The notes beneath the pieces are model-generated. The model was not told where the DNA came from and made no database searches. It saw nothing but the letters and a program-made list of their open reading frames with translations. From Spiroplasma phoeniceum (lineage in GTDB: Bacteria; Bacillota_I; Bacilli_A; Mycoplasmatales; Mycoplasmataceae), in NCBI GenBank assembly GCA_026239495.1, contig CP110830.1:1550001-1614000 (forward strand): a stretch of DNA of 64,000 nt, in the 5' to 3' direction. How positions within the stretch are numbered: the stretch's first letter is position 1; the number at the start of each line of letters is the position of its first letter. Below, piece by piece: positions 1-64,000 of the stretch. The position numbers were made by a program, and so were the translations under genes.

Positions 1-251
1 ATGTGTCTGTTTGTGAACAAGTTAAAAAAAGACTTTGTCAAGAATTAAAAAAAGACAATATCGCAATGTGTAAATTAAATTTATATAAAGAATATATTAA
101 AAAATATCAAAAAGTTAAAGTATGTGTACAAGTTTTAGCAAATGAACCTCGTTTATTAACAGTAAATATTATTAATTATACAATTATTTTAAAATTAAAG
201 GAGCAAAATAACCATGAACAATACCTATCCAATTGCACATATTCAAATAAC
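1..251 (+). pseudogene. Prophage fragment: small gene between terminase and portal, plus first codons of portal
   Basis: The reading frame from position 3 matches, nearly residue for residue, the small protein encoded at 24610-24888 (shared run KKDNIA.CKLNLY.EYIKKYQKVKVCVQ). In this copy the frame stays open past the stops seen in the 24.6 kb copy. As in the full prophages, the start of the portal gene overlaps its end (ATG at 214, MNNTYPIAHIQIT). That portal frame is cut at about 251, where the palindrome begins. The window therefore opens at the broken edge of a third copy of the same prophage, whose remainder lies to the left. The function of the small protein is unknown to me. Confidence 0.75.
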
Positions 252-326
252 GGTAGTAAGAAAAAGGTTGAGGTTTTGGTGTAAAAAGCATTTTTTCACC
301 AAAACCTCAACCTTTTTCTTACTACC
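252..326. repeat. Near-perfect palindrome (30-bp arms), foldback or MITE-like
   Basis: Arms at 252-281 and 297-326 are exact reverse complements around a 15-bp AT loop. The arm begins GGTAGTAAG and contains GGTTGAGGTTTTGG. The same arm sequence, slightly diverged, forms the ends of the 151-bp insert at 34010-34160, so this is a mobile-type repeat and not only a terminator. It sits exactly where the prophage fragment stops. No clear direct repeat flanks it. Confidence 0.75.
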
Positions 327-550
327 ACTTTTTCACTAACGACTGCAAAATAAAATATTGCTTTGTTTGCACAATTTCAACTCCTTATTTAAAATACTAA
401 TAAAATTTATTTCTAAAACTGTAAATACCACAAAAGCACAAAATTTATGTGGTTTCTACATTTTTTATAATTTTAATTACTTATTATCATCTTGATTTTT
501 ATTAGATATAAAAATAAAATTAAATTATTAATTAAGAAAGAAGGAACAAT

Positions 551-1384
551 ATGCCAGAATTACCAGAAGTTGAAACGGTCCGTCGTATTTTAACAAAACA
601 TGTTGCTGGAAAAACAATTACTGATTTTCAAATTTTTTGAAATAAAATAATAAAATATCCTCTTGATTCAAAGGAATTTATAAAAAAAATTGTTAAACAA
701 AAAATTAATAGAATTGATCGAATGGGAAAACATTTACTATTTATATTGGATGATTATGTTTTAATTAGTCATTTACGTATGGAAGGCAAATATTATTTTA
801 CACTAAAAGATGAACACGGTGAATGACAACATATTATTGCTTTATTTGAACTTGATCATCAGTTTCAATTACGTTATCATGATACAAGAAAATTTGGGAC
901 AATGCATTTATATAATAAAAATGATTATTTACAACAAGCACCATTGAATAAGTTAGGATATGAGCCATTTGATGAAAAAATTATAGTTTCATATTTAAAA
1001 AATGCTTGGCAAAATAAATCACAGCCGATTAAAACAACATTATTGGAACAAAATGTTATTGTTGGAATTGGGAATATTTATGCCAATGAAATTTTATTTG
1101 CTTCTAAAATTCATCCTTTTGAAAGAACAAAAAATTTAGTTGATCAAGATTATCAAAATATTATTGATAATACAAAATTAGTTTTACAAAAAGCCATCGA
1201 TGAAGGAGGAACAACCATCGCAACTTATCATCCTGAACCAGGGATGGATGGTAAATTTTTAAAACAATTAAAAGTACATGGTCGTAATAAAATGGAATGT
1301 GTTAATTGCCATAAATTAATTGATAAAATTTTTGTCAATGGACGAGGAACTTATTTTTGTAATTATTGTCAAAAATTAAAATAA
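551..1384 (+). CDS. mutM: Formamidopyrimidine-DNA glycosylase
   Basis: 277 residues, the normal length for MutM/Fpg. This base-excision repair enzyme removes oxidised purines such as 8-oxoguanine and nicks the abasic site. The N-terminus is the family hallmark MPELPEVETVRR, with Pro2 the catalytic nucleophile and Glu3 beside it. A conserved Lys lies in RMGKHLL. The helix-two-turn-helix segment reads IGNIYANEILF. The C-terminus is a zinc finger of the form C-x2-C-x16-C-x2-C (MECVNCH to FCNYCQ). The start is fixed by PELPEVET and a GAAGGA ribosome site just upstream. Three internal TGA codons read as Trp. It appears intact and is not obviously in an operon. Confidence 0.96.
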
Positions 1385-1590
1385 AAAGGCATTCCTTGAT
1401 TAGAAATGCCCTTTAGAAAAAACTATGAAAAAACTATTTACTAACAGATACCTATCTTTGGGTATTACCTTTTAGGAGCCCCATCTATTATGTAATGATA
1501 AGCTCTGTTTGTTTACTATATGTTGCCATATAGTAATTTATTTATAACACGGGGTTTTTAAAAAAGAGTATAAGAATTCTAAAAATTATA
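1383..1590 (-). ncRNA. Candidate structured non-coding RNA, minus strand favoured
   Basis: No ORF fits between mutM and fba, but the region is rich in structure. On the minus strand there is a promoter-like pair, TTTACC (1612-1607) and TATAAT (1590-1585), with a 16-bp spacer. Next come a stem at 1517-1540 (arms TTACTATATG and CATATAGTAA), a pairing of AACAGA (1444) with TCTGTT, an ATACC/GGTAT hairpin and a GAGC/GCTC helix. Finally a GGCATT/AATGCC hairpin (1388-1410) is followed on the minus strand by five T. That gives a possible transcript of about 195 nt. CCCC inside the loop and GGGG near 1556 could form a pseudoknot. I do not recognise the family; riboswitch, 6S, SRP and T-box consensus motifs were not seen. 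The terminal hairpin may also serve mutM. Confidence 0.4.
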
Positions 1591-1678
1591 TTTTTTTTCT
1601 TTTTTTGGTAAATTTTGGTAAATTAGGTAAATATTAATAAATTACTTTGTTTTATATCATTTTTTAAAATAAAAAGTT

Positions 1679-1698
1679 TATAATGTTATCGTAACATT
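1679..1698 (+). promoter_or_regulatory. fba -10 box overlapping a 17-bp palindrome (operator candidate)
   Basis: TATAAT at 1679-1684 lies 38 bp before the fba start. Overlapping its end, 1682-1698 reads AATGTTA-TCG-TAACATT, a perfect inverted repeat around a 3-base centre. Such a site at the expected transcription start is well placed for a dimeric repressor. It is not a CcpA cre, CIRCE or Rex consensus, so the regulator is unknown. No convincing -35 box was found. Confidence 0.5.
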
Positions 1699-1721
1699 TT
1701 ATATTAGAAGGGAAAAGAATT

Positions 1722-2612
1722 ATGGGACAAAAATATCATGCTAGATTAGTTAATGCTAGTGAAATAATTAAAAAAGCAAATCAAAATAAATATGCTATTG
1801 GTCATTTTAATATTAACAATCTAGAGTGAACAAAAGCTTTATTAGAATCTGCGCAAGCAACAAAAACACCAATTATTTTAGGAGCTTCAGAGGGAGCAAT
1901 TAAATATATGGGAGGTTATAATTTAGTTGTTGCGATGGTTAATGCGCTATTAGATTCATTAGACATTACTGTTCCAGTAGCATTACATTTAGATCATGGT
2001 CAATCAGTAGAAAGTTGTAAAATGGCAATTGATACTGGTTTTTCCTCAGTGATGTATGATGGTAGCCACCACCCATTTGCTGAAAATATAAAAAATACAA
2101 AAGAAGTAGTGGCATATGCAAAAACAAATTGTGTATCAGTTGAAGCTGAAATTGGTACAATTGGTGGAGAAGAAGATGGTGTAGTTGGTGCTGGTGAAAT
2201 TGGTGATCCAAAAGAAGCGGCGGAAATGGTAGCGACAGAAATTGATTTTCTTGCTGCAGGAATTGGAAATATTCACGGTCCTTATCCAACTGGATGACCA
2301 GGTTTAAATTTTCAAGCTTTAGAAGATATTCAAGCTGCTGCAAAAATTGGAATGGTTTTACATGGTGGTAGTGGAATTCCGCAAGAACAAGTTAAAAAAG
2401 CAATTTCATTAGGAATTAGTAAAATAAATGTTAATACTGAATTACAAATTGCATTTGCTGCTGTAACAAGAAAATATATTGAAGAGGGAAAAGACAAACC
2501 AGAAAATGGGAAAGGGTTTGACCCACGAAAATTATTAAAACCTGGATATGAAGCAATTAAAGTAAAATTTGATGAATTAACATCATGGTTTGGATGCAAA
2601 GGTAAAGCATAA
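1722..2612 (+). CDS. fba: Fructose-bisphosphate aldolase, class II
   Basis: 296 residues. It catalyses the glycolytic cleavage of fructose 1,6-bisphosphate to dihydroxyacetone phosphate and glyceraldehyde 3-phosphate. Class II (metal-dependent) features are LHLDHGQS (Asp91-His92: catalytic Asp and zinc His), the zinc-ligand region GIGNIHGPYPTG, and the phosphate-binding loop VLHGGSGIP followed by KINVNTEL. The start at 1722 follows a GAAGGGAAA ribosome site. Trp is encoded by TGA in NNLEW and TGWPG. It is a stand-alone unit with its own promoter palindrome and terminator. It fits with the fructose PTS gene at the other end of the window, since sugar entering as fructose phosphate flows through this enzyme. 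Confidence 0.97.
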
Positions 2613-2643
2613 AAAACATTTAAAGAATGAAATGTTTTTTTCT
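2611..2643 (+). terminator. fba intrinsic terminator
   Basis: AAAAAACATTT and AAATGTTTTTT form a stem with an 8-base loop immediately after the fba stop and end in a T run. Confidence 0.8.
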
Positions 2644-2717
2644 TTAACTTTATGTTTAAATAATGTTAATAAAAAATTTCAACGAAAATTTTATTAGAAA
2701 AATGAGTTTTATTAGTT

Positions 2718-4060
2718 ATGATTAAAAAATTTAGTAATGCTTATCAATTTTCAACAATAACAATTTTAGCTGCTGGTAATTTTGACGGTATGATTAAGCT
2801 TGGGAAGTTATTAGACTTCTTGCATAACCTAATCTAATTATTTTAAAATTCCTATAAAATATTTTTAAATTAAAATAGAAATTATAGGAGATTAAAATTA
2901 TGAAATTTGATAAATTTAATTTTATTAATGATAAAGAATTATTGCGATTAACCGGAGCAAAAAAAGATACTTTTAATAAAATGTTAAATATTTTACAATT
3001 AGCTTAAATAGAAAAATTTAAAAAAGTTGGCAAAACTAATAAATTATCACTAGAAAATCGGCTACCGACGACTTTATCGCATTGACGAGAATATCGGACT
3101 TATTTTCATCTTGCTAAAAGTTTTGATATTAGTGAATCTAGTTGTTATCGCAATATCAAGTAAATTGAAGATATTTTAATTAAACACTCTGATTTTCAAC
3201 AACTCGCTGGTAAAAAATCACTAATAAATGATTATTTTAATGATAAAACTGTTATTATTGATGTTACCGAGACCCCAATCCAACGCCCAAAAAAAGACAA
3301 AAACAATCTTATTCTGGTAGAAAGAAAAACACACCATTAAAACACAAGTAATTATCGAACAAGAAACCAAAAAAATTATTGCAACAAGTTTTTCGCTTGA
3401 AAAAAACATGATTATGCTTTATTTAAAGAATCAAAAATCTCAATTTTAAAAAATACCAAATTAATATTTGATAGTGGTTATCAAGGAATTCAAAAAATTC
3501 ACAATAATGTTCTAATACATACAAAAAAACAAAGAAAAACCCTTTAAATAAAGTACAAAAACAACGTAATAGAATAGTTTCAAAAATGAGAATTATTATT
3601 GAAAATATTTTTGCTATTCTTAAAAAATTTAAAATTATTACAGAAAAATATCGTAATCGTAGAAAACGATTTAGTTTAAGATTTAATTTAATTGCTTCAA
3701 TTTATAATTTGCAGTTAGCACAGAAGATTTATTTAAAATTAAATAATTTAAACAATAAATTCATTTTTTGTTTTGGCAAAATATTAAATTTTTAAATAAA
3801 AAACATAATTAATTAAAATTATATTTTTCTATTAGTATATTTTTACAAATATTTGCAATTTTTTAATAGGTTACGCAAAAAGTCTATTAAAGCAAGGTAA
3901 TTTTGGATTAGGAACTTTTGACCATTTAGATGGTGAATTAATTGTGCTAGATGGTGGGGGGTATCAATTAAAATCAGATGGAAAAGTTAATGAAGTTAAG
4001 GCAAGTATGACAAGCCCATTTGCTGTTATGGCATTTTTTAAAGAACATCAAAAAATTAAT
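2718..4060 (+). pseudogene. budA: Acetolactate decarboxylase, broken by IS5 insertion and truncated by a second IS5
   Basis: The first piece (2718-2812) encodes MIKKFSNAYQFST.TILAAGNFDG. After removal of the IS at 2813-3885 and one ATT duplication the frame continues as KQGNFGLGTFDHLDGELIVLDG and SPFAVMAFFKEHQKIN. The GTFDxLDGE and IVLDGxxYQ motifs are typical of acetolactate decarboxylase, which converts acetolactate to acetoin. Family members are about 240 residues; only about 90 are present, because the second IS5 at 4061-5145 ends the gene and unrelated DNA follows. No ribosome site is obvious before 2718. It is non-functional. Confidence 0.8.
2813..3885 (+). mobile_element. IS5-family insertion sequence, subtype A, decayed transposase
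   Basis: Ends are AGACTTCTTGCATAACC and its imperfect complement (GGTTACGCAAAAAGTCT), flanked by the 3-bp duplication ATT (2810-2812 and 3886-3888). The transposase starts at 2900 (MKFDKFNFINDKELLRLTG) but has an early stop at 3005-3007 and further lesions. DDE-type motifs are still legible, including the LIFDSGYQG segment and R.IIENIFAILKKFKI. The gene is normally read through a -1 frameshift at an A7 run. Cannot transpose by itself; it disrupts budA. Confidence 0.88.
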
Positions 4061-5145
4061 AGACTTCTTGCATAACCCATTAAAATAATTTCAAATATTT
4101 GTAAAAAGGGGTTAATATAAAATTATAATTTTAATTAATTATGTCTTTTATTTAAAAATTTAATATTTTGCCACAACGAAAAATTATTTTATTATTCAAA
4201 TTCGTTAATTTTAAATAAATCTTTTATGATAACTATAATAATTGTAAATTATAAATTGAAGCAATTAAATTAAATCTTAAACTAAATCGTTTTCTACGAT
4301 TTCTATATTTTTCTGTAATAATTTTAAATTTTTTAAGAATAGCAAAAATATTTTCAATAATAATTCTCATTTTTGAAACTATTCTATTACGTTGTTTTTG
4401 TACTTTATTTAAAGGGTTTTTCTTTGTTTTTTTTTGTATGTATTAGAATATTATTGTGAATTTTTTGAATTCCTTGATAACCACTATCAAATATTAATTT
4501 GGTATTTTTTAAAATTGCGATTTTTGATTCTTTAAATAAAGCATAATCATGTTTTTTTCCAAACGAAAAACTTGTTGCAATAATTTTTTTGGTTTCTTGT
4601 TCGATAATTACTTGTGTTTTAATAGTGTGTTTTTTCTTTTTACCAGAATAAGATTTTTTTGTCTTTTTTTGGGCGTTGGATTGGGGTTTCGGTAACATCA
4701 ATAATAATAGTTTTATCATTAAAATAATCATTTATTAGTGATTTTTTACCAGCGAGTTGTTGAAAATCAGAGTATTTAATTAAAATATCTTCAATTCACT
4801 TGATATTGCGATAACAACTAGATTCACTAATATCAAAACTTTTAGCAAGATGAAAATAAGTCCGACATTATCGTCAACACGATAAAGTCATCAGTAGCCG
4901 ATTTTATAGTGATAATTTATTAGTTTTGCCACCTTTTTTAAATTTTTCTATTTCAGCTACTTGTAAAATATTTAAAATTTTATTAAAAGTAGCTTTTTTG
5001 CTCCGGTTAATCGCAATAATTCTTTATCATTAATAAAATTAAATTTATCAAATTTCATAATTTTAATCTCCTATAATTTCTATTTTAATTTAAAAATATT
5101 TTATAGGAATTTTTAAACAATTAGATTAGGTTACGCAAGAAGTCT
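4061..5145 (-). mobile_element. IS5-family insertion sequence, mosaic of subtypes A and B, decayed
   Basis: The left 200 bp (the 3' end of the element, with CATAACCCATTAAAATAATT and GTAAAAAGGGG) matches the subtype B copies at 19598 and 39794. The middle and the right (5') end match the subtype A copies. The transposase start is at 5058, with several stops. Flanks do not agree: AAT on the left inside budA, ATT on the right in unrelated DNA. Both facts suggest homologous recombination between a B copy in budA and an A copy elsewhere. Confidence 0.82.
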
Positions 5146-5155
5146 ATTTAATAAT

Positions 5156-5174
5156 AACCTAGAAAGGTTTTTTA
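5156..5174 (+). terminator. Orphan terminator-like hairpin
   Basis: AACCT-AGAA-AGGTT followed by six T. No gene precedes it except the IS end, so it is probably the tail of a gene lost in the IS-mediated rearrangement. Confidence 0.5.
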
Positions 5175-5231
5175 TTTCATATTCTTAGTTAAAAGAAATA
5201 TTGTATAACCTTAATTGGTTATTTTTTATTT

Positions 5232-5402
5232 TTATTTATTGTGTTTTATATAAAAATTAATAAGGCATTCTATTCGTTGTGAATAAGTAAAGCCATTAAA
5301 TTCATTTCAAACTTTTTCTTCATTTTCATTTAAGTAAATATTAACATTACGAATTAATTTAGAATAATATTTTCCTGTTTTTTGATTAAATGAATGTTTC
5401 AT
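5232..5402 (-). CDS. Small 56-residue protein, phage-associated, unknown function
   Basis: The frame opens with MKHSFNQKTGKYYSK, has a central LNENEEKVWNEF and ends LINFYIKHNK. It is charged and soluble with no membrane segment. A GGAGG site lies 9 bases before the ATG. It starts 5 bases after the stop of the RuvC-like fragment upstream, so the two look like an operon from a phage replication region. A CopG/Arc-like fold (short strand then two helices) would fit the length, but no motif proves it. Confidence 0.5.
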
Positions 5403-5406
5403 AATA

Positions 5407-5715
5407 TTAACCTCCACAATTAGCAATAATAATTGCATCTCGGATATGGTTACTTATTTTTTTATTATTATATTTTCAGCCTTTACCATATTTATAAGTT
5501 AAATTATTATCTTTATCATATTTTCATATACAACTACCATTATATTTACTTAAATTTTCCATATTTTTAACCACTGATTTAGTATGACGTGGTTATACTC
5601 AATTAATATTTAATAATTTTTCTGTTTTATATTTAATTGCCCCTATAAGTTTTAATAAATCATCTCTATCTTTACTTGCGCTAGCAGATGTATATAAACA
5701 ATCTTCTATATTAAT
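5407..5715 (-). pseudogene. C-terminal part of a phage RuvC-like Holliday-junction resolvase
   Basis: The minus-strand frame carries NIEDCLYTSASASKDRDDLLKL, with a Glu placed like the second catalytic acid of the RuvC fold. It ends NHIRDAIIIANCGG, resembling the final Asp-containing helix of such nucleases. An in-frame TAA occurs after LLNINWV, and the N-terminal part is missing because an IS5 end lies directly upstream. A related N-terminal piece exists at 59653-59999. The family call rests on motif spacing and is moderate. Probably a relic of a phage or plasmid. Confidence 0.5.
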
Positions 5716-5742
5716 AATTAGATTAGGTTATGCAAGAAGCCT
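5716..5742. repeat. Solo IS5 terminus
   Basis: Twenty-seven bases match the 5' end of subtype A IS5 (TAATTAGATTAGGTTATGCAAGAAG then CCT in place of TCT). The rest of the element is absent, so this is a deletion scar joining the RuvC-like relic to the surface-protein pseudogene. Confidence 0.75.
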
Positions 5743-7488
5743 AATGAGATTTGAGAAAAGACCGTTGGTAGTTTTAAACCAGAAACTCCAATTGATGCAG
5801 AAACTTATGATATCTCAGGTTTTCAATTGCCAGGCGATTATAACAAAGTATTGTCTGTAATAATGTTTGTTGAATATAATGGCAAAGCAAATACGCCAAC
5901 AAATCTTTTTATTAGGGCAATTACAATTAAATTAAGAATTATTATTTATCGTGCTATTGTTAATTTGAAATTACAGCAGAATAACTTATAACCAGAAAAG
6001 TTATATGACTTAGTGTGAAAAAAAGTTAAACAACAGTTTAACGATGATTCGCAAGTTTCAAGTGATTATAATGACCATCAAATTGATTGAAGTACTGTAA
6101 CAGAACCAAATATTGGCAGTAATACAGAGTTGAGTTTTTTAGCAACACCAATTGATGAAAGCATTCATCATTATATGCGAGTTGTTGGATTTATTGTTAA
6201 AGATCAAATTGAATTACCACCAAAAATAGAATTATCAATTCCAATTGTTGTAACTCAACAAGAGCGACCAAATGTTGATAAAGATTGAATTTGAAAATTA
6301 TTAATGCGTGAAGCAAAAATCAATGGCGGCCCAGGATTAACTAATTTTGACACCACAAGTTGACAATCAATATTTAATGAGAATTGAGCTAATATTGGGC
6401 GAAGAGAAAAAGTTACTTTGCCGGCACTTATTCTTAACACTGACCCGATGTTTAAAGACAATATTGCAATCACATTAACATTAATTAATCAAGGAATTGA
6501 TCCTGGGTTATTAGCATTAGAGCCAATTTTATTTGCTGAAGATGATAAACACACAACAAACTCAGTTTTAGATTTAGTATGAGACAAACTGATTAATAAT
6601 AAGTTATGTAATCCGCATTTATCACGTGATTTAGTGAATTTTGAACCTCAAGACCTAGACAGACTAAGTAATGCTTTAAAAAAAGCTAAAAAAAGTGGAA
6701 AATGAGAAACTTATGTAATGAATATTTCTTTAAAACAAGAGGTTGCTGGTCGTGATTTTAAAGTTACTATTCACGGTCAAATTAAAATGGTTAATAAGCC
6801 AATTGAAGAACCGCCCGCAGTTGATTTATCCTATAAAACTTACCAATTTGTGCCAAGAAAACAAAGTAGTTCGGACAACCAAGTGCCATATTTATCTCAT
6901 CAAATTTGAGGCGATATTATTAAAAATTCAATATTTATTGATGAAGATGAACCAACTTTCGGACTTTCTAAAATTAAAACGGATTGAAACTACTTTTAGT
7001 CAATTTATCAACAACTAGACTAAGCGATTAATAAATATGATGTAAGTAGTAGTGATAATAAAACTCCTTTAGAGTTGCATTTTTCATTTAAAAATAATGC
7101 TATTTTTACAGGTCAATTTACTCTTAAATTAAATTTAAACCCAACTGCCCCAGTTAAGTTTAATCTTGATTTAACAAGTTGAATGTTACCAATATTTATT
7201 CGTAGTTTACCAAGAACATTAGCAGATAAAAAAGAATTAGTAAAAAATATGGTTAATGCAATCCTATATGATGGAATCATAAAAAATCCAAGTTTAAAAG
7301 GACAACAGCCAAATATTTTATGAGAATTATTATCTTATGATACAGAATCAGAAGAATTCATTAAACAATTTAATTTCCCAACAGAAAATAATCCACAACA
7401 AGAATTTATTATTAAGATTAAAACATCAACTGGCCAATTCGCTAATGGTACATTTATGTTAAAAATAAAATTAATTTATCAACCTTAA
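5743..7488 (+). pseudogene. C-terminal part of a large repeat-domain surface protein
   Basis: One continuous frame of about 580 codons, broken only by stops at 5989-5991 and at about 6998 and 7020; the 5' part is removed by the IS scar. It holds four or five repeats, each with an aromatic helix (LVWKKV, WIWKLLM, LVWDKLINN, QIWGDIIK, ILWELL) followed by strands such as VTLPALILNTD. This is the alternation seen in spiralin-type and adhesin-type Spiroplasma proteins. Trp codons are mostly TGA. The exact family is not identified. Its lack of frameshifts, unlike neighbouring pseudogenes, suggests fairly recent inactivation. Confidence 0.6.
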
Positions 7489-8059
7489 AAATCTTTAAAA
7501 AAGAATAGTTTTTTTCTTTTATTAGATAGAATAGAAGTTAGGCGGTTCCTAATATTAGAAAACTAGCTGTCTATGGACTAATTTCATATGCATAAAATAA
7601 ATTTGGTAAATCAAAAATTAGTTAATCTGTTGGCTTAGATATACTATCTGAAACTGACAAAAATAAAAATTTTTCAAAGTCATTTTCAAACCTAAATAGA
7701 TTTAGATAGAATATTCAAGATTTTTTATCTAAATTTTAGACCAAATGATTATTTTATTATGTTAATTTTTAAGAAAAATTTAACAGATATTAAAACTACA
7801 AAAAGGTAGTTTTATCATATTTTTTAATGTTTAAATAGATATGATAAACTACCTAATTATGATACAATTTTTCATATAAAAATAATTATATTAATTATTA
7901 GCTTATTAAAATAATAACAACTAAATAGAAAAAATAAAAAGTTATTAAATATTTAAAGTTAATATAGATAGTTAATATTATACAAATAATCAATCTTGGT
8001 AATAATTTGAAAATTAATTTATTTTTTAAAATTTGTGAATTATGGAAGGAAGGTATTTA
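7489..8059. other. Gene-free stretch with a terminator-like hairpin and a 16-bp inverted repeat
   Basis: Directly after the surface pseudogene, AAAAGAA and TTCTTTT (about 7498-7517) can form a terminator. At 7804-7854, AGGTAGTTTTATCATAT pairs with ATATGATAAACTACCT with one bulged base, a strong foldback. No ORF over about 40 codons with a start and ribosome site was seen. GGAAGGA at 8044-8050 belongs to the next gene. Confidence 0.6.
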
Positions 8060-9537
8060 GTGAAAAAAAATAATTATTTTAGTTGAAATAATATTATTTG
8101 TATATATTTTAATAACAATAATGCTAATGAAAAATATAGAAAGATTCCAAATCGGAAATATTATAAAGATTGAAGAAAAAAATATTGACAATATTGAAGA
8201 ACCATCGGTCTTAGAATCAAAATCACCAAAACTAACTCCATCTAGGACAGCAGCAGTCCCAAAGGTAATACATTCATTAAAAGGAGGAGCATCAGTTGGA
8301 AATCCAACATATAGAAGAACATCAAGCAGAATACCACCAGTAATAAGAACAAATCCAAGAGAATTTTCACCAATAAAACCAATTGAAGAATCAGGAGGGT
8401 CTGGACCATTAGGTCCGCCATCAAGCAGTAAGTAGTGACTCGAATTCTTCGAATTCTTTAAGAAAAGAAAAGTCAGTATCATCAACAAGTTTAGAGGAGC
8501 AAGTTCAAACATTAAGAGAAGCATATGAAAATCTAAAGGCACCAAAAAATAACAGCAAAACATTAAATTCACAAGTAGAAGATGAAAATAAAGCGGATAA
8601 ATTAAAAGCACTTGAAATTGTAGAGGAACAATATGAAGAAGTTTTAAAAAATAAGACAGAATTAGAATCAAAATTTAAAATAAACTTGGTCAAAACAGAA
8701 GCAGAAACAGCATAATTAAAGTATAAAACAGATGAGTTGGAATTAGTTAAAATAAGGTAAAAATATAATATTTTATTAGAAAAAATAAGAGTTACAGAAT
8801 AAAAAATTCAAAAAATAAAATTAGAAATAAACAAAAAAAATAGAGAATATGCAGAAGAATTATTTTTTTCCCACTAATTAACGAGATTGAAAAAAACAAT
8901 GATGAATTGTGATTAACAATAACGGAAAGTACTTGAAAAATAATATTTTCATTATTTAAAGATAGTCCAAAATAAGTATTTTTAATTGAATTAAAAAATC
9001 AAATTACTAGTTTTCATAAGAATGAGTATTTGGTATATTCAATTACTGATGCTGATATAAGTTCTTTGGCATATTTAATTTGAGATTATTTTAGCTATTA
9101 TTATAATTTATTATGGAATTTAAATGCTAATCAAGCTCTAAAAATCACTTCCTATTCTGGATATGACCATGGATATTGAGACCCTGCTGATCCTTCTAGA
9201 AAAAATAGAGTTGTTGGTGAAAATACACCGGAAATATTTGGTGAAGAAGAATAAAAACTTGAAATAAAAACATCTTTTCATAGTTCAAAACAAGAATATG
9301 AAAAGGCACAAGCAGAATATAAACCATCAGCAGAAAAATATAATGAAGAAAAAGAAAAATTTATAATAAAAACATTTGATTATGAAATCTTTTTAGGAAA
9401 AGAAAATAATAGTTATACAATAAAAGATAAAAATGTTACAAAACAAAAACTTAATTATGAAAAAGTAAAATTAGAAGAAGTAAAAAAAGAATTTGGTTTA
9501 GTAGAAGAAGACCTTAAAAAAATACAAGAAGAATTAT
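8060..9537 (+). pseudogene. Membrane-anchored coiled-coil protein, heavily decayed
   Basis: GGAAGGA and GTG (8060) precede an A8 run. Deleting one A would give VKKIIILVEIILFVYILITIML, a signal-anchor, in frame with the open frame from 8121 (MLMKNIERFQIGNI). A Pro/Ser-rich linker (about 8200-8435) follows. After a stop comes a long heptad-rich Glu/Lys coiled coil (LEEQVQTLREAYENL, then QAEYKPSAEKYNEEKEKF) interrupted by at least five stops and a frameshift near 8868. A globular stretch (TSYSGYDHGYWDPADPS) lies between coiled coils. Family unknown; likely a former cell-surface or cytoskeletal-type protein. Confidence 0.55.
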
Positions 9538-9859
9538 AAAAAAATCAGTTAAATAATATAAGACATATAGTGATTTTTCTGATACACTTAGCCCTAATTT
9601 TTCGTGATATTTTGTTTGATATTCTCCTAAAATTTATTCTGATAATCAACGTAACTTTAATTTTTGTCTAATATAGTTTATAACTTCAAGATTAATGATT
9701 ATTTTCTGGTGGCATTTTAATCGTTTAATCTTGCTTTTTTATGTATAGCCGGTACCTAAAACTTTATTCTAAGCTTTTATTAAGAAAAATAGTATTTTTA
9801 AAAGAAAATGATATAATCATTGTAAACAAGGGAGAAATTATTAAATTAGGGGATTATTG
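9538..9859. promoter_or_regulatory. Intergenic region with the promoter of the RavA-ViaA operon
   Basis: TATAAT at 9812-9817 is the best -10 box, 43 bp before the ATG at 9860, and AGGGGA at 9848-9853 is the ribosome site. No good -35 was found. The left half contains short minus-strand coding-like pieces (RLRWLSE, GEYQTKYHEKLGLSVSEKS) broken by stops, perhaps a gene relic; no function can be given. Confidence 0.5.
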
Positions 9860-10429
9860 ATGGAGAAAGCAAAACAAGATTTTCAAAAAAATGATGTTTG
9901 GTTAACAAGAATGTATTTTACGACACCAATGGAAGCTATTGCTAGAATTATGATTTTAATTGGACAAGCGGTTATGCTAGGAGTAATTATTATTGTATCG
10001 GCTTCTTTAGCAATGATTGCAACTAGTAAATTACCAATTCCTGCCGTTTTTAATAATTTTGGGTTAGCTGATGGTGTTTTTCGTGGCCTTACCATTTTTA
10101 TTGCTCTGTTTGGGATTGTCTTTTCTTTAATATTTGTAGTTCCAACATTAATTGTTCGTAATATTAAACTTTTAAAGGTAACTGGAATTATTTTTAATAC
10201 AGCCGGATGCATCTTTGTTTTACTAATGTTAGGATTAAGCATTGTTGCCTATCTTTATATTCCTGTTCGGCTAAATTTACCAGGGGTAATTATGGCTGGA
10301 CTTTGTATGTTAATGTTATTTTGAGGCAGTTTTTTATTATGATTATCAGCAATTCGTCAGCAGAAACGAATTAACCTTGCTGTTGCTGAAAGTTTAGATT
10401 TTAGTTCTAAATTAAATATAGTTGAATAG
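9860..10429 (+). CDS. Four-helix membrane protein, paralogue 1 of the RavA-ViaA operon
   Basis: 189 residues. After a 25-residue charged N-terminus there are four predicted membrane helices: about 27-53, 74-100, 106-132 and 138-165. It shares two landmarks with the proteins at 10442, 11214 and 14808. One is a Glu-x3-Arg motif entering helix 1 (PMEAIARIMILIGQ). The other is a basic loop after helix 2 (VVPTLIVRNIKLLK). The ATG at 9860 is preferred over TTG 9857 because of AGGGGA upstream. The gap to the next gene is 12 bp. No family name is known to me. The location beside ravA and viaA suggests an envelope partner, but that is inference. Confidence 0.75.
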
Positions 10430-10441
10430 GAAGGTGCTTTA

Positions 10442-11200
10442 ATGAAAAAAACAAAAAATAGTAAAACAATAAATCAAGAACAATTAGCAAAAGTAGTAAA
10501 AAAAATGCATTTTGTTGTTGATAATAGTCCGCCAATTTTAAAAAATTTAGATAAAATTGTTATTGATCACAACGTAAAATCGTTAGGGGAATATGAATTA
10601 AATCGAAAACAACAAACTCGTCCATTACCCCACCAATACAACATTGAAGCAAGTAAGTATTATTTTTCTACTAAAAGCGAAACAATAGCGAGAACTTTAA
10701 TTGTCTTTTCACAATTATTGTTAATTGTAGTTGCTCTAATATATATTCCAAAGTTAGGGCAGGTAGGAGCACAATTTATTTTTTATTTATTATCCAAATT
10801 TAAAACTCCATTTACTGATCAAATTGTAGCAATTGGTCAACCAATTGTAATTGGAATAATTATTTTATTAGCTATTTTATGGTTTACAACATTCTTTTTT
10901 ATAACAATTCCAATTTTAATTACTAAAACATTAAAAACTGTTAATATTTGAATAATTATTGTTAGTATTGTTGGTAATATTAATTGCTTTTCAATTCTTG
11001 GATTAGCTATTTTACAATTTATTTATGCTAAAAATTCAGTTGTTGGATTAAATATTAACCCATTTGTTTTACCTTCAATTGCGATTGTTGCTTTTTGTTG
11101 TTTTATATTGGGGTGCTTATTTTTAAAAAGTGATCGTAAAAAATATCAAACCAAATTAGAAAATGAAATATCAAACCAAATTAGAGCACTAAGAGAGTAA
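10442..11200 (+). CDS. Four-helix membrane protein, paralogue 2 of the RavA-ViaA operon
   Basis: 252 residues. A long polar N-terminal domain (about 75 residues, beginning MKKTKNSKTINQEQ) precedes the shared motif KSETIARTLIVFSQ and helix 1. Helix 2 ends TTFFFITIPILITKTLK, matching the basic loop of paralogue 1. Two more helices follow (NIWIIIVSIVG and LPSIAIVAFCCFILG). The tail is charged and contains a short tandem duplication (KYQTKLENEISNQIR). AGGAAGG precedes the start and the next ATG is 13 bp downstream. Cytoplasmic N- and C-termini are likely from the positive charges. Confidence 0.72.
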
Positions 11201-11213
11201 GGAAAAAACTATT

Positions 11214-11918
11214 ATGTTAACAAAAATTAGTTCAAAACGAGATGAATTAGCACTCCAATGAAATACACGAATTGAAGTTGCAGCACGTTTATTAGTTATT
11301 AGTTTTTCCATTTTAGGAACTTTTATGGGTTATTTTATTATTGCTGGTTGTGCAATGGCTTATAATAATATTAAAAATTTAACAGGTGTTATTTCCCATC
11401 GAACTTATGAATTACATTATATTATTGCTGGTATTGTTGGTTTAATTTGTGCTTGTTTTTTCTTTTGTTTTATTGGCTTGCCATATGTAAGATTAAAAAA
11501 AGCAGCTAGTTTTAAAAGTTGAATTATTATTTCAAGTATTTTTGCAATAATATATTATACAACATGCGCTACCTTGGCAGTAATTTTTATTAATATGTTT
11601 AACACTATGAATAATTATTTTATTGTAGGTTTTACTTTACTTATTATTTGTTTTTTAGTAATTTTTTTATTATATTTTTTATTATGACGTGAAGTAAAAA
11701 AACAATGAATTTTACGAAAAAAATTTGAGTATTTAGCAGATGAAGAACAAATGAAACAAGTAGAAACAAAATTAGCAAATTTAGAATTGCGACGTCAGCG
11801 CCCTGTTGAATTAGAAACAATTAAGTATAATAAAGAAAAGTATATTTTAAATAATTTAAAGGAAAAAAAGAAAAATATTTATGTACAAAAACCTGTTTTA
11901 GAAGAGCAAGAACAATAA
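11214..11918 (+). CDS. Four-helix membrane protein, paralogue 3 of the RavA-ViaA operon
   Basis: 234 residues. The motif TRIEVAARLLVISFS opens helix 1 (about residues 22-48). Helix 2 ends IGLPYVRLKKAASFKSW, again the Pro-then-basic loop. Helices 3 and 4 follow. The C-terminus is a 75-residue coiled-coil-prone, Lys/Glu-rich cytoplasmic tail (EEQMKQVETKLANLELRRQ), longer than in the paralogues and a plausible docking site for cytosolic proteins such as RavA or ViaA. Several TGA Trp codons. The start is chosen as the first ATG after AGGAAAAAAC; the ribosome site is weak. Confidence 0.72.
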
Positions 11919-11974
11919 GCTTTAAAATCATCTAAACAAGAATAATATAATAAATATTATAGGGGACTGTATTA

Positions 11975-14413
11975 ATGAATAAAGAAGATAACAATAATAA
12001 TGTGGTGAAATTAAAAACTCAAACAGTTCGTCGAAAAATTTATCGGAAAGCAAATTTAATTTTTTTTGCTATTATTGCAATAATAGCAATTACTGCTGGG
12101 TTAGGCGGAGTTATTTATTCAATTATTTCTGCTTCTTTTTATCATGATAAAAATCCGTGAGCAAATGCTATTTTGTTAGATGATAAAATTACAAAAAAGG
12201 TTAATTCACAACTGTCAAAAGCATTAGTTGATTCTAATGGGGTTGCAAAACCAGATCATTTAACTAGTTATGTTTGGTTTAATCCTGGTGAAAAAGATGG
12301 AATTGATATTTATGCTAATCTAACTAATATTCAAATTATTCAAGATATTTTTTCAAAAAATAATTGAATTGAAGATAATTTAAGTATTGTTGAAACAATG
12401 CTAAAAGGAACAGGGGCTAGTTTATCAGGAACCAAAGTAATTTATCAAAATAATCTTTTGAATTTAGTTCTGCTACCAAAAATTTTATCTTATCCATATA
12501 ATGATGGTGATGATAAATATGGTTTAGTAACAATTGTCCCGGCAGATTATCAACAAGGACTCTTTGCATATAAAGTTCGTTTTGCTTTGCAATTAATTGC
12601 AACTGATTTTGCTGGTTATTATATTGATTTAAAGAAAACATTTGATTATACATATGATACAACAGAGGGTGCTTTTACAGTTGCTTTAACATTAAGTCAA
12701 CTTTTAAATTTAATTACCAACCAAAAAATTATTAATTTAGTTCAGAAATATCATATTAGATTAGATAGTGACAATGAAGTAATTTTAAATAGTCTTTTAA
12801 GTGAATATTATCCAATTGCAAAACCAGATAATAGTATTCTTATTAATGAAGAAATTGCAAACAAATATGATGTTCCTTTTGCGCCAATTGTTAAAACGCC
12901 GTCGGCAAGTGACTTAATATTAAATATTAAGTATGATTCTAAAAAATTTAGTTCATTGCAGCAATTTGGTGCTAATCTTTTTAATTATCATGATAAAAAT
13001 TATTCAGCAATTGCTAATATTTTTACTAAAATTGGAGTTATAATGCCAACATTTGAAAATGTTAAAAATAGTTATGATTTATATGATCGAAACAGTGAAG
13101 ATACTTTTCTTGCTGATGGAATGATTGACCAACGAGTAAACTTTTATCGAGGATTTATTAAGGAAATGGGGGTTGATTCCGATAATATTACTGATAAGTT
13201 TAATTATGTTACTAATGATAATAGCCATTATGTTTGAGGATCAGAACATCAAATTTTTTATAATGAAGTTAAAATTAAATTTTTAAATATTAATAACAAT
13301 TTATGAAATAATATTTATCGAAGTCCAACTAAAATTTACTATGACCAACAACGCTATACAAATACTTCAATTAATTTACAAGCATTTGATTTATCGGCAA
13401 ATGTTAAAGATGTTATTGAAAAAGTTCAATATGATGATTCTGCAGTAGAAATTGATCGTCGTTTAACAAATCAAAGTGGAATTATTAAAACTAATTTAAA
13501 AGATTATTTATTAAAGCAATTAAATAATCCCTATATTAAAATTCATAATATTGTAAAAGAGATTACTGTTGGTGTTACAAATAATGCTTCTAAAATTGAA
13601 GGAACAGTTTTTGTAAAACAGTCACCTATTAATGGAACTTTGCGTGGGAATTATAATAAATTATATCAAGATAAATTGTTAACTTTACCAAAAATTGACA
13701 TTACAGTACGTTTTTCTTATGATGGCACTAACAGTAACACCTATAATTTATCTTATCAATATGATGTTTCATCTAAAGTAGTTAAAGATTGACGTGGTGT
13801 TGATAAAAATAATCTCAGTGTTTTACAAAGTCATTTTAACTTTTTTGAAAATTATACAACCCTTGATAAAATAACAAGTTTAGAAAACGATTATCGTGAA
13901 GAAATAATTAATGTTGCTAATATATGAGAAAATAATAATCCAATGGGAGCAGAAAATAAAGATAATAATTATCCCGTTGAATTTTCAAATCGAAATTCGT
14001 TTGCAATTAAGTTAAATCAAGTTAATGTTGGACGGAATAATAACAATAATTTACGATTTGGAACCTATAATGCTAGTGTGACAGCAACAAAAGGATCACT
14101 AAATTATCAAGGAACATTCACAACTAATTCAATTTATGTAAAAGCAGCGCCAATTGAGCATCTTACAGCACCATTATTGTTTGCAGATAGTTCATGGACA
14201 CAGCAAAAAGCTTATCGACAAATTAAAACTAGTATTTTAAGTCAAGCTGCAAGATATGGTTTAAATTTAACAGATAGTGATTTTATGATTAGTGGAATTT
14301 CAGAAAATAATGTTGAAAAATTACCAACTGGGAACAAAGCAATTACCGTTACTGCTGTGGGAAAGGATAATGTTGTTACTGGAACAGCATTTGTTGATTT
14401 AATTGTAAATTAA
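11975..14413 (+). CDS. Large single-pass membrane protein with extracellular domains
   Basis: 812 residues. There is a short basic cytoplasmic N-terminus (VRRKIYRK), one transmembrane helix (about residues 28-53, LIFFAIIAIIAITAGLGGVIYSI), then about 760 polar, Asn-rich extracellular residues without Cys. The last about 90 residues resemble the Ig-like repeat of spiralin-type proteins: a helix-rich lead (QIKTSILSQAARYGLNLTDSDF) followed by strands ending GTAFVDLIVN. It sits inside the operon between paralogues 3 and 4. AGGGGA precedes the ATG. The frame continues after the stop (see next entry), so the protein was probably longer. A role as surface adhesin or envelope-stress sensor is only inferred. 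Confidence 0.72.
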
Positions 14414-14716
14414 GTTAATATTAGAAAATATAATAGTGCACTTAAACTAGGCTTTCAAAAAGTAAATGATTCAATTGGTGAAATAATAAACAGTATTTTT
14501 GCACAATTACAACAATTAGTTAATAAAGATAAATATAACATTGTAAATTTCCGTGAATATTTTAATGTTATTATTTTGACTGAAGACAATCGCGAATTAG
14601 ATGCTAATGATGTCTTTTTAGAAGAAGGTAATTATTGATATTATATTAAAGTAACAAGTTCTGGAGCAAAATATTTTGAGGGAACGATATAAAATATTTT
14701 GATTGTTAAAAAATAG
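14414..14716 (+). pseudogene. Former C-terminal domain of the ectodomain protein, cut off by a stop
   Basis: Directly after the TAA at 14411-14413 the same frame stays open for about 90 codons (VNIRKYNSALKLGFQKVND to KYFEGTI) before a second TAA, then NILIVKK and a final TAG. Its layout (helical lead, FREYFNVIILTED, terminal strands) repeats that of the preceding domain. The simplest reading is loss of one or two terminal Ig-like domains by point mutation; suppression of the stop cannot be excluded. Confidence 0.6.
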
Positions 14717-14807
14717 GAAAAAAATAATTTAATTGCCTAAATTTAGGGAAAATGTTAAAATGTTTACACAAATTTAAAATAGGGTTAAATACCAAAGGGG
14801 GGGCAAA

Positions 14808-15476
14808 ATGTTTAAAAATAAGCCAACATATGGAAGTAAATTTCCAGATTTAGAGTTGCTTGATACCGAAGAAGAACGCCTAAAATATGAGGAGGAAGTT
14901 AAAGAATTGTCTAAACAGGAGCAGAAACGTTTTAGTTATTTGTCACCAACTCAGCACAATGATTTTTCACAACGACGAATGTTTTGGGATAGTCCACTTG
15001 AACGAGTAGGGCGAAGTTTTATTATTTTTGGACAGTTAGTAGCAATTGTTTTAGCTTATTTTGTTGGTCAAAAGGCAATTTTAGTTTCTTTAAGTAATTA
15101 TCTTGATCCAAATATTAAAGTTTTTGCTGAGATTTATGTTAAAGACCTTTTAAGTTATGGGTTTTTATTTCTTAGTTTATTATTTAGTTTATTATATTTT
15201 ATTCCGATGGCAGTGGCTCGAACTGCGGGTGCTATTTATGGATGAGGTATTGCTTATATTATGTTAGCAATTTTATATTTTTTATTTGTTGAAATTTTAT
15301 GTGCAATTTTATTGATTCTAGGAAGTATTAAAGGAAATCCAGCTGAACCAATTAATATTTGATTATTAGTTTTTATTGTTTTGGTTCTAACAATTACTTC
15401 TATTTGAATTGTTGGAGCATGCCTATTAATTGTTAAATCAGATGATGTTAAACGAATAATTAATTTAGAAGTTTAG
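14808..15476 (+). CDS. Four-helix membrane protein, paralogue 4 of the RavA-ViaA operon
   Basis: 222 residues. The N-terminal cytoplasmic part is Glu-rich ([22 protein letters not shown]). The motif [15 protein letters not shown] leads into helix 1. Helix 2 ends [17 protein letters not shown], then two further helices. It fits the same family as the proteins at 9860, 10442 and 11214. The GGGGGGG-type ribosome site (14799-14805) is strong. The gap to ravA is 16 bp, so co-transcription with the ATPase is very likely. Confidence 0.74.
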
Positions 15477-15492
15477 GAGAAAAAAGAAAATT

Positions 15493-17031
15493 ATGATACT
15501 TACAGAAAGATTAGAAGAATTGACCAAACAATTACAACAAAATGTTTATGAAAAAGAAGAAATTTTTAATTTATCAATGTTAGCGATGCTAAGTGGTGAA
15601 TCAATTTTTCTTTTAGGAAAACCGGGAATTGCTAAATCGTTAGTTTCACGTCGTTTAAAGCATGCTTTTAAAAATGGCACTATTTTTGAATATTTAATGA
15701 ATCGTTTTTCAACACCAGAAGAAATTTTTGGACCAATTTCAATTGAAGATTTACAAAAAGGAGTATATAAGCGCTTAATTGATAAATATTTACCAACGGC
15801 TGAAATTGTATTTTTAGATGAAATTTGAAAAGCGGGACCATCAATTCAAAATACTTTATTAACAATTATTAATGAAAAGATTTTTCGTAATGCTGGAGTA
15901 GATATAAAAGTGCCAATGAAATTATTAATTTCAGCGTCAAATGAGTTGCCAGCAGAAGGACAAGGTCTTGAAGCGTTATATGACCGTTTTATTATTCGTT
16001 ATATTGCACAAGGGTTAAAAGATGAAGAAAACTTTAATGATATGATTGCTGGAGTAACTGAATTGGATGTAAAAGTTGATGAAGCTTTACAAATTACACA
16101 TGAAGAATATGATACATGACGAAAAGAAATTAATAAGATTAAAATAACACCAGTAACTTTTGATTTTATTTCTCGATTTCGAAAAGCAATGTATATTGCG
16201 ACTGAAGGTGAATCTTATATTTCAGATCGTCGTTGAAAGAAGATTGCTCATTTAATGAAAGCTTCAGCATTTTATAATGGTCGTGATACAGTTGATAAAG
16301 CTGATTGGTTAGTCATTCCATATTGTATTTGAGATGATGAACAACAAGAAGAAACATATAATGCTATTTTTAATGAATTTTATTTAGATGCTTTAACGTA
16401 TGATGTTCGTGAAAAAAAGAATCGTTTAAGCAAAGAATTAGAAGAATTATCCGTTCAGTATGAAGATAGCCAAGAAGTTAATAGTCGCAAAAGTGAATAT
16501 TTGGATGTTTTTGATGGAAAATTACAAGGAACATTTCATCGAATTTTTTGAAAAAATCAACAGAATCCAATTTGTTTTATTCGTGCTGAAGATTTTATTG
16601 ATGCTCGTCATAATAAGACACAACCCACATTAATTGAATTATATTATGGTGAAGATTTAGATAATATGGCTGATGTTTTGCAAACAGAGATTAGTTATGT
16701 TAATGATAGTACTTTTAAAATTATTAAAACAAATGAAGAAATTAAAATTGAAATTAAGAATTCAAAAGTGGATAATAATTCAAAACTTGAAAAAATAATT
16801 TTAGCTGTTGAACGAGAAATTGATAGTTTAACAACTGCTTTTCCGGATGAAAAAGAACGATTATTATCTTTAAATTGTCTCTTTTTTAAAGAACGTTTTA
16901 TTTTGGCAGTTAATAATGCCTTTAGTGATAATAAAATAAATTTTAATGAAAATTGGTTAGAATTAGAACAATTTTCAAATTCAGAGCAAAAAATAAATAA
17001 TAGTAATTTTGAACAATTAACAAAAAATTAA
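15493..17031 (+). CDS. ravA: MoxR-type AAA+ ATPase of the RavA group
   Basis: 512 residues (E. coli RavA is about 500). Walker A is GKPGIAKS at 42-49, with the Ile-Ala-Lys-Ser form typical of RavA. Walker B is IVFLDE (Asp109-Glu110). Sensor-1 is SASNE, and the arginine-finger region is [10 protein letters not shown]. After the AAA+ module (about 1-300) comes a coiled-coil region ([15 protein letters not shown]) and a C-terminal region in the place of the LARA/triple-helical part of RavA. Start at 15493 after AGGAGAAAAAAG. It is 26 bp upstream of the ViaA-like gene, the classic RavA-ViaA pair. Known family role: hexameric chaperone-like ATPase acting with ViaA at the membrane; substrates in Spiroplasma are unknown. 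Confidence 0.88.
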
Positions 17032-17057
17032 ATGATTAAAACAAAGGAGGATTTAAT

Positions 17058-18617
17058 GTGAATCCATATTTAGAGCAAAAAGCGGGAGTTCAACTAGCTA
17101 GTAAGTTAACAGCATTAAAAAATACGGATTTAGTTAATCCAAGTTTTGCTCTGATGAAAACAACGAACCGCTGATTAAGTGAAATGTTTGACCAAACTGT
17201 TAATAATTTTTATGATCATCAAATTGAAAATGAAATTATGAAAATTAAGTTAGATTCAAATATCGAAAAAGAAATTTATTTATTTCATTGGATTAAAGTT
17301 AATGGTTATTATGGTTTAAAAAAGAATTATGCTTCAACACAAGATTTTTTGTTTAAAGTTAATTCGCCATTTTATGATCGACTAAATTATTATCGTTATG
17401 AATTTAATAAAAAACAAAATAATAATCCAAATATGTTATTTCGTGATTTTATTGGAATTTGAGAATCCATTTTAATTAAAAGAATTAATGATTATCGTTT
17501 TGCAAAAATTGAAGAATTAAGAACAAAGTTTATGCAAGATTTATATAATAAAGTGGAAATTTATAATAAAGCTAATAGTTTATTAAAAACAGTATGAAAC
17601 TTTTTTGGCAAAATATGAAATCCATCAGAACTAAAAAAAGGTGTTAATATGTCAGTCATTGATAAATTTGCAAAATTTTTGGAAACTAATCCGGCAATTA
17701 TGGAAATTGCAACATTATTAGGGCGTTTTCAAGGTAAAAGTAATTTAATTGAACAACGAATTTTAGAAGAAATTGTAATGGATTATGAGTGAAAACCAAT
17801 TGGCTCTTCACCAGAAGAAATTATTGGAGCAACTGAATCTAAAGATTTAGAACATATGTTTCCCGCCGAATTAGTTTTATTAAAAGATCCAGTTTTAAAA
17901 TATATTTTTTATAAAAAATATATTGAGGACAAATTAACAACATTTGAATTTTTATCACAAGATAAAGTTCCCAAAGAACAAATTAAATTACGAACAATTG
18001 AAACATATGTTCCTGAAGAAAAAGGACCAATCATTTTATCAATTGATACCTCTTATTCAATGCGAGGTAGTCCCGAACAAATTGCTAAAGCTATTGCTTT
18101 AGCAATTGCAAAAATTGCTTTAGCAGAGCATCGCCCTTGCTACATGATTAATTTTTCTAAAAGTTTAGATGTTTATAATTTATCTTCTTTAAAAGATTCA
18201 CTACCAAAATTAATTGAATTTTTGTCAAAAAGTTTTGCTGGGGACACAGATGTTGAGCCAGCATTAGAACATACCTTAACAGTAATGGATAGTAATGAAT
18301 ATTTTAATGCTGATTTGTTATTAATTAGTGATTTTTTAACTTCTGATTTATCACTTGATTTAATAACAAAGATAAATTTATTAAAACAGCGTCGGAATCG
18401 CTTTCATGCTATTGTTATTGGGAAAATGGGTGCAGAAAATGTAGAAATAATTTTTAATAATGCTTGAATTTATGACCCACGTGATCCATTTGCTTCAGAA
18501 CGAATAATTGCTTCGTTAACAGGGCAAATTGTAAAGAAATATGATAAAGTTCCTAATGCAAAAGCAATTTTAGGACAAATGAGAACTGCAAAGGAGATTA
18601 GCAAAAATGTTAAGTAA
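17058..18617 (+). CDS. viaA: VWA-domain protein of the ViaA group
   Basis: 519 residues from GTG 17058, which follows AAAGGAGG. The nearby ATG at 17056 is out of frame. The N-terminal about 310 residues are helical (ViaA-like). The C-terminal VWA domain has a complete MIDAS: DTSYS (Asp330, Ser332, Ser334), a Thr in FAGDTDVEP, and LLISDF. Length and order match E. coli ViaA (483 residues), the partner that stimulates RavA and binds phospholipid. The adjacent membrane paralogues in this operon are not part of the E. coli arrangement and make the locus unusual. Several TGA Trp codons. It appears intact. Confidence 0.86.
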
Positions 18618-18885
18618 CAATACCTTTAATTATTTATTAGAAAACTAAAAAAAATTAGATAAGAATATTTTAACAAAATTTAACTTAAATGATAATGAAA
18701 TATTTGAGAAATGAATTTTGGCTTTTTAGTTGAGTTGGCAGAATTTATTAATGAACAAGGTGATTTTAAATATTTAAGTGTCAAACTGGCTTCAACAAAA
18801 GATATTTTATTAGAATAATATATTGATACAATTCATTTTTTAATTGATGGCATAAATTATTCGGTTGGTATTGCTTTATTTTAAT
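18607..18885 (+). pseudogene. Small decayed gene at the end of the RavA-ViaA operon
   Basis: An ATG overlapping the end of viaA starts MLSNNTFNYLLEN, followed quickly by a TAA. After a frame change near 18720 the coding signal resumes as FGFLVELAEFINEQGDFKYLSVKLASTKDILLE, then a stop and YIDTIHFLIDGINYSVGIALF. The overlapping start indicates that it was the last operon member. Unknown family; non-functional as read. Confidence 0.5.
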
Positions 18886-19046
18886 AAATATTTGTCTATT
18901 AAAATAAAATTTCTAATAAAAAGATAAATTTATCTTTTTTAATTAATTTAATAATAACATAAAAGTAATAATTTACAATACAAAAAATAATAATTTGCAA
19001 ATTATTTAATAAATTTATTTTAAATTATTGATTTTTACTTTAAATT

Positions 19047-20817
19047 TTATACAAAAGCTTGTTCTTGGTGAGCAAAATTTTTATTTATTAAAAATTGTTT
19101 ATTATTATTATTTTCATTTCTAAAATAACAATCATATTCTTTTTCATTTTTTTTGTTTAATTTATTAAAATAAAACCCAATTAAATTAACACCATTTTCT
19201 TTCGCCATTTTCATTGCAATAATATTTTTAAAAACTTTTTCACTATATGATTTATCACCATATCCTTTTAATCATTTTACATTATGAGAAATTTGTGGCC
19301 CAGCACAAGACCCCATGTATCAATCATCTTTATAAACTTTAATACCATCAGAATTATTTTTGACATATTTAATGAAATCTTTGATTTTATCTTTTTTATC
19401 TTTTAAAAATAAGTATTCTTTAATATTTTTTTCTTGTATTTAATTTTTTTAAATATTTTATCGCTTCATCAGGATTGCCATTTTTAAATAATTTATTCAT
19501 ATCTCAATAAATTTGTTTTCTTATTTTTTCATTATCGGTTAAATTTTTAGTAAGTTTTATTATTAGATAAGGAAATATTGTTTTTAATTCTTTCATTAGA
19601 CTTCTTGCATAACCCATTAAAATAATTTCAAATATTTGTAAAAAGGGGTTAATATAAAATTATAATTTTAATTAATTATGTCTTTTATTTAAAAATTTAA
19701 TATTTTGCCACAACGAAAAATTATTTTATTATTCAAATTCGTTAATTTTAAATAAATCTTTTATGATAACTATAATAATTGTAAATTATAAATTGAAGCA
19801 ATTAAATTAAATCTTAAACTAAATCGTTTTCTACGATTTATATATTTTTCTGTAATAATTTTAAATTTTTTAAGAATAGCAAAAATATTTTCAATAATAA
19901 TTCTTATTTTTGAAACTACTCTATTATGTTGTTTTTGTTCTTTATTTAAATGTTTTTTCTTAGTTTTCTTTGTGGGCATTATAACATTATTGTGAATTTT
20001 TTGTATTCCTTGATAACCACTATCAACTATTAATTTGGTATTTTTTAAAATTGCGATTTTTGATTCTTTAAATAAAGCATAATCGTATTTTTTACCAAGT
20101 GAAAAACTTGTTGCAATAATTTTTTTGGTTTCTTGTTCGATAATTACTTGTGTTTTAATAGTGTGTTTTTTCTTTTTACCAGAATAAGATTGTTTTTGTC
20201 TTTTTTTGGGCGTTGGATTGGGGTTTCGGTAGCATCAATAATAATAGTTTTATCATTAAAATAATCATTTATTAGTGCTTTTTTACCAGCAACTTGCTGA
20301 AAATCAGGGTGTTTAATTAAAATATCTTCAATTCACTTGATATTGCGATAACAATTAGCTTCACTAATTCCGAAATTTTTTCCAAGATGAAAATAAGTTC
20401 GATATTCTCGTCAATACGATAAAGTCATCAATAATCGATTTTCTAGTGATAATTTATTAGCTTTGCCACCTTTTTTAAATTTTTCTATTTCAGCTACTTG
20501 TAAAATATCTAACATTTTATTAAAAATATCTTGTTTTATTCCTGTTAATCTTAATCATTCTTTATCATTAATATTTTTAAATTCATCAAATTTCATAATT
20601 TAATATCCTCATAAATTATATTTTATAATAATATTTTAATAATAAAACCAGGTATCGCAAGAAGTCTATTAAATGAAATTGATCTAAAATAAAAATTGCC
20701 CCAATTTCATTAGCAAATTTTTGGATTAATTTTGCTCCATCACCCGCTAGTGTTAACTTACAATTTTCAATATTAAAATTTTGATTTAAAAAATGTGGTT
20801 GTATGTATTATTTAAGG
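19047..20817 (-). pseudogene. ISLre2/UPF0236-type transposase relic split by an IS5 copy
   Basis: Removing the IS at 19598-20667 and one ATT joins LAGDGAKLIQKFANEIGAIFILDQFHL to MKELKTIFPYLIIKL. This is equivalent to the LGDGALWIKNMV..DKFHL segment of the neighbouring transposase at 20978-22323. The C-terminus has the family signature DDWYMGSCAGPQISHNVKWLKGYGDKSYSE. A frameshift occurs near 19438, and the N-terminal half is missing beyond 20817. This is a second, divergent ISLre2 lineage. Confidence 0.7.
19598..20667 (-). mobile_element. IS5-family insertion sequence, subtype B, apparently intact
   Basis: Flanked by ATT (19595-19597, 20668-20670). The transposase starts at 20596 (MKFDEFKNINDKEW) and ends at 19770. 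It is read as ORFA up to IQRPKKD, then by a -1 shift on A7G into ORFB (KQSYSGKKKKHTIKTQ). No stop interrupts the fused product (275 residues). DDE residues lie in IIIDATETP, LIVDSGYQG and RIIIENIFAILKKFK. Ends are AGACTTCTTGCATAACCC and GGTATCGCAAGAAGTCT. Potentially active. Confidence 0.9.
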
Positions 20818-20977
20818 GTTTTAATTAATATCTTAGAAATTGTGGAATAATATGACACTTACTTAATTAAATTGTATTACTTTTAATTTTATTGTCAATA
20901 TATTTTTTCATTATTTTTAAATTTTTCCACGACAAAAATACATGTTTATTAAAGTTATTTAATTTATTTAGATAAAA

Positions 20978-22323
20978 TTAATAAAAATATAAGTTTGATT
21001 GTAAACTATTATTTACAAAATTATTAACTAAATAATTAATTTTATTTTCTTCTAATGGTTCATTAGTATTAAATAAATTAATTTTATTTTTAAAATTCAT
21101 CATACTAGTATTTAATTTATTTTTAATAGTTTTTTCATGATAAGTTGCTTTTTTAACCAAAACACCCTTACAGTAATGTGATATATCATCCTCAATATGA
21201 CAACCAATATTATTTCATAATGTTTGATTTCTGACACTTTCTTCATTATTTTTAATTAATTTAATTGTCTCTTTTAAGAATTTCATTTTTGATTCTTTTA
21301 TAAAAGAAGCACTGTTTTCTACGCGTTCTAATAATTCTTCATATTTACCATTAAAAAAATAATCGACTGCTTTATGGTATGTTTCTCTGTTTTCTTTGTT
21401 TTTACTTTGATAAGGATATAATTTTTTAAATCTACTTGTAAGGTGAAATTTATCTATCGTGTAATGTACTTTATTTTTAGGAAAATATTCTTGAATAAAT
21501 TTTACCATATTTTTAATTCAAAGTGCACCATCTCCTAATACCATAAATTCAATATTGTCATTAATGTCATAATAACTGGTAATTAATGTAAGTAATTTAC
21601 TAACAAAATTAATTAATTTACTATTTTTTTTAATATATTCTGGAATATTATCTAGTTCTATAACACCTAATTTATTTGCAATTACAGATCTTTTTTTAGT
21701 TGATTTTGTTTTATTAAAACCAGTATGAACAGTTGAAAATATACTATGTTTTTTTATTTTTTCTTCCCCCTTTTTATTTTCATTTCACATTTTTAAATAA
21801 GTTCCATCAATTTGAATATATAAAGTATGAGGTACCTTTATTTTTTTATCAGTTTTATTAATATAATATAATATTCTTTATCAGTTTTTTCTTTTTTCAT
21901 AATATTTGAAATTGTTTTTATACAAATTTTTACATGTTCTATAGTATCTAAAATATCTTGATATGTTTTTTTATTACCAATAAATGATAATATTTTTTCT
22001 TTAACAGAATTATCTATTCTTTGTCATTTTTTAATTACTAAAAGTTTATCCAAAGGAAAAATATATTCTTCTTTACCTGTTTCTGGATTAATTTTATAAT
22101 ATTTTCTTCTTTTAAAAGTTATTTTCCCATTTAAAATAGTTAATGTTCTTGGTTTTATTTCTTTTACTTTATAATCTTTAAATTCTTTTAAAGTTTCATT
22201 AATTTTATAATTTTTAAAAATTCATTCATCACAATATTCTAAATTTTGTTGAATTATTTCAATACTTTGTTTATCTAAAAAATTATTAAAATTCTTAAAA
22301 AATCTGTTATCAATATTTATCAT
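20978..22323 (-). pseudogene. ISLre2-family (UPF0236) transposase, one frameshift
   Basis: Starts at 22323 after AGGAAAGAAGG (MINIDNRFFKNFNNFLDKQ) and ends at 20978, about 448 residues as expected. It contains PHTLYIQIDGTYLKMW with a catalytic-type Asp, VLGDGALWIKNM, YTIDKFHLTSRFKKLYP and IGCHIEDDISHYCKG. Near 21860 (KEKTDKEYY) the frame shifts by one base, so the product is split unless corrected. Clear ISLre2 terminal repeats were not identified, so the element limits are left open. Confidence 0.75.
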
Positions 22324-22389
22324 TTTTTTACCTTCTTTCCTTAGTTCTACACATTAACACAAAAATAATAAAAATGCAAAAAAAAAATA

Positions 22390-22526
22390 TTTTAATTTTG
22401 TAGAAAACTCTTGATGGAGTCAAAAACCCTTATCAAATAAAGGTTTTTGCAAAAATAGTAATTTAGTAAAAAGTCAATAAAATCAAGGTTTTTTATAAAT
22501 ATCAAGAGTTTTCTACAAAATTAAAA
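22390..22526. repeat. 137-bp element with perfect 26-bp terminal inverted repeats
   Basis: Arms 22390-22415 and 22501-22526 are exact reverse complements (core TAGAAAACTCTTGAT). The 85-bp centre has its own hairpin (AAAAACCCTT / AAAGGTTTTT). Seven bases, AAAATAT, directly flank both sides and could be a target duplication, although the context is AT-rich. It lies between the ISLre2 gene and the prophage. It is MITE-like; a regulatory foldback is the alternative. Confidence 0.6.
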
Positions 22527-22592
22527 AAAATATTATTTTTTATTTATTGTGTTATAATTTAATTGTTAATTATTAGCAAATTAATTTAACTG

Positions 22593-22669
22593 AAAAAAGT
22601 AAATTACTTTACTTTTTTTTATTTTGGTGTAAAATATAGATAATAAAAAGAACTTGTGAAAGTTCTTTT
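22593..22669 (+). terminator. Two terminator-like hairpins before the prophage
   Basis: AAAAAAGTAAA/TTTACTTTTTT at 22593-22620 and AAAAGAACTT-GTGA-AAGTTCTTTT at 22646-22669, each with a T-rich 3' side. They would insulate the terminase genes from upstream transcription. Confidence 0.6.
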
Positions 22670-22755
22670 ATACATTTTTACAGTTATTTATTACTCTTTT
22701 ATTTAATCATATTGTTTAGATAATAGCAATTTTAATATGCAAAAAGGAGTAAAAA

Positions 22756-23145
22756 ATGAAAGAATTTAATCCAAAAACAGCAATTTTACGAACATTTTAT
22801 CGTAAAATAGATGAATTTTGGCAAAATAAATCACCTAATATTCCCTATACTTTGAATGATTTAACCAATAAATTGAACCTTTCTCGTAAATGACGATATG
22901 ATACTTATGCGAGCGAGAAGATAGTTCCTTTACTTGAAAAACAAGTTGATAGAATTGAAAGTGAAATAATTAATTTTATGATGAAATCACCTGATGGTGC
23001 TAAATTATATTGACAACGAGCATTTAATTATAAATATTCACTACAAGAAAAACAGTTAGAACAAGAATTAAACTTAAATAATCAACAGCCAATAATAGTT
23101 AATTTACAAACGGATATTAGAGATATTAAAAAAAGAAAGTGATAA
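22756..23145 (+). CDS. Phage terminase small-subunit-like protein
   Basis: 129 residues, directly before the large terminase (2-bp gap), the usual place for terS. An N-terminal helix-turn-helix-like part (YTLNDLTNKLNLSRKWRYDTYAS) is followed by an acidic helical segment (KIVPLLEKQVDRIESEIINF) and a Lys/Arg-rich end. This fits a DNA-recognition plus oligomerisation layout. The start has AAAAAGGAG. There is no sequence hallmark, so the call rests on position and size. It appears intact. Confidence 0.6.
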
Positions 23146-23147
23146 TA

Positions 23148-24610
23148 ATGCTTAATCATTTTACTTATTTGTTAGAAACTCCTTATTGGTTATTACAAAA
23201 TAGTAGTATTGGTAATAAATATCCATTTGCTAAGAAATATGAATTAGTAAATGAAATTAATCAAATTGGGACACGATATAGTGGTAAGACTATTTCAAAT
23301 ATTAAAATGCTTGGTGAACTATTAAAAATTAGTTTATTAATTAAAGAACCAATTTGTATAATTGCTAGTATGTATTGGAGTAAAGATTTAAAAGATAGTG
23401 TATTTCAAAATATATGAAATATGTTAGATGAAAATAATATACCTTATACTATTAATTTATCAAATTTTACTTTTACTTTATTAAATGATAGCAAAATATA
23501 TTGTAAAGGTTTACATTCACCAAGTCGGAAAGAAAAATTAAAAGCATTTGCTGATTTGAATAAATATAAATTAGTTATTGATTGACGAGAAGAATGTGAC
23601 CAATTTCAACAAAAAGATTTAAGTGATTTAGAATTTGCTATTCGTGGTTATCAAAATAAAATAACAATTAATACATGTAACCCTGAAAGCTTAAAAAGAT
23701 ATATTGTTGGTTATTGTAATGAATTATTACCTTTTAATGAAGAAATAATGCGTAGTAAATATGAACAAATTAAATATATTGAAAAATGAAATATGAAGAT
23801 TATTATTCATTATTCTAGTTGAAGACTTAATTATGAATTACCACAAGATAAAGTTAATGAACAATTAAGATTAGAACAATTAGATATTGAAAGAGCAAGA
23901 GTATGAAGTTGAGGTTTACCAGGTAATACTAGTGTGGGTCAATCTTTGCAAGATATATTGATATTATGCAAGCAACAGATATTATTCAACCAACTAAATT
24001 ATTAGGTGGTGTTGACTTAGCAAATTCTACTAGTCCCAAAGGACATACAACAGCAGCGAGTTTTTGAATATATAATTCATTTGATAAAAAAGCCTATAAA
24101 GTTGCTAAATATACACACTCAAATGCTACTCAACAATTTAAAGGACCACTAGAACAAGTTAAAGATATTTTAGAATTTTACAATAATCAATTAAACCAAT
24201 ATTTTAATTTAATACAACAAGGAATATCAATTAATGTTGATGATAGTGCTTATGCAACACTAGAAAGTTTAAATAGAGAAAAATATAATTATACTTTTGG
24301 TCAATACATGCATTTTAGACCAGCACAAAAGCAGAAGTTTAAAATAAAACATCGTGTAGAAGCATTTACAATGTTAATAAATACTAATCAATTAAAATGA
24401 TTATGAGAAAAATGTCCTGTAAGTAAAATCCAATATGAATTAATTCAATGAGAAGATAAACCAGATACCAGAGAAGAACGAATGTTAGACTTATATGATG
24501 ATACATTTGATAGTGATTTTTATGCATTACACTTTGAATTAATACCAATGGTTAAACATAATAATTCAGCAGATTATAAATTATGACAACAAAGGGAGTG
24601 AATAACTTAA
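23148..24610 (+). pseudogene. Phage terminase large subunit, frameshifted (prophage 1)
   Basis: The N-terminal ATPase has a Walker A variant GTRYSGKT (residues 41-48) and a Walker B region LVIDWREE. The C-terminal nuclease region has GGVDLANST and NVDDSAYATLESL, with Asp residues placed for an RNase H-like fold. Comparison with the copy at 43965-44794 shows a two-base insertion at about 23936-23945 that shifts the frame after GLPGNTS. Without it the product would be about 487 residues, normal for TerL. It ends in a TAATG overlap with the next gene. Role: packages DNA through the portal. Confidence 0.8.
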
Positions 24611-24888
24611 TGAAAAAAGATATTTATGTAATACATGATGAGCGTGTAATAAATGCAAAAAGACCTTATATGTCTGTTTGTGGACAAGTTAAAAAAAGAC
24701 TTTGTCAACAATTAAAAAAAGATAATATCGCAATATGTAAATTAAATTTATATAACGAATATATTAAAAAATACCAAAAAGTTAAAGTATGTGTATAAGT
24801 TTTATAAAATGAACCAAATTTATTAACAGTAAATATTATTAATTATGCACTTATCTTAAAATTAAAGGAGCAAAATAACCATGAATAA
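24610..24888 (+). pseudogene. Small phage protein between terL and portal (stop-containing)
   Basis: MKKDIYVIHDERVINAKRPY starts on the TAATG overlap, then the segment shared with 1-235. Two stops (after KVCV and VL) interrupt it. The 3' end overlaps the portal start by 8 bp. The family is unknown; conservation in three prophage copies suggests it mattered for the phage. Confidence 0.65.
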
Positions 24889-26271
24889 TACTTTCCCTAG
24901 TTTACCAAACTTAAATGATATTAATAGTGTTTTAAATTTTATAATTATGATTGAACAATTAATTTAGCAAATATTATTGCTCTTCATCAAATGCGATTAA
25001 TAAATGGTAAAGATATTTTATTTAAGTATCATCGTAAAGACATTTTAGAAAAATTAAATTGATGATATGAAACTTATAAAATAAAAGAGAAATTAGATAA
25101 AAACGAATTAACAGCAAGTTTAATCGGTAAAACTATCTTTGGTTTATTAGAAACTAGTGATGGCAATATTGATTTATGAATTAATCCATTTAACTTTACA
25201 TCTCGTGTAAGTAAAATAAACGAAATTGAACAAGGTGCTGATATTTGATTAAATTATCATCAATCAGATAGTGGTTTTATTTTAAATTTAATTTGTACCA
25301 AAGATAAAATAGTTATTAAAGGTTGACCTAAAAATAATGAAGTAATTGTTGGTCAAAGTAAAACACAAATTAAAGATGATGTTAAACCTGTTTTAGTACA
25401 AGAATTTAAAAACAAATTAGGTATAGTACCTTTCTGAGAAATGATTAATGAACCTAATCCATTGTTTTTATCAACATCAACTACTTTAAATCCATGACCT
25501 ACTATGGCAAATTGTTATAAATTACAATTTGATTTAGAAGATAGTTTTAATATTAAATCAAAAGAAAGATATGCAAATCGTACACACTGATATGGAATAC
25601 TAAGTGATGATTTAATGACTGCTTATAACAAAGGTAATAAAAAAGTACTACAATATGTATTTGATGATATTTTTGTTCAATCAAGTTCATCAACAGTAGA
25701 TGGTCAATTATCCCAATCTTTACAAGTAGTACAAGTAACACCAACCTTAGAAACATATACTGAAGACCAAAAATCAATCATTGAGCAAATATATTTAGCA
25801 TGTCATTTTTCTAGTCCTTTTGGTGATAAATCAGATAATGACCAAAATAAAACACAGTCATTATTAACTAAAACAAAAGACTTAGAAAAACAAGAATATT
25901 TACAAGCATATCGTAAGCAGTATTATACTAAAATGTTTGATACTGTTTTAAAATATTATGGTTTATGAGATGGCACTAGTGAACGCCCTTATGGTTTTGA
26001 TTTTGTTAGTGCTAGTTTAGTAGACCAAATGCGACAAAATGAATTAATTACTGCTAGATTAGATAATGGTACAATGGAACCAATACGAGCAATTACTGAA
26101 TATGATAATATTGATGAATTAGAAGCAACAAAATATTTTGAAAAAGTAGAAAAATGACAAGATAAAATGCAAGCCAAAGAAATAGAACATAATAACAAAT
26201 TACTAGAATATGATGAAACTGGCAATAATCAAAATGCTTTACAAGGTAGAACAGAAATTAAGGAGAATTAA
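24881..26271 (+). pseudogene. Phage portal protein, frameshifted near its start (prophage 1)
   Basis: About 463 residues once the frame is restored. One A is missing at 24934-24936 relative to the copy at 43693. Portal-like features: an N-terminal helical region (ANIIALHQMRLINGKDIL), the segment KNKLGIVPFWEMINEPN typical of SPP1-type portals, and a Gln/Glu-rich C-terminal tail. The order terS, terL, portal supports the call. The ribosome site AAAGGAG lies in the preceding gene. Role: 12-subunit ring through which DNA enters the head. Confidence 0.72.
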
Positions 26272-26274
26272 AAA

Positions 26275-29200
26275 ATGAGTAGAATTAACCCGGGTGTTAT
26301 GGAAGAATTAAGAAGACAAGCCCATGATACTTTAATAGATATCAGAGAAAACATACGAAATAATAGACATTGAATGGTATTTTCTTTTAATGTTTATAGT
26401 TCATATATTCCTGATACTGAGACAGGTTGAAAACCTAATAATGCTAAACCAAGTGATTATGGTAGTTATTCACGAATATTTGATAATATGGAAAGTACTA
26501 TTGCTCAATGACAAGGTAGTTTAAAAATAGTACAAAAATATAAAGGTGAAGAAATTAATATTTTAACGATTGATGATTTTAAAAATCAACCAATTAACTC
26601 AACTATATGAGCAAATAATGAAACGCCTTCCGCGATAAAATTAAAAGATGAAAATAATAATGTTTATTGAAAATTGATTTATGGTGAAAATATTTATGAT
26701 ATTAATAGAATGTTGGAATACTTAAACCAATATAAATTAAGTTATTTTATTAATAATGATAATAAAGCCGATAACTTTTATACAAAAGAAGTTAAAGTTG
26801 GTAAATATTGAGATGCTTATATGATTGATGATAGAAGTTCAATTCAATTTGGTGAAGAAAAATTTGAACAAGTATTTACTCAACAATCAACTGAACGACA
26901 ATATACTTTATTAATTTTAGATGAAGATGCCGATAAATTAAATATAAATGATTATTATAATTTTTATACTGTATTTAATGACCGTGGATTAAATATTGGT
27001 GGTGGTTATATTAATTCTGCACCCCAAGATAGACAATGATTATATCCTTCAAATGTTATTAATTATTATTCACCTTATGATGGTAGTTTTTTATGACAAG
27101 AAATTACCTTTTCAAGTATTAATGACAAAATTAGTCACAGTGGTTTATCAGTAAGACAATTTATTCAGATCAGCGCTCCTGGTGAAGGTTATTGTTTTCC
27201 TAAAATAACTTATGATGAAAAACTAAATAAAGGTATTGTTGAATTAGATGAGATTTTATTAAAAGACCCCGGTGTTCGTGCAATGGCAGTTAAATTTTAT
27301 GGTAATCCAATCTTTTTTGATATGCCGGTAATTGGGCGACCAATTATTAAAGGTCAATTTAATAAAAAAGTAATGAATTCAAGAGACTTATTAATGTATA
27401 ACATGTTTCCTGCACCACCTGATAAAATAAATACTTATGCTTCACCAGAAGTAAGTTGATATAACATTCAAGGGATTCAACCAACTATGATAACTGGTTA
27501 TGAAGATTGAAAAAAAGATATGGAAAGTAGATATGATTTTTGAAGTCAAAAAAATAGTGAAGGTATTGTTATAACAGACCCTAGTACTACATCATTATCC
27601 AATTCTACTGTTGGTAGATATGTTTATAAAGAAGATAAAGATTCTAAATTTTATTGGTCTAAAAATTGAAAAATAACACCACCAAGTAAAATAAAAACAA
27701 ATGGTGGCACAGTTGATAATATTATTAGTACGCAAGCATCATCATATTTTAGAAGAAAAGATGAATTTGGCAATACTGTTGGTAGTGTTCAAATTGAATA
27801 TAATAAAATGGGTGCATGTAATGTTTGAGATATTTTAAATATGAATAATTTTATTAACCGTCAAATAACTGTATTACCTTTAAACTATACTCAAAAATTA
27901 ATATTTAATCCTTTTACTATTCCGGGCGGTGTTGGTAAATTCTTAAACTTTATTTCGTTTGGTATTCCTTGGGGTTGAGTAATTAACCAAGATGAAAAAA
28001 CTTGACCTAATTTCCAGTGATTAAATGGCTTTATGAGCGCTAATATTTATAGTTTTTATAATGATGCCTTTTGGTCCGAAAAATCAAAAGGTAAAGGTTA
28101 TTTACCATTTGAAATTTTTAGAGAACAAGGTAATGATAAAGTTGGTGCTATCTTTGGAGCAAATTCTACTAGTTTAGGGTTTACTACTTTATTAACAGAT
28201 AAATTAAAAGGTACTGTTTTAACTAAAGATGGTAATCAAACACATACAATAGTTTATTCAACTTATAATTTAAAACAATTAAATCCTAAAACTAATCGCA
28301 TATATTTAATTAATGAATTAGTAAGAGCAGTAGATTCGCAAACACCAGTTAGTGATAGTGAAAAAAGATAATGATTGCGAATTTTTACAAACACCAGATG
28401 GAACAAATTTTAGTTATATAATTGATATGTTTTCAATTCAAGCATTATATAAAGGTAATTTTGAAATTATCTTTTATGCCGATAACCCATATACAAATAA
28501 TGAAGAAGATTATTTAAGATTATCAGTATGAAACTTTCGTGGAAAAACAAAAAGTGTGTTAAATAATTATTTACGCGATATGACAACTAATTATAAAACT
28601 AGCTTCTTACTACCACATGATTATGAAATACCAACATTTAATTACCCACAATATGTATTACCACCAGCACCATATAACTATAAATCTTATACAAAAGATA
28701 TCTGAGATGCTAATGCAATTCAACCATTAAAAACTAAAATTATTGTAAATCCACATTGTATTAATCGTGGTAATTTATTTTTAGATAATTTATATGATGG
28801 TTATTATGAAATAGAAATTGATTTAAAACAAATTGACCCAACAATTCAAAGTATAGAAAAATTTATTAGTTCTTATAAAACAATAGAAATAAGTAATCTT
28901 AATAATTTGCAAGTTGAATGTGGACCACCCAAAATAGAAAATTTTATTCTCGATAGAAATGTTAATCTTATAGCGGGTGCTAATAGTTGTGATAATAGTC
29001 TGGGACTATTATCAAATGCTGTCTTAAAAAAAGATGGGTTATCTCAAAATACTATTATTAATTTTGATAATACAATAACTTTATATACTGATAATATAAC
29101 TAATAATACTCAAACAGTTGCCATTGCTTTTACTAATGGTTTACAAATTGTAAATTATCATAGTATTTATTGAACAGAAAATAATAATGGAGTTTTCCAA

Positions 29201-29446
29201 TTTTTATTGAAAATTTCTGATGATAAAATTAAAGAAACATATTTACAAGCATATTATGCAAATGATATGAAATTAAAAATTAGATTTACAAAAAAATTGA
29301 AACCAGAATTAAGATTTTTAGGCGGCGATAAATATTGACCTTATTTTGGTAATGAAAAAGATATAACAATATATGTTTCTAATCCAAATGTTTTAGGAAT
29401 TAGAAATAAAAATGATAACCCAGTTAAAATTACATTTAAACCATAA
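26275..29446 (+). pseudogene. Large virion protein (about 1056 residues), frameshifted (prophage 1)
   Basis: Begins MSRINPGVMEELRRQAHD. Strand-rich and aromatic, with a hydrophobic loop (GKFLNFISFGIPWGWVINQ) near residue 560, as in tail-knob or adhesion proteins that enter membranes. At 28361-28366 an A6 run replaces the A5 seen in the second copy, shifting the frame after VSDSEK; the rest (DNDCEFLQTPDG to VKITFKP) follows in the next frame. By position and size it is a structural protein of a short-tailed phage, perhaps tail knob or receptor binding. No motif proves this. The C-terminal third is the most divergent between copies, as expected for a host-interacting part. Confidence 0.6.
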
Positions 29447-29478
29447 AAAGAAAAAGAGATGTAAAATCTCTTTTTTTA
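29447..29478 (+). terminator. Intrinsic terminator after the large virion gene
   Basis: AAAAAGAGAT-GTAAA-ATCTCTTTTTTT. It also overlaps the end of the convergent lipoprotein gene and can act in both directions. The second prophage has the same hairpin at 36570-36596. Confidence 0.8.
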
Positions 29479-30003
29479 TTCATTATTAACTTTTACATTG
29501 CCATTTTTATCAATATCTAAATCAGGTAATTTTTGTTCTTCACCATTTCAACAATAAACCGATTTAAAAAAAGTTCCATCATCTTCAATTCAAGCTGCAT
29601 GTTCTCTTGTTTTATTTGCAGCTAAATCAAATTCATTTCTATATAAAAATGCACCACTATATGACTTATCAATTTTAGTATATCTAATAATACCATTTAT
29701 TTTATTATTGTTAGTATAACCTATATTTTTATATTTTTTAATTGTTCAATTATCATTTTTTGCACCTCTTCATACAATTATATAATATTTATAATCTCCC
29801 TGAGAATTAAATGGTTTTTCTTGCGGTGCTATTCATTCTAAATTGTTTTTAATATTTTCATAAGTTGTATTTATTTGGTTTTCTTTTTTTAATTCTGCTA
29901 ATTCTTCTTTTGTATATTCTTGTGCTGTATTACAAGCAACTAAATTTGTTGTAATTGTTCCGATTAAATTAATTGTTCCTAAAATACTTAATATTTTTTT
30001 CAT
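29476..30003 (-). CDS. Prophage-carried lipoprotein (cargo, prophage 1)
   Basis: 175 residues. A lipoprotein signal peptide MKKILSILGTINLIG ends in the lipobox LVAC-N, so the mature protein is lipid-anchored on the outer face of the membrane. The mature part opens with a charged helix (YTKEELAELKKENQINTTYENIKNNLEWIAPQEKPF), then a Trp/Tyr-rich domain and the terminal motif GEEQKLPDLDID. It runs opposite to the virion genes, between the tail-type and head genes, and is transcribed toward the terminator. The homologue at 36597-37136 keeps both ends but differs in the middle. Superinfection exclusion or surface alteration is a guess from lysogenic-cargo precedent. Confidence 0.75.
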
Positions 30004-30005
30004 TT

Positions 30006-31070
30006 TTATTTAATATATATTTCTTTAAATCTTTTTTCACTAAAAACTAAAACTAATTCTTGATTTGTTTTTAGTTCTTGAGACTTAAAATGTAAACTAT
30101 GTCAATTATCAAAAATATAATTAATTATATCCATAGATCCAGTATTAATATCCTGAATATTTTTTATATTTTTATTAAAAAATGGTGAGCAGTTTTCATT
30201 ACAATTACCTGTTTTTTTCATTTTTAAAAAAATATTATATAAATAAAATTTAAAATCATTTAAATTTTTAATATCGTAATTAAAATTAATATCTGCTAAA
30301 GTGCTGTAATCTAAAGCAATTTTAATTTTATATGATGGTATAAATGTATCTCATATTTCAATAGCACTTCTTTTTTTTCTTCTATTTTCATCATATATAT
30401 AACTATTTGCCGAATAATATGAGCTTGTATCTGAAAAAATTTCTATGTCTCCATTTTTATTTAATGTTCCTATATCTTCTTTTGGACTTAATGTATTAAA
30501 TGCAATTCAAATACCATTATTTACAAAATGAGGATTTGTTATAAGATTTAAAATATTATTTAATAATGTTAATTTTGGATAAAAATAACCTGCAATAGCA
30601 CCTGCTGTTCCACCAACACCAACTTCTATAACTTTTACCGCTGTTGTTGGTCATTCATACCCTAAACGAGAAAGAGCATCTGTTAAATAGGCAACAAACA
30701 TACCAAAAGATGCACCAACCAACCCTCTTAAAATTTTTTGATTTGTATTGGGATTATTTTTTATTCAATTTATAATTACTTTAATATTATTTGCATTTAT
30801 TTTTAAAATTCAATTTAATCCTCAAATTTTAACTCAACTAACACTATTAGAGGATCAGTTAAAAATTAAACTATCATGATTTTCAATTGGTATAGCAACT
30901 TCATTATTGTTTCTTTTATCTCTAATTAAAGTTTTTAAATTATTTGTTTGTTGATAACTAATATCACTATTAATATTTTCTTCTTTTTGATAATAACTAG
31001 CGGCAATTGTTGTTGGTACGGCGGTTCCACTAATAGTTAATACACTTAATAAACTAAGTAATTTTTTCAT
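30006..31070 (-). CDS. Secreted or membrane-associated protein of unknown function (prophage 1 only)
   Basis: 354 residues from ATG 31070, chosen because AAGGAG lies 9 bases upstream and the next residues form a signal peptide (MKKLLSLLSVLTISGTAVPTTIAAS, likely cleaved after AAS). The centre has a Gly-rich hydrophobic segment (VGVGGTAGAIAGYFYP) preceded by LRGLVGASFGMFVAYL, resembling glycine-zipper membrane helices. The C-terminal third is soluble, with a basic RRKKRS stretch and two Cys (GNCNENCS). It is two bases upstream of the lipoprotein gene and surely shares its promoter. It is absent from prophage 2. A pore-forming or toxin role is possible but unproven. Confidence 0.65.
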
Positions 31071-31125
31071 ACTTGTTTTTCTCCTTTTCTTAATCTTGAG
31101 AATTTTTATCAATATTTAGCTCCAT

Positions 31126-31159
<34 letters not shown>

Positions 31160-31202
31160 CAAGCAAAACTATGGATTATTTTAAACGTTTTATCTTGTTA
31201 AA

Positions 31203-31258
31203 TACCTTTTATTACGCGTTTTAAGGCCTAAATTAGCAATTAAATATATTAAGTTTAA
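31203..31258. promoter_or_regulatory. Conserved intergenic block with GGCC-centred near palindrome
   Basis: About 55 bp are almost identical to 37365-37417 in prophage 2 although the flanks differ. The block includes ATTACGCGTTTTAAGGCC and then TAAATTA. It lies between divergent cargo and head genes, so it is a likely operator or promoter block. Confidence 0.55.
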
Positions 31259-31277
31259 TATAAAAAAAAAATTAAGT

Positions 31278-31343
31278 CTTAAGTAATTACGGTTTCGGGT
31301 ATCCGGACGACCTAATCGCATTGTAAATGCGAGTAACCTTAAG
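31278..31343 (+). ncRNA. Compact structured element, possible small RNA or attenuator
   Basis: CTTAAG at both ends, GGTT/AACC inside, a GG-GTAT-CC hairpin and a CGCATT-GTA-AATGCG hairpin, followed by seven T. It is more GC-rich than its surroundings and is missing from prophage 2, where the conserved block joins the head promoter more directly. The inner hairpin can also be drawn as a 5-bp stem with the 7-base loop TTGTAAA, like a tyrosine anticodon arm, but D and T arms are absent. Confidence 0.4.
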
Positions 31344-31386
31344 CATTTTTTTATTTTATTTGTTTAGTATTTGTATATAAAAAGTA

Positions 31387-31414
31387 TTGTATTGATAAAA
31401 TAATAGTCTATAAT
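31387..31414 (+). promoter_or_regulatory. Head-gene promoter, prophage 1
   Basis: TTGTAT (31387-31392), 16-bp spacer, TATAAT (31409-31414). The same pair with the same spacing occurs at 37442-37469. Downstream both copies keep a CTTGT-N7-ACAAG stem (31457-31473 and 37553-37569) just before the ribosome site, with a different loop sequence. Confidence 0.7.
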
Positions 31415-31500
31415 TAAGTTATAGGTTTAATCTTTTTCCGTAAAAAAGAGTTATGCCGACTTGTTAATCGGACAAGGATAAAAAAAGAGAGGTTTATAAA

Positions 31501-31962
31501 ATGGCACTTACAAAAGAACAATTAATAGAACAAGGTTTAAGTGAAGAGATTGCTGAAAATATCTTAAATCAGTTTAATAATGAAGCAAAGCAAATTAGAG
31601 AAAGTGTGCAAAAACGCGAAGATGTTATATCAAAAGAAGACTTTATTAAATTATCTAATGAATTAGATGAATTAAAAGCATTTAAAGATGTTCCATCCAC
31701 TAAAATTGAAGATATTAAAACTAATTTAAATAAAGTTAGTGGTAATTCTTTATCTGAAAAAATGCAAACTTTAAAAGAATTAAAACCTGATTTGTTTGTT
31801 GAAGAACAACAATCAATTTCGCCAACTAATTTTATTAAAGATATGATTGAAAAATCTACTGAAAATAAAAATGATGAAATTGAAACTATTAAAGAAAAAG
31901 GAGCATATACTCCTGAGGAAATTAAAAAATTAAATGATTATACACTTAAAAACCTTAGATAA
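31501..31962 (+). CDS. Phage scaffold-like protein (prophage 1)
   Basis: 153 residues, Lys/Glu-rich and almost fully helical (EIAENILNQFNNEAKQIRESVQKRE), directly before the capsid gene. Small size, coiled-coil character and position match capsid scaffolding proteins of the Gp20 type. The ribosome site is AGAGAGG. The second copy at 37587 is about 80 percent identical by eye, with most changes in the middle. It contains no Cys, Trp or catalytic motif. Confidence 0.68.
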   Translation: MALTKEQLIEQGLSEEIAENILNQFNNEAKQIRESVQKREDVISKEDFIKLSNELDELKAFKDVPSTKIEDIKTNLNKVSGNSLSEKMQTLKELKPDLFVEEQQSISPTNFIKDMIEKSTENKNDEIETIKEKGAYTPEEIKKLNDYTLKNLR

Positions 31963-31977
31963 TAAGGAGTGAAAATT

Positions 31978-33349
31978 ATGACAACAATTAATTTGCCACA
32001 AGTACCTTTTACATTACGAGGTAATACAACAAACCAAAAAGCGTATGTTGATATGGTTAATGCTTTATTGCGTGGACCTTTATATAATGAATATGCAAGT
32101 ATTATGCAGTATGCAACAGAAACCGCAGAACAAGTTGCTTGATTACCAAATGCAGGACAAGCATTATATAATTTAACTCATCGTGTAGTATGACAAGATG
32201 ATTATTCATTACCAAATGGCGGAACAACTCAAACAATGGGTTTAACAAGAATTCCAGTTCCTATTGATAAAAGATTTAATTTAAAATTAATGAATGAGGC
32301 TTTTGACTTAGCATTAATAGAACAAAAATATTAAAAATGGTGTTATTGCCGATGCTATTTCTAGTGTTGTACATAATAAATTTGTTAATTTAGAATGTGA
32401 ATTAATTCAGGGGATTTATGATTATTGTTTAGCAGATGGTCAGTATGAAGTAATTCCATTTCGTAGTTATACAGCTGAAAATGCTGATGATGCAAATAAA
32501 GCATTCTTTATATTAAATGAAACTTTGATTGAATTAACAAATCAAATTAGTAATTTATATTTTGGCTTGCCAACCGATAAAATGTTTATGGTTTTAGGTC
32601 GAAAAGCCTATTTAGGATTAACACCTGCTTATTTAAAAGTAATTGGTTCACAAGCCCAATTAAAAGCGATGGTTAATGGTGAATTATATGAAAATACAGC
32701 AATGGGTATTCCTGTATCAAAAAGCTTTCATTTAGAAAAAACATATACAAAAGGACAAGTTAATCGTGATAAAGGTTATAATTTTACTAATGTAAATGGT
32801 TTGATTATTAATAAACAGGTTTGAGCATATCCAATTAATATGGATACTATTCAACAAGTTTTAGATAATGATACTGCTAACCCTAAATGAATTGGTAAAG
32901 TTCAATATGCAACACCAACTATTTTATATCCAAAAACATGTAAAATTATTTTAGAAAAACAACCAACACAAGATGAAATTAATACTGCTAAAAATAATCT
33001 TAATAAAACATTTAGAGTACCAGTTGATTATGTAATCACTGCACCAACACCAAGTAAAATAGATATTAGTAAAATTAATAAAATAGAGAAACCAATCATT
33101 CATGTTACAAACGCAGCAAGTACAACACCAGAAGAATTAAAACCACAATTTAAAGATGTTGTTTTAAAAGCAGTAAAAGCAGTAAATAGTTCTTTAACTG
33201 AAAGTGATTTTGATTACTTTATTGAAAGTAAAGGTGAAGATTGACCAATTAATATTACAAATGATAAAACTGTTGAAGTTCAAATTGAAGGTAAAAATAA
33301 CGCTACTGGTCAAACAAACCCGATTGATGTTAAAATTAAAAATTCTTAA
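31978..33349 (+). pseudogene. Major capsid protein with spiralin-like C-terminal domain, frameshifted
   Basis: MTTINLPQVPFTLRGNTT starts 15 bp after the scaffold gene. At 32324-32328 there are five A where the intact copy (38066-39436) has four, so the frame breaks after ALIEQ. The rest matches the intact copy. The C-terminal about 95 residues (from PSKIDISKIN to IDVKIKNS) resemble the spiralin repeat. Role: shell protein of the phage head. Confidence 0.72.
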
Positions 33350-33355
33350 TAAACA

Positions 33356-33571
33356 ATGAATTTATTAATATTAAGAGTTTTAACTTTATTAGTATCTAAT
33401 TTAGAAAATAAACCTTTAATAAGTAAATTTGTAAATTTAATTAATAGAGTTAATAAAATTCAAAATAAAGTATTAAAACCAATTAATTATATTACTGATA
33501 AATATAATAAAATTACAAATAAAGTTGAAGATATTTATCAATGGTTAAATCCTTTTACTTATTTAGATTAG
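33356..33571 (+). pseudogene. Phage gene downstream of capsid, truncated by IS5 (prophage 1)
   Basis: MNLLILRVLTLLVSNLENKPL to DIYQWLNPFTYLD, where the stop is made by the IS end. An N-terminal hydrophobic helix is followed by a basic helix. The copy at 39443 extends 45 residues further. Possibly a membrane protein such as a holin or minor virion protein; unproven. Confidence 0.6.
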
Positions 33572-34798
33572 ACTTCTTGCATAACCCATTAAAATAATTT
33601 CAAATATTTGTAAAAAGGGGTTAATATAAAATTATAATTTTAATTAATTATGTCTTTTATTTAAAAATTTAATATTTTGCCACAACGAAAAATTATTTTA
33701 TTATTCAAATTTGTTAATTTTAAATAAATCTTTTATGATAACTATAATAATTGTAAATTATAAATTGAAGCAATTAAATTAAATCTTAAACTAAATCGTT
33801 TTCTGCGATTTCTATATTTTTCTGTAATAATTTTAAATTTTTTAAGAATAGCAAAAATATTTTCAATAATAATTCTTATTTTTGAAACTAGTCTATTATG
33901 TTGTTTTTGTTCTTTATTTAAATGTTTTTTCTTAGTTTTCTTTGTGGGCATTATAACATTATTGTGAATTTTTTGTATTCCTTGATAACCACTATCAACT
34001 ATTAATTTGGGTAGTAAGAAAAGGGTTGAGGTTTTGGTATAAAAAGTATTTTTTTAATGTTATTGATGAATTTAAAACACTAATAAATCAGGATTTTTAA
34101 AAATTTATCCAATTATTTTATTTATATTTTTTATAAAACCTCAACTTTTGTAATGCTATCTTAATTTGGTATTTTTTAAAATTGCGATTTTTGATTCTTT
34201 AAATAAAGCATAATCATGTTTTTTACCAAGTGAAAAACTTGTTGCAATAATTTTTTTGGTTTCTTGTTCGATAATTACTTGTGTTTTAATAGTGTGTTTT
34301 TTCTTTTTACCAGAATAAGATTGTTTTTGTCTTTTTTTGGGCGTTGGATTGGGGTTTCGGTAGCATCAATAATAATAGTTTTATCATTAAAATAATCATT
34401 TATTAGCGCTTTTTTACCAGCAACTTGCTGAAAATCAGGGTGTTTAATTAAAATATCTTCAATTCACTTGATATTGCGATAACAATTGGCTTCACTAATT
34501 CCGAAATTTTTTCCAAGATGAAAATAAGTTCGATATTCTCGTCAATACGATAAAGTCATCAATAATCGATTTTCTAGTGATAATTTATTAGCTTTGCCGC
34601 CTTTTTTAAATTTTTCTATTTCAGCTACTTGTAAAATATTTAACATTTTATTAAAAATATCTTGTTTTATTCCTGTTAATCTTAATCATTCTTTATCATT
34701 AATATTTTTAAATTCATCAAATTTCATAATTTAATATCCTCATAAATTATATTTTATAATAATATTTTAATAATAAAACCATGTATCGCAAGAAGTCT
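33570..34798 (-). mobile_element. IS5-family insertion sequence, subtype B, interrupted by a 151-bp MITE
   Basis: The same ends and transposase as the copy at 19598 (start 34727, end 33742), but ORFB is split by the insert at 34010-34160. Flanks differ: ATT on the left in prophage 1, AAT on the right in prophage 2. The copy at 39794 shows the reciprocal flanks, so these two elements exchanged partners by inversion. Confidence 0.88.
34010..34160. mobile_element. MITE with 26-bp terminal inverted repeats and 8-bp target duplication
   Basis: Ends GGTAGTAAGAAAAGGGTTGA and GATAGCATTACAAAAGTTGA are related inverted repeats. TTAATTTG occurs on both sides (34002-34009, 34161-34168) and only once in uninterrupted IS copies, so this is a true insertion. 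No coding capacity. The arms match the palindrome at 252-326. An 8-bp duplication points to an IS256-like or similar transposase, none of which is visible here. Confidence 0.85.
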
Positions 34799-36567
34799 AA
34801 TAAAGATAATATTATTAGTACGCAAGCTTCATCATATTTTAGAAGAAAAGATGAATTTGGTAATACTGTTGGTAATGTTCAAATTGAATATAATAAAATG
34901 GGTGCATATAATGTTTGAGATATTTTAAATATGAATAATTTTATTAATCGTCAAATTACTATATTGCCTTTAAACTATACACAAAAATTAGTATTTAATC
35001 CTTTTACAATACCAGGTGGAATTGGTAAATTCTTAAACTTTATTTCATTTGGTATTCCATGAGGATGAGTAATTAATCAAGATAAAAAACTTGACCTAAT
35101 TTCCAATGACTTAATGGTTTTATGAGTGCTAATGTTTATAGTTTTTATAATGATTCTTTTTGAGGTGATAATGCTAAAGGTAAGGGTTATTTACCATTTG
35201 AAATATTTAGAGAACAAGGTAATGATAAAGTTGGTGCTATCTTTAGAGCAAATGCTACTAGTTTTGCTTTTACTACTTTATTAACTGATAAATTATCAGG
35301 TACAGTTTTTAATAAAGATGGCACACCAACAGAAAGAATAGTTTATTCAACTTATAATTTAAAACAATTAAATCCTAAAACTAATCGTATCTATTTAATT
35401 AATGAATTAGTAAGAGCGGTTGATGCACAAACACCAGTTAGTGATAGTGAAAAAGATAATGATTGTGAATTCTTACAAACACCCGATGGTACAAATTGTA
35501 GTTATATAATTGATATGTTTTCAATCCAAGCTTTATATAAAGGTAATTTTGAAATTATCTTTTATGCTGATAACCCATATACCAATAATGAAGAAGATTA
35601 TTTACGCTTATCAGTATGGAGTTTCAGAGGTAAAACAAAAAGTACATTAAATAATTATTTACGCGATATGACAACTAATTATAAAACTAGTTTTTTACTA
35701 CCACACGACTATGAAATACCAACATTTAACTACCCACAATATGTATTACCACCAGTACCATATAACTATAAACCTTATACACAAGATATTTGAGATGCTA
35801 ATGTAATTCAGCCATTAATAACTAAAATTACAGCACCAGCACAATGTAAATGAAAAAATAATCCTAGAAGTTATATTAATTTGTTTTCTGATGAATTTAA
35901 TTATGCTTATTATGATGTTGAAATTGATTTAAAACAAATTGACCCAACAATTCAAAATATCAGTAAATTTCAAGATGTTTATAAAACGATTGAAATAAGT
36001 AATCTTAATAATTTACAGGTTGAATGTGGACCACAAAATATAGAAAATTTTATACCAGATAGAAATATTAATATTATAGCTGGTGCTAATAGTTGTAATG
36101 TTGGTGGTGGTTCATTAGCCAATATAACTTTACAAGAAAGTGGTCGTTTACAAGTTGATAAAATTAATTTCCCCTATACTTTTAAAATAGATACGAAAAA
36201 AATAACTAATGAAATTAAAACGATTAATACTTTTAAAACGAATGATTTACCAATTTATGATGATTATGAAAACAATTATTTATCAGAAAAAAATCATTGA
36301 GATATTAATTTTTTAATTAAAATAACAAAATTATCTAATAATTATAATGATAAAATTAAAGAGACTTATTTACAAGCATATTATACTAATGATGTAAAAT
36401 TAAAAATTAGATTTACAAAAATAATATTTATCGAACTATTATCAGGATTTGGTTGGATTTATTTTGGCAATGACAAAGACATAATAATAGATGTTTCTAA
36501 CCCAAATGTATTAGGAATTAGAAATAAAAGCGATAGTTCAGTTAAAATTACAATTAAACCAAGATAA
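34799..36567 (+). pseudogene. Large virion protein, C-terminal 55 percent (prophage 2)
   Basis: Matches 27714-29446 of prophage 1 from DNIISTQASSYFRRKDEFGN onward. One base is missing in the A run at 35084-35089, shifting the frame; a long open frame follows, ending VKITIKPR. From about 35830 the sequence diverges clearly from copy 1 (APAQCKWKNNPRSYINLF in place of VNPHCINRGNLF), marking a variable region. The missing N-terminal part lies inverted at 40864-42297. Confidence 0.75.
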
Positions 36568-36569
36568 AC

Positions 36570-36597
36570 AAAAAAGAGATATTAAATCTCTTTTTTC
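36570..36597 (+). terminator. Terminator after the large virion gene (prophage 2)
   Basis: AAAAAGAGAT-ATTAA-ATCTCTTTTTT, equivalent to 29447-29478, placed between convergent genes. Confidence 0.8.
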
Positions 36598-37136
36598 TAT
36601 TCTACATTAACTTTTAAATTACCATCTTTATTTGTAATTAAGTCAGGTAATTTATTTTCTTCGCCATTTCAACGATAAACCGATTTAATATAATTTATAT
36701 AATCAGAATTTGTTTCTCCCCATCTCCTAAAAGCAATAGGATTATTACTACTATAAAATATAGATACATCTTTTATCTTATTCGTGCTGGTAATACCTTT
36801 AAAAAACTTTAATTCATAATTATTATCTTTATATATATTATATTCTTTGCCCACATCAATATTATAATTTCTAAAAATTTTATTTACTTCTCATTTACTT
36901 TTTTTTCATACTACATAATAATATTTATTATCCACTGTATTAAATGGTTTTTCTTGCGGTGCTATTCATTCTAAATTGTTTTTAATATTTTCATAAGTTG
37001 TATTTATTTTGTTTTCTTTTTTTAATTGTTCTAATTGCTCTTTTGTATATTCTTGTGGTTTATTACAAGCAACTAAACTTGTTGTACTTGTTCCTACTAA
37101 TGATATTGCACCAATAATACTTAATAATCTTTTCAT
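36597..37136 (-). CDS. Prophage-carried lipoprotein (cargo, prophage 2)
   Basis: 179 residues. Signal peptide MKRLLSIIGAISLVG and lipobox LVAC-N. It shares with the copy at 29476 the segment YTKEQLEQLKKENKINTTYE.. and the end GEENKLPDLITNKDGNLKV. The middle (IFRNYNIDVGKEYNIYKDNN to SNNPIAFRRWGE) is quite different, so this is a diverging or recombining surface antigen. AGAGGG and a (TA)15 tract lie upstream. It stands alone here, without the second cargo gene of prophage 1. Confidence 0.75.
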
Positions 37137-37174
37137 TCCAATCAACCCTCTTTTCTGATATTTATTAACTTTTT

Positions 37175-37210
<36 letters not shown>

Positions 37211-37364
37211 AGGGTAAATTAGTTAATAAAAAATTAAAAAAGTGCCACCAATAAACACTTTTGTTGATATTTTGATAAATAATTATTCATAGAAAAGATT
37301 ACTACAAATATTTTACAAAAAGGACAAGTAATTTAATAAATAAATTACTTAATTAAAATTATAT

Positions 37365-37469
37365 ACCTTTATTACGCGTTTTAAGGCCTAAATTATCAAT
37401 AAAATATATTAAGTTTAGTTTATTATTTATATATAAAAGTATTGTATTGCTAAAATAATAGTATATAAT
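37365..37469 (+). promoter_or_regulatory. Conserved block and head-gene promoter, prophage 2
   Basis: 37365-37417 repeats the conserved block of prophage 1. TTGTAT (37442-37447), a 16-bp spacer and TATAAT (37464-37469) form the promoter. The structured element found in prophage 1 is absent. Confidence 0.65.
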
Positions 37470-37586
37470 ATTTATAACGGTTTATCCTTTTAACAAAAAA
37501 GTAATTTACGGTTTGTGCTTTCCGCCTTAAAAATACTTATGCTGACTTGTTATTCGAACAAGAATAAAAAAAGAGGAGTTTATAAA

Positions 37587-38048
37587 ATGGCAATTACAAA
37601 AGGACAATTAATTGAACAAGGTTTAAGTGAAAAAATAGCAGATAATATTTTAAATGAATTTCATAATGAAACAAAACAAATTATTGAAGGTATTCAAAAA
37701 CGAAAAAATACTATTTCAAAAGAAGAGTATTTAAAAGTTGCTAATGAATTAGATGAATTAAAAGCATTTAAAGATGTTCCATCTAATAAAATTGAAGATA
37801 TTAAAACTAATTTAAATAAAGTTAGTGGTAGTTGTTTATCTGAAAAAATGCAAACTTTAAAAGAATTAAAACCTGATTTGTTTGTACAAGAACAGCCATC
37901 AGTTTCACCTGGTAATTTAATTAAAGAAATGGTTGAAAAATCTACTGAAAATAATAATGATGAAATTGAAACTATTAAAGAAAAAGGAGCATATACTCCT
38001 GATGAAATTAAAAAATTAACTGATTATACACTTAAAAACCTTAGATAA
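37587..38048 (+). CDS. Phage scaffold-like protein (prophage 2)
   Basis: 153 residues from ATG 37587 (MAITKGQLIEQGLSEKIADN), preceded by AGAGGAG. An upstream in-frame ATG (37515) is rejected because the homologue in prophage 1 starts at the equivalent site and the extra codons are leader DNA. Helical and charged like its copy at 31501, with an identical core ELDELKAFKDVPS and C-terminus YTPDEIKKLTDYTLKNLR. Intact. Likely cytoplasmic, acting in capsid assembly with the gene 17 bp downstream. Confidence 0.7.
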   Translation: MAITKGQLIEQGLSEKIADNILNEFHNETKQIIEGIQKRKNTISKEEYLKVANELDELKAFKDVPSNKIEDIKTNLNKVSGSCLSEKMQTLKELKPDLFVQEQPSVSPGNLIKEMVEKSTENNNDEIETIKEKGAYTPDEIKKLTDYTLKNLR

Positions 38049-38065
38049 TAAGGGAGTGAAATATT

Positions 38066-39436
38066 ATGGCAACAATTAATTTGCCACAAGTACCTTTTAC
38101 ATTACAAGGTAATACAACAAGGCAAAAAGCCTATGTTGATATGGTTAATGCTTTATTGCGTGGACCTTTATATAATGAATATGCAAGTGTTATGCAATAT
38201 GCAACAGCAACCGCCGAACAAGTTGCTTGATTACCTAATGCAGGACAAGCAGTATATAATTTAACTCATCGTGTGGTATGACAAGATGATTATTTATTAC
38301 CAAATGGTGGAGAAACTCAAACAATGGAATTAACAAGAATTCCAGTTCCTATTGATAAAAGATTTAATTTAAAATTAATGAATGAGGCTTTTGACTTAGC
38401 ATTAATAGAACAAAATATTAAAAATGGTGTTATTGCTGATGCTATTTCTAGTGTTGTGCAGAATAAATTTGTTAATTTAGAATGTGAATTAATTCAGGCT
38501 ATTTATGATTATTGTTTAGCAGATGGTCAATATGAGGTAATTCCATTTCGTAGTTATACAGCCGAAAATGCAGATGATGCAAATAAAGCATTCTTTACAT
38601 TAAATGAAACTTTGATTGAATTAACAAATCAAATTAGTAATTTATATTTTGGATTGCCTACCGATAAAATGTTTATAGTTTTAGTTCGTAGAGCCTATTT
38701 AGGATTAACGCCCGCTTATTTAAAAGTAATTGGTTCACAAGCACAATTAAAAGCAATGGTTAGTGGTGAATTATATGAAAATACAGCAATGGGAATTCCT
38801 GTATCTAAAAGTTTTCATTTAGAAAAAACATATACAAAAGGACAAGTTAACCGTGATAAAGGTTATAATTTTAATAATGTAAATGGTTTAATTATTAATA
38901 AACAAGTGTGAGCATATCCAATTAATATGGATACTATTCAACAAGTTTTAGATAATGATACTGCTAACCCTAAATGAATTGGTAAAGTACAATATGCAAC
39001 ACCAACAATTTTATATCCAAAAACATGTAAAATTATTTTAGAAAAACAACCAACACAAGAAGAAATTAATACTGCAAAAAGTAATCTAAATAAAACATTT
39101 AGAGTACCTATTGATTATGTAATCACTGTTCCAACACCAAGTAAAATTGATATTAGTAAAATTAATAAATTAGATAAGCCAAATATTAATGTTACAGACT
39201 CAACAAAAGCAACACCAGAACAATTAAAACCACAATTTAAAAATGTTGTTTTAAAAGCAGTAAAAGCAGCAAATAGTTCTTTAACTGATAGTGATTTTGA
39301 TTACTTTATTGAAAGTAAAGGTGAAGATTGACCAATAAATATTACAAATGATAAAACTTTTTCTGTTCAAATTGAAGGTAAAAATAACGCTACTGGTCAA
39401 ACAAACCCGATTGATGTAGTAATTAAAAACACTTAA
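38066..39436 (+). CDS. Major capsid protein with spiralin-like C-terminal domain (prophage 2, intact)
   Basis: 456 residues. Residues 1 to about 360 form the shell part (NLPQVPFTLQGNTTRQKAYVDM, WLPNAGQAVYNLTHRVVW, IPVPIDKRFNLKLMNEAFDLAL). The C-terminal about 95 residues run SKIDISKINKLDKPNINVTD, TPEQLKPQFKNVVLKAVKAAN, SLTDSDFDYFIESKG, then VQIEGKNNATGQTNPIDVVI. This order (KxDIS strand, helix with VLKAVK, AxDF strand, closing strands) is that of spiralin repeats. Head decoration domains with Ig folds are common in phages, but sharing one with host surface lipoproteins is notable. Position after the scaffold supports capsid. Confidence 0.75.
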
Positions 39437-39442
39437 TAAATA

Positions 39443-39793
39443 ATGAATTTATTAATATTACAAGTTTTAACTTTATTGGCAGAGAATTTAGGCAATAATT
39501 TAGTAATAAATAAATTTGTTAATTTAATTAATAAAGTTAATAAATTTACTTCATATTATGCTAATACTTTACAAAAAATTACAAATAAAATTGAAGATAT
39601 TTATAAATGATTAGGTCCATTTACTTATGTAGATTTAATTAAAAAAAGTCATAAAAAAGAAATACAACAAATATTAAGTCAATTAGAAAAAGATAATAAT
39701 ATTAAAAATAGAGAGCAATTTAAAAATGAAAATTATATAAATACTAATTGACAACTTTTAAATAGTACTTGACTTAATAGTGGCATGTTTAAT
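39443..39793 (+). pseudogene. Phage gene downstream of capsid, truncated by IS5 (prophage 2)
   Basis: MNLLILQVLTLLAENLGNNL to LNSGMFN, then the IS. It extends further than the prophage 1 copy (VDLIKKSHKKEIQQILSQLEKD) and has a hydrophobic start and a charged helical rest. Complete length unknown. Confidence 0.6.
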
Positions 39794-40863
39794 AGACTTC
39801 TTGCGATACCTGGTTTTATTATTAAAATATTATTATAAAATATAATTTATGAGGATATTAAATTATGAAATTTGATGAATTTAAAAATATTAATGATAAA
39901 GAATGATTAAGATTAACAGGAATAAAACAAGATATTTTTAATAAAATGTTAGATATTTTACAAGTAGCTGAAATAGAAAAATTTAAAAAAGGTGGCAAAG
40001 CTAATAAATTATCACTAGAAAATCGATTATTGATGACTTTATCGTATTGACGAGAATATCGAACTTATTTTCATCTTGGAAAAAATTTCGGAATTAGTGA
40101 AGCTAATTGTTATCGCAATATCAAGTGAATTGAAGATATTTTAATTAAACACCCTGATTTTCAGCAAGTTGCTGGTAAAAAAGCACTAATAAATGATTAT
40201 TTTAATGATAAAACTATTATTATTGATGCTACCGAAACCCCAATCCAACGCCCAAAAAAAGACAAAAACAATCTTATTCTGGTAAAAAGAAAAAACACAC
40301 TATTAAAACACAAGTAATTATCGAACAAGAAACCAAAAAAATTATTGCAACAAGTTTTTCACTTGGTAAAAAACACGATTATGCTTTATTTAAAGAATCA
40401 AAAATCGCAATTTTAAAAAATACCAAATTAATAGTTGATAGTGGTTATCAAGGAATACAAAAAATTCACAATAATGTTATAATGCCCACAAAGAAAACTA
40501 AGAAAAAACATTTAAATAAAGAACAAAAACAACATAATAGACTAGTTTCAAAAATAAGAATTATTATTGAAAATATTTTTGCTATTCTTAAAAAATTTAA
40601 AATTATTACAGAAAAATATAGAAATCGTAGAAAACGATTTAGTTTAAGATTTAATTTAATTGCTTCAATTTATAATTTACAATTATTATAGTTATCATAA
40701 AAGATTTATTTAAAATTAACGAATTTGAATAATAAAATAATTTTTCGTTGTGGCAAAATATTAAATTTTTAAATAAAAGACATAATTAATTAAAATTATA
40801 ATTTTATATTAACCCCTTTTTACAAATATTTGAAATTATTTTAATGGGTTATGCAAGAAGTCT
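39794..40863 (+). mobile_element. IS5-family insertion sequence, subtype B, intact
   Basis: Transposase 39865-40691. ORFA has 150 codons ending at 40317. ORFB is reached by a -1 shift at A7G (40254-40261), giving 275 residues without stops. DDE residues: IIIDATETP, LIVDSGYQG, RIIIENIFAILKKFK. Flanks are AAT on the left and ATT on the right, which do not match each other but match the partner copy at 33570, so it lies at an inversion end. Confidence 0.9.
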
Positions 40864-42297
40864 ATTATTTTAATTTACTTTTACTTTATTTGGTGGTGTT
40901 ATTTTTCAACTTTTAGACCAATAAAATTCAGAATTATTATCCTCTTCATTAATAGTTGTTCCAACAGTTGGATTAGTCGCTGCTGTTGTTGCTTTATCTG
41001 TTATTACAACACCTTCACTATTTTTTGAACTTCAAAAATCATATCTTGCCTCCATATTATCTTTTCAATCTTTAAATCCTGTTATCATTGTTGGTTGTAT
41101 ACCTTGAATGTTATATCAACTTACATCAGGTGAAGCATAAGTATTGATTTTATCTGGAGCAGCAGGAGACATGTTATACATTAGTAAATCACGAGAATTC
41201 ATTACTTTTTTATTAAATTGACCTTTAATAATTGGTCGTCCAATAACTGGTATATCAAATAAAATTGGATTACCATAAAATTTAACTGCCATTGCTCTAA
41301 CACCTAGGTCTTTTAATAAAATCTCATCTAATTCAACAATTCCTTTATTTAGTTTTTCATCATAAGTTATTTTAGGAAAACAATATCCTTCACCAGGTGC
41401 GGATGTTTGTATAAATTGTCGTACTGATAAACCACTATTACTAATTTTGTCATTAATACTTGAAAATGTAATTTCTTGTCATAAAAAACCACCATCATAA
41501 GGTGAATAATAATTAATAACATTTGAGGGATATAATCATTGTCTATATTGGGAAGCAGAATTAATATCACCACCACCAATATTTAAACCACGGTCATTAA
41601 ATACAGCATAAAAATTATAATAATCATTAATATTTAATTTCTCAGCATCTTCATCTAAAATTAATAAAGTATATTGTCTTTCATTAGATTGTTGAGCAAA
41701 TACTTGTTCAATTTTTGCTTCTCCAAATTGAATAGAACTTATATCATCAATCATATAAGCATCTCAATATTTACCAACTTTAATCTCTTTTGTATAAAAG
41801 TTATCGGCTTTATTATCATTAATAAAATAAATTAATTTATATTGATTTAAGTATTCTAACATTCTATTAATATCATGAATATTTTCGCCATCAATTAATT
41901 TTCAATAAACATTATTATTTTCATCTTTTAATTTTATTGCGAAAGGTGTTTCATTATTTGCTCATATTGTTGAGTTAATTGGTTGATTTTTAAAATCATC
42001 AATAGTTAATATATTAATTTCTTCACCTTTATGTTTTTGAACTATTTTTAAACTATCTTGTCATTGGGCTATTGTACTTTCCATATTATCAAATATTCTT
42101 GAATAACTACCACAATCACTTGGTTTAGCATTATTAGGTTTTCAACCTGTTTCAGTATCAGGCATATATGAACTATAAACATTAAAAGGAAATACCATTC
42201 AATGTCTGTTATCTTTTATGTTTTCTCTGATATCTATTAAAGTATCATGAGCTTGTCTTCTTAATTCTTCTATAACTCCGGGGTTAATTATACTCAT
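40864..42297 (-). pseudogene. Large virion protein, N-terminal 45 percent (prophage 2, inverted)
   Basis: MSIINPGVIEELRRQAHD onward is open for about 470 codons and matches 26275-27700. It ends at the IS after PPNKVKVN, a stop and two Asn codons, so this copy also carries a stop close to the break. With the IS and inversion removed it joins the piece starting at 34799 and shares an AAT duplication. Confidence 0.75.
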
Positions 42298-42300
42298 TTG

Positions 42301-43693
42301 TTAACTCTCCTTTATTTCTGTTCTACCTTGTAAGGAATTTTGATTATTACCAGTTTCATCATATTCTAGTAATTTATTATTATGTTCAATTTCTTTGGCT
42401 TGCATTTTATCTTGTCATGCTTCTACTTTTTCAAAATATTTGGTTGCTTCTAATTCATCAATATTATCATATTCAGTAATTGCTCTTATTGGTTCCGTTG
42501 TTCTATTTTGTAATCTAGCAGCAATTAATTTATTTTGTCGCATTTGATCAACTAAACTAGCACTAACAAAATCAAAACCATAAGGTCGTTCGCCAGTTCC
42601 ATCTCATAAACCATAATATTTTAAAACTGTATCAAACATCTTAGTATAATATTGTTTACGATATGCTTGTAAATATGCTTGTTTTTCTAAATCTTTTGTT
42701 TTAGTTAATAAAGATTGTGTTTTATTTTGGTCATTATCTGATTTATCACCAAATGAACTAGAAAAAGGACAGGCTAAATATACTTGTTCAATAATTGATT
42801 TTTGGCCTTCGGTATATGTTTCTAAGGTTGGTGTGCCTTGTACTATTTGTAAAGATTGGGATAATTGACCATCTACTGTTGATGAAATTGATTGAACAAA
42901 AATATCATCGAATACATCTTGTAGTACTTTTTTATTACCTTTGTTATAAGCAGTCATTAAATCATCACTTAGTATCCCATATCAATGCGTGCGATTTTCA
43001 TATCTTTCTTTTGATTTAATATTAAAACTATCTTCTAAATCAAATTGTAATTTATAACAATTTGCCATAGTTGGTCATGAATTTAAAGTGGTTGATGTTG
43101 ATAAAAATAAAGGATTAGGTTCATTAATCATTTCTCAAAAAGGTACTATACCTAATTTGTTTTTAAATTCTTGTACTAAAACAGGCCTAACATCATTTTT
43201 AATTTGTGTTTTACTTTGACCAACAACTACTTCATTATTTTTAGGCCAACCTTTAATAATTATTTTATCTTTGGTACAAATTAAATTTAAAATAAAACCA
43301 CTATCTGATTGATGATAATTTAATCAAATATCAGCACCTTGTTCAATTTCGTTTATTTTACTTACGCGTGATGTAAAGTTAAATGGGTTAATTCATAAAT
43401 CAATATTTCCATCACTAGTTTTCTAATAAGCCAAAGATAGTTTTACCCATTAAACTTGCTGTTAATTCATTCTTATCTAATTTCTCTTTTATTTTATAAG
43501 TTTCATATCATCAATTTAATTTTTCTAAAATGTCTTTACGATGAGACTTAAATAAAATATCTTTACCATTTATTAATCGCATTTGATGACGAGCAATAAT
43601 ATTTGCTAAATTAATTGTTCAATCATAATTATAAAATTTTAGAACACTATTAATATCATTTAAGTTTGGTAAACTAGGGAAAGCATTATTCAT
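42301..43693 (-). pseudogene. Phage portal protein, frameshifted (prophage 2)
   Basis: MNNAFPSLPNLNDINSVLKFYNYDW, here with the correct frame at the start, then an extra A (43419-43422 in T-run form) after TIFGLLE shifts it. The conserved KNKLGIVPFWEMINEPN and YCKLQFDLED-type segments follow. The gene is about 463 residues if repaired. It ends 3 bp before the next gene, with AAAGGAGAG acting as ribosome site. Confidence 0.72.
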
Positions 43694-43965
43694 GGTTATT
43701 TTGCTCCTTTAATTTTAAGATAAGTGCATAATTAATAATATTTACTGTTAATAAATTTGGTTCATTTTCTAAAACTTGTACACATACTTTAACTTTTTGG
43801 TATTTTTTAATATATTCTTTATATAAATTTAATTTACATATTGCGATATTATCTTTTTTTAATTGTTGACAAAGTCTTTTTTTTAACTTGTCCACAAACA
43901 GACATATAATGTCTTTTTGCATTTATTACACGCTCATCATGTATTACATAAATATCTTTTTTCAT
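43686..43965 (-). pseudogene. Small phage protein between terL and portal, frameshifted (prophage 2)
   Basis: MKKDIYVIHDERVINAKRHYMSVCGQVKK then an A8 run (43877-43884) where prophage 1 has A7, shifting the frame. The rest (KRLCQQLKKDNIAICKLN to LKLKEQNNHE) is open and lacks the stops of prophage 1. Start and stop overlaps with its neighbours are the same as in prophage 1. Confidence 0.65.
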
Positions 43966-44794
43966 TAAGTTATTCACCCCCTTTGTTGTCATAATTTATA
44001 ATCTGCTGAATTATTATGTTTAATCATTGGTATTAATTCAAAGTGTAATGCATAAAAATCACTATCAAATGTATCATCATATAAGTCTAACATTCGTTCT
44101 TCTCTGGCATCTGTTTTATCTTCTCATTGAATTAATTTATATTGTGTGTTACTTACAGGACATTTTTCTCATAATAATTTTAATTGGTTTGTATTTATTA
44201 ACATGGTAAATGCTTCAATACGATGCCTTATTTTAAATTTCTGTTTTTGTGCTGGTTTAAATGTCATATATTGACCAAAAGTATAATTATATTTTTCTCG
44301 ATTTAAACTTTGTAATGTTGAATAAGCACTATCATCAACATTTATACTAATACATTGTTGTATTAAATTAAAATATTGATTTAATTGATTGTTATAAAAC
44401 TCTAAAATATCTTTAACTTGTTCTAATTCAGTTTTAAATTGTTGAGTAGCATTTGAATGTGTATATTCAGCAACTTTATAGGCTTTTTATCAAATGAATT
44501 ATATATTCAAAAACTCGCTGCTGTTGTATGTCCCTTAGGACTAGTAGAGTTTGCTAAGTCAACACCACCTAATAATTTAGTTGGTTGAATAATATCTGTT
44601 GCTTGCATAATATCAATATATCTTGCAAATATTGAATTACTAGTATTACCAGGTAATCCTCAACTCCAAACTCTTGCTCTTTCAATATCTAACTGTTCTA
44701 ATCTTAATTGTTCATTAACTTTATCTTGTGGTAATTCATAATTTAATTTTCAACTAGAATAATGAATAATAATCTTCATATTTCATTTTTCAAT
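43965..44794 (-). pseudogene. Phage terminase large subunit, C-terminal half (prophage 2)
   Basis: Starts at the IS border with IEKWNMKIIIHYSSWRLNYELP and continues through the nuclease region GGVDLANSTSPKGHTTAA. One A is missing in the run at 44484-44488 (A5, prophage 1 has A6), shifting the frame after NSFDK. It carries the correct GNTSNSIFARYIDIM reading that shows where prophage 1 is frameshifted. The ATPase half is missing. Confidence 0.78.
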
Positions 44795-45873
44795 AGACTT
44801 CTTGCATAACCTATTAAAAAATTGCAAATATTTGTAAAAAGACACTAATAGAAAAATATAATTTTAATTAATTATGTTTTTTATTTAAAAATTTAATATT
44901 TTGCCACAACAAAAAATGAATTTATTATTTAAATTCTTTAATTTTAAATAAATCTTCTATGCTAACTGCAAATTATAAACTGAAGCAATTAAATTAAATC
45001 TTAAACTAAATCGTTTTCTTCAATTACGATATTTTTCTGTAATAATTTTAAATTTTTTAAGAATAGCAAAAATATTTTCAATAATAATTCTCATTTTTGA
45101 AACTATTCTATTACGTTGTTTTTGTACTTTATTTAAAGGGTTTTTCTTTGTTTTTTTTGTAGGTATTAGAACATTATTGTGAATTTTTTGAATTCCTTGA
45201 TAACCACTATCAACTATTAATTTGGTATTTTTTAAAATTGAGATTTTTGATTCTTTAAATAAAGCATAATTATGTTTTTTTTCAAACGAAAAACTTGTTG
45301 CAATAATTTTTTTGGTTTCTTGTTCGATAATTACTTGTGTTTTAATGGTGTGTTTTTTCTTTTTACCAGAATAAGATTGTTTTTGTCTTTTTTTTGGGCG
45401 CTGGATTGGGGTTTAGGTAACATCAATAATAAATAGTTTTATTATTAAAATAATCATTTATTAGTGATTTTTTACCAGCGAATTGTTGAAAATCAGAGTG
45501 TTTAATTAAAATATCTTCAATTCACTTGATATTGCGATAACAACTAGATTCACTAATATCAAAACTTTTATCAAGATGAAAATAAGTCCGATATTCTCGT
45601 CAATACGATAAGGTCATCAGTGGCCGATTTTCTAGTGATAATTTATTAGTTTTGCCGCCTTTTTTAAATTTTTCTATTTCAGCTACTTGTAAAATATTTA
45701 ACATTTTATTAAAAGTAGCTTTTTTTTGCTCCGGTTAATCGCAATAATTTTTTATCATTAATAAAATTAAATTTATCAAATTTTATAATTTTAATCTCCT
45801 ATAATTTCTATTTTAATTTAAAAATATTTTATAGGAATTTTAAAATAATTAGATTGGGTTATGCAAGAAGTCT
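44795..45873 (-). mobile_element. IS5-family insertion sequence, subtype A, decayed
   Basis: TIR AGACTTCTTGCATAACCTA and GGTTATGCAAGAAGTCT. The transposase start codon is changed to ATA (about 45783) and several frameshifts are present. Left flank AAT, right flank ATT, so the two sides were not one target: terL of prophage 2 on the left, a truncated MATE gene on the right. Confidence 0.85.
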
Positions 45874-47604
45874 ATTATAATATTTTCAGGATATTTTAGG
45901 TTCATTATATAAAGGGGCGTGCAATGATAAAAGTATAAGGCAAAAAAAACATCTGAAATTTTTGCCTCAAAAAAAATGATATGCGAATGCATTAGTGCTA
46001 ATTTTATTAGCAAAATTACAAGAAATTATTATGGGGTCAACAGACTTAGTTGATAATTTTTTTGCAAGTTCAATTCAAAAAAATGTCCATGGTTGTCAAG
46101 AAACATTTAATGAGATTAAATATATTTTTGGAACAGATAATTTTTATCATGTAAAAGCAGTTTGAGATATTTGGGATTTAAGAAATTATGTTGGATATCA
46201 TTATACAGCAGGACAATTAACAATTAATGGAGTTGCTGCCTCTAGCCAACTTTATTTTATTATGTTTGCAATTCTAAGCCGAGTTTGTTATGGATTTGGA
46301 GTTTTTAATGCACAATATTATGGTGCTAAAAAGTATAAAAAATTATAACAAGTAACATTATTAAAAATTTATGTTTGCTTAATCATTTACTTTGTTGTAT
46401 TAATTTTATCCCAGGCTTGTGGTTATGAAATCATTAGTTTTACTACAACACCAAAATATGCTCCTCGCCCCGAGATAGTTGCACAATTAAAACCTGATGA
46501 TAAATATTTAGCAATTCAGCGTTTTAAATATTTTGAATATAGAGCATCGTCAATTTCAACATTAGAATGAGCAGAGTATTTTAAAATAGTTGCTTTATCA
46601 TATCCATTGTTAGCAATTAACATTGCTTTTATTATGACTTTACGTGAAACTGGTTGAGTAGTTTTGCCGGTATGAATTTCAGCGATTGCCTTAAGTACGA
46701 ATTGATTTATGAATCCATTTTTAATTGAACAAAATTTTATTGCAAATTTTAATGGAATTGGTGTACAAGGATCCGCAATTGCTACGTCGGCTTCACTTAT
46801 TTTGCAACTTGTTTTTATAATAGTTTTATTTTCATATAAAAGGTATAAATTTATTCCTCGAAATTGATGACACTTTGATGGTTATTTTACAAAACGATCG
46901 TTTCAAAAAGCTTGACCAATTGTTTTAAATGAAATTTTTTGATCAGTCGGAATGGTAGTACAAGTTAATTTACGAGCATATTATAGTTTAGATGCTTTAA
47001 CAGCAAATGCGATTTTTTCAACAATTATTGCTGCTTTATATACGCTGCTGTGTCATTGATTTGCTGCGGAAAGTTCAGCTTTATTTGGCAGCCGGTTAAG
47101 GGCTAATAATTTAGAAGAGACAGAATATAATGGTAAACATTCAGTTATTTTGTCTTTTCTAGTTGGAATTATTGCGGGATTAATTTTAGTTGCCGGAGGA
47201 TGATTTTTACCAGAATTATTGTTTGTAAATAATACGCCAGAAAAAATTAGAATTTCACATTGGATGCTTTTTGCTTGTGGGTTATGATATCCTTATTTAA
47301 TTATTGCTGCGAAAAGTTATGTCATTATTAGAGAACAGGTGGCGCTGTGATTAATACCTTTGTTTTAGATGATTTATTCACAGGATTAGTGCCAGTACCA
47401 TTATTAGCAATTTTAATTTTTACTTCAAATTTAGATATTATTTATATTGTATTAATTATGCAATAAGTTGACAGTTTAACAGCAATTTGAGCGTTGATTA
47501 TTTTAAAACGAAAAAAAAAGGTAAAAAATTTAACAGAAAATAAGCATATTACAGAATTTGATAATAAAGTAAAAAGGTTAAAAAGAAATGTGAAAAAAAT
47601 GTAA
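45874..47604 (+). pseudogene. MATE-family multidrug/Na+ efflux transporter, truncated and frameshifted
   Basis: The frame starts inside the IS border and reads SIRQKKHLKFLPQKKWYANALVLILLAKLQEIIMGSTDLVDNFFAS, then multiple membrane helices (GVAASSQLYFIMFAILSRVCYGFGVFNAQYYGA, IGVQGSAIATSASLILQL), typical of MATE exporters with two six-helix halves. There is a stop after YYGAKKYKKL (about 46346), a two-base insertion near 47334 (VIIR then EQ) and a late stop in VLIMQ. About 540 codons remain. Confidence 0.75.
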
Positions 47605-47770
47605 AAATTTTGCATTTTTTTATTTTTTGTGTATAATATTATTTTTTATTTTAATAATAAAAACAGTAAATGTATGATATAATTACTTTGTAATAAAACG
47701 GGTATAAAAATAGCTAAAATAAATTTAATAAAACATATTAAGTTTTTTTTGAATGGGGTAATCAGAAACA

Positions 47771-50728
47771 ATGAAAAAAATTAGAGTATTAACGTTAGAA
47801 AAAAAAGGAATTTTAAAAAAATTCTTATATCAAAATGAAGAAGTTAAATCAGGTGATAAAATTGCTTTAATTGAAACTGAAAATGGTGAATCTATTATTA
47901 CATGCCCAATGGATGGAATTATTGTTAAGCCAATTAAAGAAGGCGCTAAAATTAAACCCAATGCTGTTATTGCTAGTTTGCTAACAACTGAAGATGAAAT
48001 TGAAAAGTATTATTTTAAACTTCTTGAAGATAACGAACTTACTCGTTTAAATAAAAAAGGGGTAAAATTTTCGATAACAAAAAATGGTCAATTTGGAAGA
48101 AAATGAAATGATGTTGAAAAAGATGATTATTCAGGAATTAGTATTGGGAACGAAAATACTTTACATCCAACTTTTACGCCGCCTTTATTGAATCAGCAAC
48201 AAGTTTACAATAATGAAAACACTATTAATTCAAGGGCTGTATTAATTAATGAACAACGGCCATATGATACTTCGATATTATCACAAAATTTTAACCAAAA
48301 TGGTGGAACTCCCTTTTCTAAAGAGAATACTATTAATAATAGTTCTTATTTTTCAACAAATATTGAACAAAATCAATCTATTAATTTTCAGCAACAAAAA
48401 AATTCATCATCACAAAAGCAACTTTTTGAACAACCCACTAAAATAACACAAGAAGAACAGAAACGATGGGATGAGACAGCATTATCTTTTGGTCCTAATA
48501 AAACACGAAGATTATCATTTAAAAATTTAAAAATTAATGATAATGATATTATTAATAATCGAGAAAAAATTCCTTCAATTGATACAATTAAAAACCCAAT
48601 GAATAAAGAAATAAAAAGTGAGGCGAAGACAACAATGGTTAATATTCCTGATTTGAATAGTAATATGTTTCAAGAAGGTAACTTTGAATCACAAACAAAT
48701 AGTTTCAATCAACCGCCTTCTATTCCCAACCAAAATATTATAACGAATTCTATTCCAATTGGACAAACAAAATTAACAGAAGAAAATCAAGAAAAAAAAT
48801 ATGCAAAATATTTAGTTAATACAATAAAGCGTCAAGATGAAGCACCAATTAATGCAGCAGAATTTTTTGGTGGTCAAAATGAAAATACTAGTTTTCGTAA
48901 TCTTGTAAATCAACGTCGTGAGCAATTACATAATAATAATGATTTTCATGATTTATCATTAGAAAGTGATAATTCCAAAAATTCAATGGATTTTTTAGAT
49001 GAAGATGGACGCCCTAAAATTTTACGTAATATTGTCCAAGGAAGAATGAATGATTTAATTAAAAGAAATTTATCATCAGAATTACAATCTGGGTATAGTA
49101 GCTCTGCTTCTAATTATAATGACAATGTTAATACTTTTAAAACAAATGACAAAAAATTATCTTATGAGTCTTATATTTCTGCTGATGGTTACATAATTGA
49201 TCCAAATGAGTCAAATGAAGCGAAAGAAAAAAAACAAGGACATTTTTCTCCATTAAAATCTTATCGTGATTGTTTATATGAAAAATTAAATGATAGTGGG
49301 CAACGAGAAAAAATTTTAAAAACAAGAAATCAACGAGAGTTAATTAAGAAAAGAATGGAACAAATTGCAAAAGGAAATGTTGAAGTTGATTCTGTTTTAG
49401 GAGGAATTAGTAATTATCAGCCTCCTTCTTTTGGGGAAGTTGAATCACAATATAAAATATTAGATAATGAATATTATTATAATAATTCGCAGCAGAAAAA
49501 AACAAATTATGATATAGTTAAACCATCTTTATCATATGAAAAAAAACAATCATCTAAGCAACTAACTCAACTTGAGAACAGTGATGAAAGTAACTGTAGT
49601 TTAAAAGGTAAAATTGATAATAATGTAATGATTGAATTGGCAATTTTAAAAGAACGTTTAGCTAATCAAGAACAAAATAATCGTCAAAATGAATTATTAC
49701 GAGAAATTCAAATTTTACGTCAAGTAAATAATAATAATACAAATGGAACAAACATTGAAAAAATTATGCAATATATGTTAATGCAGCAAATGTTAAAAAC
49801 AATGAATGAGTCAGATCCTGTTTTAAAAGAGATGTTAAAAGAATTTAAATTTAATAATAAACAAGGGCCTGAATTAAAAACTGAACATAATTGTGAAACA
49901 CATAATTTACAAGTTAAAAAATTTAATTCCACAGAAACTACAATTCCTAATACTTATGGAAACTTGGTACAACCATTAAATAACAATTTAAATATTATTA
50001 ATACTAATAGTCAGGTTGAGCCACAGGGATTAGAAACAAGAGAAGAAATTAAATCAACAAGATATCCTGCTATTCAATCAATGATTATGTCTCAAGCACA
50101 TGTACCACCATTAACAATTAATACTGAAATTGATATGTCGGCAATTATTGATCAACAACGAAAATTAAAAAATGCTAATGCTGAGCATGGTGTTCGATTT
50201 TCGACAATGAGTTTTTTAGTAAAAGCAGTTTCGTTAGCTTTAAGTGAATATCCAAAATTAAATTCATATTATGATTGAAAAAAAAATCAAATTGTAATTA
50301 AAAATTCACAACACATTGGATTAGCAACAGAAACTAGTGAGGGATTGGTTATTCCAGTTATTAAATTTGCTGAGCGAATGAGTTTAAAACAAATTGCAAT
50401 TAACATTCAAGAAACAATTGAACGTTTGCGTCAGGGTGAATTATATGATTATGAATTAAAAGGAAGTACTATTACTATTGCCAACTATGGAATGGTTGGA
50501 GCAGTTAATGCAACACCAACAATTTTTTATCCTAATTCAGCAGTAATTGGTGTTGGCCGTATTGTTCGTAAACCAATTGTCATAAAAGGCGATAAACTAG
50601 TAATTCGTTCAATAATGAGTCTTGCTTTAACAATTGATCAACGAATTATTGATGCTGCAGAAGCAGGGATTTTCTTAACACGATTAAAGGAAATTTTAGA
50701 ATCACCAGAATTAATTACCTTGTCATAA
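47771..50728 (+). CDS. 985-residue protein with degenerate lipoyl domain and degenerate E2 acyltransferase domain
   Basis: Residues 1-75 form a lipoyl/biotinyl-type fold (IRVLTLEKKGILKKFLYQ, DKIALIETENGESIITCPMDGIIVKPIKEG). The lysine of the usual ETDKA turn is Asn, so no lipoate can be attached. Residues about 130-770 are low-complexity and Asn/Gln/Ser-rich, with an Arg/Glu coiled coil (LAILKERLANQEQNNRQNELLREIQIL). Residues about 775-985 match the 2-oxoacid dehydrogenase E2 core (TEIDMSAIIDQQRKL, IGLATETSEGLVIPVI, STITIANYGMVGAVNATP, AVIGVGRI). The catalytic DHRxxDG has become DQRIIDA, losing His and Gly. No peripheral-subunit-binding domain seen. The frame is fully open, so it is maintained. 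Probably a scaffold or structural pseudoenzyme. TATAAT boxes at 47632 and 47678. Confidence 0.8.
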
Positions 50729-50768
50729 AAAAATCTTATTAATTTTTAATTAATAAGATTTTTTAATT
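50729..50768. terminator. Bidirectional terminator between the E2-like gene and yigZ relic
   Basis: AAATCTTATTAAT-loop-ATTAATAAGATTT, with A and T runs on both sides, placed between convergent genes. Confidence 0.85.
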
Positions 50769-50834
50769 TTTTAAAATTTTATAACTATAGATTTTTCCTT
50801 TAATAATTAAATTATCTAATTTAATTAGTACCTG

Positions 50835-52063
50835 TAGACTGTACCCGGTTTATTAAGTATTAATAAAAAATAGTTGTAAACTTTTATTTACTATATATTT
50901 TTCTTTACGACTTGAATATAGTTTATTTCATTTTTTAACATCATTAATATATTCATCATTAGATAAATAAATATTGTTATGAATTGTTGCTTTTTTAATA
51001 AAGAATGAAAACTTTAAATAACAATATTATCAGCACAATGATAATTTTTATCCATAGAAATTATAATTTCATTAGATATACATTTATTATTATATATTTT
51101 TGATGTGTATTGAAGCCCATGATCTGAATGAATTATTATTTTACTCAGATTTTTTTGTTTGTTTAATTTTATTAATTGCAGCATCTAAATTGTTCATAAC
51201 AATTTAGATATCATTATATTTTAATTACTGCACATCAACAGTTTCTTTAGTATATCCATCAATTATTGTTGATTGATAATTTTTTTTACCATTTCAAATT
51301 AAATAAGTTACATCAGTAAATAAAACTTTAAATTTTTCTTTAATTTTATTAAATTTATGATTTCATAAATCAGGATGTTTGATTATATTTTTATTTTTGG
51401 CCTTTTTTAGTAATATTTTTTTACGCATCCGTTTTACATATTCATCTTGAATATTATTTTCATTCATAATTCGTAATACTTTTTTAGCATTATAAATAAT
51501 GCCATAATCTTCTTTTAAATATTTAGTTATCCGACGATATCCAAATTGTTTTAAATTTTCTTCATAGACTTTTACAATATTCTTTAATGATTAGTTATCC
51601 TTACAATTACTTAAATAATTTTTGTATTTATCTCAATAACTACGCTTTAAGCCTGTTATATCAAGCAATAATTTTAATGAATATTAAGCACGATTTTTTT
51701 ATAAAAGATACTATTTTTTGTTTATTTAATTGTAAAATTAATGGAGCTTTTTTTTAATAATTCATGCCTAACTTTGTAATAGTTTAAATCTTTTTCCCCA
51801 AATGGTTCTTTTGGGCATTTTGGTGTATTTAAAATTCCTTTTTTAAAATTTATTTGTTATGAATTAAGTGTTTTTATATTTACTTTATATTTTTTTGAAA
51901 TATAGGTAAGAGATGTTTGTTCAATTTGTTTTACTGTATTTTTTATAAATTCTGCCGTATATGTTTTAAATTTTGGCCTTTTTTTGCCATATAAAAATGC
52001 GCCTCCTCTAAAAGTTTAGTAAAGTTCTTTTTTAATTTTATTTACTTTTTGGGGTGCAGTCTA
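50835..52063 (-). mobile_element. IS3-family (IS150-like) insertion sequence, decayed
   Basis: Ends TAGACTGTACCC and GGGGTGCAGTCTA. The minus strand reads a short ORFA (LTYISKKYKVNIKTLNS) broken by stops, then an integrase-type ORFB with many lesions (NIYLSNDEYINDVKKWNKLYSS at the end). 1229 bp. The second copy at 63547 has the same 5' end, and an end fragment lies at 57826. Confidence 0.78.
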
Positions 52064-52332
52064 ATGTTGTTAAGATCAATAATTATATTAACAATTAAGT
52101 CGTCACGATAAATTAACCTAGATATAATATTAATTTTATTTTTGTCTAAAAGTTCTCGTAAAAAATACTTCATTTAATGGGCGTAATAAAATTCCAATTT
52201 TAATTTGTTCATTAATTTTTCTAACTGAGCAGAATTTAAAATAATGCGTGTAATTGTTGCATATCCATTTTTAATTCAATCTTTGGACAAACTGTAAATT
52301 GGATTAAAATACCGAAGAACTAGAACAATAAT

Positions 52333-53403
52333 AGACTTCTTGCGTAACCTATTAAAAAATTGCAAATATTTGTAAAAAGACACTAATAGAAAAATATAAT
52401 TTTAATTAATTATGTTTTTTATTTAAAAATTTAATATTTTGCCACAACAAAAAATGAATTTATTATTTAAATTCTTTAATTTTAAATAAATATTCTATGC
52501 TAACTGCAAATTATAAATTGAAGCAATTAAATTAAATCTTAAACTAAATCGTTTTCTTCGATTACGATATTTTTCTGTAATAATTTTAAATTTTTTAAGA
52601 ATAGCAAAAATATTTTCAATAATAATTCTCATTTTTGAAACTATTCTATTACGTTGTTTTTTTACTTTATTTAAAAGGTTTTTCTTTGTTTTTTTGTAGG
52701 TATTAGAACATTATTGTGAATTTTTTGTATTCCTTGATAACCACTATCAACTATTAATTTGGTATTTTTTAAAATTGAGATTTTTGATTCTTTAAATAAA
52801 GCATAATCATTTTTTTCCAAGCGAAAAACTTGTTGCAATATTTTTTTTGTTTCTTGTTCGATAATTACTTGTGTTTTAATAGTGTGTTTTTTCTTTTTAC
52901 CAGAATAAGATTGTTTTTTCTTTTTTTTGGCGTTTGATTGGGGTTTCGGTAACATCAATAATAATAGTTTTATCATTAAAATAATCATTTATTAGTGATT
53001 TTTTACCAGCTAGTTGTTGAAAATCAGAGTGTTTAATTAAAATATCTTCAATTCACTTGATATTGCGATAACAAATAGATTCACTAATATCAAAACTTTT
53101 AGCAAGATGAAAATAAGTCCGATATTCTCGTCAATACGATAAGGTCATCAGTAGCCGATTTTCTAGTGATAATTTATTGGTTTTGCCACCTTTTTTAAAT
53201 TTTTCTATTTCAGCTACTTGTAAAATATTTAACATTTTATTAAAAGTATCTTTTTTTTGCTCCGGTTAATCGCAATAATTTTTTATCATTAATAAAATTA
53301 AATTTATCAAATTTCATAATTTTAATCTTCTATAATTTCTATTTTAATTTAAAAATATTTTATAGGAATTTTAAAATAATTAGGTAGGTTACGCAAGAAG
53401 TCT
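52333..53403 (-). mobile_element. IS5-family insertion sequence, subtype A, decayed
   Basis: Flanked by AAT on both sides, inside the yigZ relic. Transposase start at 53317; the A-rich shift region and ORFB have frameshifts (for example in the LEKNDYALF region). Ends AGACTTCTTGCGTAACCTA and GGTTACGCAAGAAGTCT. Confidence 0.88.
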
Positions 53404-53733
53404 AATATTTGTTATATTTTTTTCAAGAATATTTCCTAAGATAGTTTTTTCTGTAATATGTTGTGTTTCACCATTGTAGATTTTGTAAATATTTTCACGA
53501 CGATTCCCAGTGACATATGCATATACATTATGGTTCGCTTTTTTATCTTTATAATTTTTTAAGAAGTTAATAACATCTGCTTTAATTTCAATGTAACTAG
53601 CAAAACAAACAAATTTAACATTACGAATTATTAATTTTTTAGTTAAAATTTTATTTTTCTTAATTATATACATTTTGTTATTCTTTTTCTATTTTTACTC
53701 CCTTGGGTATTACACAACTGTACATAATATATT

Positions 53734-54414
53734 AGACTTCTTGCGTAACCTATTAAAAAATTGCAAATATTTGTAAAAAACACTAATAGAAAAATATAAT
53801 TTTAATTAATTATGTTTTTTATTTAAAAATTTAATATTTTTCCACAACAAAAAATGAATTTATTATTTAAATTCTTTAATTTTAAATAAATATTCTATGC
53901 TAAATGAAAATTATAAATTGAAGCAATTAAATTAAATCTTAAAATAAATCGTTTTCTTCGATTACGATATTTTTCTGTGATAATTTTAAATTTTTTAAGA
54001 ATAGCAAAAATATTTTCAATAATAATTCTCATTTTTGAAACTATTTTATTACGTTGTTTTTGTACTTTATTTAAAGGGTTTTTCTTTGTTTTTTTTGTAG
54101 GTATTAGAATATTGTTGTGAATTTTTTGAATTCCTTGATAACCACTATCAACTATTAATTTGGTATTTTTTAAAATTGATATTTTTTATTCTTTAAATAA
54201 AGCATAATCATGTTTTTTTCAAAGCGAAAAACTTGTTGCAATAATTTTTTTTGTTTCTTGTTCGATAATTACTTGTGTTTTAATGGTGTGTTTTTTATTT
54301 TTACCAGAATAAGATTGTTTTTGTCTTTTTGTGGGCGTTGGATTGGGGTTTCGGTAACATCAATAATAATAGTTTTATCATTAAAATAATTAGATTAGGT
54401 TATGCAAGAAGTTT
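53734..54414 (-). mobile_element. IS5-family insertion sequence with internal deletion of the 5' part
   Basis: The 3' end and ORFB region are present, but the sequence jumps from within ORFA (TTTTATCATTAAAATAAT) straight to the 5' terminus (TAGATTAGGTTATGCAAGAAG). About 390 bp are lost through the shared TTAAAATAAT. It cannot make transposase but keeps both ends. Confidence 0.82.
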
Positions 54415-54531
54415 AATATATAATATAAAATTAATGATAAAATTTATTAACATAATATTCCTTTTTAAAGTAATATCTTATTTATTTTAATGTTATAAAA
54501 AATATGTTTTTAAGATGTAGGAATAATTCTA

Positions 54532-54559
54532 TTTACATTTTTTTGTTTTAAGTTATAAT
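54532..54559 (+). promoter_or_regulatory. tRNA-His promoter
   Basis: TTTACA (54532-54537), 16-bp spacer, TATAAT (54554-54559), 28 bp before the tRNA. Confidence 0.7.
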
Positions 54560-54587
54560 AAACAAGGTTGTTTATATAATCAGATAT

Positions 54588-54664
54588 GGCGGTTGTGGCG
54601 AAGAGGTTAACGCTCCGGATTGTGGCTCCGGCATTCGTGGGTTCAAGTCCCATCAGCCGCCCCA
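54588..54664 (+). tRNA. tRNA-His (GTG anticodon)
   Basis: 77 nt including encoded CCA. The acceptor pairs GCGGTTG with CAGCCGC, and the extra 5' G typical of tRNA-His (position -1) faces C73. The D arm contains AGAGGTTAACGCT. The anticodon arm is CCGGA-TTGTGGC-TCCGG, and the T arm GTGGG-TTCAAGT-CCCAT. Only tRNA gene in the window. Confidence 0.97.
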
Positions 54665-54669
54665 TTTTT

Positions 54670-54691
54670 AACTACAAAAGTAGTTTTTTTA
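54670..54691 (+). terminator. tRNA-His terminator
   Basis: AACTAC-AAAA-GTAGTT followed by a T run directly after the tRNA. Confidence 0.85.
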
Positions 54692-55069
54692 TTTTTAAAA
54701 AGAAAAAATATCAAATCTAAAATAATATCTCCCCTATTAAAATTATCAAACAAATAGGGAATATTTTTACTTAACTATAGGGTCTTGTAAAAAGCAATAT
54801 ATAAATTTATAATTTCCAAAATAATTTATTTCCAATAAAAAAATTTCTAATTAGTTAAAGTCTGTCTATTTACTTAATAAATACAACTGATATAATGAAA
54901 ATGTTGACGTATTTAAAATAGCATTTTATTTTAAAGTAATTAATATCAAAATAAAATTAAATATTATGGCAATTTAAATTTAATAATTTTACATAATTTT
55001 TTATTGTTCTATTTTTAGTTGTTTTTTTTGCTGTAATTTTAAAAAAAGTAAATTATGGGAGGTAACATT
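54692..55069. promoter_or_regulatory. Leader of the Ntdp gene with promoter-like boxes
   Basis: TTTACT (54869-54874), 16-bp spacer, TATAAT (54891-54896). If used, the mRNA leader is about 165 nt, AT-rich, without a recognisable riboswitch. GGGAGG at 55057-55062 is the ribosome site. Nothing else is seen in this stretch. Confidence 0.5.
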
Positions 55070-55612
55070 ATGGACTCGTTACAGGTTGGAGATAGCGTCT
55101 TAGTATATGCTTATAAACATAATGGTTCAGTTTACCGCAGCTGAGAATCAGCAGTTGTTTTATTACTAGAAGAAGAATATATTGTTTTAGTAAATGAAGA
55201 TGTTACTGTTACAGAATTGAATGGTAGAAAATGAAAAACAAATGAACCAGCAATCTGGATTTTTAATCGGAAAAATTGAAGTAATATTATTTGTATGCTT
55301 AAAGATACCGGGATAAATTATTACTGTAATATTGCATCACCATTTATTATGGAACAAAAAAAAATTAAGTATATTGATTATGATTTAGACATTAAGGTTT
55401 TTGCCAATTGTAGTTATAAAATTTTAGATTTAAAAGAGTTTAATCGAAATCGCATTGCTTGAAAATATAGTCGCGATATTGTTAATGCAATTTGAACAGA
55501 AATTGATAATTTAAAGCATTTAATTAAAAATAAAATTTTTATTTTTGAACATAGTCGTGTAGAAACATTATGGAAACAATATTTAGTATTAAAATCCAAA
55601 TTACTTAAATAA
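55070..55612 (+). CDS. ntdP: DUF402 nucleoside tri-/diphosphate phosphatase
   Basis: 180 residues. Matches the Ntdp/DUF402 family: N-terminal beta domain (MDSLQVGDSVLVYAYKHNGSVYRSW), then EPAIWIFNRKNWSNIICMLKD, YYCNIASPFIMEQKKIKYIDYDLDIKVF, LDLKEFNRNR. The acidic YIDYDLD cluster forms the metal site of this family. The product would hydrolyse nucleoside tri- and diphosphates in the cytoplasm. Start fixed by GGGAGG 7 bp upstream and the conserved N-terminus. TGA encodes most Trp. It is intact and monocistronic. Confidence 0.88.
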
Positions 55613-55675
55613 TGTTTTATTGTTTATTCTCTAAATAATAGATATAATAAAAGTGTTTTAGAGAAGAGATTTCTA

Positions 55676-57822
55676 ATGGGGTATTGTAATTTAAAAAATT
55701 TTTTTATGAGGTAGTGCTTTTTCTGACCTGCAAACAGAAGTGTAATATTTGGAGGGTGGAAAATCTGCATCAAATTCATATCATTGATTTAAGTTAGAAA
55801 AATACCGTTTTTTTAATCAACAACCTTGTTTAAATGATTTTTATCATCGTTATCAAAAAGATATTAAAATTGCAAGGGAGTTAAATTTTAATTCATTACG
55901 AACATCAGTTGAATGAACTAGATTAATTCCTGATTGAAAAACAGTTAATCCAAAAGAAATTGAATTTTACAATAATAGACTTCTTGCGTAACCTAATCTA
56001 ATTATTTTAAAATTCCTATAAAATATTTTTAAATTAAAATAGAAATTATAGGAGATTAAAATTATGAAATTTGATAAATTTAATTTTATTAATGATAAAG
56101 AATTATTGCGATTAACTGGAGCAAAAAGCTACTTTTAATAAAATGTTAAATATTTTACAAGTAGCTGAAATAGAAAAATTTAAAAAAGGTGGCAAAACTA
56201 ATAAATTATCACTAGAAAATCGGCTACTGATGACTTTATCGTATTGACGAGAATATCGGACTTATTTTCATCTTGCTAAAAGTTTTGATATTAGTGAATC
56301 TAGTTGTTGTCGCAATATCAAGTGAATTGAAGATATTTTAATTAAACACTCTGATTTTAAACAACTCGCTGGTAAAAAATCTCTAATAAATGATTGTTTT
56401 AATGATAAAACTATTATTATTGATTTTACCGAAACCCCAATCCAGCGCCCACAAAAAGACAAAAACAATCTTATTCTGTTAAAAAGAAAAAACACACCAT
56501 TAAAAAACAAGTAATTATCGAACAAGAAACCAAAAAAAATTATTGCAACAAGTTTTTCGCTTGGAAAAAAACATGATTATGCTTTATTTAAAGAATCAAA
56601 AATCTCAATTTTAAAAAATACCAAATTAATAGTTGATAGTGGTTATCAAGGAATTCAAAAAATTCACAATAATGTTCTAATACCTACAAAAAAACAAAGA
56701 AAAAACCTTTAAATAAAGTGCAAAAACAACGTAATAGAATAGTTTCAAAAATGAGAATTATTATTGAAAATATTTTTTCTATTCTTAAAAAATTTAAAAT
56801 TATTACAGAAAAATATCGTAATCGAAGAAAACGATTTAGTTTAAGATTTAATTTAATTGCTTCAATTTATAATTTGCAGTTAGCATAGAAGATTTATTTA
56901 AAATTAAAGAATTTAAATAATAAATTCATTTTTTGTTGTGGCAAAATATTAAATTTTTAAATAAAAAACATAATTAATTAAAATTATATTTTTCTATTAG
57001 TGTCTTTTTACAAATATTTGCAATTTTTTAATAGGTTACGCGATAAGTCTAATGTAATTAATGAAATGTTAAAAAATAATATTAAGCTAATTATTAATTT
57101 ATTTCATTTTGATATGTCATATTGAGCACAACAAAAAGGTGGCCGGCTTTCGCGAGAAGTCGTTGATGCTTTTATTTTTATGCAAAAACTTGTTTTGAAT
57201 TATTTGGTGATCGAGTTCAAATGTTTGCCACTTTTAATGAACCAATTGTTGTAATTGAAGGTAGTTATTGATATGTTTGACATTTCCCAAATGAAAGTTA
57301 ATATGCAACATGGTATGCAAGCCCAATGGAATACTTTAATTGCTCATTTAAAAGCAATTAAAGTATTCCGACAATTAAAATTAAAAGGAGAAATTGGGTA
57401 AATTTTAAGCATTTCACCATCAATTCCTCGTAGTAAAAATAAATCTGATTTAGAAGCAGCAAAATGACATGATTTGTTTACAATTAATTGTTTTTTTAGA
57501 TTCAATGGTTAAAAATTTTTATCCACAAGAATTAAAAGAAGTTGCTAAAAAATATAACTTTATGCGGCAAATTGCTGATGCAGATGAAGAATTAATTCAA
57601 GATGAGAACTTAAAAATTGATTTCTTAGGAGTTAATTTTTATCAACCAGCTTGAGTAAAAGGCGTTGATTTTATTCCAGATTTTACTAATGGAGCAATTA
57701 CACCACACTATTTTTAACGACCTTGTGAAATGCCGGAGCATCGTATTAATCAATACCGAGGATGAGAAATTTTTCCTAAGGCCATTTATATCATATTAAT
57801 TAATTTAAAAGAACATTATTAA
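55676..57822 (+). pseudogene. GH1 family 6-phospho-beta-glucosidase, split by IS5 and decayed
   Basis: After the start MGYCNLKNF an extra T in the T run (about 55700) shifts the frame. Then WGSAFSDLQTEV, SYHWFKLEKYRFF, DIKIARELNFNSLRTSVEWTRLIP (the GH1 R-x-S-x-EWxR-I-P signature) up to the IS at 55977. After the IS: NLFHFDMSYWAQQKGGWLSREVVDAF, MFATFNEP (acid/base Glu motif), IDFLGVNFYQPA. Several stops and frameshifts. The usual length of about 470 residues is nearly reached. Originally it would have cleaved phospho-beta-glucosides imported by a PTS. Confidence 0.82.
55977..57050 (+). mobile_element. IS5-family insertion sequence, subtype A, decayed
   Basis: AAT duplication on both sides (55974-55976, 57051-57053) inside the GH1 gene. 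Transposase start 56064; a deletion in LTGAK.. shifts the frame immediately. The right end is mutated (GGTTACGCGATAAGTCT). Confidence 0.88.
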
Positions 57823-57825
57823 AAT

Positions 57826-57877
57826 GCGCCCAGTTTAGTAAGCATTAATAAAAAAGAGTTATAAACTTTTATTTATT
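57826..57877. repeat. IS3 end fragment
   Basis: About 50 bp match the terminal part of the IS3 copy at 50838-50890 (AGTTTAGTAAGCATTAATAA and AAACTTTTATTTA). It is directly abutted by the next IS5 copy, so the remainder was lost. Confidence 0.7.
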
Positions 57878-58954
57878 AGGCTTCTTGCGTAACCTATTAA
57901 AAAATTGCAAATATTTGTAAAAAGACACTAATAGAAAAATATAATTTTAATTAATTATGTTTTTTATTTAAAAATTTAATATTTTGCCACAACAAAAAAT
58001 GAATTTATTATTTAAATTCTTTAATTTTAAGTAAATCTTCTATGCTAACTGCAAATTATAAATTGAAGCAATTAAATTAAATCTTAAACTAAATCGTTTT
58101 CTTCGATTACGATATTTTTCTGTAATAATTTTAAATTTTTTAAGAATAGCAAAAATATTTTCAATAATAATTTTCATTTTTGAAACTATTCTATTACATT
58201 TTTTTGCACTTTATTTAAAGGTTTTTTCTTTGTTTTTTTTTGTAGGTATTAGAACATTATTGTTAATTTTTTGAATTCCTTGATAACCACTATCAACTAT
58301 TAATTTGGTATTTTTTAAAATTGAGATTTTTGATTCTTTAAATAAAGCATAATTATGTTTTTTTCCAAGCGAAAAACTTGTTGCAATAATTTTTTTGGTT
58401 TCTTGTTCGATAATTACTTGTGTTTTAATGGTGTGTTTTTTCTTTTTACCAGAATAAGATTGTTTTTGTCTTTTTGTGGGCGTTGGATTGGGGTTTCGGT
58501 AAAATCAATAATAATAGTTTTATCATTAAAATAATCATTTATTAGCGATTTTTTACCAGCGAGTTGTTTAAAATCAGAGTGTTTAATTAAAATGTCTTCA
58601 ATTCACTTGATATTGCGATAACAACTAGATTCACTAATATCAAAACTTTTAGCAAGATGAAAATAAGTCCGATATTCTCGTCAATAAGATAAGGTCATCA
58701 GTAGCCGGTTTTCTAGTGATAATTTATTAGTTTTGCCACCTTTTTTAAATTTTTCTATTTCAGCTACTTGTAAAATATTTAACATTTTATTAAAAGTAGC
58801 TTTTTTTTGCTCCGGTTAATCGCAATAATTCTTTATCATTAATAAAATTAAATTTATCAAATTTCATAATTTTAATCTCCTATAATTTCTATTTTAATTT
58901 AAAAATATTTTATAGTAATTTTTAAATAATTAGATTAGGTTATGCAAGAAGTCT
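57878..58954 (-). mobile_element. IS5-family insertion sequence, subtype A, decayed
   Basis: Left end AGGCTTCTTGCGTAACC (one change), right end GGTTATGCAAGAAGTCT. Start codon at 58866; frameshifts in the Cys/Gly region near 58805 and in ORFB. Flanks ATT and AGT do not match, so this is another recombination junction: IS3 scar on the left, phage relic on the right. Confidence 0.85.
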
Positions 58955-59554
58955 AGTGTTTTTTGTTTGTAATTCATTGGTTTGTTGATTACTATTTTCT
59001 AAATTACTTGTATTAAATTCTTCAACTTCAGCAGTATTTTTTAAAATAAGTTCAGCATTATTTAATATCTAAACTACCATCTTCATTTTTAATAAGTTCA
59101 TTATTTTCATCTATAAGAACATATTTTACATTTTTTAATGCCCTTGTTTTTCCTCCTATTTTTTAATATTTGTATTTGTTCTTTTTCTAATCGCTTTTTG
59201 GATAATTTAAAAATTATCAATTCGAAAAGATAAAAAATAGCGTTTAGTTTTTATATTTAACTGATTAAATACTGAGCTTTTAATTTTTATCTCATCATCT
59301 TTTTTTAATTTCAAAAACTTAGTTAAAATAGATTGGTTATATATTGATAATGTTGAGTAATTTAATCCTTCTTATTGACATTTATCCGAACACGCATCAA
59401 CTGCAACTCCGCCAGCAACTAGTGCCTTAATTTTAGTTTTAATCGGATTTTCATGTAATCTAACAGTTAATTCTAACTTATTAACTTTTTTATTTTTCAT
59501 TTTAGGTTTATTAGTTATTGATTTTTTAGGTAAATTCCTTTTTGTTTGTGCCAT
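58955..59554 (-). pseudogene. Decayed basic protein of a phage-like cluster
   Basis: From ATG 59554 (ribosome site AAAAGGA): MAQTKRNLPKKSITNKPKMK, KLELTVRLHENPIKTKIKALVAGG, then a frameshift near 59375 to EGLNYSTLSIYNQSILTKFLK and IKTKRYFLSFRIDNF. After more lesions come VKYVLIDENNELIKNEDGSLDI and an Asn/Glu/Gln-rich tail cut by the IS. No recognised family; the strand content suggests a small nucleic-acid-binding protein. Confidence 0.5.
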
Positions 59555-59652
59555 TTTTATCAATTCCTTTTGTTAAAAAATATTGTAAATGTTTTTATGC
59601 ATCGTGTTCGTGCTCTGTCATTTTAATATTTCCTTTATAAACATAATTTTTC

Positions 59653-59999
59653 TTAACAACTGGTGATTAAAAAAACATAATTTAAATTAAATAGATATTT
59701 GCATAAAACTTTTAAACCACCGATGGATTTAGGAGTAGATAATGGATTTTTTATTTTTAAGCCTTTGTGACGTTGGTGATCTTCAATTATTACAATAACT
59801 TTATTTAAATAAGAACAAAATTTATTTTTAAACTCATTTAATATTAAATACATATTTTTTATTGCTTCTTCTTCATTTTTGGAATTAAAAGTAATATTAT
59901 ATTAATTATTTTATTTTGCAAAACATTATAAATAATAATACAAGTTTGTATAATTCCAGCAGGGTCAACTGCAATAATATATTTAAAATTATTCAACAT
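59653..59999 (-). pseudogene. Phage RuvC-like Holliday-junction resolvase, frameshifted
   Basis: MLNNFKYIIAVDPAGIIQTCIIIYNV begins with a strand and first catalytic Asp (AVDPAG) of the RuvC fold. After a frameshift near 59895, MYLILNEFKNKFCSYLNKVIVIIEDHQRHKGLK supplies the second acid (IED). PLSTPKSIGGLKVL follows and then the frame closes early at LITSC. It overlaps the end of the preceding small gene by 11 bp. It complements the C-terminal relic at 5407. Confidence 0.6.
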
Positions 60000-60141
60000 A
60001 ATTATTTCTAATTTTATCGGTAATATCTTCTATTAAAAGTAGATAGTGTCTGCCATCATTGTGTGATTTAAAGCGATAACGACTATTAACTTTTTCAGTT
60101 AATTCAGCAATTGTTGTCTTTTTTAACTTTAACTTTTTCAT
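59989..60141 (-). CDS. 50-residue protein of unknown function in a phage-like operon
   Basis: MKKLKLKKTTIAELTEKVNS, RYRFKSHNDGRHYLLLIEDI and a short end NYVE. Ribosome site AGGGGG 6-11 bases upstream. Basic N-terminus, no membrane segment. Tightly packed between the gene at 60151 (9-bp gap) and the RuvC-like gene (overlap). Intact. Confidence 0.55.
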   Translation of the reverse strand: MKKLKLKKTTIAELTEKVNSRYRFKSHNDGRHYLLLIEDITDKIRNNYVE

Positions 60142-60150
60142 ATTTACCCC

Positions 60151-60436
60151 CTAAATTATTCCTTTAATTTTTTTGTTAATTTGTAATATTTTTCATCCAT
60201 CTGATTCTAAATCTAAAATATCTTTAATTTTGTAATTTTGCATATATGAAGCAATAACACATCATTTATCTTTAAATAAATTTAAGTACATTTTGGACTC
60301 ATTCTAAACATTGCAAATCATAATGATTTTTATGATGTGAAATACGACAATTAACAGGTTGACAATTAGCTCAATCAAATGATGTTATTATTTCATTTCA
60401 AGTTTTATTAATATACAAACTTTTATATTCTGTCAT
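60151..60436 (-). pseudogene. Small phage-like gene, one-base frameshift
   Basis: MTEYKSLYINKTWNEIITSFDW, ANCQPVNCRISHHKNHYD, then one extra base near 60295 moves the frame to MYLNLFKDKWCVIASYMQNYK and DILDLESDGWKILQINKKIKG. About 94 residues when repaired. The His/Cys-rich part (CQPVNCRISHHKNH) is eye-catching, perhaps metal binding; unknown family. Confidence 0.5.
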
Positions 60437-60450
60437 TATATAAATACTCC

Positions 60451-60567
60451 CTAGCTATTTTTGCCTAATGTTCAATCCTTATCTGTAATTTCATCTTTTG
60501 ATACTGGATAAGCGCGTAGCATTAATTCTTGTAATTTACTTTCATTTTTTTTATTTCATTTTTTCAT
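60451..60567 (-). CDS. 38-residue protein of unknown function in a phage-like operon
   Basis: MKKWNKKNESKLQELMLRAY then PVSKDEITDKDWTLGKNS. Ribosome site AGAAAGGAAA. First gene of the minus-strand cluster after the GC-rich hairpin region. Too short for family recognition; amphipathic helix likely. Confidence 0.45.
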
Positions 60568-60661
60568 CAAATATTTTCCTTTCTGTAAAAAAACATAATA
60601 TTCCTTTATTGGTTAATATTTTGATATTTAGTAAATAATTTATTTTAATATTTAATTATTT

Positions 60662-60697
60662 CGCTGCCCGCTTCACTTTGAGGTGCGCGGGGGCGCG
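60662..60697. other. GC-rich hairpin, candidate phage replication origin or packaging signal
   Basis: CGC-TG-CCCGC-TT-CAC pairs with GTG-C-GCGGG-G-GCG around a TTTGAG loop. About 75 percent GC in a region of about 20 percent GC. Located between the minus-strand small-gene cluster and a further decayed phage-like frame. Confidence 0.55.
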
Positions 60698-61029
60698 GAT
60701 AGGATATTTTGATAGAGTTTTTTTACTCCCCACATACGAAAATAAACAAAAAAATAGTTTTCCCGATTATTAATTACGTTTAATCCATCCCTAGAGAACT
60801 TTATATAAATAAAATAACCTTTTGGAGTTCCAACTCTCTTGTTTTTTTTAGTGTCCAATATTGTTTTTTTCGGTTTAACAAGACTCTTTTTATGAAAACA
60901 AGCGAAAAAAAACATGATCTGACATTTCGCAAGTGATTAATATTGCCGATAATTAAAGAAATAAACAGGAGTAAATCCAATCGCTTTAACACTTTCTTTA
61001 AGGATTCGTAACATAGATGGGTTATCCAT
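60673..61029 (-). pseudogene. Decayed phage-like protein
   Basis: MDNPSMLRILKESVKAIGF and TPVYFFNYRQY, a stop (about 60937), then in the same frame MFFFACFHKKSLVKPKK, GTPKGYFIYIKFSRDGLNV and FFVYFRMWGVKKLYQNIL. Rich in aromatic and basic residues. It ends inside the GC-rich hairpin (SAPPRTSK). A plectrovirus-type protein is possible from composition only. Confidence 0.4.
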
Positions 61030-61059
61030 CTTTAAGCATCAAAATATTAAGTTTTAGAG

Positions 61060-61224
61060 TGCATTATTCATCAGATAGTATCTTTAAAATTAAAAATTAA
61101 CCTATTTTTCCTTATAAATTAGTTAATTTTTATAATTTCCTTTCTGTGATTTATTATATTTTTTCGGTTTAACAACTAATAATAATGTCATTTTTAATAA
61201 AGGTACTATCTGATGAATAATGCA
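61060..61224. repeat. 165-bp element with perfect 21-bp terminal inverted repeats
   Basis: 61060-61080 and 61204-61224 are exact reverse complements (core TTCATCAGATAGTA); pairing continues imperfectly for about eight more bases. The 123-bp centre is AT-rich and has no frame. No flanking duplication. MITE-like, or a large foldback between fruA and the phage relic. Confidence 0.6.
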
Positions 61225-61227
61225 AAT

Positions 61228-61256
61228 AAAAAAATCGCTCTAATAAGCGATTAATT
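61228..61256 (-). terminator. fruA terminator
   Basis: On the minus strand AATCGCT-TATTAG-AGCGATT followed by a T run, about 45 bp after the fruA stop. Confidence 0.85.
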
Positions 61257-61296
61257 TAATTTATATTTAATTACTTTATTTATATTTTTGTAAAAT

Positions 61297-63402
61297 CTAA
61301 GCTTTTTTCCGAATACTAATTGTTTCACCAGCACGTTTTTTATCTACAACTTGTCAGAAACCATACATAAAGGCAGTAATTAAAGCCCCAATAATCATAA
61401 ATAAGAATGCTAGTAATGTCCATCCTCAAGCGCTAGCTCATCCATAAACTCCGGCATCACCATTGCCATGACCTAACGCCGATAGGAATCCAACAATTGG
61501 CCCCCCATGACCAGCCAAATCAGCAATTCCTACGGCACCAGCTAAAGCACCCGCAATTGCTGAACCAACAATGTTACTTGGAATAACACGTTTTGGGTCA
61601 TTAACTGCAAATGGAATTGCTCCTTCTGAGATTCCAATAAATCCCATAAAGAATGTTGTTGAACCTATTGTGCGTTGTTCTTCATTATAGAGCGGTTTAA
61701 AAATTCATGTTGCAATTCCCATTCCCATTGGCGCAACTGGTATTGCAACTGACATTGCCCCCATTGGTGTATAAATTTTTGAGCCAATTAAACCTGTACA
61801 TGCTAAGAATGCAACTTTATTAATTGGTCCACCCATATCAAAACCAGTCATTGCTCCGATCAATAGTCCAAGGCCTAATCCAATTGCTACATTGGCAGTG
61901 TTTGAAGTATTACCTCATGTTCGTGAAATTCAATCTTGGAATTTACCCATTACTCAACCAACAGTTGAGCCAATGACAAACATCATAATTATTCCATAGA
62001 TAAAGCCGACAACAATTGGAATAAAGAAGATTGGCATTACTGGTTTTAATCCTTTTGGAACATTTCAAGTATTAATTCATTTAACAGTATATCCAACCGC
62101 TAGTCCGGCTGCAATTGCTCCAACGAATCCAGTTGGAGTATTAACTGCTTCAATTCCTGGTAAAGGATAAAAGTTAGCAGCATTATTTCCAATAAATGAA
62201 ACAACTAAAGCTGGGGCAATTGCTGAACGACCAGCAATTGAATTAGCAATAAATGCTCCCAAAATTGGAATCATTAATGTAAAGGCTGATACCCCTATAA
62301 CATTAAGATAATAAAAAAAGTTTTTTGGGTCAGTTAATGGGTCAGTATAAAATATTTCTCCTCAATATGCTGTTGTTCCGCTAGCATCAGGAATTCAACC
62401 CATTCCTTTTAATGAACCATGAAAATTATCATAGTTGGGGCCATAAATTGCTTTTGCTAATCCTAATGAAATAGCAATAAAAATTCCCCCTAAAATAACA
62501 ACTGGAACCATATATGAAACACCAGCCATTAAGTGTTTCATTACTCCAAATTTTTGGTTGCTACCATTAGCGCCCTTAATAATAAATTCTCCAGTTGGTA
62601 GCACTTTTCCTTCTTTTAGAGCGGCACTAATAACCCCTTCTGGATCTTTAATTGCTTTTGCAACTGGACAGTTATAAACTTTTTTTCCACCAAATCTTTC
62701 CATATCAAGTCCAATATCTGTTGCAGCAATGATTACTTCGGCTTCTTTAATTTCTTCCTCTGTAAAATCATTGCGAGTACCTTCAGACCCATGTGTTTCA
62801 ACTTTAATGTCGTATCCCATTTTAGGGGCAGTTTGGTTTAACTTATCCGCAGCTAAAAAAGTATGAGCTACTCCTGTTGCACAAGATGTCATTGCTAAAA
62901 TAAACGGCTTTTGACTAGTTAGAGTTGTTTTGGTTGGAGCTTTTTCTTTTCCAATCCCATTTAATAATGCGGCTGAAATTTTTGCTTTGTCTGTTTCAAC
63001 TTTCATTGCTTTTTTAAAGTCTTCATCCATTAATTTTCGTGCTACTTCACTTAAAATTCCTAAATGAATTTCTCCTGATTTAGCTTCAGGAATAATTAAA
63101 GCAATGGCGACTTTCGTTGGCTTTCTATCCATTGAATTTCAATCAACATCATTTTTGAAACGAATAAATAAAACCGCTGCATTTGTAACAGCACTAATTC
63201 GTGCATGAGGAATTGCAAAGCCGTCTTCAAAACCTGTTGAAGACTCTTTTTCTCGGGCCTCAAAACCTTTAATAAGTTTATTGCGGTCAGAAACATATCC
63301 AAGATTTTCAGCTAATTGAGCAAGTTCTAAAAAAGCTTCTTCTTTATTTTTAGCTGTTGAATCTAAAATAATATGTTTTTCATTAAAAATGTTATTATAC
63401 AT
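61297..63402 (-). CDS. fruA: Fructose PTS transporter, EIIABC
   Basis: 701 residues in the order A-B-C. EIIA (1 to about 145) has the phosphorylatable His in GFAIPHARI. EIIB (about 170-270) has the active Cys in AMTSCATGVAHTFLAA. EIIC (about 290-690) is a multi-helix permease with GAFIANSIAGRSAIAPAL and GISEGAIPFAVNDP. It takes up fructose while phosphorylating it to fructose 1-phosphate, using HPr-P. Start 63402 (MYNNIF) is preferred over 63420, because GGAAAGGA lies 11-18 bases before 63402 and none precedes 63420. Intact, with its own terminator. No fruK or regulator inside the window. Confidence 0.95.
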
Positions 63403-63546
63403 ATAGTTTTTCCTTTCCATTTATAGTTTACTATTTTAAAATTAAAAATCAATAATTTTGTTAAAAAAAATATATTTTTAAATATAAAATGAATTTTTTT
63501 CTATAAAATTAAAATTTAATAGGTATCATTTTTTTATTTAAAAAAG

Positions 63547-64000
63547 TAGACTGCACCCCCAAAAGTAAGTAAAATTAAAAAAGAACTTTACTAAAATTTT
63601 AGAGGAGGTACATTTTTATATGGCAAAAGGGGCCAAAAATTTAAAACATATACTGAAGAATTTAGAAAAAATCCAGTAAAACAAAATGAACAAACATCGC
63701 TTACTTATATTTCAAAAAAATATAAAGTAAATATAAAAACACTTAATTCATAACAAATAAATTTTAAAAAAGGAATTTTAAATACACCAAAAGACCCAAA
63801 AGAAGCATTTGGGAAAAAGATTTAAACTATTACAAGGTTAGGTATGAATTATTAAAAAAGCTCCATGACTTTTACAATTAAATAAACAAAAAATAGTATC
63901 TTTTATAAAAAAATCGTGCTAAATATTCATTAAAATTATTGCTTGATATAACAGGTTTAAAGCGTAGTTATTGAGATAAATATAAAAATTATTTAAGTAA
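63547..64000 (+). mobile_element. IS3-family (IS150-like) insertion sequence, runs off the window
   Basis: Starts TAGACTGCACCCCC. GAGGAGG and ATG at 63620 open ORFA. Frameshifts and a stop (QTSLTYISKKYKVNIKTLNS then TAA) make it non-functional. It matches the minus-strand copy at 50835-52063, including the region around GATAAATATAAAAATTATTT near the edge. Its right end is outside the window. Confidence 0.78.

What the first reader, a model, noticed from the sequence alone, without database searches (positions are those of the whole stretch)
47771..50728. Giant E2-like pseudoenzyme with an Asn/Gln-rich 640-residue insert
The ends look like a 2-oxoacid dehydrogenase E2 (lipoyl domain and acyltransferase core). 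But the lipoyl lysine is Asn, the catalytic His of DHRxxDG is Gln and its Gly is Ala. The insert is low complexity with a coiled coil. The frame is open over 2958 bp, in contrast with the many broken genes around it, so selection keeps it. E2 cores form 24- or 60-subunit cages; a dead E2 with long disordered arms could be a cytoplasmic scaffold or condensate former.
Basis: partly seen in the sequence, partly recalled or inferred. Interest (0 to 1): 0.78.

Follow-up and report, generated by a model that had tools for sequence, protein, structure and literature searches.

The report
Dead E2 enzyme kept with MreB
Helical wall-less bacteria of the Spiroplasma group carry a very large, apparently dead relative of a metabolic enzyme core, kept by strong selection even where the matching metabolic pathway has been deleted and found almost exactly where the actin-like shape and swimming genes are found, so it is probably a structural part rather than an enzyme.

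Summary
With TGA read as Trp (two TGA codons), 47771-50728 (+) is one 985-residue frame: a degenerate lipoyl-like domain, about 658 residues of Asn/Gln-rich arm, and a nearly gap-free E2 acyltransferase core. The lipoyl Lys is Asn, DHRxxDG is DQRIIDA, and no subunit-binding domain is detectable. It is not a private oddity: a family with the same losses occurs in 42 of 198 sampled genomes of the order. Its core is under strong purifying selection (dN/dS mostly 0.02-0.16), like the catalytic pdhC core. In this genome and close relatives the real pyruvate dehydrogenase operon has decayed in different ways, yet this gene stays intact. Conversely, close genera that kept pdhC but lost the multi-MreB/fibril cytoskeleton lack it. 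Giant E2 and strong MreB coincide in 41 genomes, with 1 and 2 exceptions. Best reading: a structural pseudoenzyme tied to the MreB-based helical cytoskeleton. Assembly, binding and location are inferred. A place in the tip 'dumbbell', whose proteins are unknown, is speculation; the published detergent-shell protein list names no such protein. AlphaFold models were too poor to use. The papers searched do not describe this family.

The parts
47771..50728 (+). giant E2-like gene, 985 aa under code 4 (TGA=Trp at 48104-48106 and 50276-50278)
47771..48046 (+). lipoyl-like domain, residues 1-92; lipoyl Lys replaced by Asn38 (codon 47882-47884)
   Evidence: sub-threshold Biotin_lipoyl match at 10-69; alignment of orthologues
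48047..48790 (+). variable Asn/Gln-rich arm, residues 93-340
   Evidence: N+Q 25%; residues 136-300 not conserved in the family
48791..49078 (+). conserved motif block, residues 341-436 (FRxLVxxR...LDExGRPxxxRNIIxxRM), predicted helical
   Evidence: kept in all 27 orthologues including those without the lipoyl-like domain
49079..49603 (+). second arm section, residues 437-611, with a conserved predicted-helical block at about 496-535
49604..50020 (+). Gln/Asn-rich predicted helices, possible coiled coil, residues 612-750 (MMQYMLMQQML)
50021..50725 (+). E2 acyltransferase core, residues 751-985
   Evidence: PF00198 E=4.4e-66; aligns to 1b5s residues 9-241 almost without gaps
50636..50656 (+). 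former active-site motif, DQRIIDA in place of DHRxxDG
47609..47637 (+). promoter-like site TTTGCA-17-TATAAT upstream of the gene
   Evidence: consensus match only; such matches are common here by chance
50725..50767 (+). 20-nt inverted repeat at the stop codon, possible AT-rich terminator
   Evidence: 95% complementary arms, 3-nt loop

Best explanation
It is a structural pseudoenzyme: an ancient paralogue of the pyruvate dehydrogenase E2 that lost the lipoyl attachment site, the catalytic His and the domain that binds E1 and E3, and carries a long flexible arm with conserved, probably helical recognition motifs. Most likely the C-terminal core still assembles into trimers (perhaps cages) and so displays many arms, and the motifs in the arms bind parts of the MreB-based helical cytoskeleton, organising or anchoring it. 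Shown here by sequence: homology, loss of catalytic features across the family, strong selection on the core, independence from pyruvate dehydrogenase, co-occurrence with MreB. Inferred: assembly, binding to the cytoskeleton, location in the cell.
For: Catalytic and lipoyl residues are lost across the family; no subunit-binding domain in the four giants scanned, against E=6e-14 in the pdhC control. Core dN/dS 0.02-0.16, overlapping catalytic pdhC (0.02-0.07). The pdh operon decayed differently in G012, G001, G006 and this genome while the giant stayed intact. Genera g2, g3, g5 and g9 keep pdhC but lack giant, strong MreB set and full-length fibril. Giant and strong MreB coincide in 41 of 198 genomes, with 1 and 2 exceptions, and G050 lost both. 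In genus g10 giant and fibril are both strongly diverged while MreB scores are not. Motif blocks in the arm are conserved although the arm around them is not.
Against: The co-occurrence is mostly one clade pattern with few independent losses, so other lineage-specific traits would fit as well. G044 keeps an intact giant although the MreB genes read there carry stops; one MreB gene is truncated in this genome. No protein annotated as E2, or of about 1000 residues, is among the 16 identified in the Triton-insoluble shell of S. eriocheiris (PMC5289999). The gene is not beside mreB or fibril. Models were too poor to test assembly.
Confidence: 0.5

Rival explanations
1. A structural or regulatory subunit of the pyruvate dehydrogenase complex, like E3BP (protein X): a dead E2 that sits in the E2 cage and recruits or regulates E1 and E3.
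For: E2 homology; pdhC is present in most relatives; E3BP is a known E2-fold subunit (it is among the PDB matches).
Against: No subunit-binding domain; kept intact where the pdh operon is lost; missing from genera that kept pdhC.
Confidence: 0.06
2. A structural pseudoenzyme with a role unrelated to the cytoskeleton, for example a scaffold for metabolic enzymes, RNA or membrane proteins, or a condensate former; its co-occurrence with MreB only reflects shared descent.
For: The phyletic pattern has few independent losses; it persists in G044 with damaged MreB genes; low-complexity Asn/Gln-rich arm.
Against: Giant lost or broken together with MreB in G050 and G065, and absent from genera g2, g3, g5 and g9; joint divergence with fibril in g10.
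Confidence: 0.33
3. An active acyltransferase with an altered active site that uses a lipoyl domain or thioester from another protein.
For: Strong constraint on the whole core; replacing the His does not always abolish activity in E. coli E2o (H375W 59%, H375A 2%, H375N 0.5%; PMC5986005).
Against: Lipoyl Lys and subunit-binding domain are lost, the motif Gly is replaced, there is no E1 alpha or canonical E2 in this genome, and the lipoate-ligase gene of the operon is gone or broken in some carriers.
Confidence: 0.08
4. A decaying pseudogene that happens to be open.
For: It lies among many broken genes, and the arms show raised dN/dS, 0.4-0.9, in several comparisons with the closest relatives.
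Against: Open in all 27 genomes whose gene was read in full, core dN/dS 0.06-0.16 in the closest comparisons, and simulated neutral frames do not stay open.
Confidence: 0.01

Closest known systems
Dihydrolipoamide acyltransferase E2 of pyruvate dehydrogenase (PF00198; pdhC)
   Same: Core fold by sequence, nearly gap-free alignment to the E2p core 1b5s; order of lipoyl-like domain, linker and core
   Different: No lipoyl Lys, no catalytic His, no subunit-binding domain, linker of about 658 residues, kept without E1 and canonical E2
E3BP / protein X (catalytically inactive E2 paralogue of mitochondrial PDH)
   Same: Dead E2-fold paralogue beside an active E2 in many relatives
   Different: E3BP keeps a lipoyl domain and an E3-binding domain and works inside PDH (own knowledge); here both features are lost and the protein persists without PDH
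Spiroplasma fibril protein
   Same: Housekeeping enzyme fold (nucleosidase, PMC9710875) turned into a cytoskeletal protein; nearly the same distribution
   Different: Unrelated fold; fibril is absent from the f9 genomes that have the giant E2
Second E2-like family of the genus (named E2L2 here; L060:5210-6970)
   Same: E2 core without the DHR motif (YNE or YDE), weak lipoyl-like N-terminus, long insert
   Different: Separate clade (100/100), beside the pdh operon, constraint relaxed in the PDH-less group (core dN/dS about 0.6)

Membership tests
2-oxoacid dehydrogenase E2 (working enzyme) | acyltransferase core homologous to E2 | tested here: met
   PF00198 E=4.4e-66; 1b5s alignment
2-oxoacid dehydrogenase E2 (working enzyme) | lipoyl domain with modifiable Lys | tested here: not met
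   Asn38; Lys absent in all orthologues with the domain
2-oxoacid dehydrogenase E2 (working enzyme) | peripheral subunit-binding domain | tested here: not met
   no match in four giants; pdhC control E=6e-14
2-oxoacid dehydrogenase E2 (working enzyme) | catalytic His of DHRxxxDG | tested here: not met
   DQR in 26 of 27 orthologues, DRR in one
2-oxoacid dehydrogenase E2 (working enzyme) | E1 partner genes in the genome | tested here: not met
   no E1 alpha above cut-off in this genome; pdh operon gone from its place
2-oxoacid dehydrogenase E2 (working enzyme) | trimer or cage assembly | not testable with these tools
   only poor monomer models
E3BP / protein X | dead E2 core | tested here: met
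E3BP / protein X | E3-binding domain and association with PDH | tested here: not met
   domain absent; persists without PDH
Spiroplasma MreB/fibril cytoskeleton component | occurs where the MreB set occurs | tested here: met
   41 genomes with both, 1 and 2 exceptions; not corrected for shared ancestry
Spiroplasma MreB/fibril cytoskeleton component | found in the detergent-insoluble shell | tested here: inconclusive
   none of the 16 proteins listed in PMC5289999 is annotated E2 or is about 1000 aa; band-excision method
Spiroplasma MreB/fibril cytoskeleton component | binds MreB or fibril; sits on ribbon or tip | not testable with these tools
   needs experiment

The most novel reading that the evidence does not exclude
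The giant E2 is a core protein of the tip 'dumbbell', or of the anchor of the MreB/fibril ribbon: a metabolic cage turned into a cytoskeletal hub that sets polarity and starts the kinks of swimming.
Probability: 0.15. Interest if true: 0.88.

Novelty: new variant of a known kind. Interest (0 to 1): 0.62.

Why it matters
It is a clear case of a metabolic enzyme core apparently kept for structure: active site, swinging-arm site and partner-binding domain are gone, yet the core is guarded about as strictly as in the working enzyme. It also offers a testable candidate for the unknown proteins that give Spiroplasma its cell pole: papers that rebuilt MreB/fibril systems in other cells note that the tapered pole or dumbbell was absent there (PMC9710875, PMC9663586).

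Tried and rejected
AlphaFold of the full protein and of the core: only four sequences could be used as alignment; mean pLDDT 31.6 and 36.4, so no fold search was run. Profile search of the PDB: only the core matched, nothing for the arm. Gene neighbourhood: no mreB, fibril or division genes seen beside it; in several other genera a protein of unknown family (420-476 aa, no Pfam or NCBIfam match) follows the gene. Plasmid search: no record covers most of the query, only E2-core matches. A search of 296 genomes of the class found the family only in genera of the window's own family. An E3BP-like role, an active enzyme and a pseudogene were considered and set aside as stated under rivals.

Full report
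What is there. The window is from a Spiroplasma-type genome (2.18 Mb, one contig; TGA read as Trp). S. phoeniceum P40 is a close relative: its chromosome carries the gene at 94% identity and its contig length equals that of genome G006. Under table 11 the region splits into three ORFs; under table 4 it is one 985-aa frame with two TGA codons. The C-terminal 235 residues are an E2 acyltransferase core (PF00198, E=4.4e-66) that aligns almost without gaps to the E2p core 1b5s. The N-terminal 92 residues are a degenerate lipoyl-like domain. Between them lie about 658 residues rich in Asn and Gln.

The substitutions are real and shared. In 27 orthologues from eight genera in two families the motif reads DQR (DRR in G022), where the canonical pdhC proteins read DHR or DHK; the Gly of the motif is Ala or another residue. 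The lipoyl Lys is missing in every orthologue that still has the domain; two (G022, G029) have lost the domain. No subunit-binding domain is detectable in four giants scanned, while the pdhC control gives E=6e-14. Loss of the His alone would not prove inactivity: in E. coli E2o the change to Trp keeps 59% and to Asn 0.5% of complex activity (PMC5986005). Together with the missing Lys, the missing docking domain and the missing E1 alpha, the usual reaction is very unlikely here.

It is an old paralogue. A maximum-likelihood tree of the cores gives three groups, each on one side of a branch: giants (support 99/97), canonical pdhC (95/91) and a second degenerate E2 family, called E2L2 here (100/100). 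The distant f9 genomes have both a giant and a pdhC, so the split looks older than the divergence of these families; long branches make the details unsure.

Selection. Core dN/dS is 0.06-0.16 between this gene and those of six close relatives and 0.02-0.10 in the other pairs with usable divergence, overlapping the values for the catalytic pdhC core in informative pairs (0.02-0.07). The arms are looser: 0.1-0.5 in most comparisons, and up to or above 0.9 for short sections among the closest relatives, where counts are small. A neutral frame at dS 0.06 would carry about 11 stops and was open in none of 500 simulations. Inside the arm, blocks at about 373-430 and 496-535 are conserved while 136-300 is not, as expected for binding motifs on a flexible tether.

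Independence from pyruvate dehydrogenase. In G011 the order is sugar mutase, E2L2, OB-fold protein, NADH oxidase, lipoate ligase, pdhA, pdhB, pdhC, pdhD (names other than E2 by my reading). In G012 only parts of pdhB, pdhC and pdhD remain, in pieces. In G001 the ligase and pdhD are broken and pdhA-C were not found. In G006 pdhA matches only to residue 216 of 371. In this genome nothing of the stretch beyond E2L2 and its OB-fold neighbour was found. Whole-genome searches agree: two E2 cores, both lacking DHR, and no E1 alpha above cut-off in G000. The giant is intact in all of these. E2L2 by contrast shows weaker constraint among these genomes (core dN/dS about 0.6, against about 0.2 when G000 is compared with G003 and G013) and is truncated in G008.

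Link with the cytoskeleton. In 60 relatives the giant is found where several strong MreB genes are found. Full-length fibril is found in the same genomes except the f9 group (the fibril query was recalled from memory and is validated by full-length matches of up to 98% identity). Genera g2, g3, g5 and g9 have pdhC but lack the giant, the strong MreB set and full-length fibril. In 198 genomes of the order, giants separate cleanly by score from pdhC (289 bits or more against 216 or less). Giant and strong MreB coincide in 41; the exceptions are G065 (broken giant, no MreB), G045 (one MreB) and G086 (75% complete). The Fisher p-values (7e-39; 1.6e-6 by genus) ignore shared ancestry and should not be read as independent evidence. 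G050 lost both. In genus g10 the giant and fibril are strongly diverged while MreB scores are normal. Against the link: G044 keeps an intact giant although the MreB genes read there carry stops, one MreB gene is truncated in this genome, and none of the 16 proteins named in the Triton-insoluble shell of S. eriocheiris is annotated E2 or is of this size (PMC5289999).

How it probably works. E2 cores build trimers and cages and carry long arms (established for this family, own knowledge). Here the arm lacks the lipoate site but has conserved, probably helical motifs. The simplest reading is a multivalent scaffold whose arms hold other proteins; the phyletic evidence points to the MreB-based helical cytoskeleton as partner. 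The proteins of the tapered pole and dumbbell are described as unknown (PMC9710875), which makes this a candidate worth testing, not an identification. The papers searched hold no description of this family; most subscription journals are not in that library.

Verdict. Interest 0.62.

Noticed in passing
L060:5210-6970:+ (own genome) and L061:4262-6517:+: A second degenerate E2 (E2L2, 582-762 aa; YNE or YDE for DHR) lies beside the pdh operon in relatives; by eye it keeps a Lys at the lipoyl position (TQNKV). Its constraint is relaxed in the PDH-less group and it is truncated in G008.
   Followed up: partly
L069, L071, L072, L091: The pyruvate dehydrogenase operon is decaying by different mutations in closely related genomes of this genus.
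   Followed up: partly
own genome C1:1789142-1789717 (L090): One of the five MreB genes of this genome matches only over part of the family and has a 213-aa open frame; the other four are full length.
   Followed up: partly
L087, L088 (G044), L086 (G065): In f9 genomes MreB genes are broken in G044 although the giant E2 is intact; in G065 the giant is broken and no MreB gene was found.
   Followed up: partly
L045:4230-5492:-, L040:3586-4932:-, L046:2617-4047:-: In several other genera a protein of 420-476 aa without any Pfam or NCBIfam match follows the giant E2 gene, itself followed by a small membrane protein and a Fur-like gene by eye.
   Followed up: no
window 22756-44900: Phage-like gene block present twice, partly inverted and broken, with transposase copies around it (by reading the ORF list).
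   Followed up: no
window 9857-18617: Run of open genes: several small multi-span membrane proteins, an 812-aa protein, a MoxR-like ATPase and a VWA-like protein (by eye), in a region with many broken genes.
   Followed up: no
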